IMG/VR virus record: IMGVR_UViG_3300021959_005813
Coordinates: 1-46,104 of that record
Reading direction: 5' to 3' (one strand)
Source: a virus
DNA: 46,104 nucleotides
Made by a program: the position numbers and the translations under genes. The notes under the pieces are model-generated. The model saw only the letters and a program-made list of their open reading frames with translations. It was not told where the DNA came from and made no database searches. Positions 1 to 46,104 of the stretch are shown piece by piece (the stretch's first letter is position 1; the number at the start of each line of letters is the position of its first letter).

Positions 1-783
1 ATGGGAAGAACATTTGAAAGGGCAATACCTTTTATTTGTGTAGATGAAGCATTTGCAGTAGAACTTCCTTCAGTATTAAAACTGATGGAACTACCACCAG
101 CTACAACAATGCCTGTCGTTGCAGTTTATGGATTTACAGATAAGACAGGACAAAGAAAAGCAATGGACAATATTGCATCGTTCTCTACAGCTGTTACACA
201 AGGTGCAACAGAGTTATTGATAGATGCACTTAAGACAGCTGGAAACGGAAAATGGTTTAGAGTTGTTGAGAGACAAGGTATTGATAACCTTGTTAGAGAA
301 AGACAAATAATTAGGTCGGGTCGTCAAGAGATTGCAGATGCAACAGGACAAGACCCACAAGGATTACAACCCTTATTATTCGCAGGTATGATAATTGAGG
401 GGGGTATAATTGGTTATGATACAAACCTACAATCAGGTGGACGAGGAGCTCGGACATTTGGTATAGGTCTTAGTAGAATGTATCGTAAGGATGCAGTTAC
501 AGTATCAGTGAGAGCTGTATCTGTATTAACTGGTGAGGTTTTATTAAATGTCCAAACCACTAAAACTATATTATCATATGGTGGAAGTGGTGACGTATTT
601 AGGTTCTACGAACAGGGAACACAATTAATTGAATACGAAGACGGTGTGGGTAATAATGAGTCAGTGACATACGCAACTAGAGCAGCTATTGAAGCTGCAG
701 TATACGAACTGATACTCCAAGGTTCAGTAAGGGGTTATTGGAACATAGAGAGTATCGAACAAAACGGAGAGAAAAATGAATAA
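1..783 (+). CDS. csgG: CsgG-like curli secretion pore (5' end may lie outside window)
   Basis: CsgG is the outer-membrane lipoprotein that forms the nonameric pore for curli subunits (type VIII secretion). The 260 residues follow E. coli CsgG closely: VAVYGFTDKTGQRK, the FSTAVTQGATELL helix, VVERQGIDNLVRERQIIR, the IIEGGIIGYDTNLQSGGRGAR transmembrane hairpin region, and TTKTILSYGGSGDVFRF. The first base of the window is the A of an ATG. No lipobox-bearing signal peptide is visible (the only early Cys, in PFIC, fits poorly), so the true start and the acylated Cys probably lie upstream. The last 8 nt overlap the start of the curlin-repeat gene, so the two should be cotranscribed. CsgE and CsgF are not in the window. 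Family assignment is secure; the start is not. Confidence 0.92.
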   Translation: MGRTFERAIPFICVDEAFAVELPSVLKLMELPPATTMPVVAVYGFTDKTGQRKAMDNIASFSTAVTQGATELLIDALKTAGNGKWFRVVERQGIDNLVRERQIIRSGRQEIADATGQDPQGLQPLLFAGMIIEGGIIGYDTNLQSGGRGARTFGIGLSRMYRKDAVTVSVRAVSVLTGEVLLNVQTTKTILSYGGSGDVFRFYEQGTQLIEYEDGVGNNESVTYATRAAIEAAVYELILQGSVRGYWNIESIEQNGEKNE

Positions 784-1510
784 AATTTATGTTTTATTTA
801 CTACATTATTTTTTATATTAAGCACAACTCTCTCGGCACAGGCGACTGATGATAATGAAGTTAATATAACACAAAGTGGTGATACACTTTCACTTTATAT
901 TGATCAACTAGGTTATGGTAACAAAATTGGTTTGAACGATTTTTCAAGTGGTTCATCTGCTTCACCTATAACAGGTAGTAGTTTATCATTTAATATCGAT
1001 CAAATAGGTAACGAGAACTTATTATTCGGAACAGTTACAGCAGATAGTTCAACATATAATTTGTTGTTCACTGGGGACAGTAATAGTTTTGATTGGTTGA
1101 TAGGAGACACAGGTTCATCTGATTCTTCTACAATTGATTTAGATTTTACAGGAGATTCCAATATCTTTGATTTTGATCAAGGAACGTTCTTTAGTGCAGA
1201 GAGATTGGATTTTGACATTACCTTATTGGGTAGTTCAAATACTTTTGATGTGGATGTTGAGACAGACGATGTAATATGGAATTTCGATATTACAGGAAGT
1301 AGTAATAATATTAACACTCTACAAAAGGATGGAGCATATCAAGAGATTAACTTTACTCTTAGTGGAGACAGTGCTGATGTTGATATCAATCAATTATCAG
1401 GAACATGTCCTACAGGTGTTTCATCATGTAAGGGTATTATTACACTCGACATAACTTCAGACAATGCAGTTATACAGATCAATCAAAAAGACTCAGCTAA
1501 CGATAGTTAG
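776..1510 (+). CDS. Curlin-repeat secreted protein 1 (CsgA/CsgB-like)
   Basis: This is a 244-aa protein with an N-terminal signal peptide (hydrophobic core about residues 5-20, cleavage near AQA). Degenerate curlin repeats follow: VNITQSGD, YIDQLGYGNK and NIDQIGNEN match the I-x-Q-x-G-x-x-N pattern of amyloid curli subunits. The middle replaces the Q-G rungs with GDSN/GSSN turns (GDSNSF, GDSNIF, GSSNTF, GSSNNI), still compatible with stacked beta-strand-turn units. A Cys pair (C-x6-C) lies near the C-terminus, as in the second curlin gene. The ATG overlaps csgG and is preceded by a GGAGA ribosome site. It is probably exported and secreted by the CsgG-like pore; whether it is the major fibre subunit or a nucleator cannot be told. 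Confidence 0.82.
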   Translation: MNKIYVLFTTLFFILSTTLSAQATDDNEVNITQSGDTLSLYIDQLGYGNKIGLNDFSSGSSASPITGSSLSFNIDQIGNENLLFGTVTADSSTYNLLFTGDSNSFDWLIGDTGSSDSSTIDLDFTGDSNIFDFDQGTFFSAERLDFDITLLGSSNTFDVDVETDDVIWNFDITGSSNNINTLQKDGAYQEINFTLSGDSADVDINQLSGTCPTGVSSCKGIITLDITSDNAVIQINQKDSANDS

Positions 1511-2606
1511 TGTTCTCTTCTCCTTTGGGTGTTTTGCAAACGACCCCATTGGAGAAGTAGAAGAGTTTACGGGAATAGGTGCATTACTACGTAGTGGTGA
1601 AACCATAGAGAGTAACACTGGAACAGATGTGGCTCTTTATGATGAAGCTAAGACGGGTAATGGACGTATGTTAATTCGTTTTTTGGATGATGAAGAACTT
1701 GCACTCACTGAAAACACTTATGCATATATTGACGAGGCATACTATGACCCTGACCCATCTTTATCAAGAATGTCTATACAGATGGTTAGAGGAACAGCTA
1801 GATTTGCATCAGGTCAGGGTGCAAAGATACGTAAGGCAAATATTAATGTGCAAACACCAACTGCACAGATCACTATTCGTGGAACTAATTTCACCACCAC
1901 AATAGATGAATTAGGACGATCATTGATTGTTCTTTTACCCGATGAGGACGGAGTGACACCCTCAGGTGAAATTGATGTAACAAATGATTCAGGAACAGTT
2001 ACACTAACTGAAGCCTATCAAGCTACAATGGTTGCAACACTAGAGAACCCACCAACTTCTCCAGTGGTAATTCAAAATGTAACATTATCAATGATTGATA
2101 ACATGTTTATTGTGAATCCACCAACTGAAGTTCGTCAGGCTATAGAAGAACAGGCTAGGGGTGATCTCGAACAGGATTCAGGAATACTGGATGTGGACTT
2201 TTTAGAGTTTAATGAGTTAGAAGGAGATGCCCTGGCTGACACTTCAGAAAATTTAGAATACTCTGAATTAGATATTGATTTTTTAAATGTCGATTTTTTA
2301 GTAGACCTTTTGGATGTCGTAGAAGAATTAGAAAGAACTAAAGAAAGTCTACGAGATCAACAAGAAGGTCAGTCAGGTCAGGTTGCATTAGTAAATGCAT
2401 CTATAGGATTCAACTCAGACTCACAATACAATATCTTTTTAGAAGATCAATACATAGTATTCTATAGAGAAATAAACGGAAAGATACGAATAAAATTACA
2501 ACAATCAGCTAATGTGAAAATCACAACAAATGTCGAAGGTTATGTCGGAGACATTAAACTAAATGGTGGGGATGATTCAATAATCTTCATCACTCAATTC
2601 AACTAA
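1464..2606 (+). CDS. Secreted FecR-domain protein
   Basis: This 380-aa protein has a signal peptide (basic RSIKK, then a hydrophobic stretch ending near CFA). It is followed by a FecR-type domain: VRGTARFASGQGAKI and INVQTPTAQITIRGTNF are hallmark strands at about residues 108-145. Classical FecR proteins carry a cytoplasmic anti-sigma domain and a membrane helix. Here neither is present, so this is a periplasmic or secreted beta-solenoid protein rather than a sigma regulator. The middle (about residues 225-300) is acidic and rich in repeated D-F-L motifs (VDFLEF, DIDFLNVDFLVD). The start overlaps the curlin gene by 47 nt and is chosen because it supplies the signal peptide. Its place between two curlin genes suggests an assembly, anchoring or accessory fibre role (inference). 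Confidence 0.75.
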   Translation: MQLYRSIKKTQLTIVSVLFSFGCFANDPIGEVEEFTGIGALLRSGETIESNTGTDVALYDEAKTGNGRMLIRFLDDEELALTENTYAYIDEAYYDPDPSLSRMSIQMVRGTARFASGQGAKIRKANINVQTPTAQITIRGTNFTTTIDELGRSLIVLLPDEDGVTPSGEIDVTNDSGTVTLTEAYQATMVATLENPPTSPVVIQNVTLSMIDNMFIVNPPTEVRQAIEEQARGDLEQDSGILDVDFLEFNELEGDALADTSENLEYSELDIDFLNVDFLVDLLDVVEELERTKESLRDQQEGQSGQVALVNASIGFNSDSQYNIFLEDQYIVFYREINGKIRIKLQQSANVKITTNVEGYVGDIKLNGGDDSIIFITQFN

Positions 2607-2623
2607 TAAATAAAGGATAACAT

Positions 2624-2794
2624 ATGAAAATATTTTTAGATATAACTGCATGGCTTACAAAATTTTTTGATTGGCATGAAAGACGATGTTGGTCTTTTGC
2701 AAATATGTTCAAACTAGATTGGTATGCAATGTGGTGGATTGCATTTTTTGAGGGCATAGTGTTTACACTAATATGGACATGGATTTTAAGTTAA
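2624..2794 (+). CDS. Small membrane protein, 56 aa
   Basis: This short ORF is preceded by a good ribosome site (AAAGGA, 7 nt before the ATG). The 56-residue product is rich in Trp (WLTKFFDWHERR, then WYAMWWIAFFEG), and its last 25 residues form one clear membrane helix ending TWILS. It overlaps the start of the second curlin gene by 22 nt, as is usual in this operon. I do not recognise a family. Its position between the FecR-like and curlin genes suggests an inner-membrane accessory of the curli cassette, but only by association. Confidence 0.6.
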   Translation: MKIFLDITAWLTKFFDWHERRCWSFANMFKLDWYAMWWIAFFEGIVFTLIWTWILS

Positions 2795-3498
2795 AAAGAG
2801 ATACTTCACTTCTATGTGTAGGATTTATTATTCTACTCTCATATTGTTCGCTTGCATTTGCAGACAACGAAATTACCATCGATCAAACTGGTGGGGATAA
2901 CTTCGAACTTACTGTTGACCAAATCGGTGTTAAAAACAAAATTAAAATGTATGATGCATACTCATATGTCAATGGTGCAGATATATCATTGTATTTTTAT
3001 CAACACAATGATGGAACATATCAAAACACCATAGACCTATGGCACTTAGATGGAACCAACAACACTATTCGATGGGGACAAGGTGGTAAGTTGGATGATG
3101 CAGCTGACACCACATTTTACTACGATGGGAATGAAAGTGGTGGTCACTATGCTAATTTTGATATACACGGAAACTATAACAATATTGTAGGTTGGCAGGC
3201 AAACTCAGGTTCAGGAGCTCACACATATAATCAAATGATCTTTAGTAGTTACAATGATGTCTATGTTGAGCAAAGAGGTAATGGTGATAAAACGATTAGT
3301 CTTACCACATACAATGACTACAATGACATTCAACTAATTCAAAAAGGAACTGGACACACTGCATCAGTAAGTCTAAGTGGAACCGACCCTACCACCTTGA
3401 ATCTACTACAACAGGGTTCAACATCACAATCTTACTCACTCTCACAAAACTGTGCTACAGTTGGTGGTTGTTCAGTTACAGTTACACAAGGACAATAA
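2773..3498 (+). CDS. Curlin-repeat secreted protein 2 (CsgA/CsgB-like)
   Basis: This 241-aa protein has a signal peptide ending near LAFA-DNE. The first repeats are canonical curlin rungs (ITIDQTGGDN, LTVDQIGVKN). They are followed by longer Asn/Gly/Tyr-rich strand-turn units (GTYQNTIDLW, GTNNTIRW, HGNYNNIVGW, SSYNDVYVEQRGNGD, NDIQLIQKGTG) and a C-terminal Cys pair (NCATVGGC) before VTVTQGQ. It is a paralog in style of the gene at 776-1510. An ATG two codons further in (2779) is an equally good start. Probably secreted through the CsgG-like pore and part of an extracellular amyloid. The aromatic-rich middle differs from E. coli CsgA and could be a binding surface. Confidence 0.8.
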   Translation: MDMDFKLKRDTSLLCVGFIILLSYCSLAFADNEITIDQTGGDNFELTVDQIGVKNKIKMYDAYSYVNGADISLYFYQHNDGTYQNTIDLWHLDGTNNTIRWGQGGKLDDAADTTFYYDGNESGGHYANFDIHGNYNNIVGWQANSGSGAHTYNQMIFSSYNDVYVEQRGNGDKTISLTTYNDYNDIQLIQKGTGHTASVSLSGTDPTTLNLLQQGSTSQSYSLSQNCATVGGCSVTVTQGQ

Positions 3499-3501
3499 CT
3501 C

Positions 3502-4122
3502 ATGCCATGTTGGAGTTACGAGAATCCGTTTTATAGTCAAAAATCTTTCAAGTTATATTATACTGAGTCATCTTTAATAGACGAAGATGGTAGAACAGTT
3601 ATGATGGATTGGGAGAAACCTGTTATGAAGAAAGCATCAGAGGTCATAACAGTAAATGGTGGTGATATCTTAAACATAGGTTTTGGTATGGGTATTGTTG
3701 ATACTTATATACAAGAAACAAATCCAAATTCTCACACCATCATTGAATCACATGAAGATGTAATTAACTACATGAAAGAAAATGGTTGGGAAGATAAATG
3801 CAATTGTGTTTATGGAAGATGGCAAGACAATCTAAATATAGGCAAGTTTGACGGAATATACTTAGATACTTGGAGAGAAGAAAGAGTTTCTCATATACCT
3901 GAGTTATTAGATAACTGTTTAAAAGTTGGTGGTGTGTTCTCAATGTGGTATCAAGATTGGGAGTTTACACAACTAAAACTCTCAGAAGATTATGAGATTT
4001 CATATACACATGTTAAAAATGATAATCTCATACCTGAGAAACAATATCAAGGTGGTGGTAAATACATAGATACAAATTTAGATATTATAGTAGTCCCTAT
4101 AGTGAAAAGAATAAAATGCTAA
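3502..4122 (+). CDS. Guanidinoacetate/arginine N-methyltransferase-like SAM enzyme
   Basis: This is a 206-aa class I SAM-dependent methyltransferase. The order VMMDWEKPVM (about residues 33-42), ILNIGFGMGIVDTYIQ (SAM-binding loop, about 55-70), HTIIESHEDV (acidic ribose-binding end of strand 2), YGRWQDNL and KFDGIYLDTW matches the guanidinoacetate N-methyltransferase/Rmt2 family point by point. Those enzymes methylate guanidino nitrogens of small molecules or protein Arg. There is no signal peptide, so it acts in the cytoplasm. It starts 3 nt after the second curlin gene and overlaps the cyclase by 7 nt, so it belongs to the same transcript. The substrate is unknown. A compatible-solute, Arg-modification or signalling role are all possible; family assignment is good, exact reaction is not. 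Confidence 0.72.
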   Translation: MPCWSYENPFYSQKSFKLYYTESSLIDEDGRTVMMDWEKPVMKKASEVITVNGGDILNIGFGMGIVDTYIQETNPNSHTIIESHEDVINYMKENGWEDKCNCVYGRWQDNLNIGKFDGIYLDTWREERVSHIPELLDNCLKVGGVFSMWYQDWEFTQLKLSEDYEISYTHVKNDNLIPEKQYQGGGKYIDTNLDIIVVPIVKRIKC

Positions 4123-5963
4123 ACGTGTATAGTTGGAAGACTGTTCTTGTAACTATTGCACTACTCTTTGGTCTCAAAGTTTGGTCACCCTATCTTGTTG
4201 AAAATATAGAGTGGAGTTGGTTTGACTATCTTCACTCAACACACGAAACAGAAAAATCAGATAATATTGTCTTAGTCAATATAGACGAAAAGGCAATAGA
4301 GAAATACGGTCAGTATCCATGGCCAAGAGATATCTACAGAGACCTACTCTTAGATTCACACTACACTAACACACATGTAGTAAACATTGTGTTTAGTGAA
4401 CCCGATAGATTTGGGGGAGATGTTGCACTTGCAGAAGGGTTAGTAAATCGATTAAGTGTTATTGCATCTGCACCAACATCACAAACTACAAAGGGTTCTG
4501 CACCTTATGTGGGAACTGCAATTGTAGGGGGTGGTAGACCTCAAGATTACATTTGGAACTTCACAGGTATCACTGCACCTATTCAAGTGTTACAAGATAA
4601 CACATACGGTGTCGGTGTTACAGTCTCAACACCACCTGTCACAGGAACACCTAACTTTGATGGAACGGTTCGTTCTGCACCACTTTTAGTTTATGCAAAC
4701 GAACAAGTATATCCGTCCATTACACTTGAAACACTTCGTGCATATTTTGATCAACCCTCTTACCAACTGAGAGTAACAGAAGGTGTCGGAGTTGAGTGGG
4801 TCAGAATGGGAAGAGAACAACCGATCACTACAACTCCAACAGGAGATGTTATGATTTCATATTGGACTGAATTTGATTCAATCTCAGCAGCTGACCTTAC
4901 AACCAGTGATCTGAAAGATAAGATTCTGATTTGGGGGTTGACAGCTGAGGGTTTGAATAATCCAGTTTCAACTCCAATGGGAGTAAAGTATCCCCACGAA
5001 GTTCAAGCCTCATTACTCCATACCGTCTTGAAAGGAGTTCAAATACAACAATCCTACTATCTTGAATTAGCATCTCTTGCTCTTCTATTGGTTTGTCTTT
5101 TAATAGTGTTGGTAGTGGTTTACACACTTCCCACAGCTGTTGCGGGGATAGTGAGTCTAAGTATTGTTGGACTTCAGGTGGGTTTAGGTTATATGAGTTT
5201 CTCTTCGTATCTCTTTCTCTTCGATACTTTCTACTCATCGATTGCCTCCTTAGTAGTGTTTGGACATGCATCCTTCAACAAATACTATGTAACGTATCAA
5301 CTCAAGGAACAAATTAGGAAGCAGTTCCAAAAGTATTTATCTCCTGATATGGTTGACCAACTTGCAAAGAATCCTGAGTTATTGAAACTTGGTGGAGACA
5401 GAAAAGAACTAACCTTTATGTTTATGGATATTTGTGGGTTTACACCAATCTCAGAACACTACAAGAATAATGATGACCCTGAGGGGTTAGTTGAATTAAT
5501 CAATAAATACTTAGACACAATGACTAAGATCATTCTCAGTCGGGGTGGAACCATAGACAAATATATGGGAGATTGCATCATGGCGTTTTGGAATGCCCCT
5601 TTAGACTGTGAAGATCATGCTCAAAAAGCAGTAGAGGCTGCAAAAGAAATTGTTCAAGCATCTGAAATACTTAATCAAGAATTCTCTGAACAAGGTCTTC
5701 CCCCTATTCGTGTTGGTATTGGTATCAACACAGGTGAATGCATTGTCGGAAACATGGGGTCAGAACTTAGATTTGACTATTCCGTCATTGGAGATGCCGT
5801 CAACCTTGCATCTAGACTCGAAGGACAGACTCGCAATTACGATGGGGTGGACGTGTTGTTATCGGAAAGAACTTATCTTGCATGTTCAGACATCTCATTT
5901 AGACGAGTCGATAAAATCAAAGTTAAAGGAAAGTCAGAAGAGATTACAGTCTTTACCATATAA
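4116..5963 (+). CDS. Membrane CHASE2 sensor - class III nucleotide cyclase
   Basis: This 615-aa protein has an N-terminal membrane helix, then a CHASE2 extracytoplasmic sensor domain (VLVNIDEKAIEKYGQYPWPRD near residue 50, characteristic). Three closely packed membrane helices follow at about 310-390, and a class III adenylate/guanylate cyclase domain occupies about 400-615. Metal ligands are present (D of FMDICGF near 437, D of YMGDCIMAF near 485). So are the purine-contacting Lys of IDKYMGD, the Asp of FDYSVIGD, and the transition-state Asn/Arg of AVNLASRLEG, so it should be active. The Lys/Asp pair favours ATP, hence cAMP. It overlaps the methyltransferase gene by 7 nt. A membrane-receptor cyclase in a phage is unusual; it could raise host cAMP and alter surface or biofilm behaviour (inference). 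Confidence 0.9.
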   Translation: MLNVYSWKTVLVTIALLFGLKVWSPYLVENIEWSWFDYLHSTHETEKSDNIVLVNIDEKAIEKYGQYPWPRDIYRDLLLDSHYTNTHVVNIVFSEPDRFGGDVALAEGLVNRLSVIASAPTSQTTKGSAPYVGTAIVGGGRPQDYIWNFTGITAPIQVLQDNTYGVGVTVSTPPVTGTPNFDGTVRSAPLLVYANEQVYPSITLETLRAYFDQPSYQLRVTEGVGVEWVRMGREQPITTTPTGDVMISYWTEFDSISAADLTTSDLKDKILIWGLTAEGLNNPVSTPMGVKYPHEVQASLLHTVLKGVQIQQSYYLELASLALLLVCLLIVLVVVYTLPTAVAGIVSLSIVGLQVGLGYMSFSSYLFLFDTFYSSIASLVVFGHASFNKYYVTYQLKEQIRKQFQKYLSPDMVDQLAKNPELLKLGGDRKELTFMFMDICGFTPISEHYKNNDDPEGLVELINKYLDTMTKIILSRGGTIDKYMGDCIMAFWNAPLDCEDHAQKAVEAAKEIVQASEILNQEFSEQGLPPIRVGIGINTGECIVGNMGSELRFDYSVIGDAVNLASRLEGQTRNYDGVDVLLSERTYLACSDISFRRVDKIKVKGKSEEITVFTI

Positions 5964-6270
5964 AGAACCTGAAATCTTCAATGAACAAACTCTTTTTTGG
6001 GTTCTGCAACTTTTAGATATTCTTACGACTATTGAGGGTATGAACTACAGTTGTGTTTATGAAACAAATCCTCTACTACCTAGAAGACCAACTACAAGAG
6101 ACCTATTAGAACACAAAGCATTATGGTTAAGTTGGATTCCAGCTGTTCAAAATGCAGGTTATCCTGATTGGATATGGAGACCTGCTAACACAATGATGAA
6201 GGGTGTAATTACAAACAATCTTCTAGTGTTAGAAAATGTAAAAAACAATCCAAATTGTAAAAAAAATTAA
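5839..6270 (+). CDS. Small membrane protein, DUF5658-like; start uncertain
   Basis: The part after the cyclase stop is clearly coding: a hydrophobic stretch LFWVLQLLDILTTIEGM followed by ETNPLLP and further membrane-like segments ending near residue NPNCKKN. L-D-x-x-T-T with a downstream (E)xNPLL is the pattern I associate with small DUF5658-type membrane proteins. The start is unresolved. An ATG at 5839 lies inside the cyclase gene, a TTG at 5650 would add a signal-like stretch but overlaps by 314 nt, and an ATG at 6040 would remove the conserved helix. No good ribosome site favours any of them. Function unknown; it ends the curli/cyclase transcript. Confidence 0.45.
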   Translation, partial: TMGWTCCYRKELILHVQTSHLDESIKSKLKESQKRLQSLPYKEPEIFNEQTLFWVLQLLDILTTIEGMNYSCVYETNPLLPRRPTTRDLLEHKALWLSWIPAVQNAGYPDWIWRPANTMMKGVITNNLLVLENVKNNPNCKKN

Positions 6271-6278
6271 AAAACCTC

Positions 6279-6308
6279 TTGAAAAATTAGTATTTGATAC
6301 TATATAAT
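6279..6308 (+). promoter_or_regulatory. sigma70-like early promoter for hsp20
   Basis: TTGAAA at 6279-6284, 18-bp spacer, TATAAT at 6303-6308, in the 96-nt gap before hsp20. The bases AAAACCTC sit just upstream of the -35, a pattern shared by several promoters in this window. It leaves a leader of about 50 nt with an AAGGAG ribosome site before the ATG. Confidence 0.65.
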
Positions 6309-6366
6309 AATAGTAGGTGCTCATGTTGAGGCCTACATTATAACTTGCTTAATAAAGGAGAAAAAA

Positions 6367-6783
6367 ATGACTATCTTTGATGATATCTATGGGAAATCAT
6401 TTCCCTTCGCAATCGGGTTCGACAGAACCTTATCCCTACTAGAAAGAGCTTCTCAAGTTCCTTCTGTAAACTACCCACCCTATAACATTGTTAAAGTAGA
6501 CGATGAAATCTATCGTGTAGAAATGGCAATTGCAGGGTTCAAGAAAGAGAATGTCTCAATCACTAAAGAGAAAGAGATATTGACTATTGAGGGTAAAGTT
6601 GAAGACAAGACTGAGACAGAGTTCGTTCATAAAGGACTTGCATCTAGAGCCTTCAAAAGATCGTTCACCCTTGCAGAAGAAATTGTTGTAGAGGGTGCAA
6701 CACTTGAGGATGGTATTCTAGTGATTACTCTTAAGAGAGTGATTCCTGAAGAAAAGAAACCTGTTTCTATCAAAATTTCTTAA
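6367..6783 (+). CDS. hsp20: Small heat-shock protein Hsp20 (IbpA-like)
   Basis: This 138-aa protein is an ATP-independent holdase chaperone of the alpha-crystallin family. The N-terminal YGKSFPFAIGFDRTLSLLE resembles IbpA. The alpha-crystallin domain runs from YNIVKVDDEIYRVEMAIAGF to LEDGILVITLKR, and a C-terminal I-x-I motif (IKI) for oligomer contacts is present. AAGGAG lies 8 nt before the ATG. Length is normal for the family. Hsp20 is a common auxiliary gene in marine T4-like phages, where it may protect folding of virion or host proteins during infection. It has its own promoter and is monocistronic or at the head of a short unit. Confidence 0.95.
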   Translation: MTIFDDIYGKSFPFAIGFDRTLSLLERASQVPSVNYPPYNIVKVDDEIYRVEMAIAGFKKENVSITKEKEILTIEGKVEDKTETEFVHKGLASRAFKRSFTLAEEIVVEGATLEDGILVITLKRVIPEEKKPVSIKIS

Positions 6784-6790
6784 AACCCTA

Positions 6791-6820
6791 TTGACGATGT
6801 GACTCTACTTGTGATATAGT
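6791..6820 (+). promoter_or_regulatory. sigma70-like early promoter for peroxiredoxin gene
   Basis: TTGACG at 6791-6796, 18-bp spacer, TATAGT at 6815-6820, directly downstream of the hsp20 stop and preceded by AAAACCCTA. The spacer resembles those of the promoters at 40289 and 41217 (ATG then TC-ACTT). Confidence 0.68.
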
Positions 6821-6852
6821 AGAGTTACATTTATTATATGATGGAGTATATT

Positions 6853-7356
6853 ATGTTTAATCCACAAATAGGAGATCGACTACCTAATGTTGTCATGCCA
6901 ACTCGTGTAGCTGGTGAATGGGTTAATCTGAACACACAGGAACAGTTTGCAGGAAAGAAAATTATCATCTTTGCACTACCTGGCGCATTTACACCAACCT
7001 GTTCTTCTTTTCAGTTACCTGGCTTTGAATCTAATTTTTCAAAGTTCCAAGAGAAAGGTATTCAGGAGATTTACTGTTTATCTGTAAATGACTCGTTTAC
7101 TATGAATGCATGGTTTGATGGTCAAGGAATCCAAAATGTTCGTCCACTACCTGATGGTAACGGAGAGTTCACACATCTAATGGGTGCAAGTGTTGAGAAA
7201 TCAAATCTTGGTTTTGGAATCCGATCATGGAGATATGCAATCGTTGTTAACGACAATGTGATTGAAAAGGTATTTGTAGAGGAAGGATTTGGTGATAACA
7301 TTGAAAACGACCCTTACGAAGTTTCATCACCTGAAAATGTTTTAAAAAACCTCTAG
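6853..7356 (+). CDS. Peroxiredoxin (Prx5-like thiol peroxidase)
   Basis: The product (167 aa) has a thioredoxin fold and reduces H2O2 or alkyl hydroperoxides. PGAFTPTCSSFQLPGF near residues 43-58 contains the P-x3-T-x2-C peroxidatic motif, and the surrounding order (IGDRLPN, KKIIIFALPGAFTPTC, YCLSVNDSFTMNAW, ...WRYAIVVND) is that of the Prx5 subfamily. ATG at 6853 is preferred over the upstream ATGs at 6838 and 6841 because GGAG at 6843-6846 is correctly spaced and the peroxiredoxin N-terminus begins there. It stands next to hsp20 with a separate promoter, which suggests a phage-borne stress pair. The reductant is not evident; the phage glutaredoxin at 39983 is a possible partner (inference). 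Confidence 0.92.
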   Translation: MFNPQIGDRLPNVVMPTRVAGEWVNLNTQEQFAGKKIIIFALPGAFTPTCSSFQLPGFESNFSKFQEKGIQEIYCLSVNDSFTMNAWFDGQGIQNVRPLPDGNGEFTHLMGASVEKSNLGFGIRSWRYAIVVNDNVIEKVFVEEGFGDNIENDPYEVSSPENVLKNL

Positions 7357-7382
7357 TATTCGCGTGCTAAATACTGTATAAT
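7353..7382 (+). promoter_or_regulatory. Early promoter of the 7-deazaguanine operon
   Basis: CTAGTA at 7353-7358, 18-bp spacer, TATAAT at 7377-7382, preceded by AAAACCT. The same CTAGTA-N18-TATAAT layout recurs before the primase gene at 34514. The -10 ends 7 nt before ATG 7390, which implies a leaderless or nearly leaderless mRNA. Confidence 0.6.
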
Positions 7383-7389
7383 GAATACT

Positions 7390-7824
7390 ATGTATCAAGT
7401 GATAAAAACATATGGTAATGACAGAGGTCTGTCCACTGCATTTAGACAGTGGAAAGCAGAAAGTCATTGTCGTTTAATTCACGGATATAGTCTAGGATTC
7501 AAAATAACGTTTCAAGCTGAAACACTTGATGCAAGAAACTGGGTCATCGATTTCGGTGACCTAGGTTCTCTCAAGAAGTTCCTTGAAGATACTTTTGATC
7601 ACACGACTGTAGTCGCAGAAGATGACCCACACCTTGAGAAATTCAAATCTTTAGATGAGTGTGGTATTCTTAATCTTGTAACACTACCCCATACTGGTTG
7701 TGAAATGTTTGCAAAACATGTCTACGAATTTTGTGTCAAAGAGTATCAGAACTTTAGAGTCAAAGTTGTAAGTGTAGAATGTTTTGAACATGGAGCAAAC
7801 AGTGCTGTATTCGGAAATTTTTAG
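7390..7824 (+). CDS. queD: QueD-like 6-carboxytetrahydropterin synthase
   Basis: QueD converts dihydroneopterin triphosphate to 6-carboxytetrahydropterin, the second step toward preQ0. This 144-aa protein shows the family order: AESHCRLIHGYS (active-site Cys and zinc ligand region, about residues 24-35), RNWVIDFGDL, FDHTTVVAEDDP, a C-terminal PHTGCEMFA and the catalytic EC-x5-NSAVF. The usual HGH zinc pair reads HGY here, which I recall as typical of phage members. An ATG at 7381 overlaps the -10 box, so ATG 7390 is preferred. It heads a unit with queE, queC and folE, overlapping queE by 35 nt. Confidence 0.88.
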   Translation: MYQVIKTYGNDRGLSTAFRQWKAESHCRLIHGYSLGFKITFQAETLDARNWVIDFGDLGSLKKFLEDTFDHTTVVAEDDPHLEKFKSLDECGILNLVTLPHTGCEMFAKHVYEFCVKEYQNFRVKVVSVECFEHGANSAVFGNF

Positions 7825-8620
7825 AAGTATCCAAGGTGAGGGACACTACACTGGAGTCCCAACCGTATGGTTAAGATTCTTTGGTTGCAACCTAGAATGC
7901 AATGGATTTGGTCAAAAGAATCCAAAAGACCCATCTACATACGAACTTCCCTTTCAAACAATAGATATCAAAGATATCACAGAGATTGAAAAACTACCAG
8001 TTTTTAAATATGGTTGTGATTCATCCTATTCATGGTCAAAGAAGTTCAAACATTTACAAAAAAACAAAACCCCTGTAGAAGTTGCAGAGGAACTTCAATC
8101 TCTAATTACATCTAACAATTATCATATTGCATTTACTGGTGGAGAACCACTACTACCAGCTGCACAAAAAAACATTGTCAAGATAATGGAGTTGATGAGA
8201 CCCTATAACATTACTATTGAAACTAACGGAACACAAAAGCTAAAACAAGAATTTCAAGATTACTTTTCTTCATATGAGAAAGAATTATTCTTTTCGATTA
8301 GTCCAAAAATCTTTGGAACTAGTGGAGAACAGAATGCAATAAAACCTGATGTTGTTGCAACATATCATAATTTATCTGAACATGGTCAGTTAAAATTTGT
8401 TTGCAATGGTAGTGATGATTCTTGGGATGAAATTGAAAATGCAATTAAAGACTTTAGAAGTGTTGGAGTTAATTATCCAATATGGATTATGCCTGTAGGT
8501 GCATTAGAAGAAACACAAAAAGATAATGCAGCTTTGATTGCAGAACAAACAATGAATAGAGGATACAATGTATCCGCAAGAGTTCATTGTTACATATGGG
8601 GTAATAAGATCGGAACATGA
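7790..8620 (+). CDS. queE: QueE-like 7-carboxy-7-deazaguanine synthase (radical SAM)
   Basis: QueE is the radical SAM enzyme that rearranges 6-carboxytetrahydropterin to 7-carboxy-7-deazaguanine. SEIFRSIQGEGHYTGVPTVW (residues 8-27) is a classic QueE start, FTGGEPLL is the SAM-binding GGEP motif, and IETNGT is conserved. The cluster Cys spacing is unusual: C33-x3-C37 as normal, but the third Cys is probably C76 in YGCDSSYSW, so about 38 residues separate Cys 2 and 3 instead of two. ATG 7790 is preferred to the TTG at 7784. Overlaps queD by 35 nt and queC by 4. Confidence 0.88.
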   Translation: MEQTVLYSEIFRSIQGEGHYTGVPTVWLRFFGCNLECNGFGQKNPKDPSTYELPFQTIDIKDITEIEKLPVFKYGCDSSYSWSKKFKHLQKNKTPVEVAEELQSLITSNNYHIAFTGGEPLLPAAQKNIVKIMELMRPYNITIETNGTQKLKQEFQDYFSSYEKELFFSISPKIFGTSGEQNAIKPDVVATYHNLSEHGQLKFVCNGSDDSWDEIENAIKDFRSVGVNYPIWIMPVGALEETQKDNAALIAEQTMNRGYNVSARVHCYIWGNKIGT

Positions 8621-9363
8621 GTGTAATGATCACAAATCAAAAAGAACAACCACGGAATAAGACTGTGTTATTATACAGTGGTGGTATGGATTCTTTAATA
8701 ATTGATCACCTTCTTAAACCCGATATTCTTTTAAACATTAGTATGAATTCTGCATACGATAAAAGAGAACGCAGATCATTTGAACAAGACAACAGGATGA
8801 TCTACTTAGATGATGTTATTAACTTAGGTAGATATGAAAGAGACGATGCAATAGTTCCAAACAGAAATGCACACTTGATTTTACTTGCATCACACTACGG
8901 AGAAACTATTTGGTTAGGAAGTGTGAGTGGAGACAGATCATTTGATAAAGATGAAAAGTTTTATTTAAGAATGGAAGACCTTCTTAATCATATGTGGCAA
9001 GAACAACATTGGACAGAAGAAAGAAAATTTAGTATTAGTTCACCCTTTAAAGACAAGACAAAAACAGAATTGGTTAGAGAATACATTAATAATGATGGGG
9101 ACATCAATTTGTTGTGGAAATCATATTCTTGTTATGAAGGCAGAGAGAAACATTGTGGTCAGTGCAAGGCTTGTTTTAGAAAGTGGGTTGCAATGACCAA
9201 TAACAAATTGGATATCGATAACTATTGGGACAATCCACCTTGGGAAGCAAACTGGCTTGACAGTATCAAGGATGGAGTGTATAATGGTAGTTATCGTGGT
9301 AAAGAAGATAGTGACATACTCAAAGCTATGGTAATGAGTGAAAATGGAGAATGGAAAATATGA
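8617..9363 (+). CDS. queC: QueC-like 7-cyano-7-deazaguanine (preQ0) synthase
   Basis: QueC uses ATP and ammonia to convert 7-carboxy-7-deazaguanine to preQ0. The pyrophosphatase loop LLYSGGMDSLI (about residues 19-29) and the four-Cys zinc site in SCYEGREKHCGQCKACFRKW (about 172-191) are diagnostic. The product is 248 aa, close to usual length. ATGA overlap with queE and a 13-nt overlap with folE indicate translational coupling. Confidence 0.92.
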   Translation: MSVMITNQKEQPRNKTVLLYSGGMDSLIIDHLLKPDILLNISMNSAYDKRERRSFEQDNRMIYLDDVINLGRYERDDAIVPNRNAHLILLASHYGETIWLGSVSGDRSFDKDEKFYLRMEDLLNHMWQEQHWTEERKFSISSPFKDKTKTELVREYINNDGDINLLWKSYSCYEGREKHCGQCKACFRKWVAMTNNKLDIDNYWDNPPWEANWLDSIKDGVYNGSYRGKEDSDILKAMVMSENGEWKI

Positions 9364-10004
9364 AATATGACAGTAGTCTAGGTCAAAGGGTTAAGAATCA
9401 TCTAACTGAATTAGGTGTAGAAACTCCTATGAATGGTGGGAGAGACCACAACGTTGATGTTGTTGCCGAACACTTTAAGGTAATTATGGAAAAGATTGGG
9501 TGTGATATGCATGATGATTCAATGCAGGATTCCCCACATCGTGTTGCATCAATGTTCTTAGATGAACTTTTCATAGGTATGAATTATGATAAGTTTCCAA
9601 AATGCACAACCTTCACCAATAAGTTTTCATTTGACTCAATGGTAGTTCAAAAGAACATCATTGTAAAGTCAGTATGTGAACATCACTTTCAAACTATCTA
9701 TGGTAAATGTCATGTTGCATACATTCCTACAGGTAATGTTGTGGGTCTTTCAAAACTAAACAGAGTGGTAGACTTCTTTGCACGAAGACCTCAAGTGCAG
9801 GAAAGACTAACAGAACAAATCTACAGAGCTCTACAGTTTATTTTAAAAACAGAACAAGTTGCAGTATACATGGAGTGTGATCATTTCTGTGTGAAGGCAA
9901 GAGGAGTAGAGGATGTGAACTCATCTATGGTGACAAGTAGATTGGGTGGTGCATTCTTTGATGATGATAAGACTCGTGCAGAGTTCATGCAGATAGTAAA
10001 ATGA
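9351..10004 (+). CDS. folE: GTP cyclohydrolase I (FolE)
   Basis: FolE converts GTP to dihydroneopterin triphosphate, the first step of the 7-deazaguanine and folate pathways. Family features: DSPHRVASMFLDELFIGM, the zinc/catalytic segment SVCEHHFQTIYGKCHVAYIP, VVGLSKLNRVVDFFARRPQVQERLT, and CDHFCVKARGV followed by TSRLGG. At 217 aa it is full length. With queD, queE and queC it supplies every step from GTP to preQ0. Starts inside queC; a second ATG at 9360 is also possible. Confidence 0.96.
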   Translation: MENMKYDSSLGQRVKNHLTELGVETPMNGGRDHNVDVVAEHFKVIMEKIGCDMHDDSMQDSPHRVASMFLDELFIGMNYDKFPKCTTFTNKFSFDSMVVQKNIIVKSVCEHHFQTIYGKCHVAYIPTGNVVGLSKLNRVVDFFARRPQVQERLTEQIYRALQFILKTEQVAVYMECDHFCVKARGVEDVNSSMVTSRLGGAFFDDDKTRAEFMQIVK

Positions 10005-10240
10005 TAGCTATACCCGATATTATTGGTTTTGTAGGAGTTGCACTGTTGATATCAACCTATGCACTTCTACAGTTTGAACGAATAGACCCAAAAGGGTTTT
10101 GGTATAGTTTCAATAATATGATGGTTGCAATCTTAGTAACCGTTAGTCTCGTCTACAAAATGAACCCAGCTAGTATGGTTATTGAAGTGTTTTGGTTTGT
10201 ATTAAGTGTATATGGTTTATGGAAATATTTTAGACGATGA
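10001..10240 (+). CDS. Small three-helix membrane protein (CBU_0592-like)
   Basis: This 79-aa protein has three membrane segments (IIGFVGVALLISTYALLQF, NNMMVAILVTVSLVY, VIEVFWFVLSVYGLWKYF). The pattern GFVGVALL...STYALLQFERI resembles the CBU_0592 family of small bacterial membrane proteins of unknown role. It is tied to folE and the dpdA-like gene by 4-nt overlaps on both sides, so it is translated with the deazaguanine operon. That placement is odd for a membrane protein; an uptake or precursor-transport role is possible but unsupported. Confidence 0.7.
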   Translation: MIAIPDIIGFVGVALLISTYALLQFERIDPKGFWYSFNNMMVAILVTVSLVYKMNPASMVIEVFWFVLSVYGLWKYFRR

Positions 10241-11529
10241 ATTTCGAATATGTGATCTCAGGTATGACCATGGGAACGGGAGACTTGTATTACAAGAAAC
10301 CTGTTCTTTTACCATATACAACAGTCTTTAATAACAAGATTAAAGATATGGATAACAAATACCCTAATCAAAATATTTCAATGTTGTTTAACTCACATTG
10401 TGAACCTAAACATGGAGAATGTATTCGTGAGTTGATGCCTTCATGGCACCAACACTTTGCAGACTCAGGGGGTCTTCAGTTATCTAGAACTAAGAAGGGT
10501 CTCACAACTGAAATTAAAGATGGAATCTACAGACATCAAGCTCAATATTCCGATGTTGCAATGATCTTTGATGACATCCCTACAGAATTTGATGGGTCTA
10601 ACAGTGGATGGTCTATGAAGACTTCTACAGTTGGACGAAGATTTGCAAGAGAACTAATTAAAGAAAAGGCACAATCAACACTTGAGAATTGTAAGAGACA
10701 GATTGAAGTGTTTACTGAAATGGAATCTAATGCAAAGATATCCCTTATTGTGCAAGGACAGGATTTAGATTCATACAGAGAATATATTGAAACTATTGTA
10801 AATGGATTAACTGATGAAGAGTTAAAGTCTTGTTTAGGTATTAGTCTTTCATCTGCATGTTCAGGTATTGGATTTGTTAATCGTGCAGAAATGATTTACT
10901 CTGTAAAAGAGTTTCAGATTCCATTAGAACTTAAAAAGAACATACACTTATTAGGTGTTGGGTCACATGAAATGTTATCTCCATTTTTTGTTTCACCTGA
11001 ATACTTTGACTTTGTTGAAAATGTTTCTTATGATTCATCTACTCAAGCTAACTCATGGTTCTTTTCAAGATACAGAGACACTATGTGGGTCAACACTGAG
11101 TTGGAGAGTCCTGCAAGAACATTGAAAGGATATGAAGATATTTACAGAAATCAGTTAGTTCCTGTATTCTCAGAAATATATGAACTAAATCAGTTCTACT
11201 TTAAACAATTTAATATTCCTAATTTTGATTTTCTAATACAAGAATGCACTAAATGGTCTATTGCAAATGAAGGAAAGGATAGATTGTTTAATTCAGATAA
11301 AGGTGAAGATGGTGCAAAACTCCTACCATTCTTTTGGCAAATGCAAGTGGTAGAGAACTTTATGACTCGTGTAAATGATATGGTCAATAATCCATCAAGT
11401 ATTGACAATACAGGTCTTGCACACATTAAGGATTATAAACAGTTTCAAAATGATTGGTTACCACGACAAGGAACTCAAAACAAATTAGAGGAAACCTTTG
11501 CAGGTAGTTTAGATGGGTTCTTTAACTAA
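10237..11529 (+). CDS. dpdA: DpdA-like tRNA-guanine-transglycosylase-family DNA modification enzyme
   Basis: This 430-aa protein is related to tRNA-guanine transglycosylase. It shows ADSGGLQLS (D76, corresponding to the active-site Asp region), MIFDDIPTEFDG, LIVQGQDLDSYREY and a SYDSSTQAN segment. Phage DpdA proteins exchange guanine in DNA for a 7-deazaguanine base (preQ0 or derivatives). The gene follows folE/queDEC in one operon, so the base made upstream is probably inserted into phage DNA to resist host nucleases. RNA cannot be excluded as target, but the context of a complete phage pathway to preQ0 favours DNA. No QueF reductase is present, so preQ0 or a non-QueF derivative is the expected base. 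Confidence 0.82.
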   Translation: MNFEYVISGMTMGTGDLYYKKPVLLPYTTVFNNKIKDMDNKYPNQNISMLFNSHCEPKHGECIRELMPSWHQHFADSGGLQLSRTKKGLTTEIKDGIYRHQAQYSDVAMIFDDIPTEFDGSNSGWSMKTSTVGRRFARELIKEKAQSTLENCKRQIEVFTEMESNAKISLIVQGQDLDSYREYIETIVNGLTDEELKSCLGISLSSACSGIGFVNRAEMIYSVKEFQIPLELKKNIHLLGVGSHEMLSPFFVSPEYFDFVENVSYDSSTQANSWFFSRYRDTMWVNTELESPARTLKGYEDIYRNQLVPVFSEIYELNQFYFKQFNIPNFDFLIQECTKWSIANEGKDRLFNSDKGEDGAKLLPFFWQMQVVENFMTRVNDMVNNPSSIDNTGLAHIKDYKQFQNDWLPRQGTQNKLEETFAGSLDGFFN

Positions 11530-11530
11530 A

Positions 11531-11827
11531 ATGTTATTTAAAGAGGTCTATAGAATAGTAGAGAATCCTTTTGAACAGGATGCAGCTATAGAAATTATCA
11601 GTGGTGAATGGGAAGGTCTCGTTTATCAGTATGGTAAGGTTCAGTTTGAAGAAGGTAAACCTCATATAAATTTTCAAAGAACCATCAGACGGTTACCTAA
11701 GTCAGGAGAAGAGTTAGAAAATCTACTAAATAATAACGAACTTAATAAATTAATGGGTGATATTCTGATCGAAATTATGCAAGATCAGATGAAGAAGGAA
11801 AAGAATGACACCGAACCCACCGATTAG
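11531..11827 (+). CDS. Conserved phage protein of unknown function
   Basis: The product is about 98 aa, beginning MLFKEVYRIVENPF and ending acidic and lysine-rich. It contains EWEGLVYQYGKVQFEEGKP and FQRTIRRLPKSGEELENLL and looks like a small soluble alpha/beta protein. No catalytic motif is seen. An ATG at 11513 inside the dpdA-like gene is an alternative start. It overlaps the phosphoribosyltransferase gene by 23 nt, so it is part of the deazaguanine transcript, but a direct role is not shown. Confidence 0.65.
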   Translation: MLFKEVYRIVENPFEQDAAIEIISGEWEGLVYQYGKVQFEEGKPHINFQRTIRRLPKSGEELENLLNNNELNKLMGDILIEIMQDQMKKEKNDTEPTD

Positions 11828-12245
11828 TTTAGGAAGTGATGGTATTGCATATTATCAATACCGTCATTTGAAAGAAGATGAACCTCTACTTAAAAAGGTT
11901 ATCAGAGAACACATGTTCTCTAACATTGTAGGAATATACAGAGGTGGTTTAATACCAGCTGTCATTGCATCTACATATGGAAAGATACCTTTAAGTATTA
12001 TTGGGTTTCAAACAAGGGCAGAATCCGATAAGGAACCTTATTGGATTCATAATATTATAACAAAAGGGAAAACTTTAGTTATTGATGACTTCTATGACTC
12101 AGGTAAGACCATGAAACCAGTAATGGACATGATACCTGATAGTCTTGGATTCGCACTAGTTGCATCAGATAGGGATGACTTAGATGAAAGATTATCATTT
12201 TCTAGATATCATCCAAAAGATAAAAACATGTATTTCCCTTGGTAA
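11805..12245 (+). CDS. Phosphoribosyltransferase (type I PRTase fold)
   Basis: This 146-aa protein has the PRPP-binding motif TLVIDDFYDSGKTM at residues about 90-103 (two acidic residues, then D-S-G-K-T). NIVGIYRGGLIPAVIAS lies upstream as the PPi-binding loop, resembling xanthine/guanine phosphoribosyltransferases. Such enzymes join a free base to PRPP. In this operon it might salvage guanine, or act on a deazaguanine base, or simply feed GTP to FolE (inference). It overlaps the preceding gene by 23 nt and ends 19 nt before the lysozyme ATG. Confidence 0.85.
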   Translation: MTPNPPISLGSDGIAYYQYRHLKEDEPLLKKVIREHMFSNIVGIYRGGLIPAVIASTYGKIPLSIIGFQTRAESDKEPYWIHNIITKGKTLVIDDFYDSGKTMKPVMDMIPDSLGFALVASDRDDLDERLSFSRYHPKDKNMYFPW

Positions 12246-12246
12246 C

Positions 12247-12254
12247 CATAAATA
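12247..12254 (+). promoter_or_regulatory. T4-like late promoter motif before lysozyme
   Basis: CATAAATA just after the phosphoribosyltransferase stop and 10 nt before the lysozyme ATG. It matches the TATAAATA core of T4 late promoters, as expected for a lysis gene. AGGA follows as a ribosome site. Confidence 0.5.
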
Positions 12255-12264
12255 TAGGACAACT

Positions 12265-12708
12265 ATGAACAGAGAAGCAGTATTCGAACAGTTAAAAATA
12301 GATGAAGGAGTAGTCAACGAAGTCTACCTCGATCATTTAGGATTACCAACATTTGGTGTTGGCCACCTCATTCTTGAAAGTGATGAGGAATTTGGAAAAC
12401 CAGTTGGAACTCCAGTAGATGAAGAAAGAGTCAGAGTTTGTTTTGAGAAAGACCTCGACACTGCAATATCTGAATGTGTTGCACTATACGGAGAAGGGTT
12501 TACAAGTTGGCCTGATGAAGTCCAACAGGTCTTGGTTAATATGATGTTCAACATGGGAAGAACTCGTTTAGGTGGGTTCAAAAATTTCAGAACAGCATTA
12601 GAAGAAGGAGACTGGAAAAAGGCTGCAGTCGAAGGACGTGATAGTAAATGGTATCGACAAGTTACTAATCGTGCAGAGAGACTCATGTCGAGATTAGAAA
12701 ATGTCTAA
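12265..12708 (+). CDS. e: T4-type lysozyme (glycoside hydrolase family 24)
   Basis: This 147-aa endolysin cleaves the MurNAc-GlcNAc bond of peptidoglycan. Residues E14, D23 and T29 (KIDEGVVNEVYLDHLGLPT) have exactly the spacing of T4 lysozyme E11-D20-T26, followed by FGVGHLI as in T4 GIGHLL. Further matches are VLVNMMFNMG and the C-terminal WKKAAVEGRDSKWYRQVTNRAERL. ATG 12265 follows a late promoter motif and AGGA. An upstream in-frame extension into the previous gene is rejected. There is no signal peptide, so release needs a holin, which I could not identify; a candidate spanin pair is at 42150-43038. Confidence 0.95.
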   Translation: MNREAVFEQLKIDEGVVNEVYLDHLGLPTFGVGHLILESDEEFGKPVGTPVDEERVRVCFEKDLDTAISECVALYGEGFTSWPDEVQQVLVNMMFNMGRTRLGGFKNFRTALEEGDWKKAAVEGRDSKWYRQVTNRAERLMSRLENV

Positions 12709-12979
12709 TATTAAATGTTTAAGATTGACAACTGGTGAGGTTGTCATGGGGTTTCATAAAAAGTTATGGAACGGAGATCACCAATTAGTCGATGTTAAAC
12801 AATGCATCGTATCTGTTGCAGACGGAAAAATGGAAGTTAATCTTGCAGACTATGTTCCCTTTGCAAAGGAATACAATTTCATATTTAAGAGAGATCAAGT
12901 TATGAATGTATTTGAAGTTAAACCACAGTTAGAAACAAACTATAAAGTTTCAACAGGAAATAATCAGAGAGGTAGATAA
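12701..12979 (+). CDS. Conserved small phage protein, unknown
   Basis: This 92-aa protein starts IKCLRLTTGEVVMG, a pattern of small beta-barrel (Sm-like) marine phage proteins, and includes ADYVPFAKEYNFIFKRDQVMNVFEVKPQLETNY. No catalytic residues are apparent. It overlaps lysozyme by 8 nt and shares one base with the next gene. Function unknown; it lies just upstream of DNA polymerase. Confidence 0.65.
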   Translation: MSNIKCLRLTTGEVVMGFHKKLWNGDHQLVDVKQCIVSVADGKMEVNLADYVPFAKEYNFIFKRDQVMNVFEVKPQLETNYKVSTGNNQRGR

Positions 12980-13293
12980 TGAGTTCAATAAATGCACCAT
13001 TGTCAAGTGAAGTAGAGGATGTAGTGGTTAAGGAAACCACACTTACAGATACACAAATTTATAATTTTAATAGAGCAATGCAACTTGCAATAGAAGATGG
13101 TTCAGAAGAAACAGTCGTAGATGTTTATGAATCAATGCTTTCTATTTCTCATGATGACCTTACCCCTTTAAAATCCCAGCTTAGAAGTTTGATGACAACA
13201 AATGGTTGGGAAATTCCTAATACTGAGGGAACAGACATGGGTGATGGAGAGTTGCCTGAAGAATTTGCAGCACGAATAGCTGCTAGAGGATAA
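12979..13293 (+). CDS. Hypothetical acidic protein
   Basis: This 104-aa acidic protein is predicted largely helical (VVVKETTLTDTQIYNFNRAM..., AIEDGSEETVVDVYESML). No recognised domain. The ATG overlaps the preceding TAA (TAATG), and a plausible AGAGG ribosome site lies at 12968-12972. It is part of the small-gene string before polymerase. Confidence 0.6.
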   Translation: MSSINAPLSSEVEDVVVKETTLTDTQIYNFNRAMQLAIEDGSEETVVDVYESMLSISHDDLTPLKSQLRSLMTTNGWEIPNTEGTDMGDGELPEEFAARIAARG

Positions 13294-13295
13294 TA

Positions 13296-13523
13296 ATGAA
13301 AGAAGATATAGTGAAAGCTTTAATTGCACATGCAGATGCACACATCGTAAAACACAAGATGAATGTTGAGATTCATCTCAAAAATCCAGTAGGGGTTGCA
13401 GAACACCCTGATCATTTAGAAACAATCGAAAAAGAATTAGAGAACATTGCTCACTACGAAGACATGAAAGATGTTCTAATTAAACACTTCGGAAGTCCCC
13501 AAACCACATTGACAGAATCCTAA
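13296..13523 (+). CDS. Hypothetical small protein
   Basis: The product is 75 aa, helical and charged, rich in His (ADAHIVKHKMNVEIHLKN, AEHPDHLETIEKELENIAHYEDM). It starts 2 nt after the previous gene, with AGAGG upstream. A role tied to polymerase is not shown. Its 3' end overlaps the -35 box of the polymerase promoter. Confidence 0.6.
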   Translation: MKEDIVKALIAHADAHIVKHKMNVEIHLKNPVGVAEHPDHLETIEKELENIAHYEDMKDVLIKHFGSPQTTLTES

Positions 13524-13537
13524 TACTGTAGTATCAT
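13509..13537 (+). promoter_or_regulatory. Early promoter of DNA polymerase gene, leaderless layout
   Basis: TTGACA at 13509-13514, 17-bp spacer, TATCAT at 13532-13537, preceded by AAACCACA. The -10 ends 6 nt before the polymerase ATG, so the predicted transcription start is at or next to the start codon. No Shine-Dalgarno sequence is present. Confidence 0.6.
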
Positions 13538-13543
13538 TACAGT

Positions 13544-16060
13544 ATGGATTTCTACACAAACGTCTGTCGCACACGTGACAAAATACTCGTAACAGGATAC
13601 CAAGGCAACAAGAAACAGAAGTTGTCGGTATCTTATCGTCCCAAACATTTTGTCCGTTCTAAGAAAGGTGACACACCCTATCGTTCATTGGATGGTTATC
13701 CACTTGAGGTGGTTGAACTTGATTCAATGGGTGGTGCAAGAAAGTTCAGAGAGAAGTATTCAGGTGTTGAGGGATTTGAAATCCATGGTTATGACAGATA
13801 TGTCTACACCTACATCTCTGATAAATTTCAAGGTGACATCAACTACAACACTAATCTGATTCGAACTGCAACACTTGATATTGAGTGTGAGTGTGAAGAT
13901 GGGTTTCCTGAACCTACAATTGCAAACGAAAGAATCAATGCAATCACCATCAAACCTTTTGGCAAGGATGCACATGTATTTGGTATCGGCCCATGGGAAC
14001 ATGGTAGAACAGATGTAGTCTACTACAATTGCAAGAATGAAGCATTCCTTCTTACTGAATTTATAAAGTATTGGAGAAAGGAACAGTTTGATATTATCAC
14101 AGGTTGGAATGTTGATACCTTTGATATCACATATATTTGCAATCGTATCGATAGACTTTTCGGTGAGGGAGAACACAAGAAACTTTCACCATGGGGTATG
14201 TCAGACATAAGAGAGTTTGGTAGTGGGTTTGGACAAAAGAACCAAGCTTACACTATCTACGGTGTTAACATTGTTGACTATCTAGAACTCTACAAGAAAC
14301 ACACCTTTGTAAATCAAGAATCTTACAAACTAGATCACATTGCAAATGTAGAACTTGGAACAGGTAAGTTGGACTATTCAGAGTATGGTTCACTGCACAC
14401 ACTCTACAAACAGGACTATGCAAAGTTCCTTGAATATAATCTCAAGGATGCAGTGTTGGTTGAACAACTAGAAGAAAAACTAGGGTTGATTGATTTGATT
14501 CAAGCAATGTCATACAATGCAAAGTGTAATTATAACGACACTTTCGGTATGGTGAAGTATTGGGAAACCATCATCTACAACTTCTTAAAAGATCAAGGTA
14601 TCCAAACACCACCTCAAAGATTGGTGACTGGTAATGACAAGACTTCACGAATCGTTGGTGCATATGTAAAAGAACCCTTGGTAGGTAAACACGATTGGAT
14701 TATGTCCTTTGACTTGAACTCACTGTATCCACACTTGATCATGCAGTTTAATATTTCACCTGAGAAGATGGTGAGAGGCAACAGGCTTACCACTAATGTT
14801 CAAAAAATGTTGGACAAGACGGAAGACCTATCTTATATTAAACAAAAGAATCTAACTGTTTGTCCAAATGGTGTCATGTATACACGAGAGAAACAGGGAT
14901 TCCTTCCTGAACTCATGGAAACATTCTACGATGAGAGACGAGAATGGAAGAAGAAGATGATTGAGTATCAGAAGGAACAAGAGAAGTGTAAGGATGTCAA
15001 ACGAAAACGAGAACTTGATACACTTATCAAACGTGCATACAACAATCAACAGGTTCGTAAGATTGCATTAAACTCAGCTTACGGTGCATTAGCAAACCAA
15101 TACTTTGCATTCTTCTCTATTGATCTTGCAGAGTCAATCACTATGAGTGGTCAGTATGTCATTCAGTGGGCAGAAAAGAAAGTCAATGAATTTTTAAACA
15201 AGACACTCAAAACTGAGAATCATGATTATGTGGTTGCAATGGATACCGACTCAGTTTATATCACTATGGACAAACTAGTGCAACAAGTGTTTCCTGAAGA
15301 CACACCGAAAGACAAGATTATTGACTTTCTCTCTAAAGCTGAAGTGCAAATTGAGAAATGTCTCAAGGATGGATTCAACGAACTTGCAGACTATACCAAT
15401 GCATTCCAACAGAAGATGGAAATGGGTCGTGAGGTGATTGCAGATCGTGGTATTTGGACTGCAAAGAAACGATACATTCTAAATGTGTATGACTCAGAGG
15501 GTGTTCGTTTTGAAGAACCTAAACTCAAGATGATGGGTATAGAGACTGCAAAGTCATCTACACCACAGTGGGTTCGTAGAAAACTTACAGATGCATTCAA
15601 GGTAGTAATGAGTGGAACGGAAGAAGACTTGTGGCAGTTCGTAGAAACTGCACGAAAGGAGTTTCGTAATCTTCCACCCGAACAAGTTGCATGTCCTCGT
15701 GGTTGCAACAACCTTCATCAATATAAACACGGAACAACTATATACGACAAAGGAACTCCTATCCATGTGAGAGGAGCTCTACTCTACAATCACCTTCTTA
15801 ACAAAAAGAACTTGGGTATGAGATATGAAACGATCAAAAACAGTGACAAAATACACTTCACTTATCTATCAACTCCAAATCCTATCAATGAGAATGTCAT
15901 TTCCTTTGTGGGTGTTCTACCTAGAGAATTTGATCTCCATAGGTTTGTTGATTACGATCTACAATTTGACAAAACTTTTATAGAACCACTGAAAGCAGTG
16001 ATTGGGTTAATTGGATGGAATGTAGAACCCGTTGCATCCCTCGATTCATTTTTCGTATGA
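13544..16060 (+). CDS. 43: DNA polymerase, family B (T4 gp43-like)
   Basis: This 838-aa replicative polymerase (T4 gp43 is 898 aa) has all motifs intact. Exonuclease I is TLDIECECED (D112/E114), Exo II is TGWNVDTFDITYICNR, and Exo III is YNLKDAVLVEQL. Polymerase motif A is SFDLNSLYPHLI (D390), motif B is KIALNSAYGAL, and motif C is VAMDTDSVYI (about 567-569). Proofreading and synthesis should both be active. It works with the gp41 helicase, gp61 primase and UvsX found elsewhere in the window. The ATG has no ribosome site but sits 6 nt after a strong -10, so translation may start on a leaderless message. Confidence 0.98.
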   Translation: MDFYTNVCRTRDKILVTGYQGNKKQKLSVSYRPKHFVRSKKGDTPYRSLDGYPLEVVELDSMGGARKFREKYSGVEGFEIHGYDRYVYTYISDKFQGDINYNTNLIRTATLDIECECEDGFPEPTIANERINAITIKPFGKDAHVFGIGPWEHGRTDVVYYNCKNEAFLLTEFIKYWRKEQFDIITGWNVDTFDITYICNRIDRLFGEGEHKKLSPWGMSDIREFGSGFGQKNQAYTIYGVNIVDYLELYKKHTFVNQESYKLDHIANVELGTGKLDYSEYGSLHTLYKQDYAKFLEYNLKDAVLVEQLEEKLGLIDLIQAMSYNAKCNYNDTFGMVKYWETIIYNFLKDQGIQTPPQRLVTGNDKTSRIVGAYVKEPLVGKHDWIMSFDLNSLYPHLIMQFNISPEKMVRGNRLTTNVQKMLDKTEDLSYIKQKNLTVCPNGVMYTREKQGFLPELMETFYDERREWKKKMIEYQKEQEKCKDVKRKRELDTLIKRAYNNQQVRKIALNSAYGALANQYFAFFSIDLAESITMSGQYVIQWAEKKVNEFLNKTLKTENHDYVVAMDTDSVYITMDKLVQQVFPEDTPKDKIIDFLSKAEVQIEKCLKDGFNELADYTNAFQQKMEMGREVIADRGIWTAKKRYILNVYDSEGVRFEEPKLKMMGIETAKSSTPQWVRRKLTDAFKVVMSGTEEDLWQFVETARKEFRNLPPEQVACPRGCNNLHQYKHGTTIYDKGTPIHVRGALLYNHLLNKKNLGMRYETIKNSDKIHFTYLSTPNPINENVISFVGVLPREFDLHRFVDYDLQFDKTFIEPLKAVIGLIGWNVEPVASLDSFFV

Positions 16061-16290
16061 CAAAAGAAGAACTAATAGAACTAATAACTAATCTTCATCC
16101 TGAAGATACAACAGGAGAACTAAGTGGAGTTTTTATCGGAAGACATGGTGAGGTGGTTACCACCGATTCTATCCGTATTGATATGGATGGGGGTCGAGTT
16201 ATCTTGGCTCAAAGAGGAAGTGGAGAAGCAGAGACAAACAAAAGAAACTGGGAAAAGGAATTAGAATTTATTAGGAATAGAAAGAAATGA
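16057..16290 (+). CDS. Hypothetical small protein after polymerase
   Basis: The 77-aa product begins MTKEELIELITNLHPEDTT and contains GVFIGRHGEVVTTDSIRIDMDGGRVILAQRG, predicted beta-rich and soluble. ATG 16057 overlaps the polymerase stop (ATGA), which makes coupled translation likely; an upstream start at 16015 inside polymerase is less likely. Not recognised. Confidence 0.6.
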   Translation: MTKEELIELITNLHPEDTTGELSGVFIGRHGEVVTTDSIRIDMDGGRVILAQRGSGEAETNKRNWEKELEFIRNRKK

Positions 16291-16460
16291 AACACTTGAT
16301 ACGATGGATGAAGATTAATGCATTCGTCAATTTATATTTGGGGATTATCCTAACTATGGTATTGATTGCACTGGTAGTTGATATCACATTGGATAGTTAT
16401 TGGCACACAAATGAGTTTAAGGATTTGTTGTTGAATGTGGCACCTGCTGATAAGTCTTAA
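16287..16460 (+). CDS. Small membrane protein, 57 aa
   Basis: The ORF overlaps the end of the previous gene by 4 nt (ATGA). The product has a basic N-terminus (KHLIRWMK), one strong membrane helix (LGIILTMVLIALVVDI, about residues 18-33) and a soluble tail ending APADKS. A single-pass N-in small protein next to another membrane gene. Not recognised; a holin-like role cannot be excluded, since the lysozyme lacks an obvious holin. Confidence 0.5.
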   Translation: MKHLIRWMKINAFVNLYLGIILTMVLIALVVDITLDSYWHTNEFKDLLLNVAPADKS

Positions 16461-16680
16461 GTTTAGAGTTTACAGTGTTTTGGTTGCACACCTATTAACA
16501 CTTGTATATCTATTCCCTGTGACAATGTTTTATCTCACTGCACACATAGCTGCATGTTCTGTTATTATATGTTACATATCTTTTCAAGTCCAAATGGATG
16601 AAATTATGGATTTCTATGACTATGAACTACATAATGAGATTGACCTCAAATTGAAAAGCACAGGATATTATCTAACATAA
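16435..16680 (+). CDS. Small membrane protein, 81 aa
   Basis: This protein has two closely spaced hydrophobic segments (YSVLVAHLLTLVYLFPVTMFYL and HIAACSVIICYISF) and an acidic C-terminus (MDEIMDFYDYELHNEIDLKL). The ATG at 16435 lies inside the preceding small gene (26-nt overlap). The two-helix layout is compatible with a holin or membrane accessory, without sequence support. The stop overlaps a late promoter motif. Confidence 0.5.
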   Translation: MWHLLISLKFRVYSVLVAHLLTLVYLFPVTMFYLTAHIAACSVIICYISFQVQMDEIMDFYDYELHNEIDLKLKSTGYYLT

Positions 16681-16683
16681 ATA
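16676..16683 (+). promoter_or_regulatory. Late promoter motif before lipoprotein gene
   Basis: CATAAATA overlapping the stop of the preceding gene. It is followed by a 62-nt leader that contains a 7-bp inverted repeat (GTTAGAC at 16692-16698, GTCTAAC at 16711-16717) and a GGAG ribosome site. The hairpin could stabilise the mRNA 5' end. Confidence 0.45.
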
Positions 16684-16742
16684 TATGAGGGGTTAGACTC
16701 ACAGTTGGTGGTCTAACAAACTAATCCATATATGGAGTAATT

Positions 16743-17015
16743 ATGAAAATAGTAATGTATATGTTACTATTTTCTGTGGTATTACTTCCTTCATGTGCCT
16801 CAGTTGGAGCAGTAATTGAAGGTGGTAAAGAGTTTACAACTGGTGTTGTTGACGGTGCAGTCAAAGGGACTAGAACCGTTGTCACAGCAGTGAAGGACGA
16901 TGTAGTTGCAGTCGGAACTGTAGCAGCTGATACTGTAGTTGGTGTTGTTGACACTATTGCAGACGAAGTTGACAGACAGACCGATGAACTACAGGAAGAA
17001 CCTGAAAAAAAGTAG
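16743..17015 (+). CDS. Lipoprotein with probable -1 frameshift extension to 17107
   Basis: The 90-aa zero-frame product has a lipoprotein signal (MLLFSVVLLPSC, acylated Cys near residue 18). A Val/Thr/Asp-rich repetitive stretch follows (GVVDGAVKGTRTVVTAVKDD, TVAADTVVGVVDTIADEVD). It ends EEPEKK right at a run of seven A. The last codons form the slippery heptamer A-AAA-AAG followed at once by UAG. A -1 slip continues for 31 codons with sensible sequence (VEDVIPTAMLLEAMMLYCSE...), ending in a TAA that sits in the loop of a terminator hairpin. Probably an outer-membrane lipoprotein made in two lengths; a one-base homopolymer error is the alternative. Confidence 0.7.
   Translation: MKIVMYMLLFSVVLLPSCASVGAVIEGGKEFTTGVVDGAVKGTRTVVTAVKDDVVAVGTVAADTVVGVVDTIADEVDRQTDELQEEPEKK
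17006..17012 (+). other. Candidate programmed -1 ribosomal frameshift site
   Basis: A_AAA_AAG in the reading phase of the lipoprotein gene, immediately followed by UAG. This is the same slippery heptamer used in bacterial dnaX. The -1 frame from 17012 stays open to TAA at 17105-17107. A stable 10-bp hairpin begins 83 nt downstream, too far to act as the usual stimulator, so the adjacent stop codon would be the main stimulus. Confidence 0.55.
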
Positions 17016-17094
17016 AGGATGTCATTCCAACAGCAATGTTGCTTGAGGCAATGATGCTCTATTGTTCAGAGTTCCCACAGAAATGTAGAACTGT

Positions 17095-17120
17095 AAAGGG
17101 GAACTAAGTTCCCCTTTTTT
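17095..17120 (+). terminator. Intrinsic terminator
   Basis: A perfect 10-bp stem (AAAGGGGAAC at 17095-17104, GTTCCCCTTT at 17108-17117) with loop TAA and a six-T tract at 17115-17120. The loop TAA is the stop codon of the -1 frame extension of the lipoprotein gene. Confidence 0.88.
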
Positions 17121-17127
17121 AATTTTT

Positions 17128-17135
17128 TATAAATA
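17128..17135 (+). promoter_or_regulatory. T4-like late promoter of the thermonuclease gene
   Basis: An exact TATAAATA just downstream of an intrinsic terminator and 7 nt before ATG 17143. No ribosome site fits in between, so the message should be leaderless or nearly so. Confidence 0.65.
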
Positions 17136-17142
17136 TACCATT

Positions 17143-17586
17143 ATGTATGAATATCATGTAACAGTAACGAAAGTGGTTGATGGTGACACAATAGATGTTG
17201 ATATCGATCTAGGATTTTCAGTTGTTCTTAAGAAACAACGAGTTCGTCTTATGGGCATCGATACTCCTGAATCTAGAACGAAAGATTTAGAAGAAAAGAA
17301 ATTCGGTAAAGCATCAAAAGCTCACCTAAAATCTCTACTTGATTCAGGCAAAGTTTCTCTTATTTCTCACGACAAAGGTAAGTTCGGTAGAATACTAGGT
17401 GAACTATGGGTTCATAGTATTGACAATGAAGGTCATCCAGTATTTGAAAACAAAACAAAATTTTGTGTTAATGCACAAATGATTGCTGATCACCATGCAG
17501 TAGAATACACTGGTGAAAACAAAAACGATGTTCAAGATCAACACATGAAAAACAGAAGGTTACTTGTTGAAAAAGGTTTAGTATGA
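17143..17586 (+). CDS. Thermonuclease (staphylococcal nuclease-like)
   Basis: This 147-aa SNase-family nuclease is calcium-dependent and cleaves DNA and RNA. Motifs are VTKVVDGDTIDVDIDLG (Asp ligands), RVRLMGIDTPESR (catalytic Arg, then Asp and Glu) and HDKGKFGRILGELWV (second catalytic Arg). There is no signal peptide, so it acts in the cytoplasm, for example in host DNA breakdown or DNA processing. It has its own late promoter right after a terminator and overlaps the next small membrane gene by 4 nt. A phage-modified (deazaguanine) genome might be spared by some nucleases, but this is not shown here. Confidence 0.92.
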   Translation: MYEYHVTVTKVVDGDTIDVDIDLGFSVVLKKQRVRLMGIDTPESRTKDLEEKKFGKASKAHLKSLLDSGKVSLISHDKGKFGRILGELWVHSIDNEGHPVFENKTKFCVNAQMIADHHAVEYTGENKNDVQDQHMKNRRLLVEKGLV

Positions 17587-17762
17587 CTATTTCATTATTA
17601 GAATGTCTCTTTCTTGTCGGGTTCCTAGTAGTATTCATGATCTTGGGACTCATGGAGATACAAATCCATCAAATCAAAGTCATGATGGAAGAACACATCA
17701 AATACGATGAACCATTGTCTAATGGGTGTCCCCACCCACATTCCGAAAAAAAAGATCGATAA
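17583..17762 (+). CDS. Small membrane protein, 59 aa
   Basis: The ORF overlaps the thermonuclease stop as ATGA. One N-terminal membrane helix (LLECLFLVGFLVVFMILGLM, about residues 5-24), then a charged tail with IHQIKVMMEEHIKYDE and a His/Cys-rich end (NGCPHPHSEKKDR). Not recognised. Coupling to the nuclease suggests coexpression. Confidence 0.5.
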   Translation: MTISLLECLFLVGFLVVFMILGLMEIQIHQIKVMMEEHIKYDEPLSNGCPHPHSEKKDR

Positions 17763-17769
17763 ACCCTCT

Positions 17770-17798
17770 TGTCAAAGACATATTTGTATAGTATAGTA
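17770..17798 (+). promoter_or_regulatory. Early promoter of uvsX
   Basis: TTGTCA at 17770-17775, 17-bp spacer, TATAGT at 17793-17798, preceded by AAACCCTC. A leader of about 28 nt with GGAGA (17821-17825) precedes the uvsX ATG, so this one has a normal ribosome site. Confidence 0.65.
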
Positions 17799-17832
17799 TA
17801 CAAGTAAGAATACATTATGAGGAGAAGTGCAT

Positions 17833-18885
17833 ATGTCATTTATTAAAGACTTAGTTAAATCCAGTGGAAACGAATACGCAAGTATTGTTTCTGATGGTGT
17901 GCAAGCTGGGGATGTAGACACATTTATAGATAGTGGGTCATTCATCTTCAATGCATTATTAAGTGGTTCACTATACGGTGGACTACCTTCAAACAAGATT
18001 ACGGCTCTTGCAGGTGAATCTGCAACAGGTAAGACTTTCTTTGCATTAGGTATGGTAAAACAATTCTTGGAAGACCATCCCGAAAGTGCAGTTATCTACT
18101 TTGAGTCTGAATCTGCAATCACAAAAGAAATGATTGAAGAAAGAGGAATCGATTCTACTAGAATCGTGATGGTTCCCGTAGTAACTGTTCAAGAGTTTAG
18201 GACTCAGTCCATCAATATTCTTGATAAGTATCTAGAAACCCCTGAAGATAAACGTCCCCCAATGATGTTTGTTCTTGATTCACTTGGTATGTTATCAACT
18301 ACTAAAGAGATTGAAGACACAGCAGATGGTAAGGAAACTCGTGATATGACTCGAGCACAAGTAGTAAAAGGTGCATTCAGAGTTCTAACACTTAAACTTG
18401 GACGTGCAAAAGTTCCGATGATTGTAACGAATCACACTTATGATGTGATTGGTTCTATGTTCCCCCAAAAAGAAATGGGTGGTGGTTCAGGACTTAAATA
18501 TGCAGCTTCATCCATTGTGTATCTTTCTAAAAAGAAAGAGAAAGACGGAACAGAAGTTATTGGTAATATTGTTCACTGTAAGAATGCAAAGAGTAGACTT
18601 ACTGTTGAGAACAGAGTTGTAGATGTTCGTTTGACATACGACAAAGGACTTGACAGATATTATGGTCTACTAGACCTTGCACTTGCAAGTGGTATCTTTA
18701 AGAAGGCATCTACACGAGTAGAACTTCCTGATGGTAAGACAGAGTTTGCAAAAACAATCAATAACAATCCCGAAAAATATTTCACACCTGAGGTGATGGA
18801 AAAATTAGAAACAGTGGTGACTAAACATTTTAAGTATGGAACAGAGACTAGAACAAACAATACTGAAGAATCTGATTCAGAGTGA
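17833..18885 (+). CDS. uvsX: UvsX, RecA-like recombinase
   Basis: This 352-aa strand-exchange ATPase carries out recombination-dependent replication and repair. Walker A is [12 protein letters not shown] (residues 61-72), Walker B is [11 protein letters not shown] (about 145-155), and [19 protein letters not shown] is conserved in phage UvsX. ATG 17833 has GGAGA at correct distance; a GTG two codons upstream (17827) is less likely. Overlaps the helicase gene by 50 nt. The acidic tail ([10 protein letters not shown]) could bind partner proteins. Confidence 0.95.
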
Positions 18886-20224
18886 TGAGTTTACACGGAA
18901 GTGTATCCCTTATCTAAAGTCTGAGTATTTTACTGAAACTTCTGAACGGACTCTTTTCGAAGAGATTCAAACCTATTTCGACAAATATTCGAAATCACCA
19001 ACAACTGAAGCACTTCTCATTAACCTTGAGAAGGTCACTAAGATCAGTGATTCCCTTCTCAAGGAAACCAAAAAGGTTGTTGAAGTAATAGGTAAGAGTG
19101 TTGAACCTACTCCACAAGAGTGGTTAGTCAACGAAACCGAACAGTGGTGTAAAGATCGTGCAATCTATATTGCAGTAATGGACTCTATCAATGTTCTTGA
19201 TAAGAAGTCCCAACGATCTACTGGAGAAATACCCGACTTATTAAAGGATGCACTTTCCGTTTCTTTTGATACTCACATAGGTCATGATCAGTTAGAAGAT
19301 GCAGAAAGACGATTTGAGTTTTATCATACAGAAGAAGAGAAGCTTCCATTTGATTTAGAATACTTTAACAAGATCACTAAGGGTGGTCTACCTAACAAGA
19401 CTTTAAATATATGTCTTGCAGGAACGGGTGTTGGTAAGTCATTGTTCATGTGTCACATGGCAGCATCAGCTCTAATGATGAACAAGAATGTATTATACAT
19501 TACACTTGAGATGTCAGAGGAAAGGATTGCAGAAAGGATTGATGCAAACATCATGAATGTTCCAATGAAAGACCTTCCTGAAATGAACAAAAAGATGTTC
19601 GACAAGAAGATTGAGAAACTTAAAGATAAGACTAAGGGTAGATTGATCATTAAAGAGTATCCTACTGCACAAGCACATGTTGGACACTTTAGACATCTAA
19701 TCCAAGAGTTGAAGATCAAAAAGGATTTCAGACCTGATATCATCTTCATTGACTATTTAAATATATGTTCATCACATAGAATCAGGCCAGGTGCAGGTGC
19801 AAACTCTTACACACTTGTAAAGAGTATTGCAGAAGAACTTAGAGGTCTTGCAGTTGAAATGGATGTTCCTATGGTCAGTGCAACACAGACTACACGAAGT
19901 GGTTATGGGTCAACAGACATTGATCTTACAGACACTTCAGAGTCGTTTGGACTTCCTGCAACGGCAGACTTTATGTTTGCACTGATCACATCTGATGAAT
20001 TGGAAGAACTAGACCAGTTGGTAGTCAAACAGTTGAAGAATCGTTATAATGACCCAACTATCTTCAAACGATTTGTAATTGGTATTGATAGAAGTCGTAT
20101 GAAACTATACGATTGTGAACAAGAAGCACAGGAAGAGTTGATTGACGCTGCAGAAAAGGTTAATGATGATGTTCCTGTATTTGATAGAGGTCGGTCAGAA
20201 AAATTTAAGGAGTTTAATTTTTAA
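18836..20224 (+). CDS. 41: Replicative helicase, DnaB-type (T4 gp41-like)
   Basis: This 462-aa ring helicase (T4 gp41 is 475 aa) unwinds DNA at the fork and partners with the primase. N-terminal DnaB-like helical domain; Walker [14 protein letters not shown] near residues 193-205; [20 protein letters not shown]; Walker [31 protein letters not shown]; and the Arg-finger region KQLKNRYND. The match to gp41 runs over the whole length. The start inside uvsX (50-nt overlap) is needed to include the family N-terminus. tRNA-Glu follows 4 nt after the stop. Confidence 0.97.
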
Positions 20225-20228
20225 CCAC

Positions 20229-20303
20229 GCCCTGTTCGTCTAGTGGTTAGGACACAAGGTTTTCATCCTTGTAACAGGAGTTCGATTCTCCTACAGGGTG
20301 CCA
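20229..20303 (+). tRNA. tRNA-Glu (TTC), CCA encoded
   Basis: Acceptor stem GCCCTGT pairs with ACAGGGT (one G-T), followed by discriminator G and encoded CCA. D-arm TCTAGTGGTTAGGA, anticodon stem CAAGG/CCTTG with loop TTTTCAT giving anticodon TTC, and T-arm with TTCGATT loop. Complete and canonical. Confidence 0.95.
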
Positions 20304-20307
20304 ATTA

Positions 20308-20315
20308 TATAAATA
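20308..20315 (+). promoter_or_regulatory. Late promoter motif
   Basis: TATAAATA directly after tRNA-Glu and 24 nt before the small gene at 20340. It could drive the 20340-20516 gene; the leader is AT-only and has no clear ribosome site. Confidence 0.5.
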
Positions 20316-20339
20316 GTTAGATATTTATTATTTTATATT

Positions 20340-20516
20340 ATGCCTAGTTATTTAAAAAGTCACGAAGTTATTGCCAGTATATCAAAAAAGATAGAACTGA
20401 AGAAAGCCTTGAGAGAGGCAAAACGGACTAATAATCAAGAAAAGGTAACACAACTCACCTCACAACTTCGTAAAATCGACCATAAACTCCATACCACACC
20501 GTTATCAAAAACATAA
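20340..20516 (+). CDS. Small basic protein, 58 aa
   Basis: The ORF gives MPSYLKSHEVIASISKK, then IELKKALREAKRTNNQEKVTQ, predicted as two basic helices. There is no clear ribosome site, but an exact late promoter motif lies upstream. The stop overlaps the next late promoter motif. Not recognised; the short basic coiled shape could bind DNA or a protein partner. Confidence 0.45.
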   Translation: MPSYLKSHEVIASISKKIELKKALREAKRTNNQEKVTQLTSQLRKIDHKLHTTPLSKT

Positions 20517-20519
20517 ATA
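20512..20519 (+). promoter_or_regulatory. Late promoter motif
   Basis: CATAAATA overlapping the stop of the 58-aa gene and 30 nt upstream of ATG 20550, which has a full GGAGG ribosome site at 20540-20544. Probably heads the head/virion gene block. Confidence 0.5.
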
Positions 20520-20549
20520 GTCTTGTAACATATTTATTTGGAGGCAAAT

Positions 20550-21005
20550 ATGTCAGAACATCAAGACTATATCAATAATACTCTTCAACCTTTAATTGAC
20601 AAACAAGATGCAAACATTGCTCAAGTTCAAGAAAGGATTGATTTTTTCAATAATGTAGACACATCAACAGTAACTACAAAAGAACAATTGGCAGCACTTC
20701 ACACAGCTGTATTTGGTGTCCAAGATGAAGATAATGGAAATGACTTTCTGTGGAATTTATACTACACTTGGGTAACAGATGAAGGTGATGTTAATTGGGA
20801 ACCTGATGCAACACACGTAAATGCAAACAAGTCAGGTGCAAGAAAGGAATCTGTTGCACACTATTGTCAAAGATTAGCAGAAGAATACACAAGTGCAAAA
20901 ACAGACTTTGAAACACATAAAGCTTTACTTGTTGCAAAAAAAGATGTATACTTACAAATTGAAGCAGGAACTTGGGACGGAACACCATACCCAACACCAG
21001 CTTAA
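20550..21005 (+). CDS. Hypothetical protein, probable virion-block gene
   Basis: This 151-aa acidic protein has helical stretches (YINNTLQPLIDKQDANIAQVQERIDFF; EEYTSAKTDFETHKALLVAKKDVY) flanking a central Trp-rich part (DFLWNLYYTWVTDEGDVNWEPD), and it ends GTWDGTPYPTPA. ATG 20550 is chosen for the GGAGG site 5 nt upstream. No family recognised. The strong ribosome site and late promoter suggest high late expression, as for a structural protein (inference). Confidence 0.65.
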   Translation: MSEHQDYINNTLQPLIDKQDANIAQVQERIDFFNNVDTSTVTTKEQLAALHTAVFGVQDEDNGNDFLWNLYYTWVTDEGDVNWEPDATHVNANKSGARKESVAHYCQRLAEEYTSAKTDFETHKALLVAKKDVYLQIEAGTWDGTPYPTPA

Positions 21006-21016
21006 GGTAATATATT

Positions 21017-22225
21017 ATGGGAGCAAAAAATCTCCACTTAGAACATGTTGAAGACGAAATTCTAAATCAAGGAATTGATGGGGGAAGGGGAGCTGTATAC
21101 TTTTTATTAGGTCTTAGAGACATGTTAAAAGGTAACAGTAAGTCTCGTGTCAACATGACTGTTAAGTGGGACGGAGCTCCTGCATTTTTCTGTGGTCTTC
21201 ATCCTGAGACTAAACAATTCTTTATTGCAAAGAAATCACTATTCAATAAGACTCCTCTCTACTACACTTCAGAAGATGAGATTAAGAAGTCTTCTGATAT
21301 GGGTGGTGATCTTAAGGACAAGTTTTTAATTGGTTTCAAATATCTTTCTAGGTTATCATGGAACACTATTCTCCAAGGTGATCTCATGTTTACTGAGTCA
21401 GATAAAAAGGAAGAAACCATTGATGGTATGAAGTGTATTACTTTCCAACCCAATACTATTAAGTATGCAGTGCAGAAAGATTCTGCATTGGGTAGGACTA
21501 TTAGTGATGCAAAGATGGGTATAGTGTTTCACACTACCTACACAGGTGGAACGATTGAAGATTTAAGTGCATCATTTGGTGCAAACATTTCTAGTTTAGG
21601 ACACAACAAAGACATTTGGATGGATGATGCAAGGTATAAGGATGAATCAGGTAGTTCATCTATGACTGCAAAAGAGAGTGTTGAACTTACAAAGGTATTA
21701 ACAGAAGTAGGAAAACAGTTTCATCAGATCAAAAAGAATGATTTAGATACTTTCAGAAAAATACAAGACACGGTAGCTGCAAAGTCAGCTGCAGGTGCAT
21801 CATATAAGACATACACTAATGGACTAATTAGAGGTAATAGTTTTAAACCCACCTACGAAGGATACCTTGCACACTTTGAGAGTTATTGGGAAAAGAATAT
21901 CGTAGGAAAGGTAAAACAAGAAAGCACAAAACAGATTAAAAGAGAGATTGGTGAACAAGTTATGAGAGAACTCAGAAGTTTAAAGAACTTCTTAATTGCA
22001 CTCACCAAATTCCAAGAGAAGATTGTAGAGGCAAAGAGTATCATTATCAATGCCCTAAATAGAATAAAGTCAATCGGAACATTTGTAGAAACAGATACAG
22101 GATTGAAGGCAGTTAACCCTGAAGGTTATGTTGCAATCGATCATGATGGTAAGGCAGTGAAGTTTGTTGACAGATTAGAATTCAGTCAGAATAACTTCAA
22201 TGCAACAAAGAACTGGAGTAAATAG
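21017..22225 (+). CDS. Nucleotidyltransferase/ligase-like phage protein (DUF6267-type)
   Basis: This 402-aa protein carries motifs in the order of polynucleotide ligases. Motif I is VKWDGAP with K50 as candidate nucleotidylated lysine, then FFIAKKSLF, TILQGDLMF near 118-126 (motif III-like), GIVFHTTY near 168 and EGYVAIDHDGKAVKFVDR near 369-386 (motif IV/V-like). A Lys-rich helical segment (QIKREIGEQVMRELRSLKNFL) lies between the halves. I recall this protein type in marine myoviruses as a domain of unknown function. It might seal RNA or DNA or transfer a nucleotide. It sits in the head-associated gene block. Ligase relationship is inferred from motifs only. Confidence 0.6.
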   Translation: MGAKNLHLEHVEDEILNQGIDGGRGAVYFLLGLRDMLKGNSKSRVNMTVKWDGAPAFFCGLHPETKQFFIAKKSLFNKTPLYYTSEDEIKKSSDMGGDLKDKFLIGFKYLSRLSWNTILQGDLMFTESDKKEETIDGMKCITFQPNTIKYAVQKDSALGRTISDAKMGIVFHTTYTGGTIEDLSASFGANISSLGHNKDIWMDDARYKDESGSSSMTAKESVELTKVLTEVGKQFHQIKKNDLDTFRKIQDTVAAKSAAGASYKTYTNGLIRGNSFKPTYEGYLAHFESYWEKNIVGKVKQESTKQIKREIGEQVMRELRSLKNFLIALTKFQEKIVEAKSIIINALNRIKSIGTFVETDTGLKAVNPEGYVAIDHDGKAVKFVDRLEFSQNNFNATKNWSK

Positions 22226-22608
22226 TGAAATCATTCAGAGAATACTTAGAAGAACAAGAACTCAATGAAGTAGATTCACTTGCAACTCGTATGAAGAAAC
22301 GAGCTGCATTTCGTAAGAATAAAGGAAAGATTCTTATGAAAAGAAAACGTGCAATGAAAAAGGCACAAATGAATCCTGAGAAACTTAAGACAAAAGCTGA
22401 AAAACAAGCAAGAAATATTCTTGTTAAGAAAATACTTAAAGATAAAAGTAAATCAGATTTATCTTTAGGTGCAAAGGCAGAATTAGAAAAACGATTAGAA
22501 AAGAAAAAATCGTTTATCAAGAAACTTGCAAAGAGACTTCTACCATCTGTTAAAGCAAAAGAGTTAGAAAAGGTTCAGAAAAAAGACGATAGTGGTGGTG
22601 AAGAGTAG
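22225..22608 (+). CDS. Lys-rich basic protein with capsid-targeting-like N-terminus
   Basis: This 127-aa protein is extremely rich in Lys (KKRAAFRKNKGKILMKRKRAMKK). It begins MKSFREYLEEQELNEV, like the T4 capsid-targeting peptide of internal proteins (K-T-Y/F-x-E-F/Y-I/L-x-E). Basic internal proteins of T4 are packaged with DNA and injected. The start is GTG overlapping the previous TAG (TAGTG). Its composition suggests DNA binding inside the head. Not assigned to a known family by sequence. Confidence 0.65.
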   Translation: MKSFREYLEEQELNEVDSLATRMKKRAAFRKNKGKILMKRKRAMKKAQMNPEKLKTKAEKQARNILVKKILKDKSKSDLSLGAKAELEKRLEKKKSFIKKLAKRLLPSVKAKELEKVQKKDDSGGEE

Positions 22609-23906
22609 TGAAAACATTTCAATCATTTTTAAAAGAAGCAACAGGTAAGGGTGCAGTATTCACCTTTGGAAGATTCAATCCACCTACCACAGGACATGCA
22701 AAACTTGTAGAGAAACTTGCAAAGGCATCTAGTGGTGGTTATCAACCTTTATTGTTTACTTCACACTCAAATGACCCTGTAAAGAATCCTCTATCCTACA
22801 AAGACAAAATCAAATACCTCAAGAAGTTTTTCAAAAATGTGACTGTCGTAGAAACACCTGCACGTCAGATTTTTGAAATACTCACTTTCCTCTATGATCA
22901 GAAATACACAAACATTCGTATGGTCGTAGGTTCAGATAGAGTTAAAGAGTTTGAAAACATCATCACCAAATACAACAATGTAAAGGGTAGACATGGGTTC
23001 TATAACTTTACAGAGATAACAATTATCTCAGCTGGTGAACGTGACCCTGATGCAGATGATGTATCAGGAATGAGTGCATCTAAAATGAGAATGTTTGCAG
23101 AGAAGGGAGACTTTGAATCATTTAGAGAAGGTGTTCCTACTAAAAACAAATCAGATGCAGAAGGTCTCTACAAAGCAATTCGTAAGGGAATGAAACTCAT
23201 TGAGAATGAACTTCCCGACTACATGATTGAAGACCTCATACAAGAAGGTGTTTATGACCCAGGCGTATTCAAAGCAGTATTCCTTATGGGTGGGCCAGGT
23301 AGTGGTAAGTCCACTGTGGTCAAACAATTGAACCTTAAAGCACTTGGATTAAAGAATGTCAATACTGATTCTGCATTTGAACACGGACTTAAAAAGGCAG
23401 GAATGACACTTGATCTTAGAGGTGCAGACTTCTCAAAGGTAGACCCTATCAGAGCAAATGCAAAGAGAGTCACAGGTATTGCCATGGATTCATATATTGA
23501 TGGTAGACTTGGATTGATCTTTGACACTACAGCTGCAAAGAAAGAAAAGATTATCAAATATAAAGAGTTGTTAGATAAAGTTGGTTATGAATACAAGATG
23601 ATATATGTAAACACATCACTTGAGTTTGCACAAGAAAGAAATGCAGAGAGAGCTCGTAAACTACCCCCTGAAATTGTTCAATCAGATTGGGAAGCAGCTC
23701 AAAAAAATGCAAACGATTTTAAGAGATTATTTGGTAGAGACTTTGTTGAGATTAGAAACGATGATGACAAAAAGGCATTAGAACAAAAGTCATCTGCACT
23801 CTATGGTAAAATGTTAACTTGGACATCTAGGTTCCCATCTAATAAAATTGCAAATGCATGGAGAGAACACGAATTATTATTGAAGAAGCATGGAATGAAT
23901 AAATAG
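22608..23906 (+). CDS. Nucleotidyltransferase (NMNAT-like) - P-loop kinase fusion with head-targeting N-terminus
   Basis: This 432-aa two-domain enzyme has a cytidylyltransferase-fold domain: FGRFNPPTTGHAKLV (about 19-33, nucleotide-binding TxGH), RMVVGSDRV and SGMSASKMRMFAEKGD (about 154-169), as in nicotinamide-nucleotide adenylyltransferases. A P-loop kinase domain follows: FLMGGPGSGKSTVVKQ (about 224-239) with a D-T-T-A lid region, resembling zeta-toxin or polynucleotide kinase types. The N-terminus MKTFQSFLKE-A fits the T4 capsid-targeting peptide with a gp21-type cleavage site (L-x-E before A). The protein may therefore be packaged and act right after DNA entry. GTG start overlapping the preceding TAG. 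Confidence 0.8.
   Translation: MKTFQSFLKEATGKGAVFTFGRFNPPTTGHAKLVEKLAKASSGGYQPLLFTSHSNDPVKNPLSYKDKIKYLKKFFKNVTVVETPARQIFEILTFLYDQKYTNIRMVVGSDRVKEFENIITKYNNVKGRHGFYNFTEITIISAGERDPDADDVSGMSASKMRMFAEKGDFESFREGVPTKNKSDAEGLYKAIRKGMKLIENELPDYMIEDLIQEGVYDPGVFKAVFLMGGPGSGKSTVVKQLNLKALGLKNVNTDSAFEHGLKKAGMTLDLRGADFSKVDPIRANAKRVTGIAMDSYIDGRLGLIFDTTAAKKEKIIKYKELLDKVGYEYKMIYVNTSLEFAQERNAERARKLPPEIVQSDWEAAQKNANDFKRLFGRDFVEIRNDDDKKALEQKSSALYGKMLTWTSRFPSNKIANAWREHELLLKKHGMNK
23898..23905 (+). promoter_or_regulatory. Weak late promoter motif, leaderless spacing
   Basis: AATAAATA overlapping the previous stop and exactly 5 nt before ATG 23911. The spacing is the same as at 31364, 31873 and 41919. The first base deviates from T/C, so this is the weakest of the set. 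Confidence 0.35.
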
Positions 23907-23910
23907 TATT

Positions 23911-25086
23911 ATGAACTTTTTAGATAAATTAAGAATACAAAGATTGCTCGAGAAGAAAGTCAAGCAAGATAAAGATATTGATGACAGAGACGGAACTCAA
24001 CCTGCAAAATACTATGGTAAGGATGCAGAGGGAGATGAGATGGCAAAGTCTACTAAACAAGATCGTGCAAGACACTTTGAAAAGGGTGCAGAGAAGGACG
24101 ACAATGACCCTTCTGCATACAAACCTGCGCCAGGTGATGCAACTGCAAAGACTAAGCCCTCACAACACACTAAGAAATTCAAAAAGATGTTTGGTGAAGA
24201 TGCACAGGCAGCTGCCAAACTTAAGGCAAAACAAGCAGACGAATTAGAAAGACTCAAAGACAAACAAGCAGATGAGTTAGAAGCACTCAAAGATAGACAC
24301 GAGAGACAGACTGAAACACAGAAAGATAAAGACACTGTCGAAAAAGAAAACGAGACTCTTCAGAAACAAAGAGATGCAGAAAGAAAAGCTGCAGAGAAAG
24401 AAAGAGAAAAGGCAATGGAGTCTCTTTTAGATACACTTGATACACTACCCGATGTAGAAGACTCTACACACTTGAGTGAGTTAGAGGAAGGAGATGCAGA
24501 TAAGTCTTTAGAAGATAAAGCACAGAAGTCAGGTATTGCAGTCGGTATACTAAAACAAGTCTATAAGAGAGGAGTAGCTGCATGGAGAACGGGTCATAGG
24601 CCTGGGACTACCCCTGAGCAATGGGGACATGCAAGAGTTAATTCCTTTATCACAGGTGGTAAGACAAGAACTACCGCTGATGCAGACCTATGGAAACAAC
24701 ATTCAGGTAAATCAGAAGAAGTAGAAGAGGAAAGAGACTACAAAAAAGAATACGAAAACTACCATTCTAGACCCGAGCAAATTAAAAGACGTGCAAAAAG
24801 AAATGAAGCACGTAGATTGATGAAGAACAATAAAGATATAAAGGGAAAGGATGTTCATCATAAGGATAACAATCCCCTCAATAATGATAAAAGTAATCTT
24901 TCAATTGTAACTCAGAAATATAACAGAACAGAACCAAGACTCAGAACAGAAGTATTGGACAAAGATGCAACACAACAAGACTATATTGATGATTTTCTAA
25001 AGTCAGATGCACCTCAATTTAAGGGTAAGACAAAAGACAAGATCATTAAGATGGCAGTTGCAGCTTATAACGAGAGGAATAAGTAA
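23911..25086 (+). CDS. DUF5824-like and HNH-motif protein with coiled coil
   Basis: This is a 391-aa, very charged protein. Residues about 1-80 are low complexity; about 95-165 form a coiled coil with a tandem KxKQADELExLK repeat. A conserved GILKQVYKRGVAAWRTGHR then GTTPEQWGHARVNSFITGG block (about 210-250) matches what I know as DUF5824 in phages. It is followed by an HNH-like DVHHKDNNPLNNDKSNLSIV (about 313-332). The arrangement suggests a nuclease-like domain tethered by a coiled coil, maybe head-associated given its neighbours. A leading MNFLDKLRIQRLLEKK weakly resembles the head-targeting peptides. Catalytic activity unproven. Confidence 0.65.
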   Translation: MNFLDKLRIQRLLEKKVKQDKDIDDRDGTQPAKYYGKDAEGDEMAKSTKQDRARHFEKGAEKDDNDPSAYKPAPGDATAKTKPSQHTKKFKKMFGEDAQAAAKLKAKQADELERLKDKQADELEALKDRHERQTETQKDKDTVEKENETLQKQRDAERKAAEKEREKAMESLLDTLDTLPDVEDSTHLSELEEGDADKSLEDKAQKSGIAVGILKQVYKRGVAAWRTGHRPGTTPEQWGHARVNSFITGGKTRTTADADLWKQHSGKSEEVEEERDYKKEYENYHSRPEQIKRRAKRNEARRLMKNNKDIKGKDVHHKDNNPLNNDKSNLSIVTQKYNRTEPRLRTEVLDKDATQQDYIDDFLKSDAPQFKGKTKDKIIKMAVAAYNERNK

Positions 25087-25307
25087 TGGCAGGTAACAAA
25101 TATAACAATGGTGTTTGGGAACAAGGAACTGATGCAATTAGAGATGCATATCAGTGTGACACTCCTGGCCAGAAAGTAGAAGCATTCATCAGAGAAAATC
25201 AAAAAAATAAAAAGGAAGGTGCAAAGAAACACTTCAATCAAGTGTTCGTAAATCCTTTGAAAGGTTATCCATACAACGAAGCAATTAAAGTAACTGAGAA
25301 GAAGTAG
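25086..25307 (+). CDS. Hypothetical small protein with GYPYNE motif
   Basis: This 73-aa charged protein ends NPLKGYPYNEAIKVTEKK. The LKG-(K)GYPYNE-(A/S)-I motif recurs in the 451-aa protein at 27904, which suggests a shared binding peptide. It overlaps the previous stop (TAATG). No known family. Confidence 0.6.
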   Translation: MAGNKYNNGVWEQGTDAIRDAYQCDTPGQKVEAFIRENQKNKKEGAKKHFNQVFVNPLKGYPYNEAIKVTEKK

Positions 25308-25313
25308 AGAACC

Positions 25314-26123
25314 ATGGCACAGTGGAATAAAGATAGTCAGAGTTATCTTAATCAGCATACAACACTTTTTGAAGTAGTTGGTCTTGCAGATAAAGACGGA
25401 AACATCATCAATACATTTGGTGCTGCTTCTAATGTCCCTATTGCAAACGGTGATGTTCAAGGATATTCATCGGTTCATAAATTTGGTAAAAACCCTGACC
25501 TTGCAAATGGTAGTGAAGAAACTATATGGGATGGTTCAAGTTTATACCCATGGTCTACATGGGATAGTGGTGCAGACAATGTATACCTCAAATCAACTAC
25601 AACAGACACACAAGATGTTTTCATACAAGGTCTAAATCAAGATTGGGTTCTTACTTCAGAAACAATTACACTTACAGGGACAACAGCAGTCGCATCACAA
25701 AACACATACAGAAGAATATTCAGAATGTATAATGCAAGTTCAACAGATTTTGCTGGTGATATTTCTGCACACTATGGTTCAGGAACAGGAACAGTTGTTG
25801 CAAAGATTCTTATAGGTAATAACCAAACACTTATGAGTGTTTATACCGTTCCTGTAGGTCATACTGCATTCCTCACAGATGTGGAATTCTCATCACCAAA
25901 AAACGCAGAATTAGAAATAGATTTATATTGTAGACCATTTGGTAATGTCTTTAGAATACATCAAGCAGGTTCTGCATATGGTAATCAATACATCAAAAAG
26001 TTTGATATACCATTGAAAATTACAGAAAAAGCAGATATAGATTTACGTGCAATAGCAGCAACAGGTGGTGTAGTCGCCGCAGGTTCATTTAACCTTATTT
26101 TAGTCAACAATACATACTTATAA
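25314..26123 (+). CDS. Probable virion structural protein
   Basis: This 269-aa beta-rich protein is without membrane segments or enzyme motifs. Strand-turn segments such as SSLYPWSTWDSGADNVYL, DWVLTSETITLTGTTAVA, KILIGNNQTLMSVYTVPVG and FDIPLKITEKADIDLRA resemble small receptor or decoration proteins of marine myoviruses. It begins MAQWNKDSQSYLNQHTTLFEVV. Neighbouring head-associated genes support a virion role. Exact position in the particle (capsid decoration, tail or fibre) is not determinable here. Confidence 0.6.
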   Translation: MAQWNKDSQSYLNQHTTLFEVVGLADKDGNIINTFGAASNVPIANGDVQGYSSVHKFGKNPDLANGSEETIWDGSSLYPWSTWDSGADNVYLKSTTTDTQDVFIQGLNQDWVLTSETITLTGTTAVASQNTYRRIFRMYNASSTDFAGDISAHYGSGTGTVVAKILIGNNQTLMSVYTVPVGHTAFLTDVEFSSPKNAELEIDLYCRPFGNVFRIHQAGSAYGNQYIKKFDIPLKITEKADIDLRAIAATGGVVAAGSFNLILVNNTYL

Positions 26124-26656
26124 TGAAAACTTTAAAAGAAGTTACAATTGATCAAGTCATCCTTGACCTTCAAGAATCAAAGACTAACATACTAGATAAC
26201 CCATTTAGATTGGGGTCAATGATGTATTTTGAAATCATCAGAGAAGCAAAAAGATTAGTCAACGAAGGACGATACACACTTACTGAAGTAGATAAACAAA
26301 TACTTGAAACAGATATCGGTGAGTTTGAAGTGTATGAGGGTGAGATTGTTCCACTAGACTGTCCTATGATGATGGAAGAGAAAGATGTGGAACTTAACAA
26401 ACCTAAAGTGGGTGGGTCAAAGAAATACTATGTGTATGTTAAAGACCCTTCAACAGGTAATATCAAAAAAGTTTCTTGGGGAGACACAACAGGTCTCAAA
26501 GTGAAAATCAGTGACCCTGAAGCAAGAAAATCATTTGCTGCTAGACACAAATGTGATCAACAGAAGGATAAAACAAAAGCATCCTACTGGGCGTGTAGAC
26601 TTCCTTATTACGCCAAGCAGTTGGGACTTTCAGGTGGTGGGTCATTCTATTGGTAG
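26123..26656 (+). CDS. Conserved phage protein (DUF5872-like C-terminus)
   Basis: The 177-aa product's C-terminal half is well conserved in form: KYYVYVKDPSTGNIKKVSWG, then ARKSFAARHKCDQQKDKTKA and YWACRLPYYAKQLGL, a pattern I associate with DUF5872 in viruses. It has two Cys and several His that could bind metal. The N-terminus MKTLKEVTIDQVILDLQESK loosely resembles the head-targeting peptides of its neighbours. ATG overlaps the previous stop (TAATG). Probably virion-associated. Confidence 0.6.
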   Translation: MKTLKEVTIDQVILDLQESKTNILDNPFRLGSMMYFEIIREAKRLVNEGRYTLTEVDKQILETDIGEFEVYEGEIVPLDCPMMMEEKDVELNKPKVGGSKKYYVYVKDPSTGNIKKVSWGDTTGLKVKISDPEARKSFAARHKCDQQKDKTKASYWACRLPYYAKQLGLSGGGSFYW

Positions 26657-26662
26657 TATATT

Positions 26663-26974
26663 ATGAAAAAAACATTACAAAGAAGAGAAATTTTCCACGA
26701 ATACTGGAATGGTGATCGAAGAGCTCATGTAATCTATGACTCATCAAAAGGATGGGAAGTAGAGATGTTCAAGGATGACGGATGGATGGCATATTTACCA
26801 TTACATAATCATTCTGAATCATATGCAGAATCAGCTGCAGAAAATTTTGTGGAAGGAGTTTATCCGATTGATTCGGAACATTTAGAGGTTAAAAAAGACC
26901 CCAATCCGAATAGTGTGGGATATTACGGTTATAACGAAAAAACAGACAACTTTTATCCTAATTTAGATGACTAA
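26663..26974 (+). CDS. Hypothetical acidic protein
   Basis: This 103-aa protein has an N-terminal beta segment (RRAHVIYDSSKGWEVEMFKDDGW), a helical AESAAENFVEGVY, and an acidic, Tyr-rich tail (GYYGYNEKTDNFYPNLDD). It starts 6 nt after the previous gene without a strong ribosome site and overlaps the next gene by 8 nt. Not recognised. Confidence 0.6.
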   Translation: MKKTLQRREIFHEYWNGDRRAHVIYDSSKGWEVEMFKDDGWMAYLPLHNHSESYAESAAENFVEGVYPIDSEHLEVKKDPNPNSVGYYGYNEKTDNFYPNLDD

Positions 26975-27284
26975 GCCCTATACAGAAGAAGTTTTTGAAA
27001 AACACGGAACAGATCGTCACTATATAATTAGAACATTTGACGATTCTCTAGAAACTGAAGAGTTGGTGTGGCATAGAGACCGAAAAAGTAGGACAGTAAG
27101 TGTTCTACAAAGTAACGGTTGGAAGCTACAAATTGATGATGAACTACCTATTGAGTTGGTTCAGGGTAAAAAATACTCCATAATAGGAGAAACTTTCCAT
27201 CGATTATTGAAAGGAACAGGTAAATTAGTAGTTCGTATAGAAGAAGACTATCAACCTGTAAAATTAGACAGACAAATATTATAA
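26967..27284 (+). CDS. Hypothetical small beta protein (cupin-like?)
   Basis: This 105-aa product is predicted all-beta: RHYIIRTFDDSLETEELVWHRD, SRTVSVLQSNGWKLQIDDELPI, KKYSIIGETFHRLLKGTGKLVVRI. The spacing of W-H-R-D and F-H-R-L, with G-x-L-V-V-R-I, resembles small cupin folds in phages, with His residues that could bind metal. Evidence is only fold-like; no function claimed. The late promoter motif at 27280 overlaps its stop. Confidence 0.55.
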   Translation: MTKPYTEEVFEKHGTDRHYIIRTFDDSLETEELVWHRDRKSRTVSVLQSNGWKLQIDDELPIELVQGKKYSIIGETFHRLLKGTGKLVVRIEEDYQPVKLDRQIL

Positions 27285-27287
27285 ATA
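27280..27287 (+). promoter_or_regulatory. T4-like late promoter
   Basis: TATAAATA overlapping the upstream stop codon and 8 nt before ATG 27296, with no Shine-Dalgarno between them, so the message is nearly leaderless. Confidence 0.55.
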
Positions 27288-27295
27288 ATACTACT

Positions 27296-27706
27296 ATGAG
27301 TTACAAATCAGAAAACTGGAAAGAGAAGTTAGAAGAAGTCAGAAGCTTCGTTCAAAGAAAGGAAGGCTCTGTTGAAAAAACAGCAGACGATATTCTTAAC
27401 GAGGAGATCGAAGACCTACTACACGATATAGACCCTGATGTTGACGGTCAAACAACTGATGTCGTTGAAGAAGAGACTTTAGAGACACTTGAGTCTTTAA
27501 GAAAAAACTTACTTGAACAAGTCAGTATAGTTGAACAGAAAATACATGACCTATCTTCCAATTCAGTAAAAGAATCAGTAGAAAGAACAACCGAAAAACT
27601 TGTTGAAAGAAACATGTTAGGTCGTCTTGCTAAACAACTAAAACTCAACGAAGAAGGTAAACAAAAAATGTTTGCATATTTTGAAAAAGGACAATTAGAA
27701 CAATGA
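27296..27706 (+). CDS. Hypothetical acidic coiled-coil protein
   Basis: This 136-aa, strongly helical and acidic protein has a coiled-coil stretch (EETLETLESLRKNLLEQVSI and VEQKIHDLSSN) and a C-terminal ERNMLGRLAKQLKLNEEGK. The shape recalls scaffold or prohead-core components, but no family match is seen. ATG overlaps with the next gene (ATGA). It has its own late promoter motif. Confidence 0.6.
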   Translation: MSYKSENWKEKLEEVRSFVQRKEGSVEKTADDILNEEIEDLLHDIDPDVDGQTTDVVEEETLETLESLRKNLLEQVSIVEQKIHDLSSNSVKESVERTTEKLVERNMLGRLAKQLKLNEEGKQKMFAYFEKGQLEQ

Positions 27707-27903
27707 GTATCAAAGACTTACCAAAGGGTTTAGTTGAAGCAGCAGCTAAAATCTACAAAGAGACAACAGAATATCAGAAGTTTTTTCAGTCTGCATTGAA
27801 AAAGTTTGGTGTGACTTCACCTAAAGAATTGTCAGGAGACAAGGAAAAAGAGTTCTACGATTATATCGATAAGAACTGGAAAGGAGAAAAGGAGTCAGAC
27901 TAA
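27703..27903 (+). CDS. Hypothetical small basic protein
   Basis: The 66-aa product reads like one small helical domain (LVEAAAKIYKETTEYQKFFQSALKK, then SPKELSGDKEKEFYDYIDKNW). The FFQSALKKFGV...KEFYDYIDKNWKGEKE pattern is often seen in small phage proteins next to scaffold genes. Overlaps the previous gene by 4 nt and abuts the next one directly. Confidence 0.6.
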   Translation: MSIKDLPKGLVEAAAKIYKETTEYQKFFQSALKKFGVTSPKELSGDKEKEFYDYIDKNWKGEKESD

Positions 27904-29259
27904 ATGAACATCTTTCAAGAAGCAAAACAAATTTTAGACAAAGACGGTAAAGTAAATCCATTAGGGCCATATGGTAAAATGAAACTTACTGGGCCAGAAG
28001 TTGCTTCTTATTTTAGAAAGAATAAAGTTTCAGACCCACAACTCAAGAAAGCAGTAGAAGTTGCACTTGATCTTAGTGGTGCAGATACGATTGCACGTAA
28101 AGAAATCGAAAAGTTCTATGGTAGTAAAATTCTTAAAACAAAAGAAGTTCAAAAAGCATTACAATATGCAAACGAAGAAGTAGTTACAGAAGGTAAACTT
28201 GATGATTCAATTATCCGTAGAGATTTTCCTAATGTTTGGGCTGCAAGTGCAAAAGACAAAGAAATTCTTAAAAAGTTTCATGCAAAAGTAGATACCAAAA
28301 ACTACAAACAAATGAAAGATGCATATAGAAATAACATCAAGAAGTTTGTAGACGATCTAAAGAAAGTTAAATTATCTGACCTACTAAAATCCATGCAAGT
28401 CAAAGGTGGTAAGTGGGATGGTTGGATGACAGACGAAGTTCAGAAAGAAGAAGTTATTGTAGAAGGAACATGGGCAGTCCCCGATTCCTATAGAAAACTA
28501 TATAACCTTAATAGAGGGTTTATGCAGAGTAAAATGCCTGCAACCTCAGCTAATGCAAAGAAACTTGCAAAAGATATATACAGTCTTTTTGGAGACGATG
28601 GATTGTTTGACGATTTATACAAATACGAACAAAATCCTGACCCCAAATTTGATTTAAGAGACCTTATTAAAAAACACTTAGAACCATGGAAAGTTGGATT
28701 TAGTTCAACATATCAGATTATATCTGCACCCGAATCATGGTATAACAACACAAACCTTAAAGATGAGGTGCAAGAGATGAAAAGAGGTAAAGGAAATCTT
28801 AAACCTACAGGTCTCAAAATGGTTCGTATTAAATTAGATAAAGACCCATCTGAAGCAGTTAACCCTGCACAACAGGCTGCAATTGCAATTGCAAAGAAAG
28901 AGAAAGACGAACCTCTAAAAGGTAAAGGATACCCATATAACGAGTCAATTATGAATGTATATAAGAGACTTGCAGAGATGTGGTTAGACGAAGAAGTCTC
29001 AAACCTTACAGTTGACCCACGAAACAAATTACCAAATGCTTCAGACCAAAACAAACATGCATTAGAAATAGTTAAAAATGCAAGAAGATTCGGGCTCAAA
29101 GCATCAATGATGGGTAAACATGTTAGACTCAAAGGTGCAAAGAAAGCAGTCAATGATTTTTTAAGAACAGTAGTTGGTAGATCATCATACGGTGACCCAA
29201 CAGAAAAGGATACGTCAACACCTCAGATTGACAAGATGTTGACTAAAGATTTAAAGTAA
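27904..29259 (+). CDS. Large hypothetical head-block protein
   Basis: This is a 451-aa, Lys-rich, mostly helical protein. Possible internal gp21-like cleavage sites occur (VTEG, IVEG contexts near residues 97 and 187), which would fit a processed head protein. It contains DEPLKGKGYPYNESIMNVYKRL (about 337-358), sharing GYPYNE with the gene at 25086. The last third (RNKLPNASDQNKHALEIVKN) may be a small domain. The N-terminus MNIFQEAKQIL also resembles the head-targeting peptides. No enzymatic motif. Confidence 0.55.
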   Translation: MNIFQEAKQILDKDGKVNPLGPYGKMKLTGPEVASYFRKNKVSDPQLKKAVEVALDLSGADTIARKEIEKFYGSKILKTKEVQKALQYANEEVVTEGKLDDSIIRRDFPNVWAASAKDKEILKKFHAKVDTKNYKQMKDAYRNNIKKFVDDLKKVKLSDLLKSMQVKGGKWDGWMTDEVQKEEVIVEGTWAVPDSYRKLYNLNRGFMQSKMPATSANAKKLAKDIYSLFGDDGLFDDLYKYEQNPDPKFDLRDLIKKHLEPWKVGFSSTYQIISAPESWYNNTNLKDEVQEMKRGKGNLKPTGLKMVRIKLDKDPSEAVNPAQQAAIAIAKKEKDEPLKGKGYPYNESIMNVYKRLAEMWLDEEVSNLTVDPRNKLPNASDQNKHALEIVKNARRFGLKASMMGKHVRLKGAKKAVNDFLRTVVGRSSYGDPTEKDTSTPQIDKMLTKDLK

Positions 29260-29819
29260 TGTCAGTAGAAAAAGTCTTAACAGCTGATGCAAGATTCAAA
29301 GTCTTCAAAGAGAAGATAAAGAAACTTGGATACATCAAACAAGAGACTGCCAAAGTTAAGAAAGTCATGGAAAAGACTGCTGACTTTGCAATGATGTCTG
29401 ATGCAGGTAATATTAAGATTGCACGTGCAGTTGCACAGGCAAAAGACGAAAAAGATTTAAGACAGAAACTTGTAAAGATTTCTACGATGGCTGGGGGTAA
29501 ATACTCCGAGGCACAAGAAGATGAAGTTATTCAAAGAGCCCTAGATGCATTTGCATCAACAGCTAGGGGAACTCAACTTCGACCTGATGCAAATGTTCTA
29601 ATGCAACTTAAAAGTATAGAAGATACTGGAAAGGACACAGAAGTTAGAACAGACGATATGAAAAAGACTAAAGTCAAAGCTGCAGATGCAGTGAAAGTAA
29701 AAGATGCATTGTTGTCTGTTAAGGCACCTATTCGTGATAAATACCTTAGACTTTTACAGAAAGACGCAAGTTCATTTAAAAAGACTTTTGATGCTATATT
29801 AAAAGTCGTAAACAATTAA
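29259..29819 (+). CDS. Hypothetical basic helical protein
   Basis: This 186-aa, Lys/Ala-rich, nearly all-helical protein (KVFKEKIKKLGYIKQETAKVK; VKVKDALLSVKAPIRDKYLRL) has no membrane segment. It shares one base with the preceding gene. Composition suits a prohead core or internal head protein, but this is only inference from context. Confidence 0.55.
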   Translation: MSVEKVLTADARFKVFKEKIKKLGYIKQETAKVKKVMEKTADFAMMSDAGNIKIARAVAQAKDEKDLRQKLVKISTMAGGKYSEAQEDEVIQRALDAFASTARGTQLRPDANVLMQLKSIEDTGKDTEVRTDDMKKTKVKAADAVKVKDALLSVKAPIRDKYLRLLQKDASSFKKTFDAILKVVNN

Positions 29820-29831
29820 TAGGAGAAAAAC

Positions 29832-30122
29832 ATGGCACTTTGGGGATTATTAGATAACGAAGCTTCCAAACCAAAATGGTTAACAGACGCTGAGAAAGTC
29901 GAATGCTATGGTGTTGACAATGCTGAAGTAACTGCAAATGCAAACAGTGGTGTTGTATCAGAGGGATGGTTATTGAGAACAGTCGTTGGTTCTAGAACAA
30001 GATGGGAAACATTGGTTGCAATGTCATCAGGTTCTATGGGAGCTGACGTTGCTGACTACGATGACGACTCAGACCCACTAACACCTGATGTTGATGACGA
30101 TGCAGTATTAGCTGACAGTTAA
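29832..30122 (+). CDS. Small probable virion protein
   Basis: This 96-aa protein starts MALWGLLDNEASKPKWL, a start often seen in small capsid-associated proteins of marine T4-like phages. The middle VVSEGWLLRTVVGSRTRWETLVAMSS is beta-like and the tail is highly acidic (DYDDDSDPLTPDVDDDAVLADS). A GGAG ribosome site precedes the ATG. Probably an abundant late product; role in the virion inferred. Confidence 0.6.
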   Translation: MALWGLLDNEASKPKWLTDAEKVECYGVDNAEVTANANSGVVSEGWLLRTVVGSRTRWETLVAMSSGSMGADVADYDDDSDPLTPDVDDDAVLADS

Positions 30123-30134
30123 TAGAGATTAATC

Positions 30135-30401
30135 ATGAGATATAAATTATTAGCTGGACATGAAGCAATCCAAGCTGGTTCTACCAATGGTAGTAACTTT
30201 GGCAATGCATCATTAGTTAGAGTATTCAACGCAGATACAACTTTTCATGTTATATCTGTAGAAACAAGTGCAGCTGCACTAGTAGGGAGTATACATCTTG
30301 GTGCAGGTCAATCTATGGATATTGAAAAAAATGTCACAGATGAAATATTTGTAGACTCAGGAGCTGCTGTTTTTGGAACACCAGTTGCACAAAAAGCATA
30401 G
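30135..30401 (+). CDS. Small probable virion protein, beta-rich
   Basis: This 88-aa beta-rich protein contains NASLVRVFNADTTFHVISVE and SIHLGAGQSMDIEKNVTDEI, resembling a single small jelly-roll or tail-adhesin-like domain. There is an AGAGA ribosome site. No known family; neighbours suggest a decoration or accessory virion protein. Confidence 0.55.
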   Translation: MRYKLLAGHEAIQAGSTNGSNFGNASLVRVFNADTTFHVISVETSAAALVGSIHLGAGQSMDIEKNVTDEIFVDSGAAVFGTPVAQKA

Positions 30402-30410
30402 GAAAAAATT

Positions 30411-30824
30411 ATGAAAAAATTTAAAGATTTTATAAATGAAAATGTTGGTGTTTTCCAAACTTCAGGTTTGTCATCAGAACATATACCTCATGATTTAGAT
30501 GACCCACAGGTTGTATCTGCAATCAATGCTGTTTTAGGACACACTGCATCAGTAGAGTTCTTAAATCCTAGAGCTGCTATTGCACAGATGGAAGCTAAAC
30601 TTGCATTGTTAGGTTTAGAATTAGATCACAGTGCAGTTGAATTTGATGGGTTAAGTGAAGAAGGTAGTTTTGATATCCCTATGACAAGATATGGGAATAT
30701 CATTGGTAAGTCAGTTGACACACCACACGATGAATTAGACAATGAAGTTAAAGAATATAATCTTGCAATTAGATTCGAAAAATTAGACACTGGAACTTAT
30801 AAAGTTTTCGGTTCATTAGACTAG
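30411..30824 (+). CDS. Hypothetical protein with capsid-targeting-like N-terminus
   Basis: This 137-aa protein begins MKKFKDFINENVGVF, close to the T4 internal-protein targeting peptide (MKTYQEFIAE). The rest is soluble, mixed alpha/beta (DDPQVVSAINAVLGHTASVEFL; FDIPMTRYGNIIGKS). It is the last gene before an intrinsic terminator, so it closes the head block. A likely head-packaged protein if the N-terminal peptide is real. Confidence 0.6.
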   Translation: MKKFKDFINENVGVFQTSGLSSEHIPHDLDDPQVVSAINAVLGHTASVEFLNPRAAIAQMEAKLALLGLELDHSAVEFDGLSEEGSFDIPMTRYGNIIGKSVDTPHDELDNEVKEYNLAIRFEKLDTGTYKVFGSLD

Positions 30825-30831
30825 TATACAG

Positions 30832-30856
30832 AGACACCCTTTTAGGGTGTCTTTTT
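30832..30856 (+). terminator. Intrinsic terminator ending the head block
   Basis: An 8-bp stem AGACACCC (30832-30839) / GGGTGTCT (30845-30852) with loop TTTTA and a run of T to 30856. GTATACA upstream and TGTATAC downstream can extend the pairing. Confidence 0.88.
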
Positions 30857-30879
30857 GTATACCTACATACTTCTACATT

Positions 30880-31251
30880 ATGGGATTATTTGATAAATTA
30901 ACATCCAAAAACTTTCAGGCATTTGCTCTTCAGAACTATGATGACCCTCAATGCACAGACATTGAGGATTTTCAAGAAGACTTGAAGAGGTTTCGATACC
31001 TGAAAAGACTACTACACAGATATCATGAGAATGGGGAAATGAGAGAACGTCTCATGTTGAACCATGTCATATGTCTTTTCAATGTCTTTGGTTTTGAACC
31101 CTGCATGAGAATGTTAGACTTCAAGATTAAAGAAAAAACCTATTGGAATTCACTTAAAACTATGTTATTATACCTAGGGTATGTTGAAGAAAATTGGAGA
31201 ATTGAAATTCCAATTGATGAAAAACTTGCACAAAGGTTAAGAGAATTATAA
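30880..31251 (+). CDS. Conserved T4-like phage protein, unknown
   Basis: The 123-aa product begins MGLFDKLTSKNFQAFALQNYDDP. It has a helical, basic middle (EDLKRFRYLKRLLHRYHENGEMRERLMLNHVICLFNVFG) and KEKTYWNSLKTMLLYLGYVEENW. I recall this layout as a conserved protein of unknown function in marine T4-like phages. ATG 30880 is preferred to an upstream start that lies in the terminator hairpin. The tRNA-Thr-like gene starts 2 nt after its stop. Confidence 0.7.
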   Translation: MGLFDKLTSKNFQAFALQNYDDPQCTDIEDFQEDLKRFRYLKRLLHRYHENGEMRERLMLNHVICLFNVFGFEPCMRMLDFKIKEKTYWNSLKTMLLYLGYVEENWRIEIPIDEKLAQRLREL

Positions 31252-31253
31252 TT

Positions 31254-31328
31254 GCTGGTTTAGTTTAATCAGTAAAACAAGGGATTTGTAACCCCTAGAA
31301 GGCGGAGCATAACCGTCAACCAGCACCA
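31254..31328 (+). tRNA. tRNA-Thr-like (TGT), degenerate arms
   Basis: Acceptor stem GCTGGTT/AACCAGC is perfect and followed by A and encoded CCA. The anticodon loop TTTGTAA gives anticodon TGT, but the stem has an A-C mismatch next to the loop. The T-arm stem (GGCGG/CCGTC) is intact while its loop reads AGCATAA instead of the usual TTCRANN, and the D-loop lacks the GG pair. Either a divergent or a decaying tRNA. Confidence 0.6.
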
Positions 31329-31363
31329 CCTTTAGAGTTGGGAGTTATTGAACTTTGCATTTT

Positions 31364-31371
31364 TATAAATA
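31364..31371 (+). promoter_or_regulatory. Late promoter, leaderless spacing
   Basis: An exact TATAAATA 5 nt before ATG 31377 of the HNH gene. Transcription should begin at the start codon. Confidence 0.6.
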
Positions 31372-31376
31372 TCTGT

Positions 31377-31796
31377 ATGAATAACGGAAAATACCATACA
31401 GAAGAATACAAACAAAAACTTAGAGAAGCTACAGATAGAAGATATGGTGAAGAAAAAAACCATATCAAAGAATGTATAAGGTGTGGAACTGAATACACAA
31501 TATTCGGTAGAGAGAAAACAAAAACAGTAAAGAACTCTAAATTTTGTAGTAGAAGTTGTGCAAATAATCGTCAAGACTATTGGGATAATAATGCAACTAA
31601 CTACAGAACCATATGTTTTCAACACCATAAAAAGGAATGTGTTATCTGTGGATTCGATAAGATTGTGGTTGTTCATCACATGAATGAAGATCATAGTGAT
31701 AACAGACCTGAGAACTTAGTTCCTTTATGTCCTAATCACCATGAAATGTTTCACAGTAAACATAAAGAAGAAGTTTTGCAATTATTGGGGCATTAG
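31377..31796 (+). CDS. HNH endonuclease between two tRNA genes
   Basis: This 139-aa protein has two Cys pairs (CIRCG near the N-terminus, FCSRSC in the middle) and a C-terminal HNH core: CVICGFDKIVVVHHMNEDHSD, then RPENLVPLCPNHHEMFHSKH with metal-binding Cys/His. It is a free-standing HNH nuclease of the phage homing type. ATG 31377 is chosen because it follows a late promoter motif at 5 nt; upstream codons in the same frame run into tRNA-proximal sequence. Its last 10 nt lie in tRNA-Ala, so the stop TAG is part of the tRNA. Confidence 0.85.
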   Translation: MNNGKYHTEEYKQKLREATDRRYGEEKNHIKECIRCGTEYTIFGREKTKTVKNSKFCSRSCANNRQDYWDNNATNYRTICFQHHKKECVICGFDKIVVVHHMNEDHSDNRPENLVPLCPNHHEMFHSKHKEEVLQLLGH

Positions 31797-31863
31797 CTCA
31801 GTTGAGTAGAGCGTCCGCCTTGCACGCGGAAGGTCATCAGTTTGAATCTGATATGCTCCACCA
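31787..31863 (+). tRNA. tRNA-Ala (TGC), CCA encoded
   Basis: Acceptor GGGGCAT/ATGCTCC (one G-T), D-arm AGCTCAGTTGAGTAGAGC, anticodon stem CCGCC/GGCGG-type with loop giving TGC, T-loop TTTGAAT, then A and CCA. Canonical. Its first 10 bases are shared with the 3' end of the HNH gene. Confidence 0.93.
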
Positions 31864-31872
31864 TTCTTTTGA

Positions 31873-31880
31873 CATAAATA
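31873..31880 (+). promoter_or_regulatory. Late promoter, leaderless spacing
   Basis: CATAAATA 9 nt after tRNA-Ala and exactly 5 nt before ATG 31886. No ribosome site is present. Confidence 0.6.
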
Positions 31881-31885
31881 GTAAT

Positions 31886-32479
31886 ATGAGAATCATAGAT
31901 AGCTTAATAGTCTTCCGTATCCTCAAGTTGTTAACGACACCTTGGGAAAAACAAAAAGCCTTTGAATTTGGGTTTATCGATAAAGAGGGGAAGAGAATCA
32001 AATCAAAACCAAGAGAGGACAATCCTAATTTGTTTGTCCCCAATGACCCTTCTACATCTGAAGAAAAGGCATCTATGACACTACTCCACAGATTAGTGTT
32101 CAATCTAAAAAGACTAATCAACAAAGTTCCATTTGGTAAGACTGCATTTGCATCATACGCAGTTGCACTTGCACTTCTTAAGGAAGAATCAAAGATTGAT
32201 TCAGAACAAATGGAAGACTTGTGTGAGAAGTTTTATCACTATCTAAAAGAAAATGACTTAATGCAACCTGAACAAATCAGTGAATGTGTTCAAATGAGTA
32301 GTCTTTCAGTTGGAAAGAAATATAGACTCAGACAATCAGTTGAACAGGGTGATGAATATTTTCAAGCTAAGAGTTCACTAGACTTAGTTGCAGAACATAG
32401 TAAGATTTTCGGTATCCCACTTTATGTTGGATTTATCGAAGACAAAAGAATATTGGTAACTTCTGATGATGTTTATTGA
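31886..32479 (+). CDS. Conserved marine T4-like phage protein, unknown
   Basis: The 197-aa product begins MRIIDSLIVFRILKLLTTPWEKQ, followed by AFEFGFIDKEGKRIKSKP and MTLLHRLVFNLKRLINKVPFGKT. No enzymatic motif is seen, and the order looks like a conserved structural or assembly protein of marine T4-like phages. ATG 31886 fixes the start by its late promoter; codons upstream in frame lie inside tRNA-Ala. Overlaps the PAP2 gene by 14 nt. Confidence 0.7.
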   Translation: MRIIDSLIVFRILKLLTTPWEKQKAFEFGFIDKEGKRIKSKPREDNPNLFVPNDPSTSEEKASMTLLHRLVFNLKRLINKVPFGKTAFASYAVALALLKEESKIDSEQMEDLCEKFYHYLKENDLMQPEQISECVQMSSLSVGKKYRLRQSVEQGDEYFQAKSSLDLVAEHSKIFGIPLYVGFIEDKRILVTSDDVY

Positions 32480-33227
32480 AGCAATACAAAATATCAATGC
32501 ACTTGTTTTTGATAAAGACCCTAAAAAGAAATTCGAAAAGAGTGAAACAGATCGTGTATTTGATGACGGTTGGATGGGAATGGATGTCCCACCACCACCT
32601 AAGAATGACTCTCGTCAGACACTTAACGAACTAGAAGAGATTAAGAAAATACGAGAAATGTTGACTGATACAGATAAAAAAATCTATATCAATACAGACG
32701 AAGACACCAACTACTACATCAAAGCCTATCTAGATGAAAACGACTTAGAGTGGTCTGAAGAAGACATGAAAAAGATCATCGATGGTTCAAGACATGTTGG
32801 TAGATATTTTAAAAACAAATTCAATAGACCTAGACCTTTCCAACTTGCAAAGGCATTAGGAATAGACGTAGGTTCAGAGAAATTTGAAACTGTTGATTCT
32901 CCATCTTATCCTTCAAATCATGCACTACAAGCTAGAGTAGTTGCAAACTACTATGGAGAGAAATATCCTGAACATAAGAAACACCTTCTTAAAGCAGCAG
33001 ATATGAGTGCAGAAGGTAGAATCAATGCAGGAGTTCATTTTCCCTCAGATAAAATATCTGCATATATCATTGCAGATACACTGATGGAATTTTTAAAAGA
33101 TGATGTAAATGAGGATGCACCAGTGAATGCAACAGGAGCTGCAGTTTCTACTAATGTTCCTATTGTTAAGAGAAAGAAAATGCACACACCTAATCTTGTG
33201 TTTGGAATGCTTTCTCGTAGAAAATAA
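32466..33227 (+). CDS. PAP2/acid phosphatase-family protein
   Basis: This 253-aa protein shows the three-part PAP2 signature: KNKFNRPRPFQLA (K-x-RP, about 117-129), SPSYPSNHALQARVV (PSxH, about 145-159) and AEGRINAGVHFPSDK (SR/GR-x5-H-x3-D, about 181-195). These give the catalytic His pair and phosphate-binding Arg. Such enzymes remove phosphate from lipids or small molecules, or in haloperoxidases use vanadate. No membrane helices or signal peptide are evident, so it resembles soluble class A acid phosphatases without a leader. The N-terminal 110 residues are charged and phage-specific. Possible phosphate scavenging role. Confidence 0.82.
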   Translation: MMFIEAIQNINALVFDKDPKKKFEKSETDRVFDDGWMGMDVPPPPKNDSRQTLNELEEIKKIREMLTDTDKKIYINTDEDTNYYIKAYLDENDLEWSEEDMKKIIDGSRHVGRYFKNKFNRPRPFQLAKALGIDVGSEKFETVDSPSYPSNHALQARVVANYYGEKYPEHKKHLLKAADMSAEGRINAGVHFPSDKISAYIIADTLMEFLKDDVNEDAPVNATGAAVSTNVPIVKRKKMHTPNLVFGMLSRRK

Positions 33228-33230
33228 ATT

Positions 33231-34052
33231 ATGAATACATTTTTGTCTTACCTTGCATTAATAACATCCCTTGCAGTTGCAGGAATAGCAGCATACTTTT
33301 CAGTCATTGGTCTTGCAACTATATTTGCAGGTGCATATTTGGGTGTTATCATCATGGCAGGAACACTTGAGTTTGGTAAACTAGTCACTGCCGTTCTTTT
33401 ACACTTAAGGTGGAAGGATTTGAACTACCTCAAATACTACCTAGTCACATCAGTAGGTGTGTTGATGTTAATTACATCATTGGGTATCTTTGGGTATCTA
33501 TCCAAGGCAAACATAGAGACTACACTTGTCGGTGATGGTAACAACCTAGAACTCTCTATTATCGATACTCGTATCAATGCACAACAGAATAACTTAGACA
33601 GACTCAATCAAAGACTAGAAGGATTAGACTTGGTGGTAGAGACTGGAAGACCACAAGACAGAAACTATATCAATAGACAACAAACTGAAGAACGTAGAGA
33701 GATAAATAATGAGATAGATGGAATAGTTGCAGAGATAGTTCGTCTCAACGAAGATAAACTACCTATACAACGAAGACAACTGGAACAGGATGCAGAGATC
33801 GGCCCGATCAAATATGTTGCAGAAGTAATCTACGGACAAGATAATGCACGTGACTACTTAGATAATGCAACACGATGGGTGATCTATGCACTAATTTTTG
33901 TATTTGACCCCCTTGCAGTTCTTTTATTGATAAGTGCAACAGGTTTAATTGCAAACCCTAGACCTAGAGAACCGAAGCCTGCAATGGTTGAAAATAGATA
34001 CGTAATTCAAGTCCCAAAAGATAGGGTTGCAGACTTCAGAAAAAATAAATAA
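33231..34052 (+). CDS. Membrane protein with periplasmic coiled coil
   Basis: This 273-aa protein has three N-terminal hydrophobic segments (FLSYLALITSLAVAGIAAYF; IGLATIFAGAYLGVIIMAG; YYLVTSVGVLMLITSLGIFG). A long charged coiled coil (about 110-190, LNQRLEGLDLVVETGR and QQTEERREINNEIDGIV) and one more membrane helix (WVIYALIFVFDPLAVLLLIS) follow before a short basic tail. Proteins of this shape are common in marine myoviruses, function unknown. A role in host membrane remodelling or superinfection exclusion is possible but not shown. Confidence 0.7.
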   Translation: MNTFLSYLALITSLAVAGIAAYFSVIGLATIFAGAYLGVIIMAGTLEFGKLVTAVLLHLRWKDLNYLKYYLVTSVGVLMLITSLGIFGYLSKANIETTLVGDGNNLELSIIDTRINAQQNNLDRLNQRLEGLDLVVETGRPQDRNYINRQQTEERREINNEIDGIVAEIVRLNEDKLPIQRRQLEQDAEIGPIKYVAEVIYGQDNARDYLDNATRWVIYALIFVFDPLAVLLLISATGLIANPRPREPKPAMVENRYVIQVPKDRVADFRKNK

Positions 34053-34077
34053 GTATATACTTTTTTAGGAGAACAAC

Positions 34078-34296
34078 ATGCCAGATTTAACAGACCTTTC
34101 AGCAATGAGTGATGCAGATAGACTTGCATGGATGAAAACAGACGGTGCTCCAGTCAAACCTGAAGGTTATGACACTATGGCCGCAGACCATCCAGGCAAA
34201 GTTTCCTACGACACTTCAAAAGCACAATGGGATACCGATGTAGCTGCATGGGAAGTTGCCGTTGCAAACGGTGGCCATCCTGCACCATCAGAATAA
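34078..34296 (+). CDS. Small acidic protein, paralog A
   Basis: This 72-aa protein reads PDLTDLSAMSDADRLAWMKTD then KPEGYDTMAADH and AQWDTDVAAWEVAV. The order (DL-x-D, MS-x3-+LA, KPE-x-(Y/F)D, H, then W) is repeated in the next gene, so the two arose by duplication. A TTTTTTAGGAGAACAAC leader gives AGGAG 8 nt before ATG. Function unknown; the strong ribosome site suggests high expression. Confidence 0.65.
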   Translation: MPDLTDLSAMSDADRLAWMKTDGAPVKPEGYDTMAADHPGKVSYDTSKAQWDTDVAAWEVAVANGGHPAPSE

Positions 34297-34308
34297 TAGG
34301 AGAAAACT

Positions 34309-34506
34309 ATGTCAGATTTACCTGATATGAATACAATGTCTAAAGTTGAGAAACTTGCATTCTACAAAGCTAATGAACCTCAGAAACCTGAGAACTTCGA
34401 TGAGATATCAGAAGAACATCAGAACGAGTTTACTGAGACTCATGCAAAGTGGGTAGAAGCTTGTTCAACACTTGAGAACATCATTAAAGAAAACAACCTT
34501 TCTTAA
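34309..34506 (+). CDS. Small acidic protein, paralog B
   Basis: This 65-aa protein reads SDLPDMNTMSKVEKLAFYKAN, KPENFDEISEEHQNEF, and ETHAKWVEACSTLENI. Same layout as the preceding 72-aa protein with many substitutions, so a diverged tandem copy. AGGAG precedes the ATG (TAGGAGAAAACT). Function unknown. Confidence 0.65.
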   Translation: MSDLPDMNTMSKVEKLAFYKANEPQKPENFDEISEEHQNEFTETHAKWVEACSTLENIIKENNLS

Positions 34507-34513
34507 AAAACCA

Positions 34514-34543
34514 CTAGTATTTCTATTCTAACCATAGTATAAT
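34514..34543 (+). promoter_or_regulatory. Early promoter of the primase/nrd unit, leaderless layout
   Basis: CTAGTA at 34514-34519, 18-bp spacer, TATAAT at 34538-34543, preceded by AAAACCA. The layout is the same as at 7353. The -10 ends 6 nt before ATG 34550. Confidence 0.65.
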
Positions 34544-34549
34544 GTAAAC

Positions 34550-35578
34550 ATGCTATGGTTGGAAAGAAAATTCTTATCCATGGTCGTTCCTTCATTGGAT
34601 ATGGCCAAATGGAAAAACGACAATACCCTGAATCACAGGTGTCTTTACTGTGGAGATTCGTCTAAGAACACGTATAAGGCACGTGGATATCACTTTGTCG
34701 TAGAACAATCATTTATCTACAAGTGTCATAACTGTGGTAAATCGACTTCCAGTATCAACTTTTTAAAAGACCACTTTCCCTCACTACATAAAGATTATGT
34801 GAAGGAGTGGTTGACTGAGAGTGGAAGGAAACCTAAAAGTGGAACAAGAATGCCTTCGGCTAATGCATTCAAGTTCACTCCAAAAACAGAATCACTAAAT
34901 AAGTCTGTAGAGAATCTCAAGGCAATGTGCTTTGGTGCATATGATAAAATTGCAAGTAGAGAGTATCTACAAAAAAGACACATACCTGACGAAGTTATCA
35001 AAACATTGTGGTATGTAGAAAATGCACAATCTTTATCTCTGTTAGACCCAAAATATAGAGATAGAGTTCTAGGTAATGACCCTAGGATAATTATACCTTT
35101 TTTGAATGAGAAAGGGGAATTGATTGGTATCTCAGGTCGTGCAATCAACGATTCACCTCTGAGATATTTAACCATGAGATTTCTAGATGACGTTCCACTC
35201 ATCTATAACCTAAACACAGTGGACAAATCAAAAACTATCTACGTCACAGAGGGGCCAATAGATAGTTTATTCCTACCAAACTCTATTGCAGTGGGTGGTA
35301 GTGATTTCAAAAAGATTGATAAAAATTTAAAAGAGAACGCAATACTCATTTATGACAACGAACCCCGAAACACAGAAATCCTCAAAAAGATAGAAGAAGT
35401 GATTGATTTGGGATGGACTGTTTGTTTGTGGAATGACATGAGAGTGTCAGGTTTCAAAGACATAAATGATATGGTCAATGGTGGGTTATCACCTGAAACC
35501 ATTACAGATATTGTGGATAATAATAGTTATAGTGGTCTCTCTGCAAAGTTAAAGTTTATGGAGTATAAAAAGGTATGA
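34550..35578 (+). CDS. 61: DNA primase (T4 gp61-like)
   Basis: The 342-aa product has the same length as T4 gp61. An N-terminal zinc finger (RCLYCGDSS ... YKCHNCGKS, about 30-66) recognises priming sites. A TOPRIM-type catalytic part contains VTEGPIDSLFL (about 230-240) and ILIYDNEPRN as the acidic metal site. It synthesises RNA primers with the gp41 helicase. No ribosome site; the ATG is 6 nt from a -10, suggesting a leaderless mRNA. Overlaps nrdA by 4 nt. Confidence 0.95.
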   Translation: MLWLERKFLSMVVPSLDMAKWKNDNTLNHRCLYCGDSSKNTYKARGYHFVVEQSFIYKCHNCGKSTSSINFLKDHFPSLHKDYVKEWLTESGRKPKSGTRMPSANAFKFTPKTESLNKSVENLKAMCFGAYDKIASREYLQKRHIPDEVIKTLWYVENAQSLSLLDPKYRDRVLGNDPRIIIPFLNEKGELIGISGRAINDSPLRYLTMRFLDDVPLIYNLNTVDKSKTIYVTEGPIDSLFLPNSIAVGGSDFKKIDKNLKENAILIYDNEPRNTEILKKIEEVIDLGWTVCLWNDMRVSGFKDINDMVNGGLSPETITDIVDNNSYSGLSAKLKFMEYKKV

Positions 35579-37884
35579 GTAGTATCGACATGAAAGTCAT
35601 TAAGTCGGATGGAACAAGAGTAGATATTGATTTAGATAAGATTCACAAGATGGTAATGAAAGCTTGTAAGGAACTTGCAGGTGTTTCAGAATCATTAGTG
35701 GAAATGAATAGTGGTCTACAGTTTTATGATGGTATTACTACACAAGAAATTCAAAAGATTTTGATCAAGTCTGCAAGTGATTTGATCACACTAGAACACC
35801 CCAATTATCAATTTGTTGCATCAAGACTCTTATTGTTTGCAATTCAGAAACAAGTGTTTAACACAAAATGGAAAGACTCACAAATCTATCCACCACTGTA
35901 TGAAATCATTGAACGTAACATTGAATACGGAGTGTATGATAAGGACATTCTCTCTTGGTATAACAAGGAAGATATAGAAACCATTGACAGTTATATCAAA
36001 CATGGTAGAGACTATGACTTCACTTATGCAGGTCTACAACAGATCGTAGACAAATACTTAGTGCAAGATAGATCAAATGGAGTATTATACGAAACTCCAC
36101 AGTTCATGTATATGTTAATTGCAATGACATTGTTTAAGAATTATACTAACGACAGACTAGGATATGTAAAAAGGTATTATGATGCAATCTCTCAATTTAA
36201 AATCAACATCCCAACTCCAATCATGGCTGGAGTTAGGACTCCACTTAGACAGTTTGCAAGTTGTGTCCTTGTTGATTCAGACGACACTCTCGACAGTATC
36301 TTCTCAAGTGACACAGCTATCGGAAAATACGTTGCACAAAGGGCAGGTATTGGAATTAACGCAGGAAGAATTAGAGGACTTGGTTCGAGAATTAGAGGGG
36401 GTGAGGTGCAACATACTGGAGTTATACCGTTCCTCAAAAAATTTGAGTCAACAGTTAGATGTTGCACTCAAAATGGTGTAAGGGGTGGAAGTGCAACTGT
36501 TCACTTCCCAATATGGCACCAAGAAATCGAGGACATCATTGTCCTCAAAAACAACAAGGGAACTGAAGACAACAGAGTCAGAAAGTTAGACTATTCTATT
36601 CAGTTCTCAAAGATTTTTTATGAGAGGTTCTTGAATAATGGAGAGATCACATTATTCTCACCTCACAATGTTCCAGGCTTATATGATGCATTTGGAACAC
36701 CTGAGTTTGATGCACTCTATGAGAAGTATGAACGTGCAACGTCCATACCTAAGAAGAAGGTAAGTGCAAGAGAACTAATTACAGATTTATTAAAAGAAAG
36801 AGCCGAGACTGGTCGTATCTATATTATGAATCTTGATCACTGCAACTCACACAGTAGTTTCAAAGACAAAGTGAACATGAGTAATCTTTGTCAAGAGATA
36901 ACACTACCAACAGACCCAATCCAACATATTGATGGAGAAGGTGAGATTGCACTTTGTATTTTAAGTGCAATCAATGTAGGTATTGTGAAGAAGGACGAGA
37001 TGGAAACTCTGTGTGATCTTGCAGTTCGTGGATTAGAAGAACTAATTGACCACCAAGAATATCCTGTTGTAGCTGCAAAACTATCTACAGAGTCACGAAG
37101 ATCATTAGGTATTGGATACATTGGTCTTGCACATTTCCTTGCAAAGAACAAGGTTAAGTATGGTGACAAAGAGTCACTTAAACTTGTGCATGAACTAACA
37201 GAAGCATTTCAGTATTATCTATTGAAGGCATCCGTTCAAATTGCAAAAGAGAAGGGTGCATGTTTAGGATTTGGTGGAACAAAATACTCTGATGGTATTC
37301 TACCTATTGACACATACAAGAAAGAAGTAGACGAATTAGTTGCACCTGAGTATAAGTTAGATTGGGAAAAACTAAGAGCAGAGATTCTAACACACGGATT
37401 GAGACACTCTACATTATCTGCACAGATGCCCTCTGAGAGTTCCTCAGTTGTCTCTAATGCAACGAATGGTATTGAACCCCCTAGAGACTATCTGTCAGTT
37501 AAGAAGAGTAAGAAAGGAACACTGAAACAAGTGGTTCCACAATACCAACACCTAAAGAACCACTACACCCTATTATGGGATATGCCCTCTAATGAAGGAT
37601 ATATAAACATTGTATCTGTAATGCAGAAGTTCTTTGATCAGGCAATCAGTGGTAACTGGTCGTATAATCCTGAGAACTATGAAAACGGAGAGGTTCCTGT
37701 TTCTGTTATGGCAAGAGACCTACTCACAACATACAAGTATGGTTGGAAAACATCTTATTATCAGAACACTATGGATGGTAAGAAAGAAGATGTGGTAGAA
37801 GACTTACCTAGTGCAGTAGATGATGCAGCAAATGTAATGTCAAAATATGAGGACGAAGATGAGTGTGAAGCTTGCGCAATATGA
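35575..37884 (+). CDS. nrdA: Ribonucleotide reductase class Ia, large subunit
   Basis: This 769-aa enzyme reduces ribonucleoside diphosphates to dNDPs. The active-site triad N437/C439/E441 in MSNLCQEITLP falls at the same numbers as E. coli NrdA. The redox Cys pair is in FASCVLVDS and EIALCILSAIN, the radical-transfer Tyr pair in SYYQNTMDG, and the swinging C-terminal Cys pair in CEACAI. The N-terminal region resembles an ATP-cone (IKSDGTRVDIDLDKIHKM). It works with NrdB downstream and glutaredoxin. A 2OG-oxygenase gene lies between nrdA and nrdB. Confidence 0.97.
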   Translation: MSSIDMKVIKSDGTRVDIDLDKIHKMVMKACKELAGVSESLVEMNSGLQFYDGITTQEIQKILIKSASDLITLEHPNYQFVASRLLLFAIQKQVFNTKWKDSQIYPPLYEIIERNIEYGVYDKDILSWYNKEDIETIDSYIKHGRDYDFTYAGLQQIVDKYLVQDRSNGVLYETPQFMYMLIAMTLFKNYTNDRLGYVKRYYDAISQFKINIPTPIMAGVRTPLRQFASCVLVDSDDTLDSIFSSDTAIGKYVAQRAGIGINAGRIRGLGSRIRGGEVQHTGVIPFLKKFESTVRCCTQNGVRGGSATVHFPIWHQEIEDIIVLKNNKGTEDNRVRKLDYSIQFSKIFYERFLNNGEITLFSPHNVPGLYDAFGTPEFDALYEKYERATSIPKKKVSARELITDLLKERAETGRIYIMNLDHCNSHSSFKDKVNMSNLCQEITLPTDPIQHIDGEGEIALCILSAINVGIVKKDEMETLCDLAVRGLEELIDHQEYPVVAAKLSTESRRSLGIGYIGLAHFLAKNKVKYGDKESLKLVHELTEAFQYYLLKASVQIAKEKGACLGFGGTKYSDGILPIDTYKKEVDELVAPEYKLDWEKLRAEILTHGLRHSTLSAQMPSESSSVVSNATNGIEPPRDYLSVKKSKKGTLKQVVPQYQHLKNHYTLLWDMPSNEGYINIVSVMQKFFDQAISGNWSYNPENYENGEVPVSVMARDLLTTYKYGWKTSYYQNTMDGKKEDVVEDLPSAVDDAANVMSKYEDEDECEACAI

Positions 37885-37903
37885 TCAAAGAGTAAAGGTC
37901 GAT

Positions 37904-38878
37904 ATGAATGGAGTAGACTACTCAGGATTCATGAATGAGACTACTCGTAAGTTTATAGAAAACAGATATGTGGTTATTAGAAATATTATTCCACAAGACC
38001 TCTTACAATTTGTAAATGATACATGGAAGGTAATGGAACAACACCCTGCATCAAATGAGTTTTATTTTGGTGACCCTGAAGAAGAGACAACCTTTAACAC
38101 ACCTGATGCACAAAAGTTTTCTTCACATGGTGCATATTGTTTCCCACCAGCTGTTGCACTACATCACTGGTTGATGAAAGAGTTGAGAAATCATATTGCT
38201 CTACCCCTAAAGGAAACCTATTCGTATACTAGAAAGTATAAAAGAAATGCAGTATTGAATGCACACTACGATAGACCATCATGTGAGATAAGTGTCACCA
38301 CAGTTATGGACTATAAAACTGATGACAACACACCATGGACAATTTGGGTGCAAAACGATAAGAACTACTTGGGTGAAAATATGGAAGAGGCAAAAACTAT
38401 TTCACAAGATCAACCTGTCAGAAGAAGAAATAATGCACATGGAATTAGATTGGAGCCTGGTGATATATTGGTATATCAAGGCCCTAATGTTGTTCATTGG
38501 AGAGATGCATTAGTGGGAGACTATAGTAAACATATATTTTTACACTTCTATAATGAACACACAAGACTCAAAGGTTGGCCTGAATGCAGTATGCCTGTTC
38601 AGGTAGATGGGTTTCCAAATTCTGATTATGGTAATCAGTATGCATCTGTATTGGATTATGATGGTCGTCCCAATAGATATGCAACAGATGATGAGAGTTT
38701 TCAGAACTCTCAAAAGAAATTACAATTTAGAAAGTTCATGAGTAAATGGGATGAAATTTGTGGTCATGCTCAAAGTGGTAATGAGGAGTCTAGGAAGTTT
38801 CTCCAATCCACCTGCAACTATTATGACAATGTAAAATTTAAGGAAAATAATGACAGTATTCAACAAGAAGAAGGTTGA
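37904..38878 (+). CDS. 2-oxoglutarate/Fe(II) oxygenase-like protein between nrdA and nrdB
   Basis: The product is about 324 aa. A double-stranded beta-helix oxygenase is suggested by LNAHYDRPSCEISVTT (H-x-D iron ligands) and GPNVVHWRDALVGDYSKHIFLHFYNEH (third His and Arg/Lys for 2-oxoglutarate). The start at 37904 is preferred because AAAGG lies just upstream; 37847 and 37859 inside nrdA are alternatives. It overlaps nrdB by 29 nt, so it is cotranscribed with the reductase. Substrate unknown; possible nucleotide, protein or small-molecule hydroxylation. Confidence 0.72.
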   Translation: MNGVDYSGFMNETTRKFIENRYVVIRNIIPQDLLQFVNDTWKVMEQHPASNEFYFGDPEEETTFNTPDAQKFSSHGAYCFPPAVALHHWLMKELRNHIALPLKETYSYTRKYKRNAVLNAHYDRPSCEISVTTVMDYKTDDNTPWTIWVQNDKNYLGENMEEAKTISQDQPVRRRNNAHGIRLEPGDILVYQGPNVVHWRDALVGDYSKHIFLHFYNEHTRLKGWPECSMPVQVDGFPNSDYGNQYASVLDYDGRPNRYATDDESFQNSQKKLQFRKFMSKWDEICGHAQSGNEESRKFLQSTCNYYDNVKFKENNDSIQQEEG

Positions 38879-39947
38879 TTTTACCAAACAGAAGATATTT
38901 TTTGGTGAAGAACTAAACACTCAGAGATTTGATGAGTTCAAATATCCTATATTTGACAAACTCACACAGACTCAATTGGGTTTCTTTTGGAGACCTGAAG
39001 AAGTGTCACTACAGAAAGATCGATCTGATTATCAGACATTGAATGATGCACAGAAACACATCTTTACATCAAATCTGAGATATCAGACACTTTTAGACTC
39101 AGTTCAGGGAAGGGCACCATCCATAGCATTCTTACCATTCGTGTCCCTACCTGAACTTGAGTCTTGTATTATCACATGGGACTTCATGGAGACTATTCAT
39201 AGTCGTTCCTATACACACATCATTAAGAATGTGTATGCAGACCCTAGTGATGTGTTCGACACCATACTTGACGAACCTGCAATTATCAAACGTGCAGAGA
39301 TGGTGACAGAGAAATACGATCACTTCATTGACTTAGGTAGACGAAAACTATCGGGTCTAAAGGTTGAAGACTATGATCTCTATAAATCACTATACCTTGC
39401 ATTGATATCAGTCAACATACTAGAAGGTCTACGATTCTTCGTATCCTTTGCATGTTCGTTTGGATTCGGTGAACTCAAACTGATGGAAGGTAGTGCAAAG
39501 ATCATCTCACTGATTGCAAGAGATGAGTCACAACACCTTGCAATATCACAACACATCCTCAAGTGTTATAAGAACCATGAGAATGATAAACTTATGAACA
39601 AGGTTATGAAGGATTGTGAGAAAGAAGTGTATGCAATGTATGAAGATGCAGTCAATCAAGAAAAGGAATGGGCTGAGTTTCTTTTTCAAAAAGGTTCAAT
39701 GATCGGTCTAAGTGTTCCTCTCTTAGGAAACTATATCGAGTTCATTGCAAACAAAAGGTTAAAGATGATTGGTCTCAATCCTATCTATGATATATCTTCA
39801 ACCAATAACCCTTTACCATGGACACAACACTGGTTCAATAGTAGAGGACTACAGAATGCACCTCAAGAGACTGAGATTGAATCATATGTCATCGGTGGTA
39901 TTAAACAAGACGTGTCAGATGACACTTTTGCAGACTTCAAATTGTAA
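38850..39947 (+). CDS. nrdB: Ribonucleotide reductase class Ia, small subunit
   Basis: This 365-aa di-iron protein generates the tyrosyl radical for NrdA. The iron and radical motif METIHSRSYTHIIKN carries E, H and the radical Tyr in the same order as E. coli E115-H118-Y122. ARDESQHLAIS supplies the second ligand set, and WDFMETI the first Asp. The C-terminal tail binds NrdA. Starts inside the preceding oxygenase gene. Full length for the family. Confidence 0.97.
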   Translation: MTVFNKKKVDFTKQKIFFGEELNTQRFDEFKYPIFDKLTQTQLGFFWRPEEVSLQKDRSDYQTLNDAQKHIFTSNLRYQTLLDSVQGRAPSIAFLPFVSLPELESCIITWDFMETIHSRSYTHIIKNVYADPSDVFDTILDEPAIIKRAEMVTEKYDHFIDLGRRKLSGLKVEDYDLYKSLYLALISVNILEGLRFFVSFACSFGFGELKLMEGSAKIISLIARDESQHLAISQHILKCYKNHENDKLMNKVMKDCEKEVYAMYEDAVNQEKEWAEFLFQKGSMIGLSVPLLGNYIEFIANKRLKMIGLNPIYDISSTNNPLPWTQHWFNSRGLQNAPQETEIESYVIGGIKQDVSDDTFADFKL

Positions 39948-39982
39948 AAACAATATATATTTAATTAGATAATGGAGATATT

Positions 39983-40210
39983 ATGATCAAAATTTATGGA
40001 AAACCTGATTGTCCTTACTGTGACAGAGCAAAGTCTTTCCTAGAAGCTCGTGGTATTGAATATCAATACCTATTGATTGGAACTGATGTAGAAATGGGTG
40101 ATTTTAGAGAAGAATTCCCAACTGCAAGAAGTGTCCCCCAAATCATCGTGGACGATGTCAAGATCGGTGGATACACTGAGTTGGTAGAGTTCTTCAAAAA
40201 AACACCTTAA
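39983..40210 (+). CDS. grx: Glutaredoxin
   Basis: This 75-aa protein has the CPYC active site (KPDCPYCDRAKSFLE, residues about 7-21), a cis-Pro TARSVPQIIVDD and the GGYTEL glutathione site. It reduces the C-terminal disulfide of ribonucleotide reductase and fits right behind nrdB. Good ribosome site (GGAGA, 5 nt before ATG). Confidence 0.95.
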   Translation: MIKIYGKPDCPYCDRAKSFLEARGIEYQYLLIGTDVEMGDFREEFPTARSVPQIIVDDVKIGGYTELVEFFKKTP

Positions 40211-40280
40211 ATTTCAATAACTTAAAAACCACTGTAAAATCAATAACTTAGAGATTTTACCAGTAAAATCAATGACTTAG
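40211..40280 (+). repeat. Three direct repeats upstream of twin-promoter region
   Basis: TCAATAACTTA at 40214-40224, TCAATAACTTA at 40240-40250 and TCAATGACTTA at 40269-40279. The second and third are the cores of an 18-bp unit, GTAAAATCAATRACTTAG, with one mismatch (40234-40251 and 40263-40280). GATTTTAC at 40253-40260 is an inverted half. They lie 9-80 bp upstream of a TTGACA promoter. A related inverted copy is at 41175-41192. Confidence 0.75.
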
Positions 40281-40288
40281 TAGGGGGG

Positions 40289-40318
40289 TTGACAATGACC
40301 CCAACTTTTTGAGATAAT
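40289..40318 (+). promoter_or_regulatory. Early promoter, near-leaderless
   Basis: TTGACA at 40289-40294, 18-bp spacer, GATAAT at 40313-40318, 9 nt before ATG 40328. The -35 and following bases (TTGACAATGACCC then ACTTT) are nearly identical to those of the promoter at 41217. Confidence 0.68.
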
Positions 40319-40327
40319 ATACAGGAA

Positions 40328-40594
40328 ATGAGGGAATATAAACTATATCTACCAACACCAGCAAAACAAGATGTTGTGTGTGAACGATGGAAACACCTTT
40401 TCAATATGATTGATCGGGAGTTTCAAGAAGTTAGAGTTTACACAGCTGGGTTAGATTTTAGTGAGAAGGATGCAAAACATCCTCTTCCTTATGCAATCCT
40501 TGATGGGAAACGGAAGTCCTTTGAAAGTCTTTGGAAAAAAATACTGATTGACAGTGGAAAGACTACAGAGGAGTATGTTCCCAACTATGATTAA
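40328..40594 (+). CDS. Hypothetical small protein
   Basis: This 88-aa mixed alpha/beta protein reads REYKLYLPTPAKQDVVCERW, FNMIDREFQEVRVYTAGLDF, and PLPYAILDGKRKSFESLW. No motif or family seen. It is the first gene of the early unit 40328-41172 and overlaps the zinc-ribbon gene by 8 nt. GGAAATG at the start gives a weak ribosome site at best. Confidence 0.6.
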   Translation: MREYKLYLPTPAKQDVVCERWKHLFNMIDREFQEVRVYTAGLDFSEKDAKHPLPYAILDGKRKSFESLWKKILIDSGKTTEEYVPNYD

Positions 40595-40754
40595 AGTAAA
40601 AATTTGTTGTGAAAGTTGCAAAAGTGAGTCAATTATCGAACATGAAATGGATGAAAACCATTACTTTATCGAGCATTGTCCCTTTTGTGGTTCAGACAGT
40701 ATAGAAATTGACGATGATTGTGGAGAGTTATATGATGATGAGTTTTCTTCCTAA
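40587..40754 (+). CDS. Zinc-ribbon protein, 55 aa
   Basis: The 55-aa product has two Cys pairs (ICCESCKSES, about residues 6-13, and HCPFCGSDSIE, about 29-37) forming a zinc ribbon, and an acidic tail (DDDCGELYDDEFSS). ATG 40587 overlaps the previous stop; ATG 40575 is an alternative. Such small zinc ribbons may contact RNA polymerase or nucleic acid, but nothing here decides it. Confidence 0.65.
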   Translation: MIKVKICCESCKSESIIEHEMDENHYFIEHCPFCGSDSIEIDDDCGELYDDEFSS

Positions 40755-41172
40755 CATACATGTTGCATTTAAAGGTCGTATTGCAGAAAAGAAACGAATT
40801 GAGAAGTATGTAAAATCTGTTCTACACTACCTATACCCCCGAATGAAACGAAACATTACAGTGGATATTCATATATCCAATGTGTTAGAAGATTATGCAT
40901 ATGGGTATTGTCTTGGTGATCGACAGGGTGTGACCATTGAACTTGGACGAATTGACCCCCTAACTGGTAGTAGACTAGATATGTCAAAGATGATGTTAAC
41001 CCTTGCACATGAACTAGTCCATGCAAAACAGTTTCTAAAAGGAGAATTATCTCCTCAAATGAAAAACTGGAAAACCATACCTCATGAGGGAATTCCCTAT
41101 TCCCGTCAACCATGGGAACGAGAAGCCTATAAAAAAGAGGAATTTCTACACCACATGTTTTGGGAAGTATGA
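40732..41172 (+). CDS. Zinc metallopeptidase-like protein (HExxH)
   Basis: The 146-aa product contains LTLAHELVHAKQFLKGEL, whose H-E-x-x-H would bind zinc, and a downstream acidic region (EREAYKKEEFLHHMFWEV) that may give the third ligand. It resembles SprT-like or small phage metallopeptidases. ATG 40732 has GGAGAG 5-10 nt upstream and overlaps the zinc-ribbon gene. No signal peptide. Substrate unknown; early expression suggests a host-takeover role (inference). Confidence 0.7.
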   Translation: MMMSFLPNIHVAFKGRIAEKKRIEKYVKSVLHYLYPRMKRNITVDIHISNVLEDYAYGYCLGDRQGVTIELGRIDPLTGSRLDMSKMMLTLAHELVHAKQFLKGELSPQMKNWKTIPHEGIPYSRQPWEREAYKKEEFLHHMFWEV

Positions 41173-41174
41173 CT

Positions 41175-41192
41175 GTAAATCATTGATTTTAC
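41175..41192 (-). repeat. Inverted copy of the 18-bp repeat unit
   Basis: On the minus strand this reads GTAAAATCAATGATTTAC, 16 of 18 identical to the unit at 40263-40280. It lies 24 bp upstream of the TTGACA promoter at 41217, so both twin promoters have the element just upstream. It is also a near-palindrome. Confidence 0.65.
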
Positions 41193-41216
41193 AGGTAAAA
41201 TAAATCAAAAAAACCC

Positions 41217-41246
41217 TTGACAATGACCCTCACTTTATACTATACT
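41217..41246 (+). promoter_or_regulatory. Early promoter of the nucleotidase gene
   Basis: TTGACA at 41217-41222, 18-bp spacer, TATACT at 41241-41246, preceded by AAAACCC. ATG 41256 follows 9 nt after the -10. The palindrome CTATACTAGTATAG (41240-41253) overlaps the -10 and may be an operator. Confidence 0.72.
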
Positions 41247-41255
41247 AGTATAGTA

Positions 41256-41768
41256 ATGAGAATGTTTAAAAGAAATAAAGAAGTGAAAAGAATATTTGTA
41301 GATATGGATGGAGTCGTAGCTGACTTCCTTGGTGGAGTGAGTGAACTAATTGGTTATCCTTTGACTCCTGACGATAAAGGTCATGTAGAATATGATGAGA
41401 GGAAAGAAGAGTTAACTAACAAGAGACTCTTCAGAAACCTTAAACCACTACCTGATATGTATGATCTGATTGCATACATCAGACACACAGGACTTCCTTG
41501 GGAAATCCTGACTGCTGCAGGAAAGGTCAACAGAGAATTAGTTGTGTTTGACAAAAATGCATGGGTTAGAAGATACATTGACCCTAGTGTGGTTGTGACT
41601 TGCACTATGAAGGGAAGTCAAAAGGCTGCATTTGCAGAGACTGGTAGTGTCCTTATCGATGACAGAAAGAGAAACATCGAGTGTTGGGAAAAAGCAGGTG
41701 GTATCGGAATACTACACACTAATGCAAAAGACACTATTGCAAAACTAAAAGAATTAAGAAAAGCTTAA
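41256..41768 (+). CDS. 5'(3')-deoxyribonucleotidase-like HAD phosphatase
   Basis: This 170-aa HAD-fold protein has motif I FVDMDGVVADFLGG (nucleophile Asp and general-acid Asp), motif II LTAAGK, Lys in CTMKGSQKA and motif III GSVLIDDRKRNIECWEKAGG. The order and length fit the phage/bacterial 5'(3')-nucleotidase (NT5C) family, which dephosphorylates nucleoside monophosphates. It may adjust dNMP pools from host DNA breakdown. A TTG further upstream lies in the -35 and is rejected; ATG 41262 is possible. Confidence 0.85.
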   Translation: MRMFKRNKEVKRIFVDMDGVVADFLGGVSELIGYPLTPDDKGHVEYDERKEELTNKRLFRNLKPLPDMYDLIAYIRHTGLPWEILTAAGKVNRELVVFDKNAWVRRYIDPSVVVTCTMKGSQKAAFAETGSVLIDDRKRNIECWEKAGGIGILHTNAKDTIAKLKELRKA

Positions 41769-41931
41769 GACTGTGGAATCACGGGGATTAGTCGTCCCTT
41801 CCACTAGAGTGGACTCAAGACCAAATGACGATTGTGACGAGTAATATTCCAGTCTAGAACTCACTGAAACACTACTGAAGAGTATTGGATGGAGTAGGTG
41901 AGTTTGTTTTTATATACACATAAATAAAGTT
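41769..41931 (+). ncRNA. Structured intergenic region, candidate small RNA
   Basis: A 163-nt gap in a genome that otherwise wastes almost no space, without an ORF. Possible stems: GGGA/TCCC near 41785-41798, CCAC/GTGG at 41801-41812, and an outer stem AACTCAC (41858-41864) / GTGAGTT (41898-41904) enclosing CTACT (41872-41876) / AGTAG (41893-41897). No T-run follows, and the next gene has its own late promoter. It could be an ncRNA, a processed 3' UTR or a packaging/origin element. Confidence 0.35.
41919..41926 (+). promoter_or_regulatory. Late promoter, leaderless spacing
   Basis: CATAAATA exactly 5 nt before ATG 41932, without a ribosome site. It begins the lysis-like/oxygenase unit. Confidence 0.6.
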
Positions 41932-42150
41932 ATGAAGAAATTTACATCATGGGTGAAGTCACTATTCACCAAACACTATAAAATTACAGTCTACCGACAA
42001 GGTGATACTGCTCACGTTTATAAATCCGAATACACTGCACTCAAAGTTTTTGTAATGAAACCTAATCATCTGAGATTTCGTGATATGGATAAAAAATTGA
42101 TTGAGATAAGATCATCTGTTGGACTGGATTATAAAATAGAGGAATTATAA
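41932..42150 (+). CDS. Hypothetical small basic protein
   Basis: The 72-aa product begins MKKFTSWVKSLFTKHYKITVYRQGD. The first helix is amphipathic and basic, followed by beta-like KSEYTALKVFVMKPNHLRFRD. No family. It shares one base with the next gene and is the first gene of a late unit that includes the spanin-like pair. Confidence 0.6.
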   Translation: MKKFTSWVKSLFTKHYKITVYRQGDTAHVYKSEYTALKVFVMKPNHLRFRDMDKKLIEIRSSVGLDYKIEEL

Positions 42151-42533
42151 TGCAACAGTTTTTTATCGCAATTATACTTGCACTAGGTTTATCTACATGG
42201 TTCCTATGGAATGAGAGAACCACACTGGTAGAGAACAATGCAAAATTAGAAACTGCCGTAGCAGAACAACGATTAGCAATGGAGACAATGAGAGAATCCT
42301 ATGAGAGACAGGGTCGTTCATTATCTCAATTGATGTCTAGAAATGCACAGATAGAAGAAGATATGAATAGATACTTAGATATCTTTCGTAGACATAATTT
42401 GAACCAACTTGCAGAAGCAAGGCCTGGGTTAGTTGAGACCACCCTAAATAATGGAACTAAAGAGGTCTTTGAGGATATAGAAAATGACAGTCAAGAACTT
42501 AGCAATCTTAGCACTAGCAACAACCCTAATTAG
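42150..42533 (+). CDS. Candidate i-spanin (Rz-like)
   Basis: The 127-aa product has one N-terminal membrane helix (FFIAIILALGLSTWFLW, residues 4-20). A periplasmic coiled coil follows (ENNAKLETAVAEQRLAMETM then RQGRSLSQLMSRNAQIEEDM), as in Rz-type inner-membrane spanins. The downstream lipoprotein gene begins inside it (50-nt overlap in another frame), the arrangement typical of Rz/Rz1. The two would link inner and outer membranes to complete lysis. Sequence similarity to known spanins is not visible; this is an architecture call. Confidence 0.55.
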   Translation: MQQFFIAIILALGLSTWFLWNERTTLVENNAKLETAVAEQRLAMETMRESYERQGRSLSQLMSRNAQIEEDMNRYLDIFRRHNLNQLAEARPGLVETTLNNGTKEVFEDIENDSQELSNLSTSNNPN

Positions 42534-43038
42534 TGGTTGTTCTATTTTTGGAACCAAACAGATAGAGGTTGTTTCTAAACCCGTTCAGATTGAGATCATT
42601 CAACCTAACCTACCTCGTCCAATCAACTTAACTGAACCACAATGGTATGTGGTATCAGAAGCACGAATCATCAATCGTTGTAATCAAGTCATGGCACTTG
42701 ATGAAGATGGCAATCATATTGTCAACGAAGATGGAACTCATAGACTAACAAGACCAAGAGATTGTGATCAGGCAGATAGAGAACATCCTGATTGGCCTGA
42801 AGGTTATACCTACTTAGATCGTTTCCTTGATGAGATGAAAAAACAAAATGGTGGGTCAGTTGTATTTGTTGCAACTACCATTGGTGATTATGAAGTGATG
42901 TCATCGAACATGCAAGAACTTCGTAGATACATCAGAGAACTTGGAGAAGTTGTAGTCTATTATCGTAATGTAACAATGCCTAACGGAGAACAAGGAATGG
43001 GTATTGGTGTGAGAACAAATGGACAATCAACAGACTAA
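42484..43038 (+). CDS. Lipoprotein, candidate o-spanin (Rz1-like)
   Basis: This 184-aa protein has a lipobox signal (LALATTLISGCSIFG; acylated Cys near residue 19) and a Pro-containing segment after it (VVSKPVQIEIIQPNLPRPIN), common in o-spanins. The rest is a soluble domain (YVVSEARIINRCNQVMALDED; VFVATTIGDYEVMSSNMQEL), larger than typical Rz1. It overlaps the candidate i-spanin by 50 nt. The added domain could have another periplasmic role. Lipoprotein assignment is firm, spanin role is inferred from context. Confidence 0.6.
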   Translation: MTVKNLAILALATTLISGCSIFGTKQIEVVSKPVQIEIIQPNLPRPINLTEPQWYVVSEARIINRCNQVMALDEDGNHIVNEDGTHRLTRPRDCDQADREHPDWPEGYTYLDRFLDEMKKQNGGSVVFVATTIGDYEVMSSNMQELRRYIRELGEVVVYYRNVTMPNGEQGMGIGVRTNGQSTD

Positions 43039-43762
43039 CTTTAGACCAGCTGATGCAGAAGAGTTAGGACTTTTCAGTATACCTTTTCTTAGAGGTTATC
43101 TTCCCCTAGATCATGATCATGTTGCACAAGAGTGTAGAAAATTCGTAGACACTATAAAAACTCAGTATCCAAATGATACACAGAGAAACTACACTACCTA
43201 TTTCGATGACGAAATTAGAACTAAGATGCACAATAGTCCATGGTTCAAAGACTTCTCTGATATCATCAAAGACACATACATCAAATTTATCTATGGTTCA
43301 TTCGGAAAGCAGGTAGATCATCTAAAGAGATCAGACATACACTTGTTTGCATGGATAAGTGTATACAACAAACCACATCAACACGAGACACATAATCATG
43401 TTAACTCTCTAATCAGTGGAACATACTATGTGAAAAGACCTGACGATGGACAACCAATTAAGTTTCAGAATCCAAATCTTCTTGCAAACTTTGGACATCA
43501 AACGGTTGATAAACCACAACCTTCTAATGACAAGACTATGACACCTATAGGTGTTCCTTCAAGTCATGGTGAGGTGATGTTTTATCCAAATGACGGTGAG
43601 TTCCTTTTGTGGCCATCATATATACTACATAGTGTTCCATCATATTACGATAAGGTGGGTGATGACTATGAGAGGATTGCAATATCCTTTAATTTAAAAC
43701 ATAGAGAAGAGATTGATAACACTGACACTGGAACAGAGTTGTCGTATGATTTCATGAGGTAG
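43019..43762 (+). CDS. 2OG-Fe(II) oxygenase-like protein 1
   Basis: The 247-aa product has a cupin-like core with HQHETHNHVNSLISGTYYV (candidate iron ligands His, downstream His) and SHGEVMFYPNDGEFLLWPSY with ILHSVPSYYD, followed by RIAISFNLKH (third His and 2-oxoglutarate Arg). Similar to phage putative 2OG-Fe(II) oxygenases. Overlaps the lipoprotein gene by 20 nt. Substrate unknown. Confidence 0.75.
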   Translation: MDNQQTNFRPADAEELGLFSIPFLRGYLPLDHDHVAQECRKFVDTIKTQYPNDTQRNYTTYFDDEIRTKMHNSPWFKDFSDIIKDTYIKFIYGSFGKQVDHLKRSDIHLFAWISVYNKPHQHETHNHVNSLISGTYYVKRPDDGQPIKFQNPNLLANFGHQTVDKPQPSNDKTMTPIGVPSSHGEVMFYPNDGEFLLWPSYILHSVPSYYDKVGDDYERIAISFNLKHREEIDNTDTGTELSYDFMR

Positions 43763-43763
43763 T

Positions 43764-44447
43764 ATGGAAAAGTATTTTGATTTAGATGAACTGTTTGTTC
43801 ATTCCCCTAAACTAGAACCACAGTTCGATGGATTTGTAATGACCATCGATAACCTCTATGAGAATGCAGAGGACATCTACACTTGGTTAAAAGAACAACG
43901 ATACCCACTATGGAAATACAATGCAGAAAGAAATAGTCGTAATGGTATAGACTATAGAGACTGTAGACTTATTCACAAGATAGGTCATCCTACTCGTCAA
44001 TACATCGGAAGAATGGAACAGATTCTAAACATGTGTAGAGAACACTGGTGGTTAGGACAATACTCATACGATCAAGTGTATGAGTTCAACTGTTTCCAAG
44101 CTATAGATGGTCTTTCCACTACACTACAACACTACCCCCACGTAGACAGTTCACTGTTTACACCTGATCATCATTCTACATTGAACATGATCATATACTT
44201 GGACAAAGAAGAAAGTGGTGGGACTGCCGTATACGAAGGAGACTGGATATCCAACGATGAACAGGTCAATCTTCTCTATCCATGTGCAGAACGATTTACA
44301 CTTAACAGAGTCATCGAACATAAGTTTAATCGATGTGTGATATTTCCCGGCAATAGACTTCACGGTGCATATATTGAAGACTACACTAAATACACTGGTG
44401 ACAGTTGGAGATACACACAAGTGAATTTCCTACACCCACAATTTTAG
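43764..44447 (+). CDS. 2OG-oxygenase-like protein 2 (DUF6445-like)
   Basis: This 227-aa protein shows HYPHVDSSLF (H-x-D), LNMIIYLDKEESGGTAVYEG and NRCVIFPGNRLHGAYIED with WRYTQVNFLHP, the order of a 2OG-Fe(II) oxygenase fold that I know as DUF6445 in phages and bacteria. Ends just before a third such gene; starts 1 nt after the previous stop. Activity unproven. Confidence 0.72.
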   Translation: MEKYFDLDELFVHSPKLEPQFDGFVMTIDNLYENAEDIYTWLKEQRYPLWKYNAERNSRNGIDYRDCRLIHKIGHPTRQYIGRMEQILNMCREHWWLGQYSYDQVYEFNCFQAIDGLSTTLQHYPHVDSSLFTPDHHSTLNMIIYLDKEESGGTAVYEGDWISNDEQVNLLYPCAERFTLNRVIEHKFNRCVIFPGNRLHGAYIEDYTKYTGDSWRYTQVNFLHPQF

Positions 44448-44455
44448 AGAAGATT

Positions 44456-45142
44456 ATGAAAAATTTATTTGTATTTGATGAAGTAGTTCCAGTCGATGAT
44501 TGTTCATTAATCATCAAACGATTTGAGAGAGCTCCACTCACTGAGGTGGAGACTACACAGGATGGAGAGAATGGTCAATACGGGGAAGTTGCAGTTGCAA
44601 AGAACCCTGAAGAAAATAATCGACTAAAGTATGTTGACCAATACGGAAGAACTCTGTATAATTTCTCTTACGAAGACAACCCTGATTTCAAATACATTAT
44701 AAGTAAGGTCGTAGATCATCTACCCAAAGGCCCTGACTTTTTTAGAGTTAACTTTGCACAAATCATTCATTATCCTATGGGAACCTTTATGCCTATTCAT
44801 CAAGATAAGGCAGATGATGACGATAGTGCAACTGCAATCGTAATGTTGAATGACACATTCGAGGGTGGTAGACTATGGGTAGACGGACATACAATTTTTA
44901 GTGGAGCTGGAACGGTGGTTGGATTTAATGGTTCACAACATCGTTTTCACTATGTAGAACCCATATTTGCAGGAGAGAGATATGTTCTTGCAATATGGTT
45001 TGGTGCAGAACCTTATGATAACGAAAATGAGGACGATGCACTAGAAGAATTTAATGAACACATGGATGAAACAATAGAGATCATCGAAGAAGAGGAAAAA
45101 CCTAAGGCATCGAAGGAGTTTTCTGCCTTTATTCTAAAGTGA
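44456..45142 (+). CDS. 2OG-Fe(II) oxygenase (prolyl-4-hydroxylase type)
   Basis: The 228-aa product has MPIHQDKADDDDSATAIVML (H-x-D), FEGGRLWVDGHTI, GTVVGFNGSQHRFHYVEPI (distal His) and GERYVLAIWFGAE (Arg for 2-oxoglutarate), the standard prolyl-4-hydroxylase-like core. The C-terminal tail is highly acidic. ATG 44456 with AGAGA upstream is chosen over an earlier one inside the preceding gene. Third oxygenase-like gene in a row. Confidence 0.82.
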   Translation: MKNLFVFDEVVPVDDCSLIIKRFERAPLTEVETTQDGENGQYGEVAVAKNPEENNRLKYVDQYGRTLYNFSYEDNPDFKYIISKVVDHLPKGPDFFRVNFAQIIHYPMGTFMPIHQDKADDDDSATAIVMLNDTFEGGRLWVDGHTIFSGAGTVVGFNGSQHRFHYVEPIFAGERYVLAIWFGAEPYDNENEDDALEEFNEHMDETIEIIEEEEKPKASKEFSAFILK

Positions 45143-45330
45143 TGGAACAAAGATACAAGTGTGCAAACTGTGGAGTGTTATTTCCAGTTGAAGACCTAGT
45201 GTATCATACAGACCCTAACAAAAGACCTCTATATCTATTCTGTGGTGTGACATGTAGTTTTGAACATTATATGGATATAGAGAGGAATAATAATGCCAAC
45301 AAAGATAGGGAAGAGTCAAGTAATAATTAA
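45142..45330 (+). CDS. Small Cys-rich (zinc-finger) protein
   Basis: The 62-aa product carries KCANCGVLF and LFCGVTCSFEHY, two Cys pairs likely forming a zinc finger, and a polar tail. ATG overlaps the oxygenase stop (TGATG). A GTG one codon upstream is possible. Function unknown. Confidence 0.6.
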   Translation: MEQRYKCANCGVLFPVEDLVYHTDPNKRPLYLFCGVTCSFEHYMDIERNNNANKDREESSNN

Positions 45331-45517
45331 TAGAGAGACAAAGAAAAAATCTGTCTCACACGATTATGTTAAGACTAAGTCAAAAACAGAGTTAATTGAG
45401 TTGTATAACAAGGTAGGACAACTACCAAAACGTAAACAGAAAATTAAAAATGAACTAGTGAGAAGAGGTGGAGTGCAATTCGTATGTCCAACTGTGAACG
45501 GAAACGAAGACAACTAA
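45293..45517 (+). CDS. Small basic hypothetical protein
   Basis: The 74-aa basic product begins MPTKIGKSQVIINRETKKK and contains KSKTELIELYNKVGQLPKRKQK, and ends FVCPTVNGNEDN. It overlaps the zinc-finger gene by 38 nt. AGAGGAAT gives a ribosome site. Possible nucleic-acid binding from its charge; no family. Confidence 0.6.
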   Translation: MPTKIGKSQVIINRETKKKSVSHDYVKTKSKTELIELYNKVGQLPKRKQKIKNELVRRGGVQFVCPTVNGNEDN

Positions 45518-45573
45518 GATATAATTATCTACAATTTATCAAACGGAATGCATTGGTTCGAGAAACCGATTCT

Positions 45574-45581
45574 TATAAATA
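45574..45581 (+). promoter_or_regulatory. Late promoter before HNH gene
   Basis: TATAAATA 21 nt before ATG 45603, followed by CGGAGAAC as a ribosome site. Confidence 0.55.
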
Positions 45582-45602
45582 TAAGAAAACGGAGAACAAC
45601 GA

Positions 45603-45938
45603 ATGCCACAACCAAAAGGATGCAAACCTTGGAACAAAGGAAAGTCTATAGGTCTTACAGAATATCATGCTTCGATTAGACGAAGTGATGAAGATGTTTT
45701 TAGTGAAGGTTCTAATTATGCAAGACATAGGTTAAAAAATAGAATCTATAAACAAAAGCTATTAGACACTACCAAGTGTGATATTTGTGATATCAGTAAT
45801 ATATGGAATGGTAAAGAAATGCCACTGATACTTGATCATATTAATGGTGTCAATAATGACAATAGATTAGAGAATTTGAGATTGGTATGTTCTAATTGTG
45901 ATTCACAGCTACCTACATACAAATCTAGAAACCGATAA
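45603..45938 (+). CDS. HNH endonuclease next to tRNA-Ser
   Basis: This 111-aa HNH nuclease begins MPQPKGCKPWNKGKSIGLTE, a start common to HNH-type homing enzymes. The core is KCDICDISNIWNGKEMPLIL then DHINGVNNDNRLENLRLVCS and NCDSQ with metal-binding Cys/His/Asn. Ends 1 nt before tRNA-Ser. Like the nuclease at 31377 it abuts a tRNA gene. Confidence 0.85.
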   Translation: MPQPKGCKPWNKGKSIGLTEYHASIRRSDEDVFSEGSNYARHRLKNRIYKQKLLDTTKCDICDISNIWNGKEMPLILDHINGVNNDNRLENLRLVCSNCDSQLPTYKSRNR

Positions 45939-45939
45939 C

Positions 45940-46029
45940 GGAAGATTGGCAGAGTGGTTGAATGCACTTGACTTGAAATCAAGCATACCTTCACGGGTAT
46001 CGAGGGTTCGAATCCTTCATCTTCCGCCA
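45940..46029 (+). tRNA. tRNA-Ser (TGA), CCA encoded
   Basis: Acceptor GGAAGAT/ATCTTCC, anticodon stem CTTGA/TCAAG with loop carrying TGA, a long variable arm (ACCTTCACGGGT region) as in class II Ser tRNAs, T-loop TTCGAAT, then G and encoded CCA. Confidence 0.95.
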
Positions 46030-46064
46030 TTTTTTAATATGAATTTTAACATGAGGACTCAGTA

Positions 46065-46104
46065 ATGAGGTATGATCTAGACTCACTGGAAAGTAAGATC
46101 AAGC
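46065..46104 (+). CDS. Partial gene cut by window end
   Basis: An ATG at 46065 opens a frame (MRYDLDSLESKIK) that runs off the window. Upstream is an ATG-started mini-ORF of five codons and no convincing ribosome site. Too short to assign. Confidence 0.35.
   Translation, partial: MRYDLDSLESKIK

Follow-up and report, generated by a model that had tools for sequence, protein, structure and literature searches.

The closest described counterpart of the locus analysed here is the type VIII secretion module of pelagiphages (PMC9599517; HTVC008M, Melnitz), published in 2022, in which CsgF, CsgG, a curlin, a FecR protein, a second curlin and an adenylate cyclase follow one another in the same order as here; phage CsgF and CsgG have also been reported elsewhere (PMC7029224, PMC9004378). 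An alphaproteobacterial curli operon, which we found on three bacterial MAG contigs (L232, L233 and L235), likewise runs CsgF-CsgG-curlin(s)-FecR-CHASE2 cyclase, and neither of the two hidden genes described below was detected in it. In the biofilm-linked Burkholderia BiofilmReg operon (PMC5192318) a secreted FecR protein adjoins a CHASE2 sensor, as in the phage pairing, although that operon is without curli genes and its CHASE2 domain belongs to a histidine kinase. Antisense-embedded protein genes for which overprinting has been proposed are known from E. coli O157:H7, among them pop, antisense to ompA (PMC7103648), and laoB (PMC5810103).

The window, by which we mean the whole 46,104-nucleotide stretch analysed (IMG/VR virus record IMGVR_UViG_3300021959_005813), opens with a run of genes on one strand. 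Relative to the pelagiphage module, the clade of the window adds a 56-aa membrane protein and two putative genes hidden in the cyclase gene, this record alone adds a methyltransferase, and a histidine kinase is not visible in the window, the contig starting in CsgG. The run consists of:

1..783, plus strand, CsgG, the curli pore of the outer membrane, truncated N-terminally where the contig begins
776..1510, plus strand, curlin-repeat protein 1, with a signal peptide
1464..2606, plus strand, secreted FecR-domain protein
2624..2794, plus strand, sm56, a 56-aa membrane protein
2773..3498, plus strand, curlin-like protein 2, with a signal peptide
3502..4122, plus strand, GAMT-like methyltransferase, a probable passenger in this record
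4116..5963, plus strand, CHASE2 membrane adenylate cyclase

This gene set had been named in a first-pass annotation, and it stood up, as the open reading frames were found where they had been placed and matches to Pfam and to solved structures agreed; what that survey overlooked was the pair of genes concealed within the cyclase gene. CsgG matched its Pfam family (2.4e-54) and solved CsgG (2e-47), identifying a putative pore of a phage type VIII (curli) secretion cassette. Its relatives extend further at the N-terminus, where some show a lipobox (LLLLSGC), and carry CsgF immediately upstream, which confirmed the earlier suspicion that the CsgG start was missing; CsgF itself was seen in relatives only, and the annotations of the HTVC008M and Melnitz cassettes contain no CsgE. 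Curlin 1 had a Pfam Curlin_rpt match (5e-4) just under the cut-off and curlin 2 had no Pfam curlin match; curlin 2 aligned with the second curlins of HTVC008M and Melnitz and occupied the same place in most loci. A profile built from six phage curlins matched the solved curlin-repeat protein 8c50 (1.3e-7) and, weakly, the CsgA entry 8enq (0.08), which is consistent with curlin-repeat fibre proteins in the cassette. Tens of loci carry a homologue of sm56, which has a hydrophobic C-terminal segment, at the corresponding position.

The FecR-domain protein matched Pfam (1.9e-8) and PHROG 37870 (1.7e-66), and a hydropathy scan found no internal transmembrane segment in it. We considered whether its C-terminus might form a curlin rung, the ending GGQENAITINQTN in HTVC008M being suggestive, and rejected this on a profile comparison that gave only 4.7% and 11.6% probability. 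The cyclase matched CHASE2 (Pfam, 1.1e-32) and Guanylate_cyc (3.4e-22), and all six catalytic residues (two metal Asp, Lys, Asp, Asn, Arg) were present in the window and kept in 92–93 of 93 aligned cyclases, as predicted for a class III adenylate cyclase with a CHASE2 sensor. As a side observation, and a suggestive one only, a sample of 30 alphaproteobacterial loci with short flanks contained 3 in which FecR neighboured a CHASE2 cyclase and curli genes were absent. The methyltransferase matched a solved guanidinoacetate N-methyltransferase (3orh, 2.9e-10) over residues 30–147, and by this similarity across the SAM-binding core we classify it as GAMT-like. Among the loci fetched it lay inside the cassette in this record only, and a 97% relative adjoins a DNA polymerase gene; on these comparisons it is a passenger outside the conserved cassette unit.

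Linkage of the remaining genes as one unit is strongly supported. The cassette occurs in many uncultivated marine phages. Its order is near-invariant (219 loci single-strand, 217 in order), and of 50 loci retrieved via the cyclase alone, 49 had CsgG, FecR and a curlin upstream. Scattered, unlinked homologs were not the pattern, and the earlier proposal of one functional unit held for linkage and order and failed for its GAMT-like partner. The set including FecR and cyclase had, moreover, been published in 2022 (PMC9599517). The same gene order is present on alphaproteobacterial contigs, which suggests that FecR and cyclase arrived together with the operon; judged by gene order, the cassette is not a phage assembly.

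A scan for hidden overlaps, run with method controls, found none in the cassette besides known gene junctions and those in the cyclase gene, which are:

4897..5238, minus strand, putative 113-aa gene lying antisense within the cyclase gene, ATG at 5238
5245..5249, minus strand, Shine-Dalgarno GGAGG of the antisense gene
5334..5341, minus strand, GATAAATA, a late-promoter-like element upstream of the antisense gene
5650..6270, plus strand, ORF8, a DUF5658-like protein with a signal peptide

ORF8 appears to be a real, previously undescribed protein-coding gene. It starts at a TTG (5650) within the catalytic domain of the cyclase, in the +1 frame, and its first ~310 nt overlap the cyclase gene. 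The +1 frame was open into the cyclase for a median of 305 nt in carriers versus 20 nt in non-carriers, an openness that codon shuffles keeping the cyclase protein never matched. Fourfold-site identity in the region was 0.66–0.69 versus 0.38–0.39, the suppression of third-position change was confined to ORF8-carrying loci, and constraint was strongest in the proposed frame, a combination that points to an overlapping gene. A start codon and signal peptide open the +1 frame in nearly all carriers, with an SD-like motif at only 19 of 40 starts. Among 36 ORF8 relatives, 34 matched DUF5658 (PF18902) at E<=1 (best 1.7e-6), and the ORF8 of the window scored 15.0 against a curated cut-off of 25.2; a fold search gave no clear match. 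In phage lambda, the gene for the exported protein Rz1 is nested within Rz and read in a different frame. ORF8 shares this nested arrangement, with a predicted exported product, and differs in having no lipobox, in resembling DUF5658 and in having a cyclase gene as its host.

The antisense gene, which overlies the transmembrane-coding part of the cyclase gene, likewise appears conserved and previously undescribed. Its frame was open for 318 nt versus 95 nt in shuffles (P<0.05 in about 80% of loci), longer than the host protein and codon usage would predict, and the shuffle test found stop codons avoided in one antisense frame only. Third-position divergence in the region was 0.22–0.31 versus about 0.5, again only in loci carrying the gene, and divergence at first positions equalled or exceeded that at third positions. 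The synonymous fraction in its own frame was 0.294 versus 0.120; the +2 frame also gained synonymous constraint, and constraint was strongest in the proposed frame. Synonymous change in the cyclase thus appears suppressed together with constraint in the antisense frame. The predicted protein has a confident fold and, on the searches made, matches no known family: against Pfam there were scattered single matches only, against PDB sequences one match (E 1.5), and a fold search gave no clear match (VIA-align best Z 4.1, uninformative). No standalone homologues were found in the 80 viral contigs fetched, the loci in hand, the phage collection or PHROGs. Its likeness is to pop and laoB, which are bacterial and expression-supported, whereas the phage gene is viral and known from comparison across many phages.

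All 80 contigs scanned carried the gene antisense to the cyclase, each with an ATG and SD; the SD core was present in 39 of 45 carriers versus 6% of control minus-strand ATGs, as would be expected of genuine translation start signals. Upstream, NATAAATA was found in 72 of 77 distinct relatives, and ATAAATA is enriched upstream of HTVC008M genes. Since the promoter-like element coincides with the cyclase motif KYLSP, its conservation is partly forced. The distribution of the antisense gene is near-single-clade, some relatives retain just one of the two hidden genes, and both are absent from cultured phage records.

Several other readings of these data deserve weighing. The antisense signal could reflect a DNA element or a non-coding RNA, antisense to the cyclase mRNA and repressing it, a role that the promoter-like element and the strong conservation of the DNA would suit equally; we think this improbable, as stops are avoided in a single antisense frame in which changes are preferentially synonymous, the ATG and SD are conserved, and the predicted protein folds confidently. 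That low divergence in both regions is a by-product of cyclase protein constraint or of recent recombination seems to us the least credible reading: it could draw on the relatedness of the carriers and on cyclase conservation across the ORF8 region, but the third-position drop is missing from non-carriers whose cyclase is similarly conserved, shuffles preserving the cyclase protein fail to reproduce the open frames, and recombination alone would not make first positions in the antisense region diverge at least as much as third positions. Hardly more probable is that ORF8 is a C-terminal extension of the cyclase made by programmed frameshifting. Most loci have no ATG near the cyclase stop, as such a fusion would allow; the +1 frame is open ~300 nt upstream, however, with its own start and signal peptide in nearly all carriers, and no shared slippery site was found at the cyclase stop.

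For the cassette as a whole, the CsgG/CsgF pore has been proposed for Melnitz to serve lysis timing or uptake (PMC9004378), and in a cultured methylophage carrying the cassette no clumping was observed (PMC9004378). We consider this unlikely here, though less so than the readings above, as the loci retain a pair of curlin genes in a conserved order and two curlin-repeat proteins are annotated in the Melnitz record too, so that the Melnitz cassette does have fibre genes.

We return to fibre export and two coding overlaps. It is very likely, we think, that a T4-like marine phage carries an alphaproteobacterial-type operon (CsgF-CsgG-curlin-FecR-curlin-CHASE2 cyclase) whose cyclase gene codes three proteins in this clade. 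Curlins would exit via the CsgG/CsgF pore and assemble into a fibre at the surface, FecR in the periplasm would be the partner sensed by CHASE2, and the intact cyclase would make cAMP inside the infected cell. Aggregation of infected cells and a block to superinfection, both suggested in the first-pass annotation, would be possible roles of such a fibre. The triple coding itself is likely: an internal +1 start would yield the secreted ORF8 product, and an antisense, overprinted de novo gene, with its own ribosome-binding site and probably its own late-type promoter (ATAAATA), would yield a ~113-aa soluble, mostly helical protein with its own fold late in infection, perhaps as a late switch ending the curli/cAMP programme. 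The antisense transcript would also oppose cyclase mRNA. As a tentative guess, the two hidden proteins might tune or end the cAMP and fibre output of the cassette.

Two conserved cassette genes appear to have escaped annotation through their overlap with the cyclase gene. The antisense gene would lend itself well to studying how a gene is born by overprinting in a bacterial virus, related cyclases without it serving as natural controls. It would also supply new candidates for phage control of cAMP signalling and fibre export, and it suggests that scanning phage genomes at third positions could bring more hidden genes to light.

The plus-strand gene run in the first 6.3 kb of the window encodes, in order, CsgG, curlin 1, a FecR protein and a 56-aa membrane protein, followed by curlin 2, a methyltransferase, a CHASE2 cyclase and ORF8, and the named families were backed by Pfam and solved-structure searches. 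CsgG begins at the contig edge; in relatives its N-terminus is longer and CsgF lies directly 5' of it. This 46-kb virus contig carries T4-like replication genes, including those for DNA polymerase, UvsX and a DnaB-like helicase, and among the matches listed its closest cultured DNA polymerases were those of Synechococcus phages, at only 48% identity. Genes for HSP20 and peroxiredoxin (6367-7356) sit directly 3' of the cassette, as in many relatives, and adjoining genes for QueD, QueE, QueC and GTP cyclohydrolase (7381-10004) represent a phage 7-deazaguanine pathway, possibly for DNA modification.

Features discussed here
Window 4116-5963, plus strand: CHASE2 cyclase gene
Window 4897-5238, minus strand: predicted antisense gene (113 aa), nested in the cyclase gene
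Window 5650-6270, plus strand: ORF8, starting inside the cyclase gene
L002:3170-3781 and L003:121-762 (comparison loci): GAMT-like methyltransferase relatives not located in a curli cassette; one adjoins a DNA polymerase gene
Window 20229, 31254, 31787, 45940: four tRNA genes (Glu, Thr, Ala, Ser), scattered along the contig

The curli cassette itself is already known: pelagiphages of two families carry CsgF, CsgG, CsgA/B, FecR, a second CsgA/B and adenylate cyclase (PMC9599517), and the gene order of the cultured phages HTVC008M and Melnitz is identical to this. The Melnitz paper states that csgA/csgB are lacking (PMC9004378), contrary to the annotation of two curlin-repeat proteins in the phage's record (L005:8728-9447 and 10506-11522). 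In three phages the second curlin (curlin 2, window 2773-3498) ends in a common C-terminal cap, which has a pair of cysteines and terminates in VTVTQ. The first-pass annotation had proposed a linked cassette, and scattered homologs would have spoken against it; the homologs proved to be linked instead. CsgG and cyclase scans yielded 226 viral loci; with cultured-phage and bacterial loci counted as well, 219 loci carried three or more cassette genes, and in these the genes lay on one strand in 219/219 and in order in 217. CsgG, FecR and curlin were also present in 49 of 50 loci found via the cyclase alone that had enough upstream sequence. The methyltransferase is a passenger; among the records examined it was within the cassette only in the window record, a 97% relative adjoins a DNA polymerase gene, and a 40% relative is in an unrelated location.

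Two predicted hidden genes overlap the cyclase gene. ORF8 occupies its +1 frame, which was open upstream of the cyclase stop for a median of 305 nt in carriers versus 20 nt in loci without ORF8, an openness equaled in 0/300 synonymous-codon shuffles (41 dereplicated carriers). Fourfold-site identity over codons 551-600 was 0.66-0.69 in carriers versus 0.38-0.39 in non-carriers, third-position divergence fell to 0.21-0.30 at codons 541-600, and changes that were synonymous in the +1 frame made up 0.21 of the total versus 0.107 in controls. Most carriers have an ATG start and a signal peptide (e.g., MKNYLLSICLLLMSVLASA); the window copy starts with TTG at 5650. The C-terminal part is DUF5658-like (34 of 36 members match, the best at 1.7e-6, with the window copy below the cut-off), and the C-terminal half of ORF8 was confidently predicted to be helical, with no match to the predicted fold in a fold search. 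At locus L194 a related gene follows the cyclase with little overlap.

The second predicted gene runs antisense. At cyclase codons 271-420 synonymous identity was raised in carriers, and one antisense frame was open for a median of 318 nt versus 95 in shuffles, reaching P<0.05 in ~80% of loci compared with 0-10% elsewhere in the gene. Third-position divergence at codons 281-360 dropped from ~0.54 to 0.22-0.31 in carriers and stayed near 0.5 in controls. The synonymous fraction in the antisense frame (0.294 versus 0.120 at the matching position in controls) showed the largest rise of any frame; the +2 frame also rose (0.178 versus 0.086), but shuffle comparison found no unusual openness in it. 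A separate scan found 198 contigs, and all 80 of those fetched had the gene antisense to the cyclase with an ATG and a Shine-Dalgarno core; in a stricter search window the core was present in 39 of 45 carriers versus 6% of control minus-strand ATGs. The antisense proteins gave a good alignment with the signature LSPxELWExCRP...SRIVVFELLxRR...LELRGDTLHPLGLKLD. An AlphaFold2 model (29 aligned sequences) of helices and a short hairpin had block pLDDT values of 85-93 over residues 21-90, and neither Foldseek nor VIA-align gave a clear match to the protein. Carriers required three label changes on the cyclase tree, consistent with a single gain and later losses.

ATAAATA, which corresponds to the T4 late-promoter core (TATAAATA), was among the most enriched 7-mers 5' of HTVC008M genes (12 genes with a same-strand copy, 3 with an opposite-strand copy, in the 46-kb region examined). 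It was enriched on the window plus strand (16 versus 5.7 expected) and not on the minus strand (3 versus 7.4), where one of the three copies lies 103 nt 5' of the antisense ATG. Upstream of 72 of 77 distinct relatives we found NATAAATA, with 68 occurrences at exactly -103. The Tyr407 codon was TAT in 33/33 carriers versus 39/60 non-carriers, and Leu408 was TTA in 32/33 versus 13/60. As promoter evidence the conserved element and codon choice are supportive, not decisive, because shared ancestry and the cyclase protein also contribute. Copies 14-28 nt before plus-strand ORFs (e.g., 17129, 20513, 27281, 45575), placed as before HTVC008M structural genes, are probable late promoters.

The third-position test picked up the overlaps already known where FecR and curlin 2 begin, and gave no sign of others within CsgG, FecR or the curlins. 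All examples of the two hidden genes come from uncultivated phages, neither was seen in bacterial cassettes, and no publication on overlapping genes in the curli cassette was found among open-licence papers; any roles proposed for the two proteins are inferential.

All six catalytic residues were retained in 92-93 of 93 aligned cyclases. In the Melnitz cyclase (L005:11538-13589) the transition-state Asn of the catalytic-domain GDxVN motif is replaced by Ser, so this enzyme may have lower activity or belong to a different type. The cyclase frame is seemingly split or interrupted in L102, L108 and L317, which appears to reflect decay or assembly error. The order CsgF-CsgG-curlin(s)-FecR-CHASE2 cyclase recurs on three alphaproteobacterial MAG contigs (two Caulobacteraceae, one Hyphomonas), and thus FecR and the cyclase arrived with the operon; a fourth match, in a Flavobacteriaceae MAG, resembled the phage versions far more closely, and its contig may itself be from a phage. 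In Burkholderia, a biofilm-regulating operon encodes a secreted FecR protein together with a CHASE2 sensor (PMC5192318), and by analogy we infer that the cassette FecR would partner the CHASE2 sensor from the periplasm instead of regulating iron.
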